Assembly: GCA_963971425.1 (NCBI GenBank)
Contig: OZ020520.1
Span: 6,738,553-6,802,552 of the forward strand
Direction of reading: 5' to 3'
Length of the DNA: 64,000 nucleotides
Origin: Bryoerythrophyllum caledonicum
Taxonomy: Eukaryota > Streptophyta > Bryopsida > Pottiales > Pottiaceae
Below, one piece after another: positions 1-64,000 of the stretch. How positions within the stretch are numbered: position 1 is the first letter of the stretch; each line of letters starts with the position of its first letter. The notes under the pieces are model-generated. The model was not told the DNA's origin. It did no database searches and saw only the letters and a program-made list of their open reading frames with translations. A program made the translations under genes and the position numbers.

Positions 1-60
1 ACCATTGAAATTTGCACCTGCCTCAGAATATAGCACGTCCAACTCCGCTGGTGGAGATTC

Positions 61-1761
61 TTGTGTAGGGTCCACTCAAGCCCCCCTCCCGTGATTTTAC
101 CATCAACTATGGTTGAACCAACCCCCACCTTCCACGACTTCACCGAACAAGGGAGTGTAGGTGCCAAGTTCCCCAGATTGATGAGGCAATCCGTGCTCGA
201 AGAGGGTTTTCAAGAAGTGGAGCGGCGGGAGCTAAACAAAGTGTGGGCAAAGTTTTTCTATGGAGCAAACGTGCCGTTTGCTATAGCACGGAATGTTGCA
301 TTCAAAGAAGCCGTGATGAAGACTGCCTCTTTCAAAAAACCATATGCCCTACCTTCTTACCATGACATTTGGACAAGGTTGTTGGGACAAGCGAAGGCTG
401 ATTTAGAAGCACAACTCAATAGAAGACTGTTCGAGACTGTTCGGAAGTTTGGAGGAACTCTAGCCATAGATGGGTGGACATCTGTGACTAGTCGCCCTTT
501 ATGCAATGCAATGCTCGTGTCTCCCGCTGGAGAGCTCTTCTTGGGAGCTGTAGATACTACGGGCAAAGAAAAGAACATTGCGTACCTGGCATCCATCATG
601 TTCAAGTTCATTGAACAAGTTGGCCCCCACAACATTATTCAGGTGTGTACTGACAATGCTCTAGTCATGCTCAATGCCTCAGAATTAGTCGTCAAGAAAT
701 ATCCACACATATACATTCAAGGATGTGCCGCGCATACCATGGACTTATCGTTGGAGGACTGGGGGAACGCTACATGGATAAAAGAAACTCTCGAGAAGGC
801 CAAGTTCTTGGTTAAGTTTGTCAAGAATCCGCAAATGCCCCTCGCCGTGTTTCGTAAACACGAGGCCAAGTTCAGCCTATTACTGCCCGGGCAAACAAAA
901 TTTGCATGTAATTTCACAATGATAGATCGCCTACTGAAGGTCAAGGAATCATTGGAGCAAACCGTTGTTGATCTTGAATGGCGGGCATACGCCTCCAAGA
1001 AGTCACTCTCGGCTAGAGATAAAGTAGTCATCTCTCGAGCCATTAAAAGAGTGGTTCTAGATGAGCGTTTCTGGGAGCGGTGCACGAACTTCCAGGAGAT
1101 GGTAGCCCCTGTAGTGTATGGGCTTGGGGAATTCGATGCCAAGGAACCTTGTATGGCCAAGGTTTTGCAAATCTTTCGCGACCTTGAGAAGCACGTCCTA
1201 GCGTTGCGTAATGAATCATTTTGTCTTGTTAGCGATTTAGCGGTCATTGTTGAGGACGAGTTCTACGCACGAAAACAAATGATGACAACGGATTAACATT
1301 CCGCCGGTGCACTTCTCAATCCTTATTTACTCCATGATGAAGAATTGGCCGATGATCCGGATGTTATCACGGCATGAAAACGAGTACTACAAAAGCTATG
1401 TGATCCTAAGACTAACCTAGACATGGTGAATGAGTTCCTAGCATTTCGAAACAACGATGTACCATTCCATGACATGTTGGATCCTAAGGACCAAAAATGT
1501 TCTCCGTATGCTTGGTGGGATTTTGAAGGTGCTTGTGGAAAGCTCCTTGCACCAATTTCAAAGAGAATACTAGCGCAGACAGTGTCATCTTTTTCTTACG
1601 AATGCAATTGGAGTAGCTACTCTTTCGTCCATGACAAGAAACGGAATCATTTACTACCGGGAAGGGCTGATGACTTGGTCATTGTGTATACAAACTCCAA
1701 GTTGCTTGCGAATGCAAAGTTGATGGATGAGAAGAGGTGGTACGCGGAGAACTTGTATTAG
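61..1761 (+). pseudogene. hAT transposase (DUF659 + hAT dimerisation), element H1
   Basis: Transposase of a hAT-superfamily DNA transposon, which would bind element ends and catalyse cut-and-paste movement in the nucleus. The reading frame shows a DUF659-type RNase H core with the GWTSVTSRPLCN stretch, the CTDNA segment and HTMDLSLEDW. The C-terminal hAT dimerisation domain lies at about 1525-1700 with ECNWSSYSFVH and a following NHLLPGRADDLV block. Two in-frame stops break it: TAA at 1294-1296 and TGA at 1375-1377, with the frame staying open in between. The second hAT copy at 36657-39603 keeps Leu at the first site, so TTA became TAA. An N-terminal BED zinc finger is not visible, and an in-frame TAG at 31-33 closes the frame upstream. 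The first plausible Met is at about 109. Identity is certain at superfamily level; it is non-functional. Confidence 0.9.
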
Positions 1762-2790
1762 AGGATCCACAACCACGTAAGTCGGACTATCCAAACTACT
1801 CTGACGATTCAAGCACCGGTGCCCTTGCCAATTACGATGCAGAGCATCTAGACGATGACATCGACAGCAGCCCTTCTCAACGTATGGATCATACTCACGA
1901 CGCCCCAATCACCGAGTATGATTTTGTTGATAACAACATTCTTGCAGAGAAAGAAGATGACTTGTTGCCCATAGCGCGGTACTTGAATGGAGACGGCATG
2001 GTCAATAGCAATAATATCCTTTGTTGTGGACCAACTCCGCTTCCGGAAGACACGAAGGACAAGGGAGGAGAAGATTTATCATCCTCACGTGCACCGGCAC
2101 TGCACGGGCAAAGAACACAAGGGCCCTCAGTGAAGAGTGTTGAGGAAGGCAAGCACCACTGTCTCGTACTTGAGGAGAACCCCGAGCAAACAACGAAAGT
2201 GCTATTCCTAGACGACACGATTGTTTTCGGGAAGAAAACTATGGAGGGCGGTACTTACGGTGGTACAAAGAGTCCCATTCACATCACGGAGAAGAAGGCA
2301 TCCTCCTCTAAGAATCAGTCGTCCTTGCATGGTCGCGCGTCGCGGTCTCTATTTGCAACCCTTCTTGCGATGGTCACCACAACCAATTTAAAATCCTCCC
2401 ACGGTTTGGTGTCCTTTTTAAAACATGTGCGACCCCAAACGCCGCAACACCAATCCGATGGCATACCTAGCGATGGCGATGTACCTCTGTCTAAGCTCTT
2501 CATACATCACCTCGAGGTTCATGGAGGTTTGAGGTTACAACCTAGGCGGCCTACAAACGACACAAAAGAAATGTAAAGCTCCCATGCATCCATTTCTTCA
2601 CACGCGACCTAGTAATCCCACTGATGTCATTGGAACTTGCAAGAGATTCAAAACCATTGAAACATTGTCGATCAAACAGAGAATCAAACAAGGAGCCACC
2701 ACGGATAATGAAGATGATCCTTCGGGATCTACTGCAGCTGAAATCAAAGGAGACAGCGATTACGTACTTCCTATCGACGTAAATGAGTAG
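1737..2790 (+). pseudogene. Acidic C-terminal tail of H1 hAT protein (frameshifted)
   Basis: The transposase frame ends just after RWYAENLY near 1761. An acidic, low-complexity frame continues at 1737-2576, with a shorter one at 2584-2790. The second copy has a comparable Asp/Glu/Ser/Asn-rich tail (38400-39603) following RWYEENV, in frame with its transposase, so a frameshift near 1745 separates tail from core here. The tail has no recognised domain; it contains the patches NDTKEM and NEDDPSGS. It is the downstream part of the same gene and has no function of its own that I can name. Confidence 0.6.
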
Positions 2791-3314
2791 AAAAAATTGG
2801 CCCATTTACGTAGTATGCGTTCACCGCACTTATTCAAATTGTAAATAATGTAATTCGAGTTTAGGGTACTTTATAGTCGTTCCGCGTATGCATTGAAAGC
2901 TTCTATTGTCACAATTGACTCTTGGATTTTATCCGAATATCAATAAAGTTTTTTTATATGTGCACAAGTTTTATATCCATCTCTTTTGCTATTCTATTGT
3001 CTTGTGTTTTGTGTATGGATTTAGTCATCCCATACAAAATGACTTAAACATGACATTCTTGTTGTGTACCGAATGTACTTCGAGTTTGCAAAATTCTATT
3101 CATTTCATTGCTTCACATTCACCTGATGCACCACAACATTTCTAATATCCACGTACAATTCAAGAATTAACAAGTTGACAATATATCTTACAAATTATAA
3201 ACCTTTATTTCAAAAAGTATGCCCCACCACGGCATGCTTCCAATTTCTTGTCACACCATTCCTTAAACAACATTTACGCTAAGCTTTACATTCATCTACC
3301 CTATTATATTGCTT
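2791..3314. other. AT-rich spacer between convergent H1 genes
   Basis: AT-rich DNA lying between the 3' end of the hAT gene and the 3' end of the RING gene on the opposite strand. No domain, tandem repeat or inverted repeat stands out. It probably holds the 3' untranslated ends of both genes. Confidence 0.5.
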
Positions 3315-4019
3315 TTAAAAAGAAGGCTCGTCCGTATGATCCGTTCGAGTGCTACTACGAGTCCGCGGTCTCTGGCTTGGCCTGGCAATCATTCCCCCCT
3401 CTTTGTACTCTCGATCTACGGCTTCAATTTCCCTGTGCATCTCCGACCCCCAATTATCGTCGTTGTCATTGCCATCATCCCTCTTCCGCTCCCCACCAGG
3501 ATCCACCTCCTTCGTCGCAAAGATTTCTATGGCCTTCTTTATTCGTGCCACCACGTTGATCACAAAAGCGTCATTCTCTTGGAATGACACCAATAATTTC
3601 CCTTCGGATTTCTGTAGCACGTTCCGCCAATAGCCAATGATATCCCCTCCTCCGATCAAATGCTTGCACCGCATCCCAACAAGAACAGTCTACATCTTTA
3701 AAATAATCCTCTTTCGTTGAACTCCGTTACTCCGTAGATTTGCGGCCTCTTCCAACTTTGCAAGGACCAGGGCTCTTCCCACCAAAGTACGATTATACTT
3801 CTTGTACTCATCTCCCAACTCAATGCCATCGTTTACCTCATGCCACATACCATCTTCTCCCTTCTCAGCTCTCCTTGGAGGAAATTGGAAGAAATGTTTG
3901 TGCTCAGTGCTCCAATACCCCCCAAAGTTGCGGCAAAACAATTTTTGTTGCTCGCCATCTTCAATCTCTTGCGCCTGTATCTCCACCTCATAGTCTTGTA
4001 TCATCCAAAAGAATGGATC
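3315..4019 (-). pseudogene. 3' part of H1 RING-H2 gene, beyond the LTR insertion
   Basis: Two minus-strand frames (3690-4004 and 3315-3674) match the part of the H2 RING gene that follows its RING finger. The shared signature is GYW, a spaced K-x-FQF, then RR, DG-x-W and ELG; compare 35900-36050 in H2. The end is basic and acidic with a DGNDNDDNWGSE patch. It was once joined to 8638-11090 and is now separated by the solo LTR at 4025-8637. A frameshift separates the two frames. The product is the C-terminal region of an uncharacterised coiled-coil RING protein carried by the hAT element. Confidence 0.65.
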
Positions 4020-4024
4020 AATTT
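4020..4024. repeat. Left target-site duplication AATTT of family B LTR
   Basis: AATTT directly precedes TGTCG and is repeated at 8638-8642 directly after TACGACA. A 5-bp duplication is the LTR-retrotransposon norm. Confidence 0.85.
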
Positions 4025-4241
4025 TGTCGTAGTACGCGTTGGCAAGTATTCACATCTTAACACAAAGATACACTTAAGGTAATCGTTCCCACAGAGAGTC
4101 ACCGAGAACTACAACGACTAACAACAAACCATGATCTGTACAATGTCAACTATACAATATATACATCAAAAGAAAGGAGAGAAAGGTTTAGATCACAAGG
4201 GGGAGGCGTTAATTACACCAACCACCCACCCAAGTGCTTTA

Positions 4242-4342
4242 CATGGCCCGGATCCTACATGGCCCGGATCGTACATGGCCCGGATCCTAGATGGCCTAGA
4301 TTGTACATGGCCTGGATTCCACATGGCCTGGATCGGACATGG
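4242..4342. repeat. 16-bp tandem array with GGCCCGGATC core (short copy)
   Basis: About six copies of a 16-bp unit of the form CATGGCCCGGATCCTA, with variants at the last four bases. The same array in the second family B copy (60728-61070) has about 21 units. It lies in the inferred R/U5 part of the LTR. Open frames reading MARILHGPD and similar are products of the 16-bp period, not genes. Confidence 0.9.
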
Positions 4343-5370
4343 ACTTTACAACTATATACAATATAGACATCTGGGATACTTTGCGTATCCGGAGAGTTTT
4401 ATCACCATGAACGACGGTTCACGGACTCAAACAAGTTTTAGTAAATGTCACTTCTTCCTTACAGTCTCTCCACTCACTCCTACTCACTAACTTGGGATGG
4501 GTGTGGTGTCACTAGGTTCCCCCCGTAAGAGGGGATAAGGCTTGGACCTTAAGGTCTAACACTTCTCTAGTAGCAAGTACTTGGTTTACCTACCATTCGA
4601 GCTGTTAGACCTTCCTTTACCTCAGAATCAGCTAAAGGAGTATTAACTAGAGGCTACCATAGCTATTAACTCAAAGGATACCTGATTCCACTCCTTTTCT
4701 TCAGGGAACAAAGTCTTCTTCCTATTACTCCGATGGATCACAGCGCAAAGGGATTAGTTGGATAGTCTTTCTTCTCTCAAGATAATCCGAGCTGTTAAAG
4801 TCGTTCTAGACTTACTGCCCTTAGGTCACGCTAGTCTACTCCGTCCTCAACACGAAGGGTTGATGGTGTGTAATGCTCCTGTGGATCAACCTATCTGACC
4901 AAAGGTTGATGCATCCAAGATCCAGAGTACATCTTCACAATCGATGACATCCTGCCGCCGACCGGTCACACAAGGCGTATCAAGACTCCTTCCGCACCCG
5001 TCACTCCCCCCTCGTCCTCCCCTAACCACTTATAATCTCACCTGTTATTCCCATCCACCCGGACTAACTCTACTTGATGGAACAAGGAAACAATCACAAG
5101 AGGTCAGAGTTAGAGTCACGTCCAACTAACCAACTAACCATCTCACCTGTTATTTCCATCCACCCGGACTAACTCTACTTGATGGAACAAGGAAACAATG
5201 ACTCGACGCTTAGTATGGACTTGAGGAGTGGACTACTTGAGATGGTACTCACACTCATATAGAATCCGAGCTCTCCAACCGTCGAAGGTTTTCTGAGAGC
5301 GTAGGTTTAGAATTGAACTGAAAGCAAGTACACACATCAAGCAGTGAAGAGAGAGGCCACGAGACTCCTC

Positions 5371-5377
5371 TCTTATA
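5371..5377 (-). promoter_or_regulatory. TATA box of family B LTR
   Basis: TATAAGA on the minus strand in an otherwise non-coding stretch. The same motif and surroundings are kept in the second copy at 62096-62102. It lies downstream of the embedded reading frame, as expected for a U3/R junction promoter. Confidence 0.5.
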
Positions 5378-5821
5378 CTACGAAGGACTCACACAAGAGT
5401 CCAAACTTAAACGATACCTTCTAACTAAAAACGGTGACAATAACTATTCTTGGCGGCAGTGCTGCCACTACACACAAGGCACCGTCAGAGGTCACTTATT
5501 ACACAAAATCCAAGGCAAAACCAAGTCAAAACCAAGTCAAAATCAAAGTCAACCGGGGGCCAAATCCCGGACTGAACAGTGACCTACAAACCAAGATCCT
5601 GGCCTACTTCCGGGCTAGCTCCTCGAGTCTCTTCCGCTCCTCTCTCTTCTTGCGCTTCTTGGAACTCCGGCTTGAAGTCGGGGTGGGCGCGGTGGCTGCA
5701 AGTGCCACCAATGGCGCAAACACATCGGTGGAAAGCGTGGGTAGGGCAGTCGTTGCCCTCAACACGGTTTCCCTTGAAGGCAAGGAGGAATCCGGGCCAT
5801 CTGGGGTGATTGACACGGTAG

Positions 5822-7603
5822 TCATGCCCGGATCTGGCCCGGACGTGGCCCGGATACTGTCGGAGGGGCCGATACCTGACTCGGGGTGCCCATAATGATA
5901 TCCTGGCTCGATATATGTCTTGGAGTGTACAAGTAAGAGGAACTCTCACTTGCGGTCTTCCCCATATGAAGCCCGCTCTGCAAAGGGGCCACAACCAGTG
6001 TAGCACGCGAGGGATCACCAAGTGGCAACTGACGAGGATGTAGGAGGAGTGGGGGCTCCATCGCAACACCCGGGCGTTCCTTCCAACCGCTCTCCATCGG
6101 GATGGTGACCTCCAAAGGAAAAGGTCCTACCGGGACCCTCGTGCTCGCGAGTTGAGGGGGCAGATTCGGGCTGTCAAGGTCCACCACTTCCTTCTCCTTC
6201 CGTGGACCGTGATCACTGAGGCGATGCTCCTCCGGGTTGGTCTTCAAACCCGAGTCTCCATCCTTGCCGGAACTGTCAGAGTCTTCCACAAACTTGGGTA
6301 GAATGTGAGTGAGATTGCTCACCAGTAATCTCATGTTGGCATAAGCCGCCTCAACCTTCACGGTTTGCTCCATCACAAATGCAATCACTCTTTTGCTGGA
6401 AATGTGGTCATCCCTCTCTAAGCGAGCATCGAACATCTTGGCCTTTAGTACCACATCTGCGGGAAAACATAAGGCTTCGTCTACATGCTGTAATGCTGCA
6501 GCCGAGGCATTGGCTTGGAGAAGAGCCGCCTTGCAACTTCTTTCTGCCTCCAACACTCGACTCCTTACCTTTGTCACCTCGAGGGTGAGTCGGTTAACCT
6601 TCTGCTCCATGAGGTGAAGATCGCCAGCTCCTCCGACCTTCTCCTTGATCGCAGCGATCAACCCTTCACGCGGAGGGTTATCCACCAAGCTGCTTGCTTG
6701 TCCCAAAGTCTTATCCGCATCTTCCACATACACGCGAATGGCTTCAAATAACTCAGAGGCCGGGTAATACTTGCCTCCGAGCTGTGTTGGTCCAATAGCT
6801 GCGGCGCGGATGGCTGCGCGGGTGCGGGTGGAGGGGGCTCATCTTTGTCTCTGTTTCTGGCGCTTGGGAGGTGGTACAACCTCCTCTCCTGACTGTGATA
6901 AGCTGCTCCCTCCTTCAGACCGTGGTTCGGGTTCTGACTCTGTCCCTTCAAACTTCTTCATCATCAATTGCGTTCCATACGCCATGTCTTCCTCCGGAAT
7001 AGTCTCCTTGAAATGGTGATACAGGTGGATCTAAAACGGGCAGAGGGGTGCACGCTTGACATTGTGAATACTCCAGGTCAACCTAATCACCACATCCTTC
7101 ACGATGATGGCCTAATTTACCACCCTCTCGTCAAGGTAGAAGCCATACACGGTGTTAGCGAGAGTAACCATCACTCGGGTGGGTTTCTCGGGGTGTAAGA
7201 TTGGTACAAGGAATGCGAAGACACGTCGGGCGCGGGGGTCCGTGCAATCTTGTAACGCATAATCGTTCTTGGCATCCTTGTTACCGAACCTCCCCTTGGC
7301 ATACTCCTCCTTCTTCGTACTTGTCCACCCCGCCCCTTGTCGTGGAAAGCCGTACACCTCTTGCCACCTCCCCATGGTCCATCTATCCGAGGAAGCCCGG
7401 ATGCTATCTCCATCGGGTTCTGGCAAGGGATCTTGTCTCATCTCCTGCACCGTGGATTCCACCCCAAAGCTCCAACAAAAATCCATTAGGGAGAGACAGC
7501 CCATGCGAAGGACATCCTCTTTGAGCTCGGAAAGCTCCAGAGAATCCTTGGGAATGACCGGGCAAATCTCTTTCTTTCCCGAGGGTACCAGATTGGAGGC
7601 CAT
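5822..7603 (-). pseudogene. LTR-embedded coiled-coil protein gene (family B)
   Basis: One frame of about 594 codons, open at 7112-7603 and 5822-6733 and broken by a few stops in between (for example TAG near 7112). The N-terminal part contains TVYGFYLDERVVN. The middle has an acidic and basic linker (GTESEPEPRSEGG, PPPKRQKQR). The C-terminal part is an Ala/Glu/Lys-rich coiled coil with RVIAFVMEQTVKVEAAYANM, then a Ser/Pro-rich tail. It is homologous to 59521-60504 in family A and to the fragment at 16855-17085. It lies inside the LTR, upstream of its TATA box. The family resembles extra ORFs of plant LTR elements, but I cannot assign a function. Confidence 0.6.
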
Positions 7604-7689
7604 TCGATGTTGAGGGTCTTGAGGTATGAAAACCGGGTTGGGGATTGCTCTTTACGTCCTACTGCTGGTGCTCCCTTCATACCAGAGCT

Positions 7690-8175
7690 GCCTTTGAACA
7701 AGGCTGGCCCGGACTTCTTATACGGCGATAGGGCTCTTATTCATAAACAGGACTTCGCTCACAGAAGTGCTGGCCCGGACTCCTTACTCACAAATAGGAC
7801 CTTGCTCACACAAGGGCTGGCCCGGAGCCTTCACTCATAAACAGGACCTCGCTCACACAAGGGCTGGCCCGGAGCCTTCACTCATAAACACGACCTCGCT
7901 CACACAAGGACTAGCCGAAGCCTGGCTCACACAAGGGTTGGCCCGGACTCCTTACTCACAAACAGGACCTTGCTCACACAAGTGCTGGCCCGGAGCCTTC
8001 ACTCATAAACCGGACCTCTCTCACACAAGGGCTGGCCCGGAGCCTGGCTCACACAACCGGACCTCTCTCACATAAGGGCTGGCCCGGACTCCTTACTCAC
8101 CGACTATTGTGATGATCCTCCTCGTGCTCTTCGTGTTCAAGGACTGCTCCTCCCTGGCCCGGAGCCTCCGACTAT
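7690..8175. repeat. GCTGGCCCGGAGCC short-repeat array in U3
   Basis: Irregular repetition of a core GCTGGCCCGGA followed by CTCACTCATAAACAGGACC or CTCACACAAGG phrases. The array shares the GGCCCGGA core with the 16-bp array at 4242-4342 although its spacing differs. The homologous array in the second copy is at 62330-63300. Confidence 0.85.
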
Positions 8176-8637
8176 TGTGATGATCCTCCTCGTCTGTTGG
8201 CTGTGCTCCCTTGCTGGCTGCTGCGAGGATCCTCCTTGTTTGAGCTGACTTTTATGCCCGGTGGCCGCGTCTTAGGAGCCTTCCGGGTCCCTTTCAGTCC
8301 CGCTTCTTCTCACCTTCTGGGCCAGATTCGGGTGGTGTCCATCTTCCAGGCGAGATTCAGACTTGTGTGGGTTGGCCTGGATGATGGCATTCCTTGCCTC
8401 TTGGCCTTCATGTGGTTTTGGGGCCCGAGGGACTGTTTTTAAGTTAGAGTCTAAGTCATAGCTCTAGGTCCCTTCTTTCTACTATTAAGGCTTTCATAAA
8501 AACCCTGTATTCCTCCTATCCTAATCTTACTTAAAGATTAACCCTGGGTGGAGATAACCTTCTACCCTAGCTTATCTTGTCTAATTTTAATACCTATATC
8601 TACCTAACTAAAAAAACGAAAAATTTGTGGTACGACA

Positions 8638-8642
8638 AATTT
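8638..8642. repeat. Right target-site duplication AATTT of family B LTR
   Basis: Matches 4020-4024. The RING-gene reading frame resumes beside it. Confidence 0.85.
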
Positions 8643-11090
8643 CCATCCCATACTCCTTGTATAGTTGGTGACAAGAAAATTCATTATTCCATATAAATGG
8701 TTTTCTCCACTCACGATAGTTCAAGGATTTCTTCGGAAGTTGATTCAAAGGGAGATTCCATCGGTTGAACTCGTGCCCCGGTGGCATAACATCTTGTATC
8801 CCCATCACTTCGTAGAATCTTGTGCTAATTAGAGAGCAACACATGGGACACACCAATTGTATCATAGAACTTGCGGAAATGCAAGTGATATGAAAGTTAT
8901 GGCCACATTGGGCCAACGTGTACGCTCTCTCCGGACCGAAATGATCTTGGCACAAGCTGCATTTGTCAGTGAGGAATGCTGGGACATGGTCGCAAGTATG
9001 GATTACTCTTCGCTGCGATTCTACAAAATGTGATGAGAAGATATTGTAGGGCACCCATCCTTCCTCCACTTCCAAAGCCTAGTCAATACCATGCCTCTTT
9101 CCCTTCCGATGATAGTTTGTGCGATCTATCATCTTCAGTACATCATCCCAAACAGAAACATTTGTCGACTCATGTCCACGTTGTCCAATGAATTTCTTGA
9201 ATTGCTCCAATGAGGCATCCACGAGTTCACATGATTCTTGTGATTCGGGGGCAAATTTCTTGAGATCATGTTATCCTTTCGAGACCATGGATGCCATGTC
9301 CTGAAGGCGATGAACCCAACCCAACCAAGGCATTGTGTTCTTGTTCCATGGAGTGTCGTCTACCGATCTCAATGTCCTCCGTAGTGTCTCTAGTTCCGCT
9401 CGTGACTCGTCCCTCTCCTTATTTGCCACCTCCAACTTATGTGACATCAATTCCATCTCCCCCTCACATTCCACTATTGCCTTCCCTTTTCCCTGCGCTT
9501 TTGGCCGTAGTTAGCTACTTCCAACCGGTACCGCCAATTGAATAGAAGAAGGCTCAACCGGTCTGCTAGATTTGATCGGTGTGGCATCCTCTACATCGTT
9601 CCTTCCATACTTGGAAAGTGAAAGGTCGTCAGAAGTCCCGGCGCTGTCCTCAATGACTACCACATCCACCTCACGAACCCGCGCATTCATCTTCTCCAAC
9701 ATCTTGTTAAGGAGTCTCCTATTGGCCTCCACCTGTCGCTTGTTTTCTTCCAATTCCCATTCAAGGTGTCCAATGAGGGCTTCATTTTTATCGGCCTCGT
9801 TCTTCATATCCATCACTTTCTGAGTTAGCGCGACCCTTTCTCGTAACATTAGCAGTATATAAGAAGCCAATGTGTCGAAGCCATTAGCGCCTCGTAGCAC
9901 ATTCAGAGTGATATTTGAAAATGCATGAGCCATACTTAGAAGAGAAGGAGCGATTGCTACAAGAATTTTGGCCCCGTTCTTCAAATCATAAGCCACTTCC
10001 ACTACATCATGTATTCCGGCCTATTCCCTCAAATCACTTCGCACATGGACTGGATGACAAAATTCCTTTGCTTCAATGCACGCTTCAGTCCACTTAACAC
10101 TAAGGTCGAGCAAGTCTTTGAACTTATCCTTGTTTGGCATGGTTTGAAGCATTTCTTCAATACTGGAAATCAAAGTACCCTTGTAAACCATCGGGTATTG
10201 GAAGTTGGTTCCAATGTTTCCCGCGTTGAAGTGTTTGGTCCCGCATCCATTGTCTCTAGTGCCATGCCTTCCAAAGTTTGAACGTTTGGAACAACGGTTT
10301 CTTCTCCATCCGTATTCTCTCCCCCTCGTTCCGCATTACCATCGTCTTCACCTCCTACAATCACAATATTCGGAATATCTGATCGTACGGGGTCTTCTAC
10401 CATCGTTACTTCCAAAGTCTCTTAAGGGATTGTGGTGGACAATATATTGTCGACCACAATAACCAAATGTTTGTCAGACTCCATTACAACAGCAACCTCC
10501 TCCACCGTTGATTGTATTTTCGGCATGGTATCTACCGCGCTCATCTGACGAGGCTTTTTCTTCAACTCCTCTAAAATAGCCTTGGTCAAGGTCGATTCAT
10601 GATTGAATAAATCAGGAATATGCTTTCGATTTTGCCCAATCCTAAATGGATATTGTATAGTAGGCGGAAATGTGCTCCAATCTACCTTTCGTTTCAACAC
10701 GACCTCGGTGTATACCATTGATAGTAGGCTGTAATTGAAAAATCATTTGTTTCTTGGGCAATCTCCAAACAAAGCCCGCCAAACTTCCTCCGCACTATAA
10801 ATGAAGTGGTCATCTTTGCACATCCACGGCTTGTAAGCAAAGTAAGTCGTATGACTTATGTGGCAATTTCTTTGTCAAAGTTTATCGATGTGGTACATCT
10901 TCACGTATTTCTTGGATACCCAGTAATCCTCCATTTCAGCCTCCCAACCTTCCTCTACTTGAATGTCTTCATTGTCCAAAATCTTCCACCGTAGATCATG
11001 AGTAGGACCTTTCTGTTTGAACCGTTTCTTCGACCCTCCCGTTTTAATTTCACTCACATCCTCCACCACAATCCCCTTCTCCGTCGACAT
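8638..11090 (-). pseudogene. RING-H2 coiled-coil protein gene of H1 (5' part)
   Basis: A decayed gene read from an ATG near 11090 (MSTEKGIVVEDVSEIK) down to the LTR insertion at 8638. The N-terminal frames contain EVVLKRKVDW, matching EVVLNKRVDW of the H2 gene. A central coiled coil lies at 9511-10002. The RING at 8840-8960 is intact: C-x2-C-x14-C-x-H-x2-H-x2-C-x10-C-x2-C, followed by FYEVMGIQDVMPPG, which is also conserved in H2. RING-H2 proteins are usually E3 ubiquitin ligases, so ligase activity is an inference. Several frameshifts and stops, including a TAA near 10422, make it a pseudogene. It sits beside a hAT transposase, as in H2, so it is likely element cargo. Confidence 0.7.
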
Positions 11091-11256
11091 GATAACGCTT
11101 GTTTTTAAAAAAACAAGCACGGACACTCTGGCATTAATTCGTGAATGAATGGTTTGGGAAACTAAGAAACGGTTTATCCGGTCACAATAAAAGGACCCTC
11201 GTCTCCTCACCTAGTAAGAGCAACAAGTACATAAAACTGTAACTGCAGCACATCCG

Positions 11257-11456
11257 NNNNNNNNNNNNNNNNNNNNNNNNNNNNNNNNNNNNNNNNNNNN
11301 NNNNNNNNNNNNNNNNNNNNNNNNNNNNNNNNNNNNNNNNNNNNNNNNNNNNNNNNNNNNNNNNNNNNNNNNNNNNNNNNNNNNNNNNNNNNNNNNNNNN
11401 NNNNNNNNNNNNNNNNNNNNNNNNNNNNNNNNNNNNNNNNNNNNNNNNNNNNNNNN
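11257..11456. other. Assembly gap (200 N)
   Basis: Run of N bases just upstream of the H1 RING gene start. It probably hides the H1 promoter or end and the left terminus of the MITE at 11457-12407. Confidence 0.99.
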
Positions 11457-12407
11457 GTGTTAATCTCAAAGTACCGTGACAGTTTTCCACCAAAAACCCT
11501 TCAAAAGTATTGGATTATAGTGAAATGAACAAAGAAGGAAACGCGAACTTCAATTTCTAGTTTTGACCGTAGGATCTAAATTAAGACTTATTAAGTAATG
11601 TACTCACAGAATTTCACAAACTTTGAGCACACGGATTGAAAGTTTATAGTGTTTGAAGTCAAGCAAATGGTTCATTTTCTTACCTCCACTCAATGGATCA
11701 CCAATCTTTGACCCACTTTTTGTCAAATTTTTGCACTAGTCAAGGTCTAAATCCATTACCATCTTGTTAAACATGATGATAGTTCCTGATACGCCAATTT
11801 TTAGAGGTAAAGGACGAGTGTAACATATTCAAAAAAAATGTGCAAGTAGTCGAGGTTCAAAATTTGCCAATTCACACTTTAATTTTTTGTGAGATAAATA
11901 TGTTTTCGATTGATAATCTGAATGGTCAATAGGAAGGCTTACACCAGATGTTGTTGTGGAAAAAATAAAATGTGAAAATTATGAAGATCTCTGCATTTTA
12001 TCTCGAAAAGAAGAATTTATATTTCGTACCTTGCCCAACAATGAGTGACAATGTGTGAAAATGTTTGACTTGGGTTGGTATGCTATTTTTCAATAAAGAC
12101 AAGACTTGTTCTTTTACAATATCAAGGGAAGCAATATTACTTGCGAGTATTGAAAATCTCACTTTCAATAGAGTGTCGTAGCAAAAGTATTTCCACATTC
12201 CCGAGCTGCTCGCTCTCCCCATTGGAAATTCAAAACCCTATAACTTTTACATCAAATGTCTAATTTAAGAAAAAATTGTTTTTCCACTAAGATATCGGTA
12301 ATGCCTTTCTATAGTAAAATTTTCAAAGAAGAATGTTGGAAATTCACACCATAGGAACCTAACCAAACTTTCAGAAAGCCCATTTTTGACACTTGATCCT
12401 TTAGGGG
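11457..12407 (-). mobile_element. piggyBac-like MITE remnant, one end visible
   Basis: The right end reads TTTAGGGG followed by TTAA at 12408-12411. Reading inward on the minus strand, the sequence matches the left end of the element at 19031-19953 (a shared GGTTCCTATG block with similar flanking bases). The other terminus is not seen and probably lies in the N gap. It is non-coding and AT-rich. Part of it (about 11745-11960) recurs as a diverged copy at 14440-14640. Confidence 0.55.
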
Positions 12408-12411
12408 TTAA

Positions 12412-12860
12412 GATGGAGCTATATACCGTAAGGTAATAGAGCTACATACTCTAAGAAACCTGAATATAAGAGGGAGAGACAGCAAATATAAGGGAGAGAC
12501 AGCAAATAACACAAATATATTTGAAATATATTAGCTAGGGAGAAGCTTTTCCAACTTCGTGGGAGAGCTGTCTTATATACATTATACTTTCCTCCCACTG
12601 TAGAAGGTAAAGTAAACTACAAGCTCACTTTACTTTGAGCGGATACAGAAACATAAGTTCCTTTTACCTTATGCGGATATAGAATCTACTCATCGTTTCT
12701 AAATTGACTTTTACTTTAACAATAGGCACAAAGGCTTTCATTTCTTTTTGCCAATTTAACTCCTATTAGCCCAAGTGTCTCTAAGGTACAAAAATGCACA
12801 CTTTAACAAGCAATTAGCTTTCAATTCGTACAATCAAAATTCACAAAGTTTTGACTACAT
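12412..12860. other. AT-rich non-coding stretch
   Basis: No coding or mobile signal found. A short direct duplication of GGGAGAGACAGCAAATA lies near 12475-12510. Confidence 0.4.
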
Positions 12861-12864
12861 TATC

Positions 12865-13600
12865 TCATATCAGTTTAGAAGGAAATCTTATGGTTACAAT
12901 TTCAATAAGTTCTTCTCTGTAGTTATTAATCATCAAAGTAGAGATTAATCTAAAATCTCTTAGACCACTAGGGGTTAAAGGAGTCGGGAGGAATTTAAAA
13001 AAACCAAAGAAAAAAAAAACTAATAAATTATTGAAGAGGACAAAAAGAAGAGAGTGACAATCTACAAAATTCCAGATCTGAACTAAAACGGAAAGAGGAG
13101 GGAGGGAGAGAGAGGGACATTTATAAATATAGATCTCATTTAATTTAGATGGAGTGAGTGGAGAAGGGAGAGATGGACAATCATTCAGGAAGATCCTAGT
13201 TAAATTAGAAGAATAGGATCCAAGGCAAAATAATTCCATTTTCTTTTTATTGGAAGGAGTGGAGAAGAATGCAAAAATTTATAAATAAAAACAAAGAAGG
13301 TTCTTTAAAAAACAAATAAAAAGGGAGGCAAGAACGAGAGATGGACAATAATAAATATAGTCTTCATTAAATTAGAAGGGAAGAAAGAGGGTTTAGGCTT
13401 TAGGGACAATTATTGATTTAGATATTAAATAGTTTAGAAGGTGTGAGTTTGGGGAGGAACATCTCAATTTTTTTTTAAAAAGACAAAAGGAAGAGAGGTA
13501 CAACCAAATAAAAATCAAACTCTCAAGTAAACTAGAAGGAGAAGAGAATCAGAGAGAGAGAGGGACAATTATAAATGTACACCTTATTAAATTTGACACA
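12865..13600 (-). pseudogene. Degenerate leucine-rich-repeat fragment
   Basis: Minus-strand translation repeats the phrases CPSLPSPLTPSKLNE, IYIYKCPSLSLPPL and, in broken frames further right, IYNCPSLSL near 13545-13580 and YCPSLVL near 13330-13360. This is the L-x-x-L-x-I-x-x-CPSL-x-x-LP style of LRR common in plant NB-LRR resistance proteins. Units of roughly 70-110 bases are recognisable at DNA level as purine-rich blocks containing GGAC(A)ATTTATAAATA-like segments. No NB-ARC domain is present in the window. It is most likely a decayed tail of an NLR-type gene; the assignment to that class is inference. Confidence 0.45.
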
Positions 13601-14788
13601 TCTTGTTTTCTCTTGTACAAGATGTGTTATAAACCTTCTCATTGATTGTTTGGATAAACATTCTAAAAGATGCCGAGTGCACAAAAAAGTGAAATGTGAA
13701 TTGGCCATGTTTGAACCTCCACTCCTTGCACAAATTTGTTTGAATATGCTACTCCCGTTTATTATCTCTACAAATTGGTGTATATGGAAGTAACATCATG
13801 CTTCACAGAACAATATAAAATTACGAACCTTTGGATAGGAAAAAGTTTACAAAAAACAAAGTCAAAGTCTAGGATACCAGTCAACGATGGAAGAAAATGA
13901 TTTTTTTTTAAAAACTTGACACACTGTAATCTATCAATCCATGCGGTGGATTGCAACCATAAGAGCATGGTGTGTTCATATAGAAGTCTACTTTAGGATC
14001 TTACGGTTTAAAATCTAAAGATCACTTGAAAAATGTGATTGCTATGCCTCTTTTTTGATGTGACGGTTTTGGACTAATTTTTTAGCTAAATTGGCCATGT
14101 TCCTTTAGAGTTTCAAACAAGGGTAAAATATTTAGACCTTGCATATTACATAAATATGATACGAAGTGTTGTCAAAGTCTCACTGTCTCATGAATATGGA
14201 TCAACGCAGGGAAGAGAATGAGTTGTTGTTTGGATTGTAAACACCATGATTTATCTATCTGTGCGGTCAATAGGAACCAAATATATGAACACGCCATACT
14301 CTATTAGTTGCAATCTACTGCACGAATCGATAGATTATAGTGTCTAACATGAAAACAATGGTCAATGAGTTTTCTTCCCAGGTTTGTAGACTTTGACTTC
14401 ACTTTTTATGAAATGTTTAAAGTACAGAAGTTCCAAATCTTTTACCATTGTCTTAAGCATCGTGTTCATACCCAATACACCAATTTCTAGAGGTAAAAGA
14501 GAGGTGTAGCATCATCAAAAAAATTCAGCAACAAGTGGAGGTTCAAGAATGGCCAATTCACGTTACAATCACTTGTAAACTAAATATCTTTTAGAATGCT
14601 TATTCTGATTCCAATTGGTCAATAAAAGGGTGTACATCACATCTTTTAGGAGAACAAAAGAAGAAGTGAAAAATATATAAATTTGTAAGTTTTATTGAGG
14701 AAAAGAAGAAGTTTTGTTGCTTATTGCACAAAAAATGGTGATAATATTGTACTTGGAATAAAATGCAAATTTACAATAAAGACAATCA
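13601..14788. other. AT-rich region with dispersed non-coding repeats
   Basis: No gene is supported. About 14440-14640 is a diverged copy of 11745-11960. Segments near 13900-13980 and 14190-14300 resemble each other, both containing CTATC followed by a GCGGT phrase. These look like decayed non-autonomous DNA elements whose termini I could not define. Confidence 0.4.
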
Positions 14789-15067
14789 TTGAAGGGCACA
14801 AACAAGGATGTATTTTTGAAGACGCTATCTAAGAGCTTTTTCTTGAAGTATAGTGATTTCTTCACGAAGGAGAACACAATTATTGTGGACGACAGTCCGG
14901 TTAAGCATGTTCTAAATGATCCCGATAATGTGCTTCTTTCGTACGCGTGGTCATACAAGGGGGATGGTCGACAGGATAGTTTCCTCCTGGATATCTTGCT
15001 CCCGTGGCTGCGCAAGCTGCACAAGAGTGCAGACTTAGGTCTCTCGAAGTTTTGGGTGGAGAATTAG
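14789..15067 (+). pseudogene. NIF/FCP1-like CTD phosphatase domain, C-terminal fragment
   Basis: The 92-codon frame contains NTIIVDDSPVKHVLNDPDN, then SYAWSYKGDGRQDSFLLDIL and LPWLRKL. This is the C-terminal half of the NLI-interacting-factor/FCP1 phosphatase fold, in which VDDSP is the conserved late acidic motif. The N-terminal DxDxT catalytic half is absent: upstream DNA is AT-rich and unrelated. The frame ends at a TAG. It may be a captured or truncated host gene fragment, or the last exon of a gene whose earlier exons were displaced by insertions. The relation to the gene just downstream is unclear. Confidence 0.6.
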
Positions 15068-15326
15068 TTGGGTCGTGCTTCGCTTAGCGCAAACCCGTAT
15101 AGTGTAGGGTACATAGAGCTAATTAGCGCCATTGAGAAGTCCAATGGTCTCTCATGGCAGTAAATGTTTGGACAATTATTATTAGCGACACCTTTGTGTT
15201 GTAAGAAATTGTGTAAATTTTTTGTAATGAAAGTGGTTGGTGTCTTTTTTTAAAACATGTTCTTGTCATTTGATGATGGTTTGTTTCTTGGATTTCTTTG
15301 TAAGCATTAGTTCACCATTTTCTCAG

Positions 15327-16455
15327 GGAAATTATTGTACTGCCATCGTTGATTCAATTCTCAAATCTGAAGACTGTGGACTTTCTATCAAGAGCAAAGG
15401 GAATTTGTTGTTTTCCGTTGCTACAACTCATTCAACAATGGACTACTCCAAAGCTCTACTCAACGATGAAGAGGTGAACAACCCGCCGGCAAAGTCAGGT
15501 CTTGCTTCCATGAGCTCACCTTCTCCTCTTCAGCCTCATCGTATATTAGCGTCTCCCGAAATTGAAAGTGGATGGGCGATTGGAGGTCAGCAAATTGCAT
15601 TCAAGGATGATGAGGCGCCAACCCCCGCTCGTCGTTGCATGGTAAAGCACGCCCCTCCCACTCTCCTCCGCACACCATGTTGCTTGTAGATACACACAAT
15701 CAACTCAGATAGAGGTGATTATGCAACATTTGCATGCACTTCTATTAATGCGTTCCTTTTTTTTGATGGCAGGCTCCAATCCTAGAATCTGAGGTTGTTG
15801 TCGCATTACCATCTTCCATCGACATGTGTGCAAAGGTGCCCGGCGGGCTTAATGTCTTTCTGCCTGGTATTGGTGTTGATCATTTGGGGTCTGATCTTCT
15901 CTCTTCCCATGAGATTGCACCTGGTTCAACCAAGGTTTGTTCACCATTCTCTTGCATTGTTTTGAATGGGATAAATATTTACATATTCAGCTCCATTCGA
16001 GCTGGTTCCTAGCAGATCATGCTTACGAGACTTGCATCAAACTCTCGAATCGCGTCGCTCCATTGTTTTATTCCATAAGATATCTTCGTCGTGTTAACTT
16101 GTGATGGTTGACTTAATTGCAAATTCACCTCCGTTCGAGTTGATTCTTTGTTCTATTTTGCTAGGTTCCACACGTCAAGCATCCAAGTCCTTTGTGTGTG
16201 CCATTTCAAGGTTCTCATTTGAATGCAATGTCGGAACTGCCACATCCTCGGCTCGTCTCGAGGAAGAGTAGAGAAAATAGAACGACATCATCAGCTCCAT
16301 CTCGTCGCCACTCGCTTCCACAGCCTAAGTCTCTTGAACGTAAGAAGGGATGGTCCACTGTTTTAGCGAATTTGTTCCCTGCCGATAATTCAAGCCGTCG
16401 ATCAGCAATGTTGTGGGCATGTTTAGATGCTCTAGGGGATGCGGATAATGATTAA
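15327..16455 (+). CDS. Unknown plant gene, three 3' exons with clean GT-AG introns
   Basis: Three exons join in phase 0: 15327-15641 (acceptor TTTCTCAG, donor GTAAAG), 15773-15934 (acceptor GATGGCAG, donor GTTTGT) and 16165-16455 (acceptor TTTGCTAG, stop TAA). No stop interrupts the 256 codons, unlike the surrounding DNA. The product is Ser/Pro-rich with an Arg/Ser-rich stretch (VSRKSRENRTTSS) and ends RRSAMLWACLDALGDADND. No domain is recognised. The first exon listed starts at an acceptor, so upstream exons are missing or lie before the AT-rich insertions. It is the best candidate for an ordinary host gene in this window. Confidence 0.6.
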
Positions 16456-16854
16456 ATTTAGATAGAAGATGCGTAAGGTTGGTTCTTTCTTGGACTGCGA
16501 CATTTGTGATTGATATTGCAAATGTTCTTCCATATAAGAGCTCATGAATTTGAGTTTAATATAATGAAGCTGCTATTTAGCTCAGTGAAAGTTGAATTTT
16601 CCAACGCTCAGACATATGTATCTATTTTTGGATTATATACTATTCAATAAAGGATGTGATAAGAGAATATTCCTTCATTTACTTTCCATTCTTTGTCGTA
16701 GGCAAAATGTATATTCCTTCTTTACTTAAGCATATGCATTGTTTATGTATTATGTGCATGTTTAGCTCTATCCATTCACATCTGGGCTCCAACATAACAG
16801 TGCACATTTACCTTTCAAAGTTCCGGAAATCTTTCAATTTAATGAATATGGTGT
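16456..16854. other. AT-rich 3' flank, nothing recognised
   Basis: Probably the 3' untranslated region of the preceding gene, followed by AT-rich DNA. No terminal repeat or coding signal was found. Confidence 0.4.
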
Positions 16855-17085
16855 TAAGGGGGTGGAGCGGATTTTCTGGAGCCTCGGTGTCAACCGAGTC
16901 GAAGAGGTCATCGTCCGGGTAGACGATCTCCGGAGCAAGGAGATTTCGTTGAAGGCGCTGCATCTACAGACCTCCAACCTATATCAAGCTAACAATGCGT
17001 TGAAGAAACACGTGGCGAACTTACCACGAGAGGCAGCACTCGCGGTGGCGGCCCGGCATCAAGATGAGGCAAGGGCCAATGCATC
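16855..17085 (+). pseudogene. Fragment of the LTR-embedded coiled-coil gene
   Basis: A GC-richer island of about 230 bases in AT-rich DNA. Its frame has VDDLRSKEISLKALHLQTSN then LYQANNALKKHV and REAALAVAA. It aligns with VEELQSRDMGTKALHTQIAS and AEAALAVTA of 60300-60509. It marks a remnant of a family A-like LTR in front of Gypsy D, cut off abruptly at about 17085. Confidence 0.6.
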
Positions 17086-17203
17086 TTTTTTCCTTAACTA
17101 TATAATCTTTAAAGTTACCAAATCATTTTCCACATATCCGATTCTCCAAGGTAGACCTTGATTAAAAACAGCCAAAGCTAAGGATGATTGGAAAAAAGGA
17201 ACA

Positions 17204-18472
17204 TTGATGATTCAAAGTCATGAGGAAAAGATAGTATTACCTATGTTTCCCCCTTTATACCGAGGTGAGACACAAATTGAAGAGAGTGATTTTACTACTG
17301 ATAAAGTAAGTGAGGATTATCATTGTGTTACTAAGGAAATGCCAATCATAAAAAGGGCGGGTCCGGGAGAATATTTCTTGCCACCCCATCAATTAGAGGA
17401 TTCCAATGATGCCATTACTGCATGGAAAAATACCCATGTTTTTAATGTTACCATTGGCAATGAATTTGAACAGGAACCCCCTTATCTGGCTAACTCAGAT
17501 GAACTTCTAGACAATATGTTGCACACTAAACTTTCTATTACTTCATCTTCAGAGTCTATTAAATCTTTAAATTTGGGAACTTTAGATGAACCGAGATTGA
17601 TTCAACTTTATTCAGGACTAACATTAATGGAAAGGGAACAATGGCATGAATTCTTTTTAAATCATAAGAGTGCTTTTGCATGGACTTATAAAGATTTAAA
17701 AGGTATTCTCCTTGAGGTTTGTCAACACAGAATAACATTAGAACCTCATACTAAACCCGCACGACAAAGACAATATAGAATGAATCCCAAATACTCACTT
17801 ATGGTTAAGGAAGAGATTGATAAACTATTAGATTGTAGATTTATCTATCCTATTCCCTATAGTGAGTGGGTTTCACCTATTGTGGTTGTTCCTAAAAAGA
17901 ATGGCAAGTTACGAATTTGTCAAGATTTTAGGAAATTAAACAGTGTTACAAAAAAGGATCATTTTCCTCTTCCATCTACTAATGTTATTTTAGATGGAGT
18001 TGTAGGACATGAATGCTATTCTTTTTTAGATGGATTTTCCGGATATAATCAAGTTAAAATTACACCTCAAGATCGTCCTTTGACAACCTTTACTACAGAT
18101 TGGGATACTTTTGCTTACAATGTGATGCCGTTTGGTTTCTGTAATGTACCAGCAACATTCCAAAGGGCAATGACAACAGCTTTTCAAAAATATCTACGGA
18201 GATTTATTGAGATTTTCTTAGATGATATTTGTATTTACAATAATAGGAAACTTCATCAAAATTGTTTTAAAAAATGTGAGGAATATGGTATATCCATTAA
18301 TGCAGAAAAATCTAGTTTTGGAGTTCCCCAAGGTAAGCTAGTTGGACATATAGTCTCTATTGAGGGAATTAGTGTTGACCCCAATAAAGTTGCAGCTATA
18401 TTACAACTATCTATCCCTATTCATATGACAGCTTCAAAGGAATTTTTAGGAGCTACCGGGTATTATTGTTGA
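17204..18472 (+). pseudogene. Gypsy D reverse transcriptase
   Basis: The reverse transcriptase copies element RNA into DNA in the retrotransposon particle. The frame has a linker, then RQRQYRMNPKYSLMVKEEID, SEWVSPIVVVPKKNGKLRIC, DFRKLNSVTKKDHFPLP, YSFLDGFSGYNQ and the catalytic box as FLDDICIY (the usual form is YLDD or MDD). The start at 17204 is simply the first Met after stops; gag and protease are not found upstream. The frame closes with TGA at 18470-18472 where the homologous frame continues into Tyr/Phe-rich sequence, consistent with a CGA-to-TGA change. Confidence 0.9.
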
Positions 18473-18505
18473 TTTATTTATTTTTATGCGGAAATTGGAG
18501 CCCCT

Positions 18506-18960
18506 TTGACCCATTTAACAAAACAAACTGAACATGCGGGTATATGGACTAACGAGTGTACTACAGTTTTTTTACGATTAAAGAAACGTCTTAGTATGAC
18601 CCATGTCTTGATCCCTCTTGATTGGGAGAAATCATTTAAAGTATATGTTGATGCTTCTAATTTTGCTATTGGGAGTGTTTTAGGTCAAAAGGATTCTAAG
18701 GGTCATGATCAACCCATTTATTTTGCTAGTCAACAGTTGAGTGCTGCAAAAAAGAATTATTCTGTCACTAAGAGGGAAGGATTAGGATTAATTTATTCGA
18801 TTCATAAATATTGACATTACCTTTTAGGCTATCATTTTACATTTCATGTGGATCATGGTGCCCTCAAATATCTAGTTTACAAACCTCAATTGAATGGTAG
18901 AATTGCACGTTGGATTTTTATTATAATTGCAAGAGTTTCATTTTTTTGTTAATGTCAAAC
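18506..18960 (+). pseudogene. Gypsy D RNase H
   Basis: Removes the RNA strand during reverse transcription. The frame shows VLIPLDWEKSFKVYVDASNF, GSVLGQ, QPIYFASQQLS and NYSVTKREGLGLIYSIHKY. A TGA at 18812-18814 stands where Trp is expected. Homology continues in the same frame with HYLLGYHFTFHVDHGALKYL and then degenerates toward GKKHANADFLSRV near 19000, a tether-like segment. Upstream it connects to reverse transcriptase across one stop. Confidence 0.85.
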
Positions 18961-19030
18961 CCGGTAAAAAACATGCAAATGCTGATTTTTTATCTCGTGT
19001 GGATGAAAATGTGAATACAGAATCTCTTAA

Positions 19031-19953
19031 CCCCTAAAAGACAATTGTCCCAAAACGGGTTTTTTGAGAATTTGGGCAGGTTCCTATGATGTCAATTTTA
19101 GATATATTTTATTGAAACTTTTTTTGAAGGTGTGGTAATGTTAGAGCTTCATGGGGATCTAATTTATTCATCACTTGGACATTGGAAAAAAAAAATATGA
19201 TGCCCAAAGCAAAAATTCCTACTCGTCGGGCACCTCGGGCAACATAGCAAAAACACTCCATTATTTATGATTTTTTTTTACAAGAAACTAATATTATACT
19301 ATTTGGTGATTTTGAAAAAAAACTACTTTTGGAATTGATGTCAATTTTTAAAAGAGAATCAAAGTTCTCACACCTTTTCGGGCAAGGAGCCAAAAAATAT
19401 TCTTCTTTGCCATATAAAAGATAGAGATTTTGTTTTTTTGTACTTTTAATTTTTTCTACTTTGAAAAGGAGTATGAAACTTTGATTTCACCGTTTGGATT
19501 TTGAATTTTCAAGATCCACAATTTACAAAAAAATAAAATGCAAATAAGCAAGTTTTATACCCCTTCTACTTGCAATACTAATTTGAGAATGCTGCACACT
19601 ATTATTTCATTTGAAATTTGGGGAAAGTATAGCTTATATGGTCTATTTTTATTTGGTAAAATATCCTCAAAAGAAAAGATGCAAGAGATATTTTTTCATG
19701 AGGAAACAAAGTGTGCTGATCCTGTTTTGAATGGTCCCAAAACGACTATGTTTTTCACTTCAAATACTATAATCTTCTAATTCATATGGTGAAAAAATTT
19801 GAGAAAATTACCACTTGTTTATGTCATACTCTAAATTAATATCTTAAGGTTAAAAATAGTAATGGAAGATTTTTTTTACTCTTACCTTCTCTTTTACTAG
19901 AATATGCAGTTTTTAAGTGTTTTTGACAAGAAAATCGCAAAGAATTTTAGGGG
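19031..19953. mobile_element. piggyBac-like MITE 1, TSD TTAA
   Basis: 923 bp, starting CCCCTAAAA and ending TTTTAGGGG, a perfect 9-bp inverted terminus, with TTAA directly outside both ends (19027-19030, 19954-19957). It is non-coding. TTAA duplication with C/G-rich termini is the piggyBac signature. Removing the element with one TTAA joins the Gypsy D frame (ESL to NDDFPH). No piggyBac transposase is in the window, so assignment is by termini only. Confidence 0.75.
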
Positions 19954-20049
19954 TTAATGATGATTTTCCTCATGCACATTTATTTCATGTTGAAGTTATT
20001 CCTATGGAATATGCGGAAATTATTCATTATCTAAGTACTGGAACCTTTC

Positions 20050-20430
20050 CTAACGAGTATACACAAAAAGAAAAAAACTAAATTAGCATACAAAGTTCAA
20101 CCTTATACATTAATAGCAGATGTATTACACAAAAAAAGAAAGGACGGCCTTTTAAGAAGATGTATCAACCTAAGTGAAGTACCTATTATTTTAAAGGGAT
20201 GTCATGATGCAGTTTGTGGTGGCCATTTTGCGGGTTTTGAAATAGCTCATAAAGCTTTACAATCTGGTTATTGGTGGCCCACATTATTTGCTGATGCTCA
20301 TCGTTACGTAAAACATTGTGACCCTTGCCAACGGGTAGGTAAACCCACGGCAACAAAAGCAATGCCTTTATATCCAATTTTAGCTCAAATTCCTTTTGAA
20401 AAATGGGGCATTGATTTTGTTGGCCCTATT
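20050..20430 (+). pseudogene. Gypsy D integrase zinc-binding domain
   Basis: The HHCC zinc finger of integrase is visible as CHDAVCGGHFAG, then SGYWWPTLFADAH and CDPCQRVGKP, followed by WGIDFVGPI carrying the first catalytic Asp. This part of pol is cut by MITE 2 directly after the FVGPI codons. A TAA upstream, near 20080, breaks the link to the tether region. Confidence 0.85.
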
Positions 20431-20432
20431 AA

Positions 20433-21371
20433 CCCCTAAAAATCCTTGAAAGCCAAAACGGCTTTTTGCTATTTTGGGCATCCTAGATGAAGGGGTTGAA
20501 AATAATATTTTTTCCTAAGATTTTTACAGGGTCTTCTCTATACTACAAGGTGCTTGTGGAAAAAGTTGCAAAGTCAAATTCCAATTTTTGAAGTTTAAAA
20601 TGCAAATTTTCGTTTTTGAGCCCAAATCAGGCAGAAAAAAAGTTTTTATTTTCAACTTTTTTTTGAATTTGTTTTTAGAGAATTGGTTAATAATTAAATT
20701 CCTTTTGAGATTCCCAAGTGATCCAAGTTCAAGCTTTCACCAATTTCACAAGGGCAGCCTCCAAAAATTACGAGGCTAAGCTTCATAGATTTCTATAATT
20801 TTCCAATATTTTCTTTCAAAATTTGTCAAAATTTGAGATTTAGGAATTTTTCAAACTTGTTTTTCCCTATAATTAAAAAACTTGTAGAGGTACCTTCTCA
20901 CCGTTCATTTTTTCCAAAAACTAAATACGATTGACGAAACCTGTGTTTTATTGAATCATTGTTTTTATACCTTCTTCTGGAAAACAAATTGCATGATGGT
21001 TCAAAAAGCCAAATGAGTCTCTAAAATTTTTCACGGATGTACTTAACTTGGTTATCTACATGGAAAAAAATATGAGAAACTTTTTTGGGGTAACAATCAT
21101 CAAGTCCCCCTTTGCACAAAGTAGACTATGTCTTCCAAACAATGCCCAAAAAAAAACTTGCACCAACTTTGAATGTTACGATCTCACAAATGGTGCAGAT
21201 CCAACGGTTGAAATTTTATATGGTAGTATTGATAGTAGGTAGGTTTGAGATCCTACGGTTGCAACCACATAAAGACATTGAAAAATTAGACCATACCTCA
21301 ATTTCAACATGGTGGTAGAAAATCGCAGTTTTCGATTTTGGAAGTCTCAAAAACGCTTGGATTTTTAGGGG
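20433..21371. mobile_element. piggyBac-like MITE 2, TSD TTAA
   Basis: 939 bp with 13-bp inverted termini CCCCTAAAAATCC and TTAA duplications at 20429-20432 and 21372-21375. It belongs to the same family as MITE 1 by its termini, but the interior differs. It interrupts the integrase between FVGPI and the continuation PPGRHGHKRYILVA, and the frame is restored when it is removed with one TTAA. It has no coding capacity. Confidence 0.8.
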
Positions 21372-21375
21372 TTAA

Positions 21376-22195
21376 ACCTCCCGGTCGACATGGTCATAAA
21401 CGGTACATTTTAGTGGCTACTGAATTTGTCACAAAATGAGCTAAAGCACTCCTTTCAAAAAATGATGACGCTAAAACAGTTGCCAAATTTATTTATGAAA
21501 ACATTATCACCCATTTTGGTTGTCCCAAAGAGTTGGTAAGTGGTAGGGGCACCTACTTTTTGAATGACATTATTTCACTCTTAACTTCTAAATATTTGAT
21601 TAAATATAGAAAATCTACACCATACCATCCACGTGCTAATGGACAAACGGAAAAAACTAATAGCATTTTATGCCGTATTATTACTAAAACGGTACAAGGT
21701 TCAAATGTGGATTGAGATGCCCGAGTCTATGATGCTTTGTGGGCCTATCGATGTGCTTTTAAGGTGTCTACTAAATATACTCCATTTCAACCTGTATATG
21801 GTTTAGAAGCCATTTCACCGATTGAAATGGAAATCCCTACATTACGCATAGCTATTGATGAACGTCTAGATGATAACCTTTCTTTACAACACCGAGTATG
21901 TATGCTTGAAGAATTAGATGAAGTACGAGGTCAAGCCTACTTAAACAATGAAGCTATTCAACGTCATCGTAAAACTTATTACGATAGTAAATTGACTCCT
22001 AAAGTTATTAATGACAATGATTTAGTCTTATTGTATGATAGTCGATTTCAAAAAATTCCTGGTAAGTTTTAAATGCCGTGGTTTGGTCCTTATAAAGTGT
22101 TAAAGGCCCATCCTAATGGTTCTTTTGAGCTTCAAGATTTCGATGGTAAAATTTAAAATACTCGTTATAATGGTTATCGTCTTAAACGTTATTAA
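21376..22195 (+). pseudogene. Gypsy D integrase core and C-terminus
   Basis: The DDE integrase core continues from the first Asp before MITE 2. The second Asp lies in a motif normally SDxGxxF, here VSGRGTYFLND, so the catalytic Asp is Gly. The Glu is present in HPRANGQTEKTN. The C-terminal part has LWAYRCAFKVSTKYTPFQ, DLVLLYDSRFQ and WFGPYKVLK. Four stops (TGA at two Trp positions, two TAA at Gln-like positions) plus the lost Asp show it is dead. The frame ends with a TAA near 22195. Confidence 0.9.
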
Positions 22196-23320
22196 ACTTG
22201 AGGGCAAGTTTAACTAAAAGTAGGGGACCATATCAAAAGTTATTTAAAATAAAATAAAAATAGGAAACTAAAAAGTAGAATATTCAAAATAAATACGAAC
22301 TAATAGTACAACAAGATATAAATTAGAATTTTTTGTTGAAACCAAAATAAAGAAATGTAATTGGTAAAGAAGATTGGAATTAGATTCACATCAAGAAGAA
22401 ATTGATGGTATATCTACTCGATGGGAACAGAATTAAAGGTACCTAGTAATGAGTGATCCACTAGAAATATTGTGGGAAAGTGACATTGATTAGAGCAATA
22501 ATCGAGTCGATTCTACTTCTCGAAGTGATGGCTGTGAGTGATGGTGTATCGAGTTGATGGGCCTTTGAGTGCGAAGCATGCCAAGAACCATAATTGTCAA
22601 GTAGATAGGGAGAGCAGTCTAGGAGATATGGCGGCAAGGAGAAGTAGGGTTTTGAGGAGAGAAAGGGTGAGAACCAGAAGTTCAAGTCGATTTGAGTCTG
22701 TTTCAAGTCGTGTTAGAGAGCATGCTCGGGAGTTCTGCAATCGGGTTGTGTATGCATCAAGTGGACTATAGTTCAGTGGAAAATGCGGTGTTTTAACATG
22801 TGAACAGAGGCAAATCCAGTAGATGACCATGGCCGATGGTTATGCAATCAATTTGATGTGTAATAATTGTGTTGCCTTGATCAAGTGGAAATCCAAACAG
22901 TGTTGTCTTGGAGAGAAGAACAATTAGGGTTAGAACCGTAGAAGCGCAGAGTGATTAAGGTCGAAAAAAGTTGTCAATTACTGCATGTTTGTGGAGAATA
23001 GTGAGATTGATGAGTTGTGGGCTGAAGGGAAGCAAAATGAGCGAACACAATGCCGAAGAAACAGTCACTGCAAGAAGGTGATAAATTGTTTAAGAGTTGA
23101 TGCAATGCAATTGTGGAAAAGGTACGCAAAAATGTTTTCAAGGTTATTCTATCTGTTTCCCAATCTCAGCTTTACTACCTTGTTCTAAAAGTTAGGTATC
23201 CCTTAGTATTCTCTTGCAAACCCCAATGAGTGTGATCATGTTGTAATACTTTCAATCTTCGTTACACTTTCTATCTACTGGATCAGTTGTGAGTATATCT
23301 GCTTGAGAAACATTCTGTCT
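22196..23320 (+). mobile_element. Retroelement C, left part (LTR-like, non-coding)
   Basis: AT-rich after Gypsy D, then a stretch rich in TCGAGTTGAT-like phrases that recur right of the family A solo LTR (25254-25560). No long frame is supported. It ends at the ATTGT target site at 23321. I interpret it as the LTR and leader of an element whose first ORF starts at 25563; the LTR termini were not found. Confidence 0.4.
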
Positions 23321-23566
23321 ATTGTTGTGGAAATTCGTTCCTACACGGTTTTGGACATAGCCTAAAAATCTGGCTAGATATAAAAATTAATAAAAGATTA
23401 GTAAATAGAATATTATAGTAGGACGCAAATAGGTAGAAATAGAAAATAAGGAATCTAGGTCCAACCGGAATCCTTAAATAGTGCTATTAGAGTACTTAGT
23501 ATTAGTGCGGACGTCCGGAGAAATCCAGACTATTTCAGGGGTGGTCCGGAATCCGGAACTATCATC

Positions 23567-23933
23567 ATGAAATGGACCTCATCCGGCGGCCGTTTGTTCC
23601 TCAGGACAACTCTAAGAGGAGATCCTCATGTAGGAAATCCCTTCAGTGTTCCGGCGCTCATCTACACCGCCATCAACTATCCTCCGGAGGTTGACTTCTT
23701 TGGCCTCGAGACGATGTATCGAGGAAGCTGCCAGTCCAACAGGGAGCTTTTGGAACCTCGTGGGAAAGCAAATCTGGTCGGGAGGGAGGTCGGCGGCAAC
23801 ACCATTAGCAGAAGAATCTCCAGCGGCGATTTCCAGATTCGAAACTCAGCAGCCGGAGGAGACTCCGGAGAAGACAGACGCCGAGAAGAAGATGAAGGAA
23901 TCACCTAGGCGTAGGAATAACAAGACACCATAG
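23567..23933 (+). pseudogene. Tail of LTR-embedded coiled-coil gene (family A solo LTR)
   Basis: A short frame region on the same strand as the LTR. Nucleotide and protein composition match the Pro/Glu-rich tail of 59521-60504: AISRFETQQPEETPEKTD followed by RRRNNKTP and a stop, then GTTAGGAGTAG, which resembles the DNA after the other copy's stop. The coiled-coil portion is missing. It is too short and diverged for a functional call. Confidence 0.4.
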
Positions 23934-24970
23934 TTAGGAGTAGTATTAGAAAATCCCTAGTCCCTTTTGAATTAGTAGCGATTAACAATGGGGCTCAGAA
24001 TTGCACCCGGCTACTAACAAAGGAGACTAAGGAAAGTTTGCATCCGGGATGCCTAAGTCTAGAAAACTGTGAGTCTGGAAAGAATTTCCGAGTTTCAAAG
24101 ATTTCAGGGATTTCCGGATTTCAGAGATTTCCAGAATCCAGATCTGAGATCCATAAATTTCGGATCTGAGATTTGAATTCCGGAATTTTAGAGATAAGAC
24201 CTTTTAGGATAAGATTTTCTGGATTCCTTGCCGATAAGATGGAGTTGAGGTTAGGAACTTAGTTATTACTTTAAGGATGAGTTTTAGGAGGCTCATCATC
24301 TTGTTTCTTCTAGCTGAAAACATCTTAGCCTTTGAATATATTTCTCTATATCCTAGTGTTGAGCATTTTTGTGAGGAACGGATCCATTGCGGTTTGTATT
24401 GTTGTGGATAGGTTCTGTTGTAGTGAGTGTTATTGTGTTTGTTACTTGAGGTATCGGTTGGGACTTGCATTAGGAGAGCGCCCAAGAGAGCTGGAGACGT
24501 ATTGCAGAGGTGTTCCTAGTAGTCTCCAAGGTTCGGAAGAAGCCAGGAGGGGAAGAGATGTATTGCAGAGGTGTTCTTGGTAGTCTCTAGGGCACGGAAG
24601 ATCCGTGTGAACCCGGATTCTGGTTGAGGCCGGAATCTACCCGTGCGATAGGAAAAATCCTGATGTGTATGTCTAGAAAGAGTCCTTGTTGCAAATCGTA
24701 ATACTCACTCGATAGAATCACGACAACACTTGCCAGATTGTCGTTGTAGTCCGGATCAACCTCTGCATGACCGCATCCGGATGGCCATCCGGATGTTGTG
24801 AGAGCGTGGGTCTAGTAGCAACAATCAACCACCGGTTAGCGGAGTAGGGAGAGTGGATGCCTAGCCACTATAAGTTTCGGGGCAGTGGTTGTCTAGCCAC
24901 TTTAAGTCACAAGACAGTGGGGAATCCGGCCACTTATACAAAATAGGATCAGTGGCACCCGGCCACTCGC

Positions 24971-24977
24971 TATAAAA
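24971..24977 (+). promoter_or_regulatory. TATA box of family A LTR
   Basis: TATAAAA within GGCCACTCGCTATAAAACTCC. The other LTR copies have TTAAAAAT at the same place (minus strand near 45530 and near 26915), so the box is decayed there. Its position downstream of the embedded ORF and about 270 bases before the LTR end fits a U3/R promoter. Confidence 0.55.
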
Positions 24978-25253
24978 CTCCGGAAGAGGCTCCGTCTAAA
25001 GTTATCCGGAATCTGGAAGGATCCGGAAACTATTATTGGAATCTGGAATCCGGAAGGATCCAGAAATAGTTGTAGAACGAGTGAGAATGAGGATCTGCTG
25101 GAATGGTGCTTAATGTTTGTGGATTAGTTAGTGGTTCTAGAAGAAACAACAGATCTCTGTGGGAACAAAACCGGAGTGGTTTACTTTGGAAACATTTAGT
25201 GACGATTAAGTGCATTCCGAAGGAATACTGACTCTACGAACTGCAACAATTGT

Positions 25254-26609
25254 TCAAGTTGATAAGAGGTCTGCCTCCAGTTGGAAGAAGGTCTATTTCT
25301 TCAACTTGATGGGTTGAGTGCTTTTCAAATTGATGAGTGATTGTTGTGAGTATTTTTAAGTCTATCCAATTGACAAGAGAAAGAGCTTAGATTTTGTACA
25401 TGACAAGAGAATAACTAAGAGAGTTGTGAGATATATCAATTAGATGATCCAAAGGGGAGGGCACGAAGGAGGATAGAAGAAGAAATTCTGACAAGAGGGT
25501 CACCCAAGATCAATGGGAAAAAAACTAGAGGATCGATTCAAAAGAACCTGATCCTAGAGAAGATGGAGCTGTGTCAGGTGAACACAACATGGAAGAAGAA
25601 GCTTGAGGCTAATTGGCAGAATTTGCAGATGTCAGGCGTCTGGGATTTTCTGGAGTTAGAGCTGGAAGATAAAGTTGATGATTATGTGCGGGAGTTCATC
25701 ATCAACTCGAAGCAGAGTAGGACAACCACCTTTCTAGTTGATGGGGTTTTGGTCCATTATGGATTTGATGAACTTGCGGCGCTTCTAAAGCTTCCTGCAA
25801 GCGATTTGAGCGTGGAGGACGCAGCTGAGTTGATGGCGGAGATAGAGCTGAAGATCTTTACCAAGAAGACAAAGACAACCGCTGGCTAAGACATCACCAA
25901 AGCCAAAGGAGTTTGGAAGGAGTGGCTCTTGTTTTTTAACAAGAGAATACTTTTGTGCAAGAAGGGCATCTACTTGATCAATAAGGAAAGATTAGCAGTT
26001 GCGGTGTCAGCGTGGGAAGGCGTATAGATTGGATAGGCTAATCTGGGGTATAACCAGATGCAAATCGAATTGATGAAGCCAATAACTGGACGACCGCAGC
26101 GCTTTTATTCGGCCATATACATCTCGAATTTGGTGCGGTTAGCACATCAAGTCGATCGGCAGCAAACATCAACTCAATTGGAAGAGGAGAGGGTGAATCT
26201 GATCATTGTGCCAATCCATCAAGTAGAGTCACGTCCATCTTTGAGGAAGAGGAAGCGATCAGAGCTGAAGGTGGTGAAAGACCTACCTCTAGTACCTCCT
26301 AGGCGAGGAAAGGGGAAGTTGCGCCCTAATCAAATTAGGCAGAAGTTGGTGATTATTAAGCCACCATCTAATCCAGTTGATTAGGAGTAGCAGTTTACAG
26401 TGTTAACAAGAAAGCATCAGCTGCAGAAGAAGCTGCAACAGACGTGACTGACTCTTCACCACACCCAACATCAACTAGAACAGTGTCTCGGGAACGGTCG
26501 ACCATTGGAGGAAGTCCAACAACTATAGGCGCAATTGGAGGTGCAGAAGGAGCGAGACGAGGCTGCCGTATTTTGAAATCTAGTTGATAAGGAGAAGGCA
26601 TAGAGTACT
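25254..26609 (+). mobile_element. Retroelement C, right part with ORF1-like protein
   Basis: Continues the DNA seen left of 23320, now with a leader and an ORF beginning at 25563. It ends abruptly at 26609, where the family A Gypsy element begins. No pol was found, so the rest was displaced or lost. The family is uncertain. Confidence 0.45.
25563..26384 (+). pseudogene. ORF1-like protein of retroelement C
   Basis: One frame, open at 25563-25889 and 26058-26384, with three stops between them (TAA at 25887-25889, then two TAG). The N-terminal part has WDFLELELEDKVDDYVREF and GFDELAALLKLP; the middle reads WKEWLLFFNKRIL; the C-terminal part is basic (RKRKRSELKVVK, PPRRGKGKLR). This is the style of accessory ORFs in large plant LTR elements, similar in role to the LTR-embedded coiled-coil genes but not clearly homologous. 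The function is unknown. Confidence 0.5.
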
Positions 26610-27012
26610 TATTGCAGTTCGTAGAGACAGTATCCCTCCGAAATGCACCCAATCGTCACTAAGTGCTTTCCAAAGTAACCGCTCCGGTTTCGTTCCCACA
26701 GAGACCTAATGTTCTTTTTTCCATACTCCGGATTACTAAACTTTATTCCAGCAATCCGTTCATAAGTTAGCTAAACTCTTTACTTATGTAGGGTAGATCC
26801 GGATCCTTCTAGAGTCCGGATTATGTACAAAGATTTCCGGAAATTACTTTCCGGAAATCTGGAGGGTAGTTTTGGTTTATCTCTGTCCCTTTTCAGAGTG
26901 TCTCTTGGAATTTTTAAGCGAGTAGCCGGAGTCCACTGACCATGTTTTGTGTAAGTGGCTGGGTTTCCTACTGCCTTGTGACTTAAAGTGGCTAGGCACC
27001 CACTACATGGCC
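26610..27012 (-). mobile_element. Truncated 3' LTR of family A Gypsy element
   Basis: About 400 bases closely matching 45231-45630 in the same orientation (shared ATGCACCCAATCGTCACTAA and TAGGGTAGATCCGGATCC blocks). It lacks the U3 part. It directly follows the broken reverse transcriptase on the minus strand, so one deletion removed everything from the RT palm to mid-LTR. Confidence 0.8.
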
Positions 27013-27029
27013 CAGGAGTAGTCCGGTGA

Positions 27030-28787
27030 TCATCCCGAAAAAACACTTTCCGGGATGTAGTTTGAGGTTGGTCTCTCGGCATCTCCGGACGTTTTCCGGA
27101 GACAAGCCAGGTGCTCTCGTATCATGCTGAAGACAACAAAATCATCAATGATTACTTCCAGGAAGTGTTTGAGAAAATCCTGGAAGATATCCATCATGAG
27201 GCGCTGAAAGGTCCCAGGAGCATTGCAGAGTCCGAACGGCATCCGGTTGAATGCATACGTTCCCCAATCCGTGGTGAACGTCGTTTTCAACTGATCTTCC
27301 TTCCGGATGGATACCTGATTGTATCCGGAGAATCCATCTAGGAAACTGAAGCACTCTTGACCAGCCACGTGATCCAAGACCATGTCAATGAATGGTAGAG
27401 GGAAGTGGTCCTTCTAGGTTGCCGCGTTGAGCTTCCGGAAGTCTTGATACACCCGGATTTTAACCTTCCCGCCCGGACCAGCCTTTTTAGGCACAACCAC
27501 GATGGGAGACACCCATTCTGAATTGTTAACCGGATAGATGAAGCCAGCCTCCAAGAGTTTTTCTAGTTCCTCTTTTACCAATAGCGAATATTTGGGATTC
27601 AGCCGGTATTGGCGTTGTCGACTAGGAATAACTCCGTCAATCAGGTCAATGTGATGCTCTCCCAACTCCGGTGGTATTCCAATGAGGTCGGCAGGCGTCC
27701 AGGCAAATACATCGTCATACTCTATGAGTAGTTTGATGTACCCCTCTCGTTCTTCTAGAGACAACTGTTTTTCTAGGAAGAAACTTTTAGTCTTCGTCAC
27801 CTTGACTGACTCATAATCGCCCGGAGATACAACCGTCTTGATTTGATCGGTCTCTCCGGAGGATGGTACGGACTGGAATTTAGCCCAAAAAATTGGCGTG
27901 GTGGACGATCCGGAGGGGATTGTCGAGAGTGAGCCTTCCGCGATCTGTTTTCGGATCCATTCAGCCGAAAACTCCACGCTTGAGTCTCCCAGAGATCGGT
28001 CATCTGGTAGGGTCATTGGAGAACCTCGGTTCTCCTTCGGAGAGTGTGAAGTACCTTGTTCCGGAATCGGTTCCGGAAAGCTAAGATCTTCCTCTATGAC
28101 CTCACGAAATGCCTGAACTTGGTACGCCTGTACCGAGTCTGAGGATTCCAGATCCGTCCAGTCAGTGGTGTACCCGTCCGAGCCACTTGTCTCGCCTTGA
28201 TGCTTCTCCAGTCGCCACGACAGGACCACGGTCGGGTCTTCAAAGCAAAAGGCCTTCTGCGCCCAATTTACCTTGACTCCGGCTAAGTAGAGCCATGGTC
28301 GCTCCAAGAGCATGGAGAAGGGTCGTCCCTCATCCACCCGGATGACAAGATAGTTCAAGCGGTAGGTTATTCTGGAAATCCTAGTTGGGATTCCGGACAG
28401 CTTCCCTACCGGTACTACTCTTGACTGATCTGCCATTTGTAGCATTTGATTGGTGGATTCAAAAACAGTATAACCGAGGTCAGCTGCGGTATTTTCTAGA
28501 AGAAGGTTGACTCCAGATCCTCCGTCTACGGGCATGTTCTGGATGGTGCATCCGTCAATTTCCACGGATATCTCCGGAGCTCCAAAGTCTTCCATCTCTG
28601 CAAAGTTAACCGCCACCGAGGGAAGACCGACCGTCTTCCTCCGGGGTTTGACCAAAGCAGCCTTTAGCTGCTTTTGATAATTCGCATTATCGTGGAGAAG
28701 TTGGCCAATAGTTACATTGGCTTTCTGCTCCTGGATATCTTGCAAGATATCGTACTCGTCAACCTTCACTTTGAGTTCCGGCTGCAC
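27030..28787 (-). pseudogene. Family A Gypsy protease and reverse transcriptase
   Basis: Minus-strand polyprotein. The aspartic protease appears first with MPVDGGSGVNLL as its active-site loop and ERPWLYLAGVKVNW later. A linker follows, then reverse transcriptase with RQRQYRLNPKYSLLVKEELE, SEWVSPIVVVPKK, DFRKLNAAT, FSFLDGFSGYNQ and IIDDFVVFS as the catalytic box. A single in-frame TAG at 27414-27416 falls between NAAT and KDHFPLP. The protein is cut shortly after the catalytic box by the deletion that joins it to the truncated LTR; RNase H and integrase are gone. Gag lies upstream at 28800-30660. Confidence 0.9.
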
Positions 28788-30660
28788 AAGAGTAAGGGGT
28801 TCTCGGAATCTAACAGTTTGTCTCGTATTGGCAGTTTATCTTTACTCCGGTTCAGCTCTTCCGAGTCTTCCCGGACTTCGGCAGTAATATCCGGGTTGAG
28901 AATTAGATCTTCTACCCTTTTTTCCAATTCTGCTAGTCCTTGGAGAATCTCCACGTCAGAACTTCGAGAGCTATCCAACGATTCCGGACCTCTGTTCCGT
29001 CTCTCTACTGCCTTTGCCCGTTTAGCCATCTGGGCTTTCTTCCTTCCTGTCCAGCCCTTGGTGGAGCTACGCGTACTGACCTAATGAATGTTAGCCTCCG
29101 GTCGGTCTGGCTGCTCCACCGGACACCGTCAGGTGTTCGGATTCTCTACCCCTTTCTTGTGGCTGTAATTCAGCGCGGTCTGCTTTCTAGGTGGTACATC
29201 GACCTGCTTGTACACCGGCTTTGGTCTCGGCGGATGCTAACAGTCCGGTGCGATGTATCCATAATATCCACAGTTTTGGCAAGACAACTGTAGTGGAGCT
29301 CCCCGCCCTCCTTTCAAAGGACAATCCGGCGAATAGTGTCCGGATTTGCCATAGGTAAAGCATAGTCCGTACTAACCCTCCACCGTCACCGGACGTCTTG
29401 GGTGTCCAATAGTCTTGGGTGTCCCTGTGGATCTCGGGAAGGTTGTCCGGGGATCCCTAGTCTTCCGGGTGGATTCCTAGGTCTCACCGTTGCTTGTAAC
29501 CCCCTCCCCTTCCGTAGTTCGGTGCGATCTGATACACGGGCACCATGTCCGGCTCTTCCTCCTCAAACTCTGCAGAATACGGTCCCCTCTTTGTCCACAA
29601 ATTGTACTCTTTTGGGGGGAAGAAGGGGACACTCATTCGGGTAATGACCGGATTGTCCGCAGCAGGTGCACTAGACGTTGTTCCGGACCACCGGAACGGC
29701 TCGTCTCGGTTTGTGACTATCCGCCAACTGTACTTTGATGGCGGCCAAATTGGTCTGGATGTCCTTGATCATCCGCCGGTCACTGGACGTTTCTTCCTTG
29801 ACTTTTATCGCGACTCGATCACGTTCCTTCCGGTGTCCCTTGGAACTGGAGGATCTTCGAGGAGGATTGAGTTCCTCGGAGTCTTTGTCTTCACAAGACT
29901 AGCTCTCCGTACTGCTAGAGCTACTAGATCCGGATCCGGAACTTGAGCTTCTTCTGTTCTTCCGGATCTGCTTGCCACGCTTAGAACTAACGGATGCAGA
30001 TCTGGAGCGAGATTGACGGAGGGACTGCTTGGAATTCTCATAATTCTGTGCAGCCTCTGTTGCTTCTTGCAGGGACTAAGGTCGGGCCTGATGGACGTGG
30101 AATCTTCTCTGGAAATCCTGCCACATACCACTCGATTTGCACACTTTGTGCAATGTCCGGAGATAGTTTGTAAATGAGACTCTAGACTCTCTGACCATAC
30201 CTCCGGACAGATTCGTTCGTCTTCATCTTCATCTTACTAAGCTTCCCCAGCGTTCGTGCTTCACCACCAACCTCCTGAAAGGTACGGAGAAAGACTATTG
30301 TAAGCAGGTTCGAGTAGGCCCAGGTCGGTTCCGGAACGTCCTGATACCATTGCAACGCTTTGCCCTTCAGAAGTCCTTGGAACAACCGTAGTTTGGTGGC
30401 ATTCTCTTCCTGGTTTGTTGTGGCTGTTGTGTTGAACTCGCATAGCCAGTCGTCCACGTCCTCCCGTCCGTCCCCCTTAAACTTCCGGTACTTCAAACGA
30501 AAAGTAGGCTGTAGCAGCGCCATCCCAACAAATGCGGTCACCGTGGGTTCTTCGGTCTCAGATCCGATTCCACTCAGGGTTGCTCGGCCGTCCGTCCGTC
30601 CGGTAGTGTCCGTCCCATAGAGGCTGTTGTTCGTCCGATAAGGGTCAACCCTAGTTTGAC
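28788..30660 (-). pseudogene. Family A Gypsy gag with two damaged zinc knuckles
   Basis: Structural capsid and nucleocapsid protein. A retrotransposon gag domain lies at 30182-30541 (FKGDGREDVDDWLCEF, LRLFQGLLKGKALQWYQD). Ser/Arg-rich frames follow, broken by frameshifts. Near 29285-29365 two CCHC knuckles appear, one with the second Cys replaced by Tyr and one with His replaced by Tyr; both fit G-to-A or C-to-T change. The N-terminal gag part is at 44906-45106, separated by the H2 insertion. Confidence 0.8.
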
Positions 30661-30726
30661 CATGACTTGAGGTAAATCAATTTACCCACTGCCACGAAGG
30701 CGACTACGTGGCTGACACGTCGTCAA

Positions 30727-31150
30727 CAGGGTCGCACGCGTGCGGACAGGGGGGCGGGCGCGTGAAGGGGTCGGGCGCGTACGGAGATGGGCCGGGCGCA
30801 TACTGAAGGGGTCGAGCGCGTGCGGATATGGGCAAGGCGCGCATTGAAGGGGCCGGGCGCATACAGGGGAGGACCAGGCGCGTATAGGGGTGGACCGCGC
30901 GGGTATTGGGAGGGGTTGGGCGCGTGCAGGGAGGACCGCGCACGTAACGCAAGTGTCCGGGCACGCGCGGTGAAGGGCCGGGCGCATACTTGGAGGGGCT
31001 GGCGCGTCCGGCCAAGGTCGCGCGCGTTCGTAGAGGGGTTACGCGCGTTCGTGGAAGACGACTGGGCGCGTTCGTAGAGGGGGCTGGGCCTGGCGCATGG
31101 CCTTTGGGGTCGCGCGCGTACGGGTATTGAATTTAGGGGTCGCGCGTGCT
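30727..31150. repeat. Left GC-rich array of H2
   Basis: About 20 diverged copies of a roughly 20-bp unit with core GGGGCCGGGCGCGTACGG. It is the inverse orientation of the arrays at 33100-33590, 39870-40050 and 44629-44790. It is rich in CpG. Overlapping long frames on both strands here are composition artefacts. Confidence 0.85.
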
Positions 31151-31318
31151 CTCTCACTTCTTAACATGCATGAGCTTCATGTCGCAATGTGTATGAAAAT
31201 GTTAATCTTTTATTTATCACGAGATGGGCAAAAAGCACCGTTACATCACAATGCTAGTACGTATTGCAAAATGATCAACAATTGAAACCTTCACTATCAA
31301 TATGCTAAGTCAAAATAT

Positions 31319-32929
31319 CTATATCTCATAGCGGAAGCAAGCGTCCGGAACTTCAAAGTTGAATGGTTTAGCCATTAGCTCGTCAACCACTTTGTAGAGT
31401 GTTGGATGTTTGAGGGGATCTCGCTCCAGTAATTTCTCGATCTTCACTTGAAAAGCTGCGTAGTTGACGATTGATTTGAAGAATGTTGAGTCAGATTCTT
31501 TCTCCCAGATCGCTCTAGCCATCCACCCGACGGAGTACGAATCGGCGAGTTGGGTGTATTGGTGACGCCGCTCCATCACATCCAATGCCGTTTCCGAATC
31601 TTGTGGGCCAAATTTGTAAAACAACTCTGGAGCTACCCAATGTCGTCTATGGCGTTGATTGTCCAGCTCCGTGTCTGTCCGAAATCCATATTTTGATGGC
31701 TCCTCGTGTGATGCTCGGCTCGCAATTCCCCAATCACAAACGCCTATGAAGACGGATCCTGGTTTCTCTAGAGGAAAGTAGAGAAGCACGTTTGTGGGAG
31801 CGATGTCATTGTGAATGACATTTGCCTTGTGGATTTGGGCCATGGTGCACATCAAAGCCCAGGCAAGTCTTGCTCTATTCTTCCGGAAGGTTAAGATTTG
31901 TGTTGTATCCTCCGCCGAAATATATGGAGCTGAAAGGATTGAGTTGCTCGAAGCCGCCGGATTTGCCTTTGAATCGACGGTTTTAAAATGGGCCCAGCTA
32001 CCACCATTCCACCACAATATGTGTGCCTCCATATTCTTTGTATTCACCGCCCAAAACTTTATAACTCCTGGGTGTGCAACATGACATATCATGGCCTCGT
32101 GAGACCGTTGTCTAAATTTCTCCTTCGGATGAGACGCCGTTGGCATTTTCCCGGCAAACTCCATGTATGCCGAAATGGCTCGCACACCTACGATGCGGAC
32201 CTTCCAAACCTTTCCGTATCCACCAACGGCGTCATATCCGGAAAGTCCATAAACTCCGATATATTCTCGAAGAAATTGCACGCTGTGCAACATATGCGCC
32301 TCCATGGATGACTTCATCGCTTGTTCATTCCAAGGCATACATCTCGTACGAGAGCTTGAAAACCTGCCGATGGTGGTCTTCACACCTTCGAGGAACTTGC
32401 GGAGTTCCAAGTCTCGTGGCTGATGCTGGCCCCCGCGAGGTTTTTTCACCTCACAATCAAATACATGCGATGCATTACTCGTACATTGAGTGATTACTCT
32501 CTCCATGAATGAAGCATAGTGATACATGCTATATGCATCCTTGAACGATTCAGAACTCTCCTGAACGTGCTCGAATTTCGACTGGAGGTCGACCTATAAG
32601 CACATGATTCCTGGCAATCCATTCTCCAAATAAACTTGACGGAATCGCACCACGTCAGTTTCACACCATCGATGGTAGTATTGTATTGCCACACCTCGAA
32701 GAAATGCGGTATACTCCTTTGGTGGATAACCGGCATCCTTCTCGTGCGCAGACATTTTTTGCTTCGCCCTCTTCGACGGTGCCTTCAGTGCATCGGAAGG
32801 ATTGCGGCTCGAATCCGCAACGCTAGTAGGTGGAAGCTCCGATGCATCTGGAGCATCTAAATCAACATACGCGGGCCGCATTCCAGTATTACGATCAATG
32901 GCCATTGCAATAATCACAACCCTACACAA
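31319..32929 (-). pseudogene. Atypical protein kinase gene carried by H2
   Basis: A single frame of 536 codons interrupted once, by TAG at 32594-32596. The N-terminal part is hydrophilic (KAPSKRAKQKMSAHEKDAGY). The kinase domain occupies roughly the last 300 residues: glycine loop GGYGKVWKV, a Lys in EFAGKMP, catalytic loop VIHNDIAPTNVLL (HND in place of HRD, with the downstream Asn kept), metal loop CDWGIAS (DWG in place of DFG), RHWVAPELF as the APE motif and a late DSYSVGWMA. Asp, Asn and metal Asp are present, so catalysis is conceivable. No membrane segment is seen. It is divergent from the RING gene across a GC-rich array. Substrate unknown. Confidence 0.75.
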
Positions 32930-33099
32930 ACTATAATTTTATAAAAAAAATCAAAACCTCCCCCGGACCCAATGTGTAGTGGCCCCCTTCTTAGTTCCTA
33001 GCAAAGTACGAATAGTTCTAGGACAAGGAGCCACTTGAGAGGAGCCTATGTGATTGATATTAGAATCTATTCCATTTACAGTGAAATGGAAAATCCTGG

Positions 33100-33590
33100 C
33101 CGCATATGCACGTCTGCATGCGCCTCACCAAGACGCCATGCGCCCGGCCTTCCAGCGTACGCGCCCGGCCCTCCAGTGAACGCGCCCGGTCCATGACGCC
33201 ACGCGGCCGGCCCTCCAATGAACGTGCCCGGCCCTCCAGAGAACGTGCCCAGCCCTCCAGCGTACGCGCCCGGCGCGTAACCGAATAGAGCTTGTTCCCC
33301 CACGAATAGAGCCTGTTCCCCACGAATAGAGCATATTCCCGCACGGATAGAGCTCGTTCCCGCACGCGCCCAGTCCGTTCCCGTTCGCGCCCGGCCTGTT
33401 CCCACACGCGCTTGGCCCTAATGTCTACGCGCCCGACCGTGGATCCTACGCGCGAGGCCCCAAACCCTACGCCCGAGACCCCGAAACGTACGCGCGAGAC
33501 CCCTGCGTATGCGCCTAGTCCCCATACGGCATGCGCGCGTTCCTCATGCGGCGTGCGCGCCCGGCCCACTAGTATAAATAGTCACGCGCG
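33100..33590. repeat. Central GC-rich array between kinase and RING genes
   Basis: At 33135-33275 a clean 21-bp unit repeats: CCCGGCCCTCCAGTGAACGC plus one G, with variants. It is followed by GAATAGAGC(C/T)TGTTCCC units and looser GCGCCCGGCCC copies. It lies between two divergent genes and so occupies their shared promoter region. Frames across it are artefacts. Confidence 0.9.
33573..33580 (+). promoter_or_regulatory. TATA box for the H2 RING gene
   Basis: TATAAATA at the edge of the GC-rich array, about 290 bases upstream of the first ATG (33862) of the RING gene. Confidence 0.55.
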
Positions 33591-33861
33591 CCCAACCCAT
33601 CTCACAAACTCCAATTGGAAATCATGGCCTTCAACTATCTTTTTAAGGTGGCTGATTGCGTGATCTTTAAATGGGGCTCCAGATTTGCACACATCCATAC
33701 GACGTATTGCATCACCGCATCGATCACCAATCTTATTAATTAACATTGCTACCTTGGATTATTTTGAAATCCCAGGTGGTAGTTTTAGTTAGTTTTTTTT
33801 TCCGATAAAGCTTAGCGTAGTTAACGAACATTTTGGTAGATTTTTTTTACAGTGTCCAGCT

Positions 33862-36293
33862 ATGGAGAGTGAGAGTGAGCCGGATGCCCAACAACAGCCA
33901 CCAATGTCCACTGCACAGAGGAAGAGGGAGAAAGACAGAGATAGGGTGAGGCACGGGAAGCTCTAGAAGAAGCGGATGCACGTGTTCAACAATCCAGCGA
34001 TGATTGCTTTCGTGGTTTGCAAGATGAGCCATCGCCGTGGTCGTCTATCACTTGCGAGGATTACATCGAGTGGTGCCATCTGTCGAAGATGTTTCCTCCT
34101 CATCGCCATTTAATAAATCGTCGCGCAAACAAGGCGAATTTGAAGTATTGCATCAATGAGGCGTTTCGAGCTCGTGCCCTCCAAGTTCACCAATACTTAT
34201 ACAAGCTCGAAATCATGCCCCGCAATGATTGTCCCCACTATCTCGCTCGCATGATATCTGCGGAGGTCGTTCTCAATAAGCGAGTGGATTGGAGGATTGT
34301 GCGGAAAACTCCTAAAATGCTGAGGGTGTGGATGCATGCCGATGTGCCTAGGGAGCAACATCCAGTGTTTCCTTTTACGGCACTAGGGCCACAGAAAACG
34401 GATAGCCCAGAAGAAGTAGCTCCAATAGAGTCAGATTCATCACCGGATTCGGACTCAGATGGACGTGTAGGTCGGCGTTCATCGACATCTCTACTGGCGT
34501 GTGCGTCACGGAAAAAGCGCCAACGAGTGAAGCTTCATCAAGCAAGACGTCTACTGGTTCAAGGAGGTGGCCAGGTAGATTTACCAATCGTAAATCTTGT
34601 TGGCGATGTTGAACCCGCTGCGAGGCTTGAGGGTGTTGGAGATGAAGAACCCATCCATGTTGTGGATGAAATGCCAATGATGGATGTCGTAGTCACCACT
34701 TCCAACACCAGGCATGTAGCATCAGGGTCCGGAAGTACGATCGTCGATGCTCACCAGGAGTTATTGGACACTATCAGCTTGAAGGATGAGATGATTCAAC
34801 GTCTCCAAGAAGAGATTGAAAACCTCAAGCTGCAATTCAGTGAAAAGGGTGATATTATCACCAAGCAAGCAGCCGATGTAAAAGACTTGCATCAAGAAAG
34901 TGTTGCCAGTCAGGTTGATATTGGCGAAGTTGCTCGAGGTGTGGACGAGACAATGATCGCCAATGTTATTGGCAACATTACTAGCTGCTTGCTAGAGACC
35001 CCGACAAGACCACCGCGGCACCGCTTCGCTAGTCGTCCGTTGGTTTTTCTACCGCCGTTGACTGTAGCAGCGCAGCCATTCGTAGATTCCATCGGCACCG
35101 AGGATTCTCTGTCATTTTCCCTAGCTAATCCAAGCACAGAACTTGTTCAGCTTTGCACTGCAAACGACATCCTTGGAAGAAGGATTAGATCGGTCGGCGA
35201 GCAGTACTATCAATGGAAGGTGGCATGCATCTTGAATATTGACCGTGCGAGGCAAATGGCAATAGAATTCAAGAAGATTGACAACAAATATCTGACGAAT
35301 AATACGCGCCGTGACTTTGGACTCACATCTTGGGCTCACATCGACGAGTTGTTTCCAACTGAATTGCCTCTGTTGCGAGATGATAAATCTATTGACTGGG
35401 CAAAGTTGGAGTGGGACCACGCAGAGGCTATGTCTTCTCATGCCCTTCAACCAAGCGGAAACGTGGCACCACGCAAATTATGGCCAACACCAGCAAGCTT
35501 CACGCAAAATGAAGATGCTTGCCCGGTTTGTTTAAATCCTTTCGGGCCAGAAGGTGCATATGCTCTTGGCACGTGTCGGTGTTTATACCATCCGATGTGT
35601 CTGCTAGGTGGTATCTTGACACGTAGATTTTGCGCAAAGTGTAGAGCACCATTTCATAAGCGCTTGTATGAAGTGTTTGGCCTCACCGCCTACATGCCAC
35701 CTAGTTGGGAGCTGAACCAGGAGAATGCGCCTAGGGATGCCTATGCTCAAAAGTAGGGAGAAGATTTGGTGTGGAATTGGCATGCGCAGTGCCACCAACT
35801 ACATAGGTCCAGTGTAAGCACGCAATTTGGTTGGAAAAATGACCACCAAGAAATTGTACGAGTGGCCAACAAGCTCATATCGGGAACCACCGCGGACCAT
35901 GTTGGTAAACGAAACTTCTTCTACCAAGTCATGGACGGATATTGGGATGCTAGGCGGAAGCTATTTCAATTCGGGCGACGTCCAGATGGGAAACTGTGGA
36001 ATCACCAGGGACGTGTGGTGTCAGAATTGGGAAAGGCCACTGATCTTGACCTTTGCAATGCGTTGCAATGGAAAGAATCGCAATGGAAAGAAACTTGGAA
36101 GGAGGAAGCTATTGATTTCCTACTTGAGGAACATAGTCCGGCGACTATGAAGACCCTCAAAGCACTTCGGAACTCCGAAATGTTACGTGCTCTGGTAAAC
36201 GCGGATGGGCCTCACCGGACGACGCAAGCGGCTCGTAAATTGCTGGATGATGAGGCCTCAAGAAGTGGTGAACCAAGTGGAGCCGATGCGTGA
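33862..36293 (+). pseudogene. RING-finger coiled-coil protein gene of H2
   Basis: The first ATG (33862, MESESEPDAQQQ) runs into a stop at 33964 in its own frame; the long frame is open from 33945, so a frameshift or unseen intron lies near 33950. The N-terminal region has EDYIEWCHLSKMFPP and MISAEVVLNKRVDW. A Ser/Asp-rich linker is followed by a coiled coil (LKDEMIQRLQEEIENLKLQF). The RING is at 35518-35660: C-x2-C-x14-C-x-C-x2-H-x2-C-x10-C-x2-C, where the fourth ligand is Cys rather than the His of H1. LYEVFGLTAYMPPSWELN follows, also conserved in H1. TAG at 35754-35756 breaks the frame before a conserved tail with DGYWDARRKLFQF. Likely E3 ligase-like (inference). Confidence 0.75.
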
Positions 36294-36456
36294 TGAAGTG
36301 GAGTATATGCAAATAGAATGCAAGATAAAAGCGTAGCATTTGTAACCATTTGGTATGTTGCAAAATTTGCATATGCAATAAAAATATAAGAACATCTTTA
36401 AAGCATTGACCCAATTCTAGCATCTCCTTTGAAACATTGAAATTAGTTTGTAACAT

Positions 36457-36656
36457 NNNNNNNNNNNNNNNNNNNNNNNNNNNNNNNNNNNNNNNNNNNN
36501 NNNNNNNNNNNNNNNNNNNNNNNNNNNNNNNNNNNNNNNNNNNNNNNNNNNNNNNNNNNNNNNNNNNNNNNNNNNNNNNNNNNNNNNNNNNNNNNNNNNN
36601 NNNNNNNNNNNNNNNNNNNNNNNNNNNNNNNNNNNNNNNNNNNNNNNNNNNNNNNN
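36457..36656. other. Assembly gap (200 N)
   Basis: Separates the RING gene from the hAT transposase of H2. The transposase frame is open right up to the gap edge, so its N-terminus (possibly a BED zinc finger) is inside it. Confidence 0.99.
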
Positions 36657-39603
36657 ACCGAGGCGGAGATTGTTGGCCTTCCTAGCGCACCAGCAACATG
36701 TTCCACTAAACCTTGTTCTAGCCAATCCATCCAACAAGGTAGTTTCTTGGAAACTCGAAATGAGGAGAACACGCAGTCCACAAATCCTCTAAGCCAAGCA
36801 GCATCATCAACACCAAGATCTGTACGACAACGGAGCTTTCCAGAGGCTTACCAAATAGAAAAACGAAAAGAATTGGACGAATTGTGGGCACAATTTTTTT
36901 ATGAAGCCAACGTTGCATTCAACGTGGTTAGACATCCGGCCTTCATCAAGGCCACCCTCGCAACGTCAAAGGCGGGTTTCGATTATACACCGCCATCGTA
37001 CAATGCCATGAGGACGACATACATTGAGCCTCTAAAAAAAAAGTGAAAGACCTTGTGGACAAGAAGACCGGCGTAGATATTGCCAAGTATGGCGCAACAA
37101 TATGCTCGGACGGGTGGGACAATGTTACACGTCGCCCTCTAATGAATATCATGCTCGTATGTCCAATGGGTGATATCTTCTTGGGGTCTATAGACACCAC
37201 GGGTATGAAGAAATCTACGGCATATATAGGGGACCAATTGAAAAGTTTTATCCGTAAGGTTGGACCATTGAATGTGGTCCAAGTGTGCACCGATAATGCT
37301 TCAAACATGTTGGGGGCAATGAAGAAGGTCAACGATGAGTACCCGCATATATATACTCAAGGGTGTTGTGCACATATTTTGGACCTCCTCCTCGAGGACT
37401 GGGAGAAGGAAGGCATGTTTGCAGACCTCGTCCAGAAGGGGAAATAGATTGCATTATATATCCGGAACCACCATGTGCCCATGGCCCTTTTTCGTCGATT
37501 TTTGGTACAATTGTCTCTATTGTGACCAGCAGCAACAAGGTTTGCATGCCATTACATAATGATCCATCGTCTGTTGGAAGTGAAGAATGCCCTGGACATG
37601 GTTGTGATAGACCTAGCATGGATATTCTACATCTTCTTTTTTTCGATAGGCAAAATGGGCACCGTGCCCATGCGAAGGCATCGCAGGTGCCAGCCACCGT
37701 GCTAGACAAGACTTTCTAGCATCGGTGCAATAACGTTGAATTTGTAGTGGCACCTGTACTAAAGGCATTGTGGACTTTTGATGGTGACACTCCGGCAATG
37801 GGAATTGCTTGGGTAACCATGAAGAAGCTAAAGGAGCACGTGTTCAAGCTGCGCAATGCGCCGTTCAACATGCGAGCCAGAATTGCAACTCGCCTCGAAG
37901 GATCATTCCTTGTCCGTTGGGAGATGATGACAAGAGATCTTCATTATGCAGGGGCTTTATTGAATCCTTATCTAGCCAATAACTTGCAAATTCAAAACAA
38001 TGGTGAGGCCAAAAGGGCCCTAAACAAGGTTGTTATGACGTTCTGTCGTCCACTCGGAGTGTCTTTTTCAGCAGTAATGCTCACAATCACGGAGTATGAA
38101 GAATTGCGAGGCCCATATTCACTAGTGGAAGCTGGAGAAATTGAAAACAACAACCTCTTGCGACACCAATGGTGGAACCGCGTAGGCGGGCAATCATTAC
38201 CTATCATTGCGAAGCGTATACTAGCATAAACCTGCTCGGCCTCGTCATGTGAGCGTAATTGGAGCATGTATTCGTTCGTGCATAGTAAGAGCCGAAATCG
38301 CTTGGGAGTGCAGAAAGCGGAAGATTTGGTTTACATCTACACGAATAGTCTATTGCTCCGAGAACGTGCTCGTCCAGACCCGATTCGATGGTATGAGGAG
38401 AATGTGCATTCGGAGGAGTCTGATCCTGATGGGGGACTTCCTTTAAACACAGAGGACGAGGGTTTGGAGTCGGATGATGAGGGTTATAACTGGATGGGCG
38501 GCGATTGGAAAGACCTTGCCGGTGACAACAACCCCGTGTCTGATCATAGTCCACGTAGGAACAACTCTACAAACAACGAGCACGGTGGAGATGCACTACA
38601 TGACCATTTTCACAACGTCCACGGTGATCGAGTGGATCCTTTTGTTTTTGATGATGTCGACGGAGCGGTAGTCCATACTATAGTAGAATTATTGGGTGAA
38701 GACCGTGCCCAAGAAGCTAGGGCAGACGAAGATGGGTCGGCATTGGGGGGCAATCTTGATGGAGATGACAACATCTCAGAGAATCAGTCTATGAACTCAA
38801 ACGGCTCTAGCGCCTCGGGCCCTTCTAGTGGCGATGGCCCTGAACTCGACGGTCATGGCATTGGCATTGCAACAAACGATACATTTCCTCACGATGGAAA
38901 CGAAGTGAGCAGTGGTGGAATCGATAATGAATCCCATGAGCCAATGGCCACCACGGGGTCCATTGAAGTTGTGAGAAGCTCTCCGGTTTTTCCTCAAGCA
39001 ATAGGAGCGGACTCAGAGGAAGACATGCCACTACAAGATTTGTTTCAACGGCCCCATGATCAAAGTACCGCATCGATCGGAAGAACTCTTTTACGTGTAA
39101 AGAAAAAGACCTCTTCAACAATAGTTCGGCTACCCGTCCACCATAGCGCACTCGGCCCAAATGGTGGTGTGGAGCGTGCAATACTTATCCCACAACTTCC
39201 CTCCGCAAGGGTTGTGTCCTCTACTATGAGCAGCCATTTAGGGACACGGAGGGGCGAGAACAATGGTACTCTCCCTTTCTTCACGGGACCTTGGCGAGGT
39301 GGAACCTCGGAGAGAGTCATTGGGGCCAAAGGAAACCGCTCCAAAAACATGGATGGAGTAACAAACAAAATGAAGAATATCCGAGTAAAACGACTTGTGA
39401 ATGCCGCATCAACTACTGGAGCCGAGCTACAATTACGAAACTTGGCCTAGGAGATTGAGGAGTACGTGGCACCAGTCTTGGAAAGTTCAGCAGAGAACTT
39501 CTCATCATCGGGCGATGATGCAGACAATGAGGATTGCGATGAGGTACCTCGCAACAATATGGTGGTGCTTCGTGGGCTTTCTCTTCCCCAAAATGTTCGC
39601 TAA
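36657..39603 (+). pseudogene. hAT transposase of H2 with acidic tail
   Basis: Same family as 61-1761: ELDELWAQFFYEANVAFNVV near the start, SDGWDNVTRRPLMNIML, CTDNASNML and HILDLLLEDW in the DUF659 core, then WWNRVGGQSLPIIAKRILA and CERNWSMYSFVH in the hAT dimerisation domain. Breaks: a frameshift in a run of nine A at about 37034, TAG at 37446-37448, a degenerate block at 37450-37745, TAA at 38227-38229, and TAG at 39448-39450 within the tail. The tail is acidic and Asn/Gly-rich and ends at 39603 or 39654. The N-terminus lies in the gap. Non-functional. Confidence 0.9.
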
Positions 39604-39869
39604 TCAAAACGGAAGCGAAAACACAATGAAGAATCCTCAAGCTCAGATGATTAAAAGATGACGGACATGAGGGTACTACCAGTTAAAAGTGACTTTAGTG
39701 GTGTGGTGATAACATGGTTCAATAGCACCGCGGTTTTAAAATATGTACTTGGTGTTGAGAGTGCCCATTCATGAAAGCACCACATTGAAATAAATAATTT
39801 TAATGTTAGAGCACCTTGGTACAATTGAATTCTTTAAAATTCTCTAAACCTCAGCCCTTTTGAGGGCAG
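39604..39869. other. 3' flank of H2 transposase
   Basis: AT-rich, probably the untranslated 3' end; nothing else seen. Confidence 0.4.
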
Positions 39870-40050
39870 ACGCAGTGTTCGATCGAGCACGCCCGGCCCC
39901 TTATCGCGCGCGCCCGAGAGGCAGGTGCGCGCGCGACCCACAATGGAATGCGCGAGGCCCGTGACGCTGCATACCCGGCTTCTAACGGTACGCGTCCGAC
40001 CTTGACGGTACGCGCCCGGCCCTAATGCGTACGCGCTCGGCCCTGAAATG
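39870..40050. repeat. Right GC-rich array of H2, first half
   Basis: Copies of ACGCGCCCGGCCCT-like units in the opposite orientation to 30727-31150. The array is broken at 40055 by the 4.57-kb insertion and resumes at 44629. Confidence 0.85.
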
Positions 40051-40490
40051 CACGCTGTGAGCGGCCAAAACGACTTCCGAGGATGAATGGACCGCACATC
40101 AATTGTGTTAGGTTCAACTAGTAGTTGAAGTGGATAATCCAATAGGATTAACCCATGATTTTTGATCAATATGGCTAAATGGCCTTTCCGTTCACTAATT
40201 CCTTAAATAGGAGCCACTCTATGGCGACCACGGATTTTATTAAGTTAACCAAAAAAATAATTAGGAAGGAAAAAATGAAGAGAAGGTTAGAAAAGGAAAA
40301 AAGAAAGAAAAAAAGACAAAAACAATAGAAAAGGAAGAAAAGTAAAGTGTGGGGAAGGAATTACCTCCTACCGAGTCATGGACCGAAATTGGTCATGATG
40401 AGGAAATCACGCAGGTAAAAATTAGGAGAAGGAGAGAAACGATGGCGAGGGAAAGGAAAAAAGAAGGAGGTTTCAAAGGCCCCTAAAAGA

Positions 40491-40874
40491 ATGGTTGGAA
40501 GAGTCCAAAAGGTGGGGCAAACCCCTCGTCGATCACTAGGGAAAATTAGGAATTACCCCAAGCAAGGGGAATTCAATCTAGGTAGATTAATTGATTTAGC
40601 AACCTTGAAATTAACTAATGGCTCACTTATTGGAGATCATGCACACCCATGTGGCATGGAGTTAATGTTTAGATTTAGATATTCCTTGGTTAGTGGGACA
40701 CCCACTCTTGTTAAATGCAAGGGTGGCACGGAATTAGTAGTCATAGGGTTAGTAGGTCTTGTAAGAAGGATCCATTTATGGGAGAAGGCCAAAGGCGGCA
40801 GGGAACCATCTTTGGGAACTCAAGGAGAGCAAGGGTTGGGGGATTACCCCCTGGAAGAACTGGGACGTTTTTGA
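40491..40874 (+). other. Open frame of 127 codons, no recognised domain
   Basis: Basic frame inside the 4.57-kb insertion (QTPRRSLGKIRNYPKQ, then GELVV-type hydrophobic patches). No homology recognised. It may be a chance frame in a purine-rich leader. Confidence 0.2.
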
Positions 40875-40959
40875 GGAGCAGGGGAGAGGCGTAGGAAAAG
40901 AGAGAACAGGGGGTGTGGAGAGAATGAGAGCCGGAAGTCTCGGCCACTAAGAGTGCGAA

Positions 40960-43800
40960 TTAGGTTAGAAGCAGGAGGAGCTGAGACGATCAAGAGCACG
41001 AGGAAGAGCAGGAGCTGAAGACGATCAAGATCGCGAGGAAGAGCAAGGGCTGAAGACGATCAAGACCACGAGGAACGAGACGACCAAGATCGCCAGGAGC
41101 TGAAGATGATCAAGACCACGAGGAACGAGACGATCAAGATCACCAGGAGCTGAGACGATCAAGAGCAAGAGGAGCTGAGACGATCAAGAGCACGAGGAAG
41201 AGCAGGAGCTGAAGACAATCAAGATCGCGAGGAAGAGCAGGGGCTGAAGACGATCAAGACCACGAGGAACGAGATGACCAAGATCACCAGGAGCTCAAGA
41301 CAATCAAGACCACGAGGAACGAGACAATCAAGATCACCAGGAGCTGAGACGATCAAGGGCAGGAGGAGCTGAGACGATCAAGAGCACGAGGAAGAGCAGG
41401 AGCTGAAGACGATCAAGATCGCGAGGAAGACCAGGAGCTGAAGACGATCAAGACCACGAGGAACGAGACGACCAAGATCACCAGGAGCTGAAGACGATCA
41501 AGACCACGAGGAACGAGACGATCAAGATTGCCAGGAGCTGAGACGATGAAGAGCAGGAGGAGCTGAGACGATCAAGAACACGAGGAAGAGCAGGGGCTGA
41601 AGACGATCAAGACCACGAGGAACGATACGACCAAGATCACCAGGAGCTGAAGACGATCAAGATCGCGAGGAAGAGCAGGAGCTGAAGACGATCAAGACCA
41701 CGAGGAACGAGACGACCAAGATCACCAGGAGCTGAGACGATCAAGGGCAGGAGGAGCTGAGACGATCAAGAGCACGAGGAAGAGCAGGAGCTGAAGACGA
41801 TCAAGATCGCGAGGAAGACCAGGAGCTGAAGACGATCAAGACCACGAGGAACGAGACGACCAAGATCACCAGGAGCTGAGATGATCAAGAGCAGGAGGAG
41901 CTGAGACGATCAAGAGCACGAGGAAGAGCAGGAGCTGAAGACGATCAAGATCGCGAGGAAGAGCAGGAGCTGAAGACGATCAAGACCACGAGGAACAAGA
42001 CGACCGAGATCACCAGGAGCTGAAGACAATCAAGACCACGAGGAACGAGACGATCAAGATCACCAGGAGCTGAGACGATCAAGAGCAGGAGGAGCTGAGA
42101 CGATCATGAGCACGAGGAAGAGGAGGAGCTGAAGACGATCAAGATCGCGAGGAACAAGACGACCAAGATCACCAGGAGCTGAAGACGATCAAGATCGCGA
42201 GGAAGAGCAAGGACTGAAGACGATCAAGACCACGAGGAACAATACGACGAAGATCACCAGGAGCTGAAGACGATCAAGATCGCGAGGAAGAGCAAGGGCT
42301 GAAGACGATCAAGACCACGAGGAACGAGACGACCAAGATCACGAGGAGCTGAAGACGATCAAGATCACGAGGAACGAGACAATCAAGATCACCAGGAGCT
42401 GAGACGATCAAGAGTAGCAGGAGCTGAGACGATCAAGAGCACGAGGAAGAGTAGGAGCTGAAGACAATCAAGACCACGAGGAACGAGATGACCAAGATCA
42501 CCAGGAGCTGAAGACGATCAAGACCACGAGGAACGAGACGATCAAGATCACCAGGAGCTGAAGACGATCAAGAGCAGGAGGAACGAGACGATCAAGATCA
42601 CCAGGAGCTGAGACGATCAAGAGCACGAGGAAGAGCAGGAGCTGAAGACGATCAAGATCGCGAGGAAGACCAGGAGCTGAAGACGATCAAGACCACGAGG
42701 AACGAGACGACCAAGATCACCAGGAGCTGAAGATTATCAAGACCACGAGGAACGACACGATCAAGATCACCAGGAGCTGAGACGATCAAGAGCAGGAGGA
42801 GCTGAGACGATCAAGAGCACAAGGAAGAGCAGGAGTTGAAGACGATCAAGATCGCGAGGAAGAGCAGGAGCTGAAGACGATCAAGACCACGAGGAACAAG
42901 ACGACCGAGATCACCAGGAGCTGAAGACAATCAAGACCACGAGGAACGAGACGATCAAGATCACCAGGAGCTGAGACGATCAAGAGCAGGAGGAGCTGAG
43001 ACGATCAAGAGCACGAGGACCTGAGACGATCAAGAGCACGAGGAAGAGCAGGAGCTGAAGACGATCACGATCGCGAGGAACGAGACGACCAAGATCACCA
43101 GGAGCTGAAGACAATCAAGATCACGAGGAAGAGCAAGGGCTGAAGACGATCAAGAGCACGAGGACCTGAGACGATCAAGATCGCGAGGAAGAGTAGGGGC
43201 TGAAGACGATCAAGACCACGAGGAACGAGACGACCAAGATTAACAGGAGCTGAAGACGATCAAGATCACGAGGAACGAGACAATCAAGATCACCAGGAGC
43301 TGAGACGATCAAGAGTAGTAGGAGCTTAGACGATCAAGAGCACGAGGAAGAGTAGGAGCTGAAAACGATCAAGACCACGAGGAACGAGATGACCAAGATC
43401 ACCAGGAGTTGAAGACGATCAAGACCACGAGGAACGAGACGATCAAGATCACCACGAGCTGAAGACGATCAAGAGCAGGAGGAGCTGAGACGATCAAGAC
43501 CACGAGGAACGAGACGATCAAGATCACCAGGAGCTGAGACGATCAAGAGCAGGAGGAGCTGAGACGATCAAGAGTACGAGGAAGAGCAGGAGCTGAAGAC
43601 GATCAAGATCGCGAGGAACGAGACGACCAAGATCACCAGGAGCTGAAGACGATCAAGACCACGAGGAACGAGACGGCCAAGAGCAGCAGGAGCTGAAGAC
43701 GATCAAGATCACCACGAAGAGCAGGGGCTGAAGACGATCAAGACCACGAGGAATGAGCTGGAGCTGAAGACGATCAAGACCACCAAGGGCGAGAGCCGGA
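40960..43800. repeat. 2.8-kb minisatellite, GACGATCAAGA core
   Basis: Built from modules of about 25, 34-35 and 50 bases such as GAGCTGAAGACGATCAAGA, CCACGAGGAACGAGACGACC and AAGATCACCAG, arranged in higher-order combinations. Unit lengths are not multiples of three, so no long frame survives. One strand is purine-rich throughout. Regular spacing imitates CRISPR, but the intervening segments also repeat. Confidence 0.95.
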
Positions 43801-44628
43801 ACGGAAGGAAGGAGGGTGAATCAAATCAACCAGGGAGCCTCTCCTCTTTCCCCGGCTAGTAGTAAATTCCTTATGCAATAAGGAATCCTAATTTTCTAAA
43901 TACTAAAACCACGCGGAAGCGCTGCCAATTTTTTGCTAGAATTAGGGTTTGCTTCACACTCAACTAAACAACCGGATAATTGGTCATTAGTAAGTAAAAT
44001 CAGCCGGAGGTTCATTCGCAACGAGGTTGAGGTGGGATACTTGTGTGAATGGATGTGGTATATGCGTGAAATGTGATTCACGATCTTGGATACATCATAT
44101 GTTGAAGGTGCACTGCTGGTCGCTGGCTGTGAGGTCCAGGGTCGAGTCAAGTGATCAATTGAATGCTGCCACCATGTTAAGCACAAAAAACTAATAAGAT
44201 TAAAAAAAACAAACATAAGAATCAGGGTTGAAGTCAAGGAGATAATTAGGATTATAAGTTGGTAGAAAATAGGGAAGCCTGTCTGCTGCCAACTGGTTCC
44301 AGGGTTACACCTAAGCCTGAACCTGATCATTAAGGGTCTAATCAAGTTCGGAATGCTGAATTGAACCCATGAGCGTTGACAACGTTGCATTCGGAGCCCT
44401 AGAGCAAAAGTTACACTTGTTCAGAGGTGGATTCAATTAGAAGGCTGGATTAAGTCACCCCCTCACTAGTTAACCACAAGGAACCCAAGTGAACATGAGA
44501 CGTGTCGCCATGCTTGTATAAGTTGTGTATGAACGGGCTGAGGGTTGGTTACACAAGCAACCAGGCCCCATATTAGGATCTTGTGTTCAAGATAAGCCAC
44601 CCTTTAGGGGCGGTTTATTTGGCTCACA
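43801..44628. other. Non-coding right arm of the 4.57-kb insertion
   Basis: No gene or LTR copy recognised. It contains AATTTTCTAAATACTAAAAC, a poly-A-like run at 44200-44215 and ends at GGCTCACA. Confidence 0.4.
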
Positions 44629-44795
44629 CACGCACGAGGCCCTTAGGGGTACGTGCCCGGCCCTGTATGGACGCGCCTGGCTCTAAATCGTACGCGCCCG
44701 GCCCTAATTGGAACGCGCGCGGTCCAGAATGGTACTCGCCCGGCCCTAATTGCTGCGCGCGCGGTCCGAAGGCACACGCCCGCCCCTTGATGTGA
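44629..44795. repeat. Right GC-rich array of H2, second half
   Basis: Continues the 39870-40050 array after the insertion: GTACGTGCCCGGCCCTGTAT, CGTACGCGCCCGGCCCTAAT and related units. Confidence 0.85.
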
Positions 44796-44905
44796 CGTGA
44801 AATGCCGTCTGATGTGTCGTGCATACGTGTTTTACTAGGGGGTAAGTTGAAAATTAGATTTAGGGTTTGTAATTTTTTTTTTACACACAACTGTCCGCCA
44901 AAAAC

Positions 44906-45106
44906 TTAAAAGTGTTGTCCTTCATGTCCGTCCATCCTACTGTCCGTCCGTCCGCTGTCTTTGGGCCCTTGTCCGTCTATGTAGACAACCCTGGTTCCAC
45001 TCAGCAACCTTGGTGGAGTAAGTGATCGGCTTCCTGACTGACCGGCAGTGGTCCTCTTTCGGGCCGCTCTGGGAACGCCTTCACTCCGTTGCGCACTTTG
45101 ACTCAT
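44906..45106 (-). pseudogene. N-terminus of family A gag
   Basis: Minus-strand frame starting MSQSAQRSEGVPRAARKRTT about 100 bases after the primer binding site, ending at a stop next to the H2 boundary. A GRTD-type stretch also occurs in the gag fragment left of H2 (30560-30640, GRTDGRATLSG), consistent with one gene split by H2. Confidence 0.6.
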
Positions 45107-45210
45107 ACAGTTATATCTTCACAGATCGTCTAATCGGAATAGATATATTCCATAGTACTATCACTAGTGTTAGTGTTCTAGGAATACTGGAAAAAAGGAG
45201 ATAGGTCCCT

Positions 45211-45223
45211 AGCAGCGGCGCCA
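45211..45223 (-). promoter_or_regulatory. Primer binding site, tRNA-Asp type
   Basis: On the minus strand TGGCGCCGCTGCT begins seven bases after the LTR end at 45231. It matches the 3' end complement of plant tRNA-Asp (TGGCGCCGTTGCC) with two differences. This fixes the orientation of the family A Gypsy element. Confidence 0.75.
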
Positions 45224-45230
45224 AAAATCA

Positions 45231-45774
45231 TGTTGCAGTTCATAGAGAAAGTATCCCTCCGGAATGCACCCAATCGTCACTAAGTGCTTTCCAAAGTAAC
45301 CGCTCCGATTTTGTTCCCACAGAGACCTAATGTTCTTTTTCCAATACTCTGGATTACTAAACTTTATCCCAGCAATCCGTTCATAAGTTAGCTAAACTCT
45401 TTACTTACGTAGGGTAGATCCGGATCCTTCTTGAGTCCGGATTATGTACAAAGATTTCCGGAAATTACTTTCCGGAAATTTGGAGGGTAGTTTTGGTTTG
45501 TCTTTGTCCCTCCTCAGAGTGTCGCTTGGAATTTTTAAGCAAGTGGCCGGAGTCCACTGACCCTGTTTTGTGTAAGTGGTTGGGTTTCCTACTGCCTTGC
45601 GACCTAAAGTGGCTAGGCACCCACTGTCCGGAACTTATAGAGACCGAACACCACTCTCCCTACTCTGCTAACTGGTGATTTGATTGCTGCTGCCGGACGT
45701 CGACTCTCACGACATCCAGAGGCCTTCCGGATGCGGTCACACAGAGACAACTCCGGACTACAACGACATTCTGG
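45231..45774 (-). mobile_element. Family A 5' LTR, downstream part
   Basis: Begins TGTTGCAG beside the PBS and is nearly identical to 26610-27012, and to the reverse complement of the end of the solo LTR at 23326-25248. It is interrupted at 45775 by the CACTA element and continues at 58762. Confidence 0.85.
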
Positions 45775-45799
45775 CACTACGACAGATTGCTACCTTTAT
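45775..45799 (+). repeat. CACTA left terminal inverted repeat
   Basis: 25 bp, exact reverse complement of 58734-58758. Confidence 0.97.
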
Positions 45800-46075
45800 G
45801 ACTGGGAAAATATGACTGGGGATGACAGGCGACTAGAGGCAGTCACATTTTTTTTGGTCGAAACTGTCGGTGGCAATCCAATTTGAGAATATGACTGGCA
45901 GTCATTTTCTGCAGTCATATTTGCCAGCTGTACCGTATAAAATGCATGGGAGGGTCGTATACCTTCGTAGGGAACAAATGGGAACGATCGTAGGGAACGT
46001 CTTGTCATATTTGACAGTCATATTTTCACAGCGGTCATATTTTGCAGTCATATTTTTTCTGTAGTCATATTTTTA
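45800..46075. repeat. CACTA left subterminal repeats
   Basis: Scattered copies of TATGACTG and AGTCATATT in both orientations. In En/Spm such motifs are binding sites for the element's TnpA-type protein. Confidence 0.8.
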
Positions 46076-46543
46076 TTTTTTTTGGGCAGCCCAATATTAT
46101 ATACACTGCCCTAGGCAGTTTACATGTATTTTGGCCCTCCCAATCACTGCATAGTATGAGGATTTAGTGTATTTAGTTAGTAAAAATTATTCATGTCCCA
46201 AATTGAGTAATTCTAAGGTGCCTTACCATTATTAGAATTGTCCATGACTATAATTTGAAAAGATGATGATTAATTTTTTGTTTAATTCGGCTAACTGGGG
46301 GGGGGTTACATTGGCATGGAATATGGAAAAGAGCGGTTGCTCAATTTATAATTTTGAGCATGCATGTCGTAATGGTTTTCAATTGGCTTGAAAATGGTGC
46401 ATATTGGTTACAGAGGTTTAAGTGCATGTTTATTATCTGCCCAAGCCGTGAGGTTGCTGATTAAATATGCATATGTGAATATATGTATACATAGATATGG
46501 CAACGACTGAAATGTATAGAACTGTCAATGATTGAACCGAGAC
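46076..46543. other. Non-coding left arm of CACTA element
   Basis: AT-rich; likely holds the 3' untranslated region of the transposase gene. It contains a run of ten G at about 46300. Confidence 0.4.
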
Positions 46544-47420
46544 TCAATCCTCCTCTGAGTCGCTGTACTCTAAATCATCTACCGATGTGTCATCCTCTCT
46601 GAGGCGTTCTAATGTTGTGGCGACCACCTCTGGGGCTACTTCCACCGCACCAACCAGAATAGGTGTCTGTGCTATCGAATCCGAATCTAGGCTCGTAGAT
46701 TTCAGTCCGGGAAAGTCACACGCTCTACCCAATGATATGCATTGGACTTCATCCGAGAAGTGGTGTTTGGAGAATGACCGAGCTCCTCTCAGTTCTTTGC
46801 GCATCACAACTTCCCATCCACGCTTCGCCAAGTCTGGTGCAAAAAAAAATTGTTCGATGTGGAGGGGAAAGGCAAATGACTGTGCAGAGTATGGGATCAA
46901 TCTCTGAAAGTTAACGGTGCTGAAACCGTAATCGTCGCGCTTCATGGTGGCGCCATCTCCTCTCATGTTTGCAACCACCCAATTGCAATATAGGACCACC
47001 ACCTCAAACTGTCCATAGTCCACTGATAGTATTTCCTCCACCCACCCCACATACTCCAACTGTGCAGCCCTAAGATTTGTATCCTTTGTACCCGCGCGAC
47101 AAAGTTGACCAAAGGTAGCGGCTACTCCAGAGTCTGTGGTTGTGAGTTGCGCCTCTGCACTCCGCACCCGTAGGTGGTTTCCAAATGCATACATGGACCG
47201 ATACGACTTGGCTTCGTCCGATGGAGGTACCATCAAGGCCAATACGTCGGTAGGGACCTGCTCGTCTCCATCTTGTACAGCTCGTAACACAGCCTTTGGA
47301 AACCAGACATGGAAATCTTCATCACACATCTCTGACGGGTAGGCTGTCCTACCCTTCCGCTTCTTGCGCCTGTACTCGTGTCGCTCCGCTTCACGACGTG
47401 CCATGTCATCTTCGTGTCGC
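46544..47420 (-). CDS. CACTA transposase exon 5, DUF4216 region
   Basis: The last exon starts after acceptor CTACAG (47421-47426 on the complement) and continues the DUF4218 exon in frame across a split Arg codon. It begins RHEDDMARREAERHEYRRKK and contains EVVVLYCNWVVANMRGD, DDYGFSTVNFQRL and AFPLHIEQFFFAPD, typical of DUF4216 in plant CACTA transposases. It ends acidic (SVDDLEYSDSEED) at a stop. No internal stop. Confidence 0.85.
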
Positions 47421-47734
47421 CTGTAGGATAGAAGAGTTATTTATGGTCCAGTGCACCTTCACAAAATTGTCTAAGAGTAGAAGGTAATATGTAGCTGACT
47501 GTGGTCGGTCTTGGCAACAACTACATCATTGGGTGCAGTCACAGCCAACAGTGAAGGCAAACAGTGATGTCACTAGAAGCAGACGTCAACATTTATGGGC
47601 AGTCATTGATATCACGAGGAGTCGTCGTAAACATCACTGAAGGTAGTCATGAATATCATCAACATCACTGGATATAGTTATAGTAGGTATAGTCGCAGTA
47701 ATATTCTACGTAAGCCATAGTGATGTTAACTCAC

Positions 47735-48633
47735 CTGCGCCAATCTTCCAATGGCGCCGCGTTATTCACCACGAACTCGTGAATCCATCCCCGAAGGTTA
47801 ACTGACAATCTGCGTGGACGCTCGTTGCCTTCAAGTATCTCGTCGTACATGGACGGGTCTTCTTTATCATCCCACACTCTTCGTGTAGTAGTCGTATACT
47901 CTTGCATATACTCGGTGCAAAATCCCAATGCTTGTACTACAGCATAGCCTTCAGCCATGCTGCCTTCTGGTTGACATCGATTTCGAACATAGCCTTTGAG
48001 TGTCTTCAAATACCTCTCTATAGGGTACATCCATCGCGTATGCACGGGTCCACAAATTTCAATTTCCTCTACAAGGTGTATAACCAAGTGACTCATAATG
48101 TCAAAGAACGACGGCGGGAACTCCTTCTCCAACATGCATAAAGCGATGGCCGCTTCGCATCTCATATCTTCTATTGCCTTGGGATCAATGGACTTAGCAC
48201 ATATCCGCCGAAATACCCGGCTCAACATTATTATTGCCGTACGAACTTCCTTGGCCATTGTAGTGCGCACACATAGTGGCAACACTTGCTGGAGAAGGAC
48301 ATGGTAGTCATGTGATTTCAGACCTTTGATACTCCCATCCATGCTAACACGCTTCTTTAGCTGCCCAACGTACTGAGATGGGGTTCGCAAGGAACGCACT
48401 TGGTTTACAAAGACCTGTCGCTCTTCTTTCGTAAGAACATACGATGAGCGAGGTAATATGACGCTGCCGGGTTTCTTACCTTGTACAGGCCATAGATGTT
48501 TGCGTATCCCCGCTTCCTTCATATCGAGGCGGGCTGCGAGGGTGTCCTTCTCTCCAAATATGGTCTTCATGATATTCTCAGCAATGTTTTTTTCACAATG
48601 CATGACATCCAACGTGTGTCGGATTAGAAGATC
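47735..48633 (-). CDS. CACTA transposase exon 4, DUF4218 region
   Basis: Acceptor TACAG then DLLIRHTLDVMHCEKNIAEN, SHDYHVLLQQVLPLCVR, FPPSFFDIMSHLVIHLVEEI and TRWMYPIERYLKTLKGYVRN, all hallmark DUF4218 segments. The donor GTGAGT follows DWR. Intact. The preceding exon ends LPYWK, so the join reads as in other plant CACTA transposases. Confidence 0.92.
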
Positions 48634-48852
48634 CTGTACAGTGACTCCGGTCAGTCACAAATTAGATTCCATGAAGTACAGAAATAACTATATTTAGTCA
48701 CATTCCACAGTATATGACTGCACATTGAGTCCTAAACATTAGTGCCAATGAATCTGATTATCACTATGCACAGTCATAATGTAGAGTCCACGCAACATAA
48801 CATCACTACATACTGACATGTCACACTACAACAGTGCGTTAGACACACGTAC

Positions 48853-50415
48853 TTTCCAATACGGAAGGTCAAAGAGAGATGTCCTTCTCTTTACTCCATG
48901 TTCATGTATAGGGTCTGGCATCTGTCCTCCTTCGTTTTCGCGGTTATTTCTTGTCCACTGTTGTCGCTCATTCGCGAAGTGCAATTGCTCTCGACCGCTC
49001 ATCCTTCGTGGTGGAGGTCTCATGTTGGGTTGGCCATCAAAATTGGCCCTTTGTCGTCTCCATTGGTGCGCCATTGGCAAATGCCGTCTATGCCCAAGGT
49101 AGACATTCTTCTTCAGTGCCTTTGAGCGCCGAGTTACTACATTGGGGCCACACACGGTACACGCCTTATGTCCTTTTGTGACTTGGCCAGAAATCAATCC
49201 ATATGCCGGGAAGTCGTTCACCGTCCACAATAACATGCCCCGGAGTTTGAATGTATTGTTGATAGAGTTTCTTTGTGATCCATCTACGCAATCGGTCCCT
49301 TTCCATAGCTCTTGTAGCTCTTCCATTAATGGTGCTAGGTACACATCCACATTTTTATCCGTCACGCTCTCTTTTCCGGGTATCAGTAACGTGAGCATCA
49401 TGAAGAAGTTTTTGGTCACTAGCCAAGGGGGAAGATTGTAGTTTAGCATGACCACGGGCCACGTTGAGTGGCTAAGGCTTTGGTTCCGAAACGGGTTAAC
49501 ACCATCTAGTGCCAAGCCTAGCCTAACATTACGTTCTTCATTTGCAAACTCAGGCCATCTATTATTCACGTGATTCCATGCCTTTGAGTCAGCGACAGAT
49601 CTCATAACCTTGTCATTGCTTTTTCCGCCTACGTGCCATTTCATGAGCTCTGCCAAACGTGTGCAACTGTACATTCTTCGCAAACGAGGGATCAATGGGA
49701 AGTGTCTCAATACTTTGACAGGTATTGTGGTGGAGTTGTCTACATACCGGGATTTGTAGCAAACAGGGCACGCCGTTGCATCCTCTAAATCTTTCCGAAA
49801 TAAACAGCACCCATCTCTACACGCATGTATAAAGTCGTAGGACAACCCCAATTTCATCAACGTACACTTTGCCTCGTAAAATGTTTTCGGAAGTGTGTTG
49901 CCCTTGGGCAATATTGTCTCCCGTAATAACTTCAACAACTCGTCCACAAATTTGTTTGGTACGCCAAATGTGGTGCAACAAACAAGTAGCATGAGCGTGG
50001 AGGTGAGACGGTTGGAAGAGCTCCCTACATAAAGTGGAGTCTTCGCATCGCGTAATAGGATGTCCACGGCTATGCCGCTAGGGTCGTTCATGTTCATGGT
50101 TGTCCCTCTTGATTCCATGGGGTTGTTGCGTTCCTCCGTCTCGTCATCGCTACCTTCGTTGTCACTCGGTACGAAGCCATCCTCCGGGCAGTGCGCAGCT
50201 TCAAGTACCACATCATCAACTCCGTCATCATGAGTTGGGATTGTCTCGCTCCCCCCTAAGTTGACATTGTCATACTTGTTGAAGCAATCTGCCACCATGC
50301 GCAAAACATCTACTTCTCCAACTTCTCCGCCGTCCAATGTATGATTAGACTCAGACTCGCTATCTTCACCATTGCGCTCTATATTTTGGACCAAATTCAG
50401 GGGGCTGTACTCATC
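48853..50415 (-). CDS. CACTA transposase exon 3, Tnp2 catalytic region
   Basis: Transposase_21 (Tnp2) core that cuts and joins element ends. After acceptor TTTGCAG an acidic N-terminal stretch is followed by CPVCYKSRY, LGLALDGVNPFRNQ, WPVVMLNYNLPPWL, LIPGKESVTDKNVDVYLAPL, LWTVNDFPAYGLISG and KACTVCGPNV. The Asp in ALDGVNPF and that in VNDFPAYG are candidate catalytic residues. The exon ends YWK at donor GTACGT. No internal stop. An alternative start exists at 50440 (MSCTWMNLQ), so this exon may also begin its own protein. Confidence 0.92.
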
Positions 50416-50661
50416 CTGCAAATTCATCCACGTGCATGACAAGTGTGTCCATGTGTTAAGTGTTGTTCACACAAAGAAGGTACTCATTGAAGACGTGCTG
50501 TGCAAAATATGACTGACAGTAATCACATTACAGGAGTGAATAGTGACTGTTTGTAGTCATCTTGAAAACAACTTGACTGATACTAGTCATATTACATAGA
50601 CATGCACCGATTGTAGTTCTGCCGTTCAGGCCTCAACTAGTCTTTCATTATATTTACTCAT

Positions 50662-51270
50662 TTACCACACAGTGCTCTGATGTAGGAAGTAATGCGCATA
50701 GAGTTCTTCTCCAGCCCTGATGTCCCTTGTTGCTATGGTAATCACATATCCCCATTCCGAAGTGTTCCACGGTTTAGGAAACATGCGAAACTCCCACACA
50801 ACATTTCCTATCTCACTACGCCCAATGGAACTATTAATGAATCCAGCGACATTCCCTTTCACTACATCTCCGTCAATGTACAAGTCCGACTCCGCACGCA
50901 TCAGGTACGACTTCATTCGAGGTTGTGCCTTGCTCAATATTTTGTATTCTGCCGAGGTGTATTGTGGTCCTACGAAAGGAAGCAGTTCCTCACCTTCTTT
51001 GGCGGGTTGCATTGCAAATAGACCCCAACCCATGAAGCCAAATTTGGACACCTTCACTTCCCAATCTCTTTTCCAATATGAAAATCGTGTTAGCTTTGGA
51101 ATGAGCCCGTCGCACCATTGCCCGTCATACACATCTGAACGCCACTTTTGCAAGCGACTGACTCTTGCGGATGTAGGTGTAGATATGGCGTGATCGGAGG
51201 ATTTTTTTTGACTTAAGAACGTTGTCAGTGATTTTAAACATGCTGATCTGACAATGGGTCTCCACCGATC
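50662..51270 (-). CDS. SET-domain exon inside the CACTA transposase gene
   Basis: The exon opens after acceptor TATGTAG with DRWRPIVRSACLKSLTTF and joins the upstream exon in phase 0. The SET fold is seen as GFMGWGLFAMQPAKEGEELL, VGPQYTSAEY, GDVVKGNVAGFINSSIG (in place of the usual N-H-S-C) and ITIATRDIRAGEELYAHYF. SET domains usually methylate histone lysines; here the Asn-His-Ser motif is altered, so activity is uncertain. The frame ends at TAA 50662-50664, where a GTAAAT donor-like sequence overlaps the stop. Splicing from there to exon 3 would not be in phase by my count, so a separate transposase-associated-SET protein is possible. Confidence 0.8.
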   Translation of the reverse strand, partial: DRWRPIVRSACLKSLTTFLSQKKSSDHAISTPTSARVSRLQKWRSDVYDGQWCDGLIPKLTRFSYWKRDWEVKVSKFGFMGWGLFAMQPAKEGEELLPFVGPQYTSAEYKILSKAQPRMKSYLMRAESDLYIDGDVVKGNVAGFINSSIGRSEIGNVVWEFRMFPKPWNTSEWGYVITIATRDIRAGEELYAHYFLHQSTVW

Positions 51271-51366
51271 CTACATAATTAATGAACACAAACTTTTAAA
51301 CCCTACAACAGTACATAGAACCACATCGCTTTAATTTAGAAGGACTGGTTGGTTGCAATCACTTAC

Positions 51367-51565
51367 CAAGATCGATGCTGTAAAAACGGGGTCCCTTTTT
51401 CTACTACGAAGATGCTTCCGAATTGCGGCTCGATCAAGAACTTTCCCTCTTGCACATTCAGTGCATGGACATGGGTATTTTGTTAATCGCAAGGTATCCA
51501 CTTGAATCTCTTCCTCTTGCCATAATTGTAGATGCTTTAAGCATTGGAGCTCCCCTTCTTCGATC
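51367..51565 (-). CDS. CACTA transposase-associated domain exon
   Basis: Acceptor CCATAG, then RIEEGELQCLKHLQLWQEEE, LRLTKYPCPCTECARGKVLD and AIRKHLRSRKRDPVF. The CPC-x2-C cluster with the HL motif is the plant transposase-associated domain normally found at the N-terminus of CACTA transposases. Donor GTAAGT at 51361-51366. Upstream exon or start not identified; a Met frame begins near 51630. Confidence 0.85.
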
Positions 51566-52723
51566 CTATGGAAAGAACCAAAACACACGTTCAGGGTGAC
51601 AAGGAGCTCTTGGAGGCAATGACAATACAATTCTTATACACATTACACGCCACTTATGATATTGAAATCAGCATACCTTTGTGCAACGGAAATATCACCG
51701 GAGAAAGTCATATAAGAGGAATCGCTCATATTTATTACAAGAGATAGTGATGCAAATGACGAGAGGGTGTTATATGACTTCCGAATGTCACATACATGAC
51801 TGGAAGTTGTCATAAAATTCTGAGAATCTATAATCAGGAATCAAACCATTCACCACCCAATCTAATCAAGTACCCACATACAATCTAACCCCTACTTAAC
51901 ATTAGAAAGCCACCGTACACTTATCCTACTCCACAACACAAACAAGCTCTGATTCCAAACTGCAAACCAGCTTATCAACACATGCAAGCCATGTGTAGTA
52001 TATGTGAGTTGTTAATGATTGAATAGAACAAAAATCTATACCATACATCATAATGGACTTATCTAAATTTGAGAATTAAGTACCTACTCTAAACCTTATC
52101 GTGCACCACAGGACAAGAAAGCAGACACAATTCTACATCCAAACTGCAAACTTCAAACTAGCTTATCAGGACATGCAAGCTATACGTAGTGTATGTGATT
52201 TGGTAGTGATTCAGATGAACAGGAATTTGACACCCACCAACATATTACATTAATGGTGCTTCTCACCACACCGGTCACCATTGAAGTTTTACTGAAAAAA
52301 CAACAACAAAGTTAAAAATCAATTGGTATTATAATCTAACACCCAATCACCGAGAGGCATACGCACTGCATGAGCGATAAGCCGGAGACGACACTGTGTC
52401 GTTTAAATTTTCTACACACAATCACAGGAAACCAATCCATACCAAATTCAAGGGGCTCTCCACCCCTGTCCCGGCCCGGAGGATGGAGTCACATGACTAT
52501 AGCCAGTCATACGTATGACTGAAGGCAGTCACACAGATACGAATGACCAAAGGTAGTAACACGTATAACTGGAGCCCGTAACCGAGACCAGGTCGGCGGG
52601 GATCGGTCAAAGGACGTTGACCAGGGCGACGTGGCCGACTAACAAACCCTACCGCGCACTGTAGCGACCATCCTCGACTGCCGTTAGTGCGCTTCTCACA
52701 GGCGGAGTGTGTGACCAAGCACG
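51566..52723. other. Bidirectional intergenic region of the CACTA element
   Basis: No supported gene. It contains diverged direct repeats near 51950-52020 and 52130-52210 (CAAACCAGCTTATCAACACA-like, then GCAAGC with TGTAGT). It would hold the promoters of both CACTA genes. Confidence 0.5.
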
Positions 52724-55080
52724 ATGGCCCCTGAGCAATCAGATTACGAGAAGCTGAGAAACAACACGATTGCCAAGAACAAGGAGGTGATGCGTGGTTT
52801 AGGCTTGCTTGTGGCTGCACCAACGACCTTCAAGCGACCGCAAGACAAGAGGTGAGTTGAAACCTCGTGCGCCTTGCTGCTTGGTCTTGAGTCCAGGCCG
52901 AAGTTAGGGTTTCACAGGGGCAAAGCATCGAGGCTCCGATGTCGGTTGTGAGGTCGCCCTTCCAGCGCTCAGGGGTGAGGATATGGCCGAATTCGGAGAA
53001 GACTCCTTCCTGGCCGTCGCCCTCCTAGCCGTCGCCCTCCTGGCCGTCGCCCTCCTGGCCGTTGCCCTCTTGGTCGCCCTCCTGGTCGCCCTCGTGGCCG
53101 TCCGTAGCCGAGGTCAACACCGGTGGTGTCGTCGCCCTCTTGGTTGCTCGGGGGTGTGGCCGTCGCCCTCCTACCCGTGATCAGGTCGCCCTCCTGGCCT
53201 TCAAGCTCAGAGCTGCTGCGGTGAAGCCTTTTTGGGGTGAGGTCGCCCTCATGGCCTTCGATTAGAGTTGTGCCATCATTGATAGTTTAGGGTTTGGTCC
53301 ACCGATAATCCACGAGGCCTCTATACTAGCTCAGCAACTGCTCATTCTTTGTCTCTCACTCACAAACTTCATACCCCCGAGCATGAGTCTCCTTGTTCTT
53401 GCTTTGTCAAGTTTTTCGTGGGTGGCGATCTGAACTTTTCGTTGTCAGATGTTATGGTCTTGAACGATTGCTTCAAATCCATGCATGTTAGTTTTGGAGT
53501 TTATTCTTTTGGGTTTAGGGTCTTCTTCGAATAATGTATGAGAAATTAATGAATTCCCAGTAATTTACATAAACCCCAAATATCATGAATGAAGTTGTAA
53601 TTCATATTGTGAGACCGTGGGGTCGTATGTGCAGAGATCGTGACTTTCTGTAGTCACATTCAGCTGCAGCAGTGACTTGGAGTAGTCATAAATTCTGTGG
53701 ATATGGCTAATTTAGTTGGAAAAGTGATAAGAGACATTGCTAATCTATCGGACCATGCACAAATTGGAGTTTTTCGAACAATTGCTAGTTTCCCTGCGAT
53801 TACCTTGCCGGTCTTGGAAATGACTTCGATTGAGATTGCGGATGTTGTTGAGAGCAGCCATAATGTGCCCTTCGAAGGGCCTTCCAGTGTTCAGCCATCG
53901 CGGACCCGATCAACGCAAAGGAGGCTACTACCACAGGGTGTTAGCGGCAAAGACGACGACGGTGAGGACGAACTCGTAGAAGAGCCGTTACAAACAAAAA
54001 AACGAAAGGCAAGAATCCAAACTACTTGTACTTTGCCTTAGTATATGGTTTGATGCAAGGCATGGTGAGTGCAAAATATGTTTCGGTCATGGTGAGTACA
54101 ACATAACTAGTTTCAGTCATGCTGAGTGTCGAATATGACTACCTGTAGTGATGTTGTTGTGATTATGACTACGTGAAGTCATAATTGAATAAACATAGCG
54201 GGTTTCAGTCATACTGTAGGCGCCCGTTAAATTCCATCTCAATCATTTCCTGTAGGGGGTACGTTGTTCTGGCGATAAGCCTACCTCCTGGAGAGTGCAA
54301 TCTCGTCCAAGGAAGAGCAACATGGCTTCTTCGACAATGCTGGGAAGTACAACCGATGGTGAAGATGAGACCCTTCTAAGGTCTGAAGGAGAAGAGGATG
54401 CCGAGGAAGAGCGGTACACTGAAGATGAAGAGGAGGAGGCACCACCGGAGCAATGCACGGAACTCCTTGATGAGATTGAATTACGTGAACTTGGGGTCTT
54501 GAGGCGGATGGCGCAAAAGGGTGCAGATCCGAATGAATTACGAAAGAAGGTACGGAATCTTGAAACATCTCCACACCGTCAGTCCAAGTTGAAGGATTTG
54601 AGGCGGAGTATGAAGAGATCCGGAGACAAGGAGTCCCAAATGTGGGTTAAAGTTGATAATCTAGGATGCCCGACGGGAGCGCATAGGCCTGATTGGCTAA
54701 CCAAACTTCGTGGCTATTCCCGCGACTTGGACTAGAGCGTGGACAACTTCAAATTGCATCCTCGAGTGCTGCTCATGGCAATCAAGGACAGGATGGCGGC
54801 ACAGTTTGAATACCGGAGTGGGCTGGAGGATGTTCCAGAGGACGTGTTCTTCCAAGAATTGCGTCAACAAATGCGCACAAAGAGGGCAAATATGAAGAGG
54901 CTTCTCGATAAGGGCGAGCCTCTGCCAGGGTACGTGAAAAAGGAGCATGCGGAGAACTTCAAGAAGTTGATAGCAAGGACAGACAAGATTGCAGAGGCAG
55001 AACGTATGAAGAACGTGAGACAAGTTGTCCAGAACGTGTCGCACTCCGGGAGGTCTGAAGGGGAAGTGAGATCTCGCCTT
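52724..55080 (+). CDS. CACTA companion protein, 5' exons (TnpA/Ptta-like)
   Basis: Exon 1 (52724-52851) encodes MAPEQSDYEKLRNNTIAKNK then EVMRGLGL, the start typical of Ptta/En/Spm-type plant transposon proteins, and ends at donor GTGAGT. A middle exon lies within about 53700-54010 (boundaries unsure). A further exon at 54256-55080 has an acidic block (SEGEEDAEEERYTEDEEEE), then VDNFKLHPRVLLMAIKDRMA and a Lys/Arg-rich helix, ending at donor GTAAGT. One TAG at 54733-54735 interrupts this exon. It likely binds subterminal motifs of the element. Confidence 0.65.
53000..53255. repeat. GTCGCCCTCCTGGCC 15-bp tandem repeat
   Basis: Tandem and dispersed copies of GTCGCCCTCCTGGCC inside the first intron of the CACTA plus-strand gene. 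The period of 15 gives a misleading VALLA-repeat frame. Confidence 0.85.
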
Positions 55081-55347
55081 GTAAGTCACGTTCACCAACT
55101 TCTGCTAAAATGTTTTTGATGGTATGACTGCTTGCTGACATTCACTTTACTACTGACAGTGAGATTTCCTACAGAGAATGACTGAAGGCAGTCATATTCT
55201 CCAGCCACATGCAACTAGATTTTGTGACGTTATAGAGTCATATTACCAATCTCAAGACAATTAGGTGACTGCAGATAGTGATATCACTGTACAATTATAA
55301 AACGCTTCTCTTCACTGTGATTCTGACCCGTATTGATAATTGCATAG

Positions 55348-56143
55348 ATCTTTATGGATGATCAGTTGCTTCTCTCACAGGCCGTACAGTTGGATCGGCC
55401 TCCAACGCAATTGGAAATCGAAGAAGAGCTCATGACACCCGGCAAATCAGGTCGCCCACAGTCGTCCACTTCAAGAGGCGGAGGGTCCAATCCAAGAGGC
55501 CTTGCAGCTTTAAGGAGCGAGGTGGAGGCACACATACAAGATGTTAAAGGCGAGTTAGAGGACATGAAAAGCAGCATGAAGGAGCTGCTACTCGAGTTCC
55601 GGAAGCATCGGCTGCCATCGACCGCACTTGAATCCTCAGAAATGGGCAATACGGGATTGGAGGAGGCCCATCCACAATCAGCAAAATTGCCGGTTGTTTC
55701 TATGGCAATCATGGATCCTGTGTGGGGCACAAATGAAACCGCAACAAACACGGATGAAGAGGTCCACATGACTCGTCATGAGGTAGCTGAAGGAGCAGCA
55801 GAGGTATGACTTCAACACCCAGGAACGTACTGAAAATAGTGAATCAAGCTAATAGATGGTTGGTCAATCAGTTAGGTTGTTTGTTGTACTCACTTCTCTT
55901 TGATGTCTGCTATTAGGAGGAAGGGGCTACTGTGAAGTCCGGTGACGCCGAGGGCGTTGTATGTTTGAATTCTCAGATTGAACCAGCCAAGGCTGCCAAA
56001 AACTCTGAGGAAGGTGCGGATCCGGAACCCCCTCAATGCCAAAGAAGGATGAAAAATCGCCGAAGAAGAGGAAGGGCGAGGCCGAGAAGCTCTTGGAGGA
56101 TCGCAAAGGTCGTACCACGTGCCGCGCGACCGCGAAGGACAAG
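55348..56143 (+). CDS. CACTA companion protein, middle exons
   Basis: Exon 55348-55803 (acceptor TGCATAG, donor GTATGA) encodes a coiled coil with EVEAHIQDVKGELEDMKSSM. Exon 55917-56143 (acceptor CTATTAG, donor GTACCC) is short and Lys/Arg/Glu-rich. Neither has a recognised domain; the coiled coil suggests oligomerisation. Confidence 0.55.
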
Positions 56144-56502
56144 GTACCCTTCCACTTCCAAATACATGAAATGTATGAGAGAGTAGATTAAATGTATGGA
56201 TTAGTCAACCCTGTGATTAGCATGAACTAGTGATAAACCACGTGAATGCTACAGGGATCAGTAATGTACCCAACGAATGTGACAGGGATCAGTAATATAC
56301 CGAGCGAATGTGACAAGACACAGTAATATAAGCAATGAAATGTCACAAGTATGAGTAACGTATCTCAAAAATGTGACACAATCCAGTGACAATTCCACTG
56401 TATATTACACGTATTAGTCATAAATGCACTACAACACTGTATCACAGAGTCTTGTTATATATGCATTCGTTTGTGGGAAACCATTGTTTGACTGTATGTA
56501 AG

Positions 56503-57697
56503 CGATGTGGTGCTCCAAGGATGATGAAGAGAGCCAGGAGGAGCCTGCCGCAAAGAAGAAGCGGGCAAACAAAGGAAGTAGTCCTGCTAAGAAGAAGAAG
56601 GCTAGAGGCGGGGGGAAATGTCCACCGGTAAGGATTTGTGATGATTTGCGTAGAAAGGTCATCGTTTTGAACGTTGTGGGGCTTCTATGTGATATCAGGC
56701 CACTACACGATAGGCAAGAGTGGGGTGCAGATCTACTGGTCCACTACGATCAAGACCACAAGGTCAAAATCAAGAAAAGGGCTGATTGTGGCCCTTTCTT
56801 GTCCATGTTACGTAGTCGATTTGACGTGGGGATATGGTCGCCTATTGAGCATAGTCTGCTCGAGATTGTAGCTAAGTTCTTGGTAAACTCCACATCGGTG
56901 AAGTGGAGTTTTTTGTGGGGAAAGGAAATTGGCGGTAGTAAGAGAAATCTACATGATTTCTTTAGCGCAGTCCCTATGTCATCAGCTATTAAAGCTCGTT
57001 GCCTTCAATTCGATTGCGATGCAACCACAACGAATGAGTCTCCTCCCTCAAATGTCCTCACTTGTCCACGATGGGACCCACTAGAGCCTAACGACGACTA
57101 CTTGAGCCGCCTAATAGAGCCATTTCAGGCCTTAGCCCGTAACCCATCGGACATGGAATATTGCGTGGAATATTTGGGCAAGAACATCCGCCTAGCTGCA
57201 ATAACACTTATCCCGGTAGGTCCATGACTGCTTCATATGCCATATAATGAAACCATGCAAGCTCTCTCTCCCTTTCTTCTCCATCCTATTGTTAGGTATT
57301 TGTTTTAGAAATTGTTAGTTGTATTTTCTAGTCATTAATATGGTGGACCTTTCAACTCTTGACACAGGAACGTGAAGCCGTGCAGCTGATAGGGGAGGTG
57401 GCATTTGCAACGTTGGCACCGCAATCGAAGGTGGCCGTCATGGATTTTGACGATAATAACGAGCCCACTGACAAAGTTGTGGCTCATGGCTCGATTGTGA
57501 GCCTTGCAGGAGGCACGATGCACGGCCGGATGATTGAGGAAGACAATGCGTCGGTAATGATTTCATCGATTGTCCTAGGTTCGAAAACGCTCTATTTGTT
57601 CGAGCCTAACAATGACGATGATCCACCAATGCAACGCTTGGGGGATGCACTCAACTCCATTACAAAATGGCCCGTAGCTGCATTGAAGGCAGCGTGA
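56503..57697 (+). CDS. CACTA companion protein, 3' exons with unknown domain
   Basis: Exon 56503-57215 and exon 57368-57697 (acceptor GACACAG) join in phase 0. After a basic stretch (KKKRANKGSSPAKKKKARGG, nuclear-localisation-like) comes a globular region: NVVGLLCDIRPLHDRQEWGA, LSMLRSRFDVGIWSPIEHSL, LGKNIRLAAITLIP, then AVQLIGEVAFATLAPQSKVA and SSIVLGSKTLYLFEPNNDDD. No family recognised. It may be the C-terminus of the companion gene or an extra cargo gene. No internal stop, which is notable in this window. Confidence 0.55.
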
Positions 57698-58733
57698 GCT
57701 ATAGAACGTAAGACCTCTCCAAGAACTAAATACAACCTATTGAGGCTTTTTTTGCACAAAGTTCTTGTTGATGGACCCCATTACGTTTCCCTACATTGCG
57801 CCATCATTGCCTGTGATGAAGAAGAATACAGGAGTGTAGTTAACAACTGTCTCTAATGCAACTATAACAGCACGCCATCATTTGTGATGCCAGAATCTCT
57901 GAATTCTCGCTCTTAGATTCTCAGTATATGACTCCACAAAGTCATACAGCTAAATTGATGTGATTGGAACCAGTTATCCATCTCTTGCACTTAAATATGA
58001 CTAGTGATCTGGAAAACATGACTAAAAGTAGTCACAACACTAGGAATAACGGACCGTCATATCGGCCCATATACGACTCCACGTAGTCATATTCCACGTA
58101 AGCAAAAATATCACTAGCAGTCGCATTTTACGTGGCTGATTTTATGACTGAAAGTATGACTTCACAGAGTTGTATTCCACGTCAGCACAAAATATGACTA
58201 GCAAACACATTTCACGTGCTGAACATTATGATTGAAAATATGACTCCACAGAGTCGTATTCCACGTCAGGACAAAATATGACTAGCAAACACATTTCACG
58301 TGCTCAACATTATGAGCGAAAATATGACTTCACAGAGTCATATTCCACGTCAGCCCAAAATATGACTGGCTGTCATATTCCACGTGGCGGTGCCACGTCA
58401 GCAAAATACGACTCCACGGAGTCATAATCCACGTCAGCAAAAAATATGACTAGCCAGAGTCACATGCCACGTCGGATTTTGGCCTCAGCTGCCCGGGCAG
58501 GTCAAGAAAAGTCTTGGTCAATGGGACCGGTCAAATTGGGGGCGGAAATGCTGACGTGGCACGTACATTCGGGCTGAGTATACGTTTCAAGGCGTATTTA
58601 TTCAAATGACTGGCTGTCCGAAGCGACTCGTCGGTAACTACTAGACCCTGTCACCGCGCGCGTCATATTCTGAAAAACCACTGTAGTCATATTCCTGTGA
58701 ATTTATGACTCTGCGCAGTCATAAACGCCTGCA
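57698..58733. repeat. CACTA right subterminal repeats
   Basis: From about 57920 a dense set of AATATGACT and AGTCATATTCCACGTCAGCA units in both orientations, spaced 20-60 bases apart. It is richer than the left side. Typical CACTA subterminal structure. Confidence 0.85.
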
Positions 58734-58758
58734 ATAAAGGTAGCAATCTGTCGTAGTG
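58734..58758 (-). repeat. CACTA right terminal inverted repeat
   Basis: 25 bp, exact reverse complement of 45775-45799. Confidence 0.97.
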
Positions 58759-58761
58759 TGG

Positions 58762-60509
58762 TGGGTACGGTTGCAATTCTCCGGAAAAAAGACTCACTGT
58801 TTGCTATGGTTATTCCGTCTAAGTATTGGTATCAGGCTTTTTACCTATCTTGGGGGAGAACCCCGGTATTGACCGGAACCCAATTTAGCACGGTTTCTAC
58901 CGTGAACTAGAGATTACCAGGAACACCTCCGCAGTTCATCTCCTCCCCTCCTGGCTACTTTCGGACCCTAGAGACTACCAAGAACACCTCTGCAATAGCT
59001 CTTCTCCAGCTCTCCCAGGCGATCTCCTGATACCGACTTAGATAGCTTCCCCCTCCGGCAAGACAACTGAATTACACTCTTCCGGAAGAATCACTCATAC
59101 AACCATACCCTCTAGAATGGATCCGTCACTCACAGGTTCTACACGTCACACCAAGACACAATATAGCAAGTCTAGTGAAAGAGGTCACGTATATTTCCAA
59201 GTGAGAAGAACAAGAACAAAAGGTTTTGCCTATAACCCTACTACTAAGTATTAACTAAGTTTTGTCTAAACATAGCTTTCCTCCTAGCCGCCTCCGGAAA
59301 GTCCGCTAGATCTTATCTAAAAGATCTGAGAAATCCGGAACAGTTCCAGATCGGATCTCAGATCCAGAAATCACGGAAGAGTTCCGTCTTCGGAATTCCT
59401 ACTCTAACTACAAAACTCGCTGTTGATTCTGGCAGTAGCCGGGTGTACTTGTGGCGCCATCATTGGTCCTTGCAGATCCGGACTTTAACCCTGAGAAAAG
59501 GAGAAAAAGAAATGCAAAGCCTAACTAATCCTAAGTCGGGGCAACTGGGCCCCGATTTCTCCCACTCCAGCGGGAGGGGGAGATCTCCACCGGAACGCGC
59601 GCCTTGCCCTTTGCCTTCGTCGACGTTGCCGGCGAAAGGTTGGTCTTCCGGGTCGACGGTCCGGCCGTCGGAGGAACAACAACCACCGGAGTCCTGGCGT
59701 CTGGCGGTGGAGGAGGCTGTTGCGGTGATTCTTCCGGAACCGGAGGTGCTGGCGTTTCCACAGCGGAAGCTGACCCGGTCTCCTGGACCAAGTCCCTGTA
59801 GCTTCCGGACAGACTCCTTGATCCGGGCGCGAATCTCCGGGACACAGACCTGGGGGGAACCGCAAGGTTGCCTTCCGCCGGAGGATCTGGCAGGCGCATG
59901 TTTGGCGGCAACAAAATATCCGGAAGGGTCTTCAGGATCTCACTCGTACTCGGATTGGGGAGTACGATACCCTCCGTCGGAGTCGTAGGCGACGGTCCGA
60001 CGGAGTGTCAAGAGACTCCGGGTTTGGTGAGGTGCCCGGAGCTGGAGTGGTCTTGGCCGGTGCTTCCGGAGGAGCTGCGGTTCGCGTTGGGGTCGGGGTG
60101 CCTTCCGGTCCACGTGCGGCTGGGTCTTCCGGAAACTCCACGACGATGTTGTCAACTAGTAGCTTCATCTGCTCCTAGGTCCGTCCCATCTTATCCGCTT
60201 GATTGAGAAGGAACCGGATGATGTTGGCCCGGGTGACCTTCTCCTTCTTCTCCACTAGTTCGGTGAAGAGCCGGTTCCGGTTGACCACGTCAACCAGAAT
60301 ATCTAGGGCTGCCCGGACCTCAAGCAAGGCTGCTGCACACGCGTTGGCCTTCTCCTCGGTCAGTTTCTGGGCCGTCACCGCCAGAGCTGCCTCCGCAAGG
60401 TATTGCTTCATCTTCCGCTCCATATCATTACTAGCCTTGTATAGAGAAGCGATCTGGGTGTGCAGCGCTTTTGTGCCCATGTCCCGGCTCTGGAGTTCCT
60501 CCACTTTGG
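58762..60509 (-). mobile_element. Family A 5' LTR, upstream part
   Basis: Continues the LTR after the CACTA element; matches the reverse complement of 24000-24800 in the solo LTR (AGGAACACCTCCGCAGTTCA-like block, TCCGGA motifs). It contains the embedded coiled-coil ORF and is cut at 60509 by the second family B LTR. Confidence 0.7.
59521..60509 (-). pseudogene. LTR-embedded coiled-coil protein gene (family A)
   Basis: Minus strand. VEELQSRDMGTKALHTQIAS, then MERKMKQYLAEAALAVTAQ and KVTRANIIRFLLNQADKM, a TAG near 60175, EQMKLLVDNIVVEFPED, and a Pro/Thr-rich tail ending SRWSGRNRGPVAPT. It aligns with the coil and tail of 5822-6733. The N-terminus was removed to the far side of the family B insertion at 60510. 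It lies upstream of the LTR promoter region in the same orientation as the retrotransposon. Function unknown. Confidence 0.6.
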
Positions 60510-60727
60510 TGTCGTAGTACCCGTTGGCAAGTATTCACATCTTAACACAAAGATACCCTTAAGGTAATCGTTCCCACAGAGAGTCACCGAGAACTACAAC
60601 GACTAACAACAAACCATGATCTGTACAATATCAACTATACAATATATACATCAAAAGAAAGGAGAGAAAGGTTTAGATCACAAGGGGGAGCGTTAATTAC
60701 ACCAACCGCCCCACCCAAGTTCTTTAC

Positions 60728-61070
60728 ATGGCCCGGATCTTACATGGCCCGGATCCTACATGGCCCGGATTCCACATGGCCCGGATCGTACATGGCCCAG
60801 ATTCCACATGGCGCGGATCCTACATGACCCGGATCGTACATGGCCCGGATCCTACATGGCCCAGATCGTACATGGCCCGGATCCTACATGGCCTGGATCC
60901 CACATGGCCCGGATCATACATGGCCCGGATCCTACATGGCCCGGATCGTACATGACCCGGATCCTACATGGCCCGGATCCTACATGGCCCGGATCGTACA
61001 TGACCCGAATCCTACATGGCCCGGATCCCACATGGCCCGGATTCTACATGGCCCGGATTCCACATGGACT
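60728..61070. repeat. 16-bp tandem array with GGCCCGGATC core (long copy)
   Basis: About 21 units of ACATGGCCCGGATCNTAC type, against about six in copy 1. All long frames here are repeat artefacts. Confidence 0.92.
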
Positions 61071-62095
61071 TTACAACTTTATACATTATAGACATCCGGG
61101 ATACTTGTGTATCCGGAGAGTGTTTTATCACCATGAACGACGGTTCACGGACTCAAACAAGTTCAAGTAAGCGTCACTTCTTCCTCACAGTCTCTCCAAT
61201 CACTCCTACTCACTAACTTGGGATGGTTGTGGTTTTACTAGGTTCCCCCCCGTAAGAGGGGATAAGGCTTGGGCCTTAAGGACTAACACTACTCTGGTGG
61301 CAAGTATGCGGTTTACCTACCATTCGAGTTGTGAGACCTTCTTTTACCTCAGAATCTGCTAAAGGAATAGTATGTCGTGGGATCGTCTAGCTATTAGCCC
61401 CGGGTACCCGATTCCCACTCCTTTTCTTCAGGGAACAAAGTCCTCCTCTTATTACTCCGATGGTCACCTCGCAAAGGGGTTAGTTGGATCTCCTTTCTTC
61501 TCTCAAGCTAATCCAAGCTGTTAGAGTCGGTCTGGGCTTACTGCCCTTGGGTCAAGCCAGTCTACTCCGTCTTCAACACGAAGGGTTGATGGTGTGTAAT
61601 GCTCCTATGGATCAACCTATCTAACCAAAGGTTGATGCATCCGGGATCCACAGTACATCTTCACAATCGATGACATACTGCCGCCGACCGGTCACACAAG
61701 ACATATCAAGACTCCTTCGCACCTGTCACTCTCCCCTTGTCCTCCCCTAACCACTTATAATCTCACCTATTATTCCCCTCCACCCGGACTAACTCTACTT
61801 GAGGGAACAAGGAAACAATCACAAGAGGTCAGAGTTAGAGTCACGCCCAACTAACCATCTAACCATCTCACCTGTTATTCCCATCCACCCGGACTAACTC
61901 TACTTGATGGAACAAGGAAACAATGACTCAACGGTTACTATGGACTTGAGGAGTGGACTACTTGAGATGGTACTCACACTCATATAGAATTCGAGCTCTC
62001 CAACCGTCGAAGGTTTTCTAAGAGCGTAGGTTTAGAATTGAACTGAAAGCAAGTACACACATCAAGCAGTGAAGAGAGAGGCCACGAGACTCCTC

Positions 62096-62102
62096 TCTTA
62101 TA
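62096..62102 (-). promoter_or_regulatory. TATA box of family B LTR copy 2
   Basis: TATAAGA on the minus strand, same context as 5371-5377. Confidence 0.5.
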
Positions 62103-62329
62103 CTACGAAGGATTCACACAAGAGTCCAAACTCAAACGATACCTTCTAACTAAAAACGGTGACAATAACTACTCTTGGCGGCGGTGTTGCCACTACACAC
62201 GACATGCACCGTCAGAGGTCACTTATTACACGAAACCCAAGACAAACCAAGTCAAAATCAAAGTCAACGGGGGGCCAAATCCCGAACTGAACAATGACCT
62301 ACAAACCAAGATCCTGACCTGATGCTCTC

Positions 62330-63300
62330 CTTTAAGCTGGCCCGGATGCCACCACGAGCTGGAGTGCACAAGCTGGCCCGGATGATCACGAACCGGAGTG
62401 CACAAACTGGCCCGGATGCTACCACGAGCTGGAGTGCACAAACTGGCCCGGAGCTACCTTGTTTGGACCGCTAGCTCCCTCCTTGTCTCGCTGTGGTGTT
62501 CCTCTCGGTCTGGCCCGGCCGTGCTCACGAATTGGTTCAACCGGTTGAGAGCTTCGTACCTTGGCCGTGTAGTGGACATAAGCGGAGGTGCTCTTTGCAC
62601 AAGCTCTTCCCGTGGTGCTCCTCACGTCTCCTTGAAGTTGTGCCAACCTCATCTTGTGATGATCCTCCTCGTGCTCTTTGCGTCCGATGGCTGCTCCTTT
62701 GCCCTGCTCTGGCTTCGTCCTGCTCATTGTGTATGCTGGCTTGGAGCTCCTTCTTCGTGTATGCTGGCCTTGGAGCCTCTCATGTATGCTGGCCTCGGAG
62801 CTCTGTCTCCCTCTCGACTGTGCTCCTCGCCTTTACGACTGTGCTTCTTGCTGGCTCGGCTCTCTCTCTCACAGGAACCTGGTGCTCACCCTCTTGCTGG
62901 ATCTCACTTGCTAGCTGGCCCGGAGCCTCGTGCTCACCCACTCGCTTGAAAGCAGGCCCGGAGCCTCCCTCGCTGGTGTGCTGGCCCGGAGCCTCCTTCG
63001 GTGGTGTGCTCACCCTATTATTGATGATCGTCCTCGTTTTGCTGGTGTGCTGGTCCGGAGCCTCGTGTTCGTCTTTGCTTGAAAGCTAGCCCGGAGCTTC
63101 CCTCGCTGGTGTGCTGGCCCGGAGCCTCGTGTTCGTCTTTGCTTGAAAGCTAGCCCGGAGCTTCCCTCGCTGGTGTGCTGGCCCGGAGCCTCGTGCTCGT
63201 GCTCGCTTGAAAGCTCGCCCGGAGCTTCCCTCGCTGGTGTGCTGACCCGGAGCCTCCTGCTCGTCTTCGCTTGAAAGCTGGCCCGGAGCCTCCCTCCCTG
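62330..63300. repeat. GCTGGCCCGGAGCC array in family B copy 2
   Basis: Expanded, irregular array with units such as GCTTGAAAGCTAGCCCGGAG and TCGCTGGTGTGCTGGCCCGG (roughly 50-60 base higher-order period at 63060-63290). Homologous to 7690-8175. Confidence 0.88.
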
Positions 63301-64000
63301 GTGTGCTGACCCTGCTGTTGATGATCGTCCTCTGGCCCTACTCCCTTGCTGGTCCTGCTATCGGTGATCATCCTCGTCGAGGTCGTCTTTATTCCTAGTG
63401 GCCCGCGTCTTTGAAACCTTCCTAGTCCTATCCAGTCCCGCTTCTCCCCACCTTCCGGGCCAGATTTGGATGGTGTCCATCTTCCGGGCCAGATTCGGTC
63501 TCCTTCCTTCTTCCGGGCCAGATTCGGGTTCGTATGGGTTGGCTCGGATGATAGCATTCCTTGCCTCTTGGTCTTCATGTGGTGTAGAGTGGTTTTTCAC
63601 CACTCTAATAAAACACCCAAGTGTACCCACACCTCATAGGATTCGTTACGGGGATGATCATACGCCTAGTTTTAAGTAATTGGAGATTAATTGTGTCGTT
63701 AAAGCTATCTTTTTGGTTAATTCTTAAGGTTATCTATCTATTTTTTAGGAAATTAGGGCTGTTAGCATCACTCTTAAGGGATCCACAAACAAAGTCTAAA
63801 CCCCAAGGATCTCTCGTGCCTTAAGACGGAACATTAGTCCTTTTAAGATTGTGCTTATGCCACTAATCCTTAAACACTTGCCACACTGGGCTAATGGAAG
63901 TTTCCATTAAGTCTCATTGCATTGGTTCTTTAATTACAATCCTTAAGAATTCAAATTCTTACCTCATGCAAAAACGCTCCACTTTTCACGTCCGTCCACT

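What the first reader, a model, noticed from the sequence alone, without database searches (positions are those of the whole stretch)
50662..51565. SET domain spliced into a CACTA transposase gene
Exon 51367-51565 (transposase-associated domain) joins exon 51270-50662 (SET domain) in phase 0 across a GTAAGT...TAG intron, and Tnp2, DUF4218 and DUF4216 exons follow on the same strand. A DNA transposon with a histone-methyltransferase-like domain could modify chromatin at its own copies. SETMAR in primates is a known SET-transposase fusion, though with a mariner transposase. The Asn-His-Ser-Cys motif is altered to FINSSIG, so activity is unsure.
Basis: partly seen in the sequence, partly recalled or inferred. 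Interest (0 to 1): 0.82.

Follow-up and report, generated by a model that had tools for sequence, protein, structure and literature searches.

The report
Jumping gene carrying histone-methyltransferase-like exon
A plant-type DNA transposon carries, between two exons of its own transposase gene, a conserved extra exon that should make a second protein joining the transposase's DNA-binding-like tip to a histone-methyltransferase-like domain, which could let the transposon alter chromatin at its own copies.

Summary
The SET exon is real and lies in a complete CACTA element (window 45775-58758; 25-bp perfect inverted repeats, TGG target duplication). It is not a SET-transposase fusion: the SET exon ends in a stop whose letters all 23 family copies keep. 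The TAD-like exon can join SET (268-aa product) or, skipping SET, Tnp2-DUF4218-DUF4216 (1178 aa), both in phase 0. TAD-SET is open in 20 of 23 copies. TAD-SET-Tnp2 order recurs in 28 of the 30 loci read, including families with SET only 53-79% identical. SET is under purifying selection (dN/dS 0.14); the Asn and Tyr of the active site are kept and FINSS is the family norm. Six related CACTA loci have TAD and Tnp2 without SET. A palindrome, TGACT-N6-AGTCA, occurs 14 times in the element and nowhere else in the window. Best reading: an alternative terminal exon making an element-targeted methyltransferase, perhaps anti-silencing. Splicing, DNA binding and enzyme activity are untested.

The parts
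45775..58758 (-). Complete CACTA (En/Spm-type) element, 12,984 bp; transposase gene on the minus strand
   Evidence: Homology to two other copies stops at 45775; 25-bp perfect TIRs at both ends; 3-bp TSD. Same ends and TSDs TCT and TCA in the two other copies
45775..45799 (+). Left terminal inverted repeat CACTACGACAGATTGCTACCTTTAT
58734..58758 (-). Right terminal inverted repeat, identical over 25 bp
45772..45774 (.). Target site duplication TGG (left)
58759..58761 (.). Target site duplication TGG (right)
51367..51564 (-). First coding exon: transposase-associated-domain-like (TAD); start codon absent in the window copy, present in 22 of 23 copies
51271..51366 (-). 96-bp intron between TAD and SET exons (GTAAGT...TAG), donor and acceptor kept in all 23 copies
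50662..51270 (-). SET exon, 202 codons plus stop TAA (alternative terminal exon)
50416..51366 (-). 951-bp intron used if SET is skipped (GTAAGT...CAG); TAD to Tnp2 in phase 0
   Evidence: inferred splice; acceptor kept in all 23 copies
48853..50415 (-). Transposase_21 (Tnp2) exon
47735..48633 (-). DUF4218 exon
46544..47420 (-). DUF4216 exon, ends in TGA
48642..52531 (.). Palindromes TGACT-N6-AGTCA in introns and upstream of TAD: starts 48642, 50544, 50574, 52494, 52516
53641..58721 (.). Palindromes TGACT-N6-AGTCA in the 5' half and subterminal region: starts 53641, 53673, 54166, 55179, 57929, 58019, 58325, 58447, 58706
53703..57696 (+). Second, divergent multi-exon gene of the element (exon limits approximate); exon 56502-57224 is NIF/FCP1-phosphatase-like
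   Evidence: open frames; Pfam NIF 20.2 bits for the window exon (cut-off 21.8), 29.5 for relative P0108, 19.3 for P0106

Best explanation
An autonomous-type CACTA transposon carries a SET exon inside the phase-0 intron between the TAD and Tnp2 exons of its transposase gene. SHOWN from sequence: complete element, conserved splice sites, conserved stop after SET, purifying selection, same layout in three families, related loci without SET. INFERRED: the primary transcript is spliced in two ways, TAD to SET (stop) giving a 268-aa TAD-SET protein, or TAD to Tnp2 giving the 1178-aa transposase. The shared TAD, possibly with the element's second protein, directs TAD-SET to the TGACT-N6-AGTCA palindromes in the element's noncoding DNA. 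SET then methylates histones (or another local protein) there, most likely to keep the element's promoter and ends in open chromatin against host silencing. Confidence is about 0.85 for the anatomy, 0.75 for two alternative products, 0.45 for self-targeted methylation, and 0.3 for the anti-silencing direction.
For: Ends, TIRs and TSDs in 3 of 3 copies examined. SET stop letters, TAD donor, SET acceptor and Tnp2 acceptor in all 23 copies. TAD-SET frame open in 20 of 23 copies, 19 with ATG; one copy (C14) has TAD-SET and, checked in pieces, TAD-Tnp2 open. Same order in 28 of 30 loci, in families with 79% and 54% SET identity, with phase-0 junctions. dN/dS of SET 0.137 between window and L035, against 0.113 for DUF4218, 0.205 for DUF4216, 0.098 for a Tnp2 slice. 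SET-less loci: TAD upstream of Tnp2 in 6 of 6 read; in 3 a short interval separates them, in 3 one open frame runs from TAD into the Tnp2 match; no SET by profile at E <= 1. A seventh (L064) keeps only a piece like the start of the SET exon between TAD and Tnp2, pointing to loss. In Chenopodium CACTA elements TAD, Transposase_21, DUF4218 and DUF4216 share one ORF (PMC8978399, passages). Palindrome: 14 exact in the element, all spacing 6; 0 in the other 51 kb; Markov mean 0.085 for spacings 4-9; 9 in L035, all spacing 6. Profile matches in PDB begin with SET1/MLL and ASH1L enzymes.
Against: No transcript was available; splicing is inferred. Many database relatives of the SET exon begin with Met near the start of the exon (e.g. 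P0001, P0002, P0010, P0032), so some lineages may use a separate start instead of TAD. Of the four family-2 loci compared, L026 has a stop just after the SET acceptor and L030 lacks TAD; L028 and L029 are open. L035 keeps an open SET but its TAD and Tnp2 are each split over two frames. The C4 copy has a stop in its DUF4218 exon. TAD scores are below Pfam's cut-off, and DNA binding is not shown. SET lacks pre-SET and post-SET Cys clusters; the Phe/Tyr switch position (recalled) is Ala/Thr. The direction is weakly founded: EZH2, which lays the repressive H3K27 mark, follows in the profile list ahead of SETD2 and leads the structural list, tied with SET8 and MLL. In L036 the palindrome spacing is not fixed: 3 at 6, 2 at 7, 1 at 8, 1 at 11; L028 has 2 at 7 and none at 6. 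The tree needs two changes for SET, so one gain with losses is inferred, not proven.
Confidence: 0.6

Rival explanations
1. The SET exon is fused in frame into the transposase, giving one SET-transposase polypeptide.
For: SET and Tnp2 exons lie in order on the same strand with phase-0 acceptors.
Against: The SET exon ends in TAA, its letters kept in all 23 copies; SET also ends in a stop before Tnp2 in L035 and L036.
Confidence: 0.04
2. SET is a separate small gene with its own start inside the exon, nested in the transposase intron and not joined to TAD.
For: Many database relatives have a Met near the exon start; L026 has a stop between the SET acceptor and the SET core.
Against: In the window's SET exon the first in-frame Met is residue 80, inside the SET core; TAD-SET runs through open in 20 of 23 window-family copies and in L028 and L029 of family 2.
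Confidence: 0.17
3. SET is a neutral captured host gene fragment (Pack-TYPE passenger).
For: CACTA elements are known to capture host fragments (PMC13317346, passages); SET+ families also have SET- relatives.
Against: dN/dS 0.137 at dS about 1 between window and L035, with conserved splice sites, stop and place in three families.
Confidence: 0.04
4. The SET protein is real but represses: it lays silencing marks on the element to limit copy number or transposase level, or splicing to SET takes transcripts away from transposase.
For: Alternative use of one TAD exon would make TAD-SET and transposase compete; EZH2, an H3K27 enzyme, is among the profile matches and leads the structural list.
Against: About 23 near-identical dispersed copies suggest a recent burst; the first profile matches are SET1/MLL and ASH1L, but weak.
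Confidence: 0.25
5. The SET is catalytically dead and only binds histones or partners.
For: His of the usual NHS motif is Ser, and the Phe/Tyr switch position (recalled) is Ala/Thr.
Against: G81/G83 kept in 43 and 46 of 46, the Asn in 45 of 46 and the Tyr in 42 of 43 ungapped proteins.
Confidence: 0.2

Closest known systems
CACTA/En-Spm elements of flowering plants (TAD-Transposase_21-DUF4218-DUF4216 ORF; e.g. Chenopodium Jozin, PMC8978399, passages)
   Same: CACTA ends, 3-bp TSD, same four transposase domains in the same order, subterminal repeats, a second ORF
   Different: A SET exon with its own stop between TAD and Tnp2; a TGACT-N6-AGTCA palindrome also in introns
SET-carrying transposons of oomycetes: HarbingerS and MuDR (stated in PMC12730594, citing Repbase Reports 2014, not seen), proto-Helentron of Phytophthora infestans (PMC4067079, passages)
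   Same: A DNA transposon carries a SET gene
   Different: Other superfamilies; in the passages read the Helentron SET is a separate ORF, not an exon sharing the transposase's N-terminal domain
SETMAR (primate host gene; PMC8616336, passages)
   Same: SET combined with a transposon-derived DNA-binding part
   Different: One host fusion gene with a mariner transposase, not a mobile element; SET and transposase in one protein
VANC proteins of Arabidopsis VANDAL elements (PMC10398659, abstract and introduction)
   Same: Works-like candidate: TE-encoded protein acting on short motifs repeated in the element's noncoding DNA
   Different: VANDAL is another superfamily (MuDR, per PMC12730594); binding is shown there, inferred here; no SET is mentioned for VANC in the text read
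TET/JBP-carrying fungal transposons including EnSpm (PMC12730594, passages)
   Same: Transposons including EnSpm that captured a chromatin-modifying enzyme, proposed to escape silencing
   Different: A DNA methylcytosine dioxygenase, not a histone-methyltransferase-like domain

Membership tests
CACTA/En-Spm transposon | CACTA terminal inverted repeats | tested here: met
   25-bp perfect TIR starting CACTA at both ends; also in two other copies
CACTA/En-Spm transposon | 3-bp target site duplication | tested here: met
   TGG, TCT, TCA in 3 of 3 copies examined
CACTA/En-Spm transposon | Tnp2 transposase with DUF4218 and DUF4216 | tested here: met
   Transposase_21 244.8 bits, DUF4218 128 bits; DUF4216 27.9, under its 30.6 cut-off
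CACTA/En-Spm transposon | TAD at the N-terminus | tested here: inconclusive
   17.5, 24.1 and 22.0 bits vs cut-off 27.7 in three families; position as expected
CACTA/En-Spm transposon | Transposition activity | not testable with these tools
   Only near-identical dispersed copies; three of them with different TSDs
SET-domain lysine methyltransferase | SET fold | tested here: met
SET-domain lysine methyltransferase | GxG, cofactor-binding Asn and catalytic Tyr | tested here: met
   G81 43 of 46, G83 46 of 46, N146 45 of 46, Y194 42 of 43; their roles are recalled
SET-domain lysine methyltransferase | canonical NHS(C) motif | tested here: not met
   NSS in the window and in nearly all relatives
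SET-domain lysine methyltransferase | methyltransferase activity and substrate | not testable with these tools
   needs an assay
SETMAR-like fusion protein | SET and transposase catalytic domain in one polypeptide | tested here: not met
   stop after SET, letters kept in 24 of 24 rows
Pack-TYPE passenger | captured fragment without selection on its protein | tested here: not met
   dN/dS 0.137

The most novel reading that the evidence does not exclude
A DNA transposon makes, by alternative splicing from one TAD exon, both its transposase and a sequence-targeted histone methyltransferase that acts on a palindrome spread through its own noncoding DNA: a self-encoded, self-addressed chromatin writer. 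The genome also holds another dispersed repeat type with its own Pre-SET+SET gene, so chromatin writers may have been recruited by mobile elements more than once here.
Probability: 0.4. Interest if true: 0.88.

Novelty: new variant of a known kind. Interest (0 to 1): 0.72.

Why it matters
SET genes are known in a few oomycete transposons. In the listings of searches I saw no paper on a SET in a CACTA element or on an alternative exon sharing the transposase's N-terminal domain (four of these listings were partial, 15-20 papers each, and Repbase Reports are not in that library). If true, this is a compact, testable system for how mobile elements write chromatin at their own copies: SET+ and SET- relatives in one genome, about 20 copies with an open TAD-SET frame, and a candidate target motif.

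Tried and rejected
SET-transposase fusion: rejected, conserved stop. Passenger fragment: rejected, dN/dS. Relatives elsewhere: a profile scan of viral contigs found none and a scan of bacterial and archaeal genomes none. In one search the Tnp2 rows with L36 used a wrong slice and the TAD rows with L35 cross a frame change; neither is used. Two SET matches in C673 and C356 (43% over 70 residues) are Cys-rich (AWS-like, by eye) SET genes on small contigs, without the CACTA layout in the 4 kb read. The number of all element copies by terminal repeat was never obtained. The origin of the SET exon among host SET genes was not worked out; no tree of host SET genes was built. Organism not identified: CCCTAAA telomere repeats at 3 of 5 contig ends read suggest the green lineage.

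Limits of counts: the SET matches (46) and Tnp2 matches (79 scored of 490 candidates) are lower bounds by the tool's own statement. In one search I entered 43 of the 46 SET matches, leaving out three short fragments of listed copies; 35 of 79 Tnp2 matches have a SET match within 3.5 kb upstream (one copy, on C15, counts twice). Of the 44 without, I read the upstream DNA of 7. In the six, weak BLAST hits of SET relatives (E 0.001-0.007) lie outside the TAD-Tnp2 interval and were taken as chance. In the tree, six rows whose SET state had not been read were treated as outside the SET group. Alignment A1 holds the window exon and 47 of the 53 proteins.

Full report
What was claimed.

The element. 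Comparing the window with two other genomic copies (L031-L034) shows the shared DNA stopping at 45775, with the matching inverted end at 58758. The ends are 25-bp perfect inverted repeats beginning CACTA, flanked by TGG on both sides. The two other copies have the same ends with TSDs TCT and TCA. So this is a complete 12,984-bp CACTA element. Its family in the 437-Mb assembly has about 23 members, 98.9-99.4% identical to the window over the 3.5-3.6 kb compared, shorter in L009 and L019.

The gene. On the minus strand: TAD-like exon 51564-51367, SET exon 51270-50662 with stop TAA, then Tnp2 50415-48853, DUF4218 48633-47735, DUF4216 47420-46544. Spliced in silico, TAD+SET gives 268 aa and TAD+Tnp2+DUF4218+DUF4216 gives 1178 aa, each with only a terminal stop. 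The TAD donor, the SET acceptor, the SET stop letters and the Tnp2 acceptor are kept in 24 of 24 aligned rows (23 copies, the window copy twice). The ATG that opens the TAD exon is present in 22 of 23 copies and absent only in the window copy. TAD-SET is open in 20 of 23 copies (19 with ATG); L011, L022 and L023 are broken. The copy on C14 has TAD-SET open and, checked in pieces, TAD-Tnp2 open; the copy on C4 has TAD-SET open but a stop in its DUF4218 exon.

Other SET+ families. Of the 30 SET loci fetched (best 30 of 46 matches), 28 have TAD before and Tnp2 after SET; L027 lacks Tnp2 in the DNA held, L030 lacks TAD. Two more distant families, with SET 79% and 54% identical to the window's, show the same order, a phase-0 TAD donor, a TAG acceptor and a stop after SET. 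The copies are not all healthy: in L035 TAD and Tnp2 are each split over two frames while SET is open; in family 2, L028 and L029 are open across the junction, L026 (same copy as L036) has a stop right after the acceptor. SET evolves under purifying selection between window and L035: dS about 1.0, dN 0.137, ratio 0.137; DUF4218 gives 0.113, DUF4216 0.205, a Tnp2 slice 0.098.

SET-less relatives. Of 79 scored Tnp2 matches (490 candidates), 35 have a SET match within 3.5 kb upstream and 44 do not. I read the upstream DNA of seven of those 44. TAD is there in 7 of 7. In L044-L046 about 70 bp separate the end of TAD from the Tnp2 open frame; in L047-L049 one open frame runs from TAD into the Tnp2 match; none of these six gives a SET profile hit at E <= 1. 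L064 has only a piece resembling the start of the SET exon region between TAD and Tnp2 (BLAST E 6e-15 and 0.002). In a Tnp2 tree of 17 rows the SET+ families need two changes of state, and well-supported branches force both. With the remnant and the identical position, one gain followed by losses is the simpler reading, but two gains are not excluded. In Chenopodium CACTA elements, TAD, Transposase_21, DUF4218 and DUF4216 share one ORF (PMC8978399, passages seen), so TAD-Tnp2 is the usual product and SET the addition.

The palindrome. TGACT-N6-AGTCA occurs 14 times in the element and not in the other 51 kb of the window; of spacings 0-12 only one other hit (spacing 3) occurs in the element. 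A first-order Markov model gives a mean of 0.085 and at most 2 for spacings 4-9 (200 simulations). With one mismatch there are 28 at spacing 6 against 0 outside. Of 84 half-sites 72 lie in the 5.9 kb taken as noncoding and 12 in the 7.1 kb taken as coding (exon limits of the plus-strand gene approximate). L035 has 9 exact, all N6; L036 has 3 at N6, 2 at N7, 1 at N8, 1 at N11; L028 has 2 at N7 only. This is what the sites of a dimeric element-encoded DNA-binding protein would look like. Short motifs repeated in noncoding DNA are also the targets of VANC anti-silencing proteins (PMC10398659, abstract and introduction read). Which protein binds here is not known.

Mechanism. Shown: anatomy, conservation, selection. 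Inferred: two spliced products from one TAD exon; TAD-SET addressed to the palindromes; histone methylation there; anti-silencing as the more likely direction. The direction is the weakest step: it rests on a weak resemblance to activating-mark enzymes, offset by EZH2 among the matches, and on the apparent recent burst of copies.

Comparison. SET genes are known in HarbingerS and MuDR elements of oomycetes (stated in PMC12730594, passages) and in a Phytophthora proto-Helentron (PMC4067079, passages). SETMAR is a host fusion gene (PMC8616336, passages). I saw no CACTA with SET in the listings of searches. I therefore file this as a CACTA element and a new variant of the known kind 'transposon with a captured chromatin enzyme'.

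Noticed in passing
window 53703-57696 (+): The element's second gene, opposite strand, has an exon (56502-57224) related to NIF/FCP1-type phosphatases, but where such enzymes have the catalytic Asp motif (recalled) relatives read NVV at 90% or more, so it may be a pseudo-phosphatase fold. The window copy has an in-frame stop at 54733-54735 that the C4 copy lacks.
   Followed up: partly
L067, L068, L069, L070 (own genome): Another dispersed repeat type seems to carry its own SET gene: in L067 Pre-SET and SET (46.6 and 58.0 bits); RING-like frames upstream in L067 and L069; beside it on the other strand, in L067, L069 and L070, a gene without Pfam match. The genome has at least 149 SET matches; dozens share frame patterns with these four loci.
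   Followed up: partly
own genome C1:50492-57049: Four SET copies of the second CACTA family in tandem with a 2,031-base period, about 50 kb from a contig end with telomere repeats.
   Followed up: no
L064 (own genome C529:9000-12900): A CACTA copy with only a piece resembling the start of the SET exon between TAD and Tnp2.
   Followed up: yes
own genome C673:21617 and C356:6322: Two near-identical Cys-rich SET genes on small contigs, unlike the CACTA SET; possibly contaminant sequence.
   Followed up: partly
window 52951-53259: GC-rich repeat of about 15 bp (GTCGCCCTCCTGGCC) inside the element, apparently different in length between copies.
   Followed up: no
L027 (own genome C8:17463745-17467083): A derivative with TAD and the first half of SET followed by pieces matching 45794-46167 and 54643-55072 of the element, without Tnp2 in the DNA held.
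   Followed up: no
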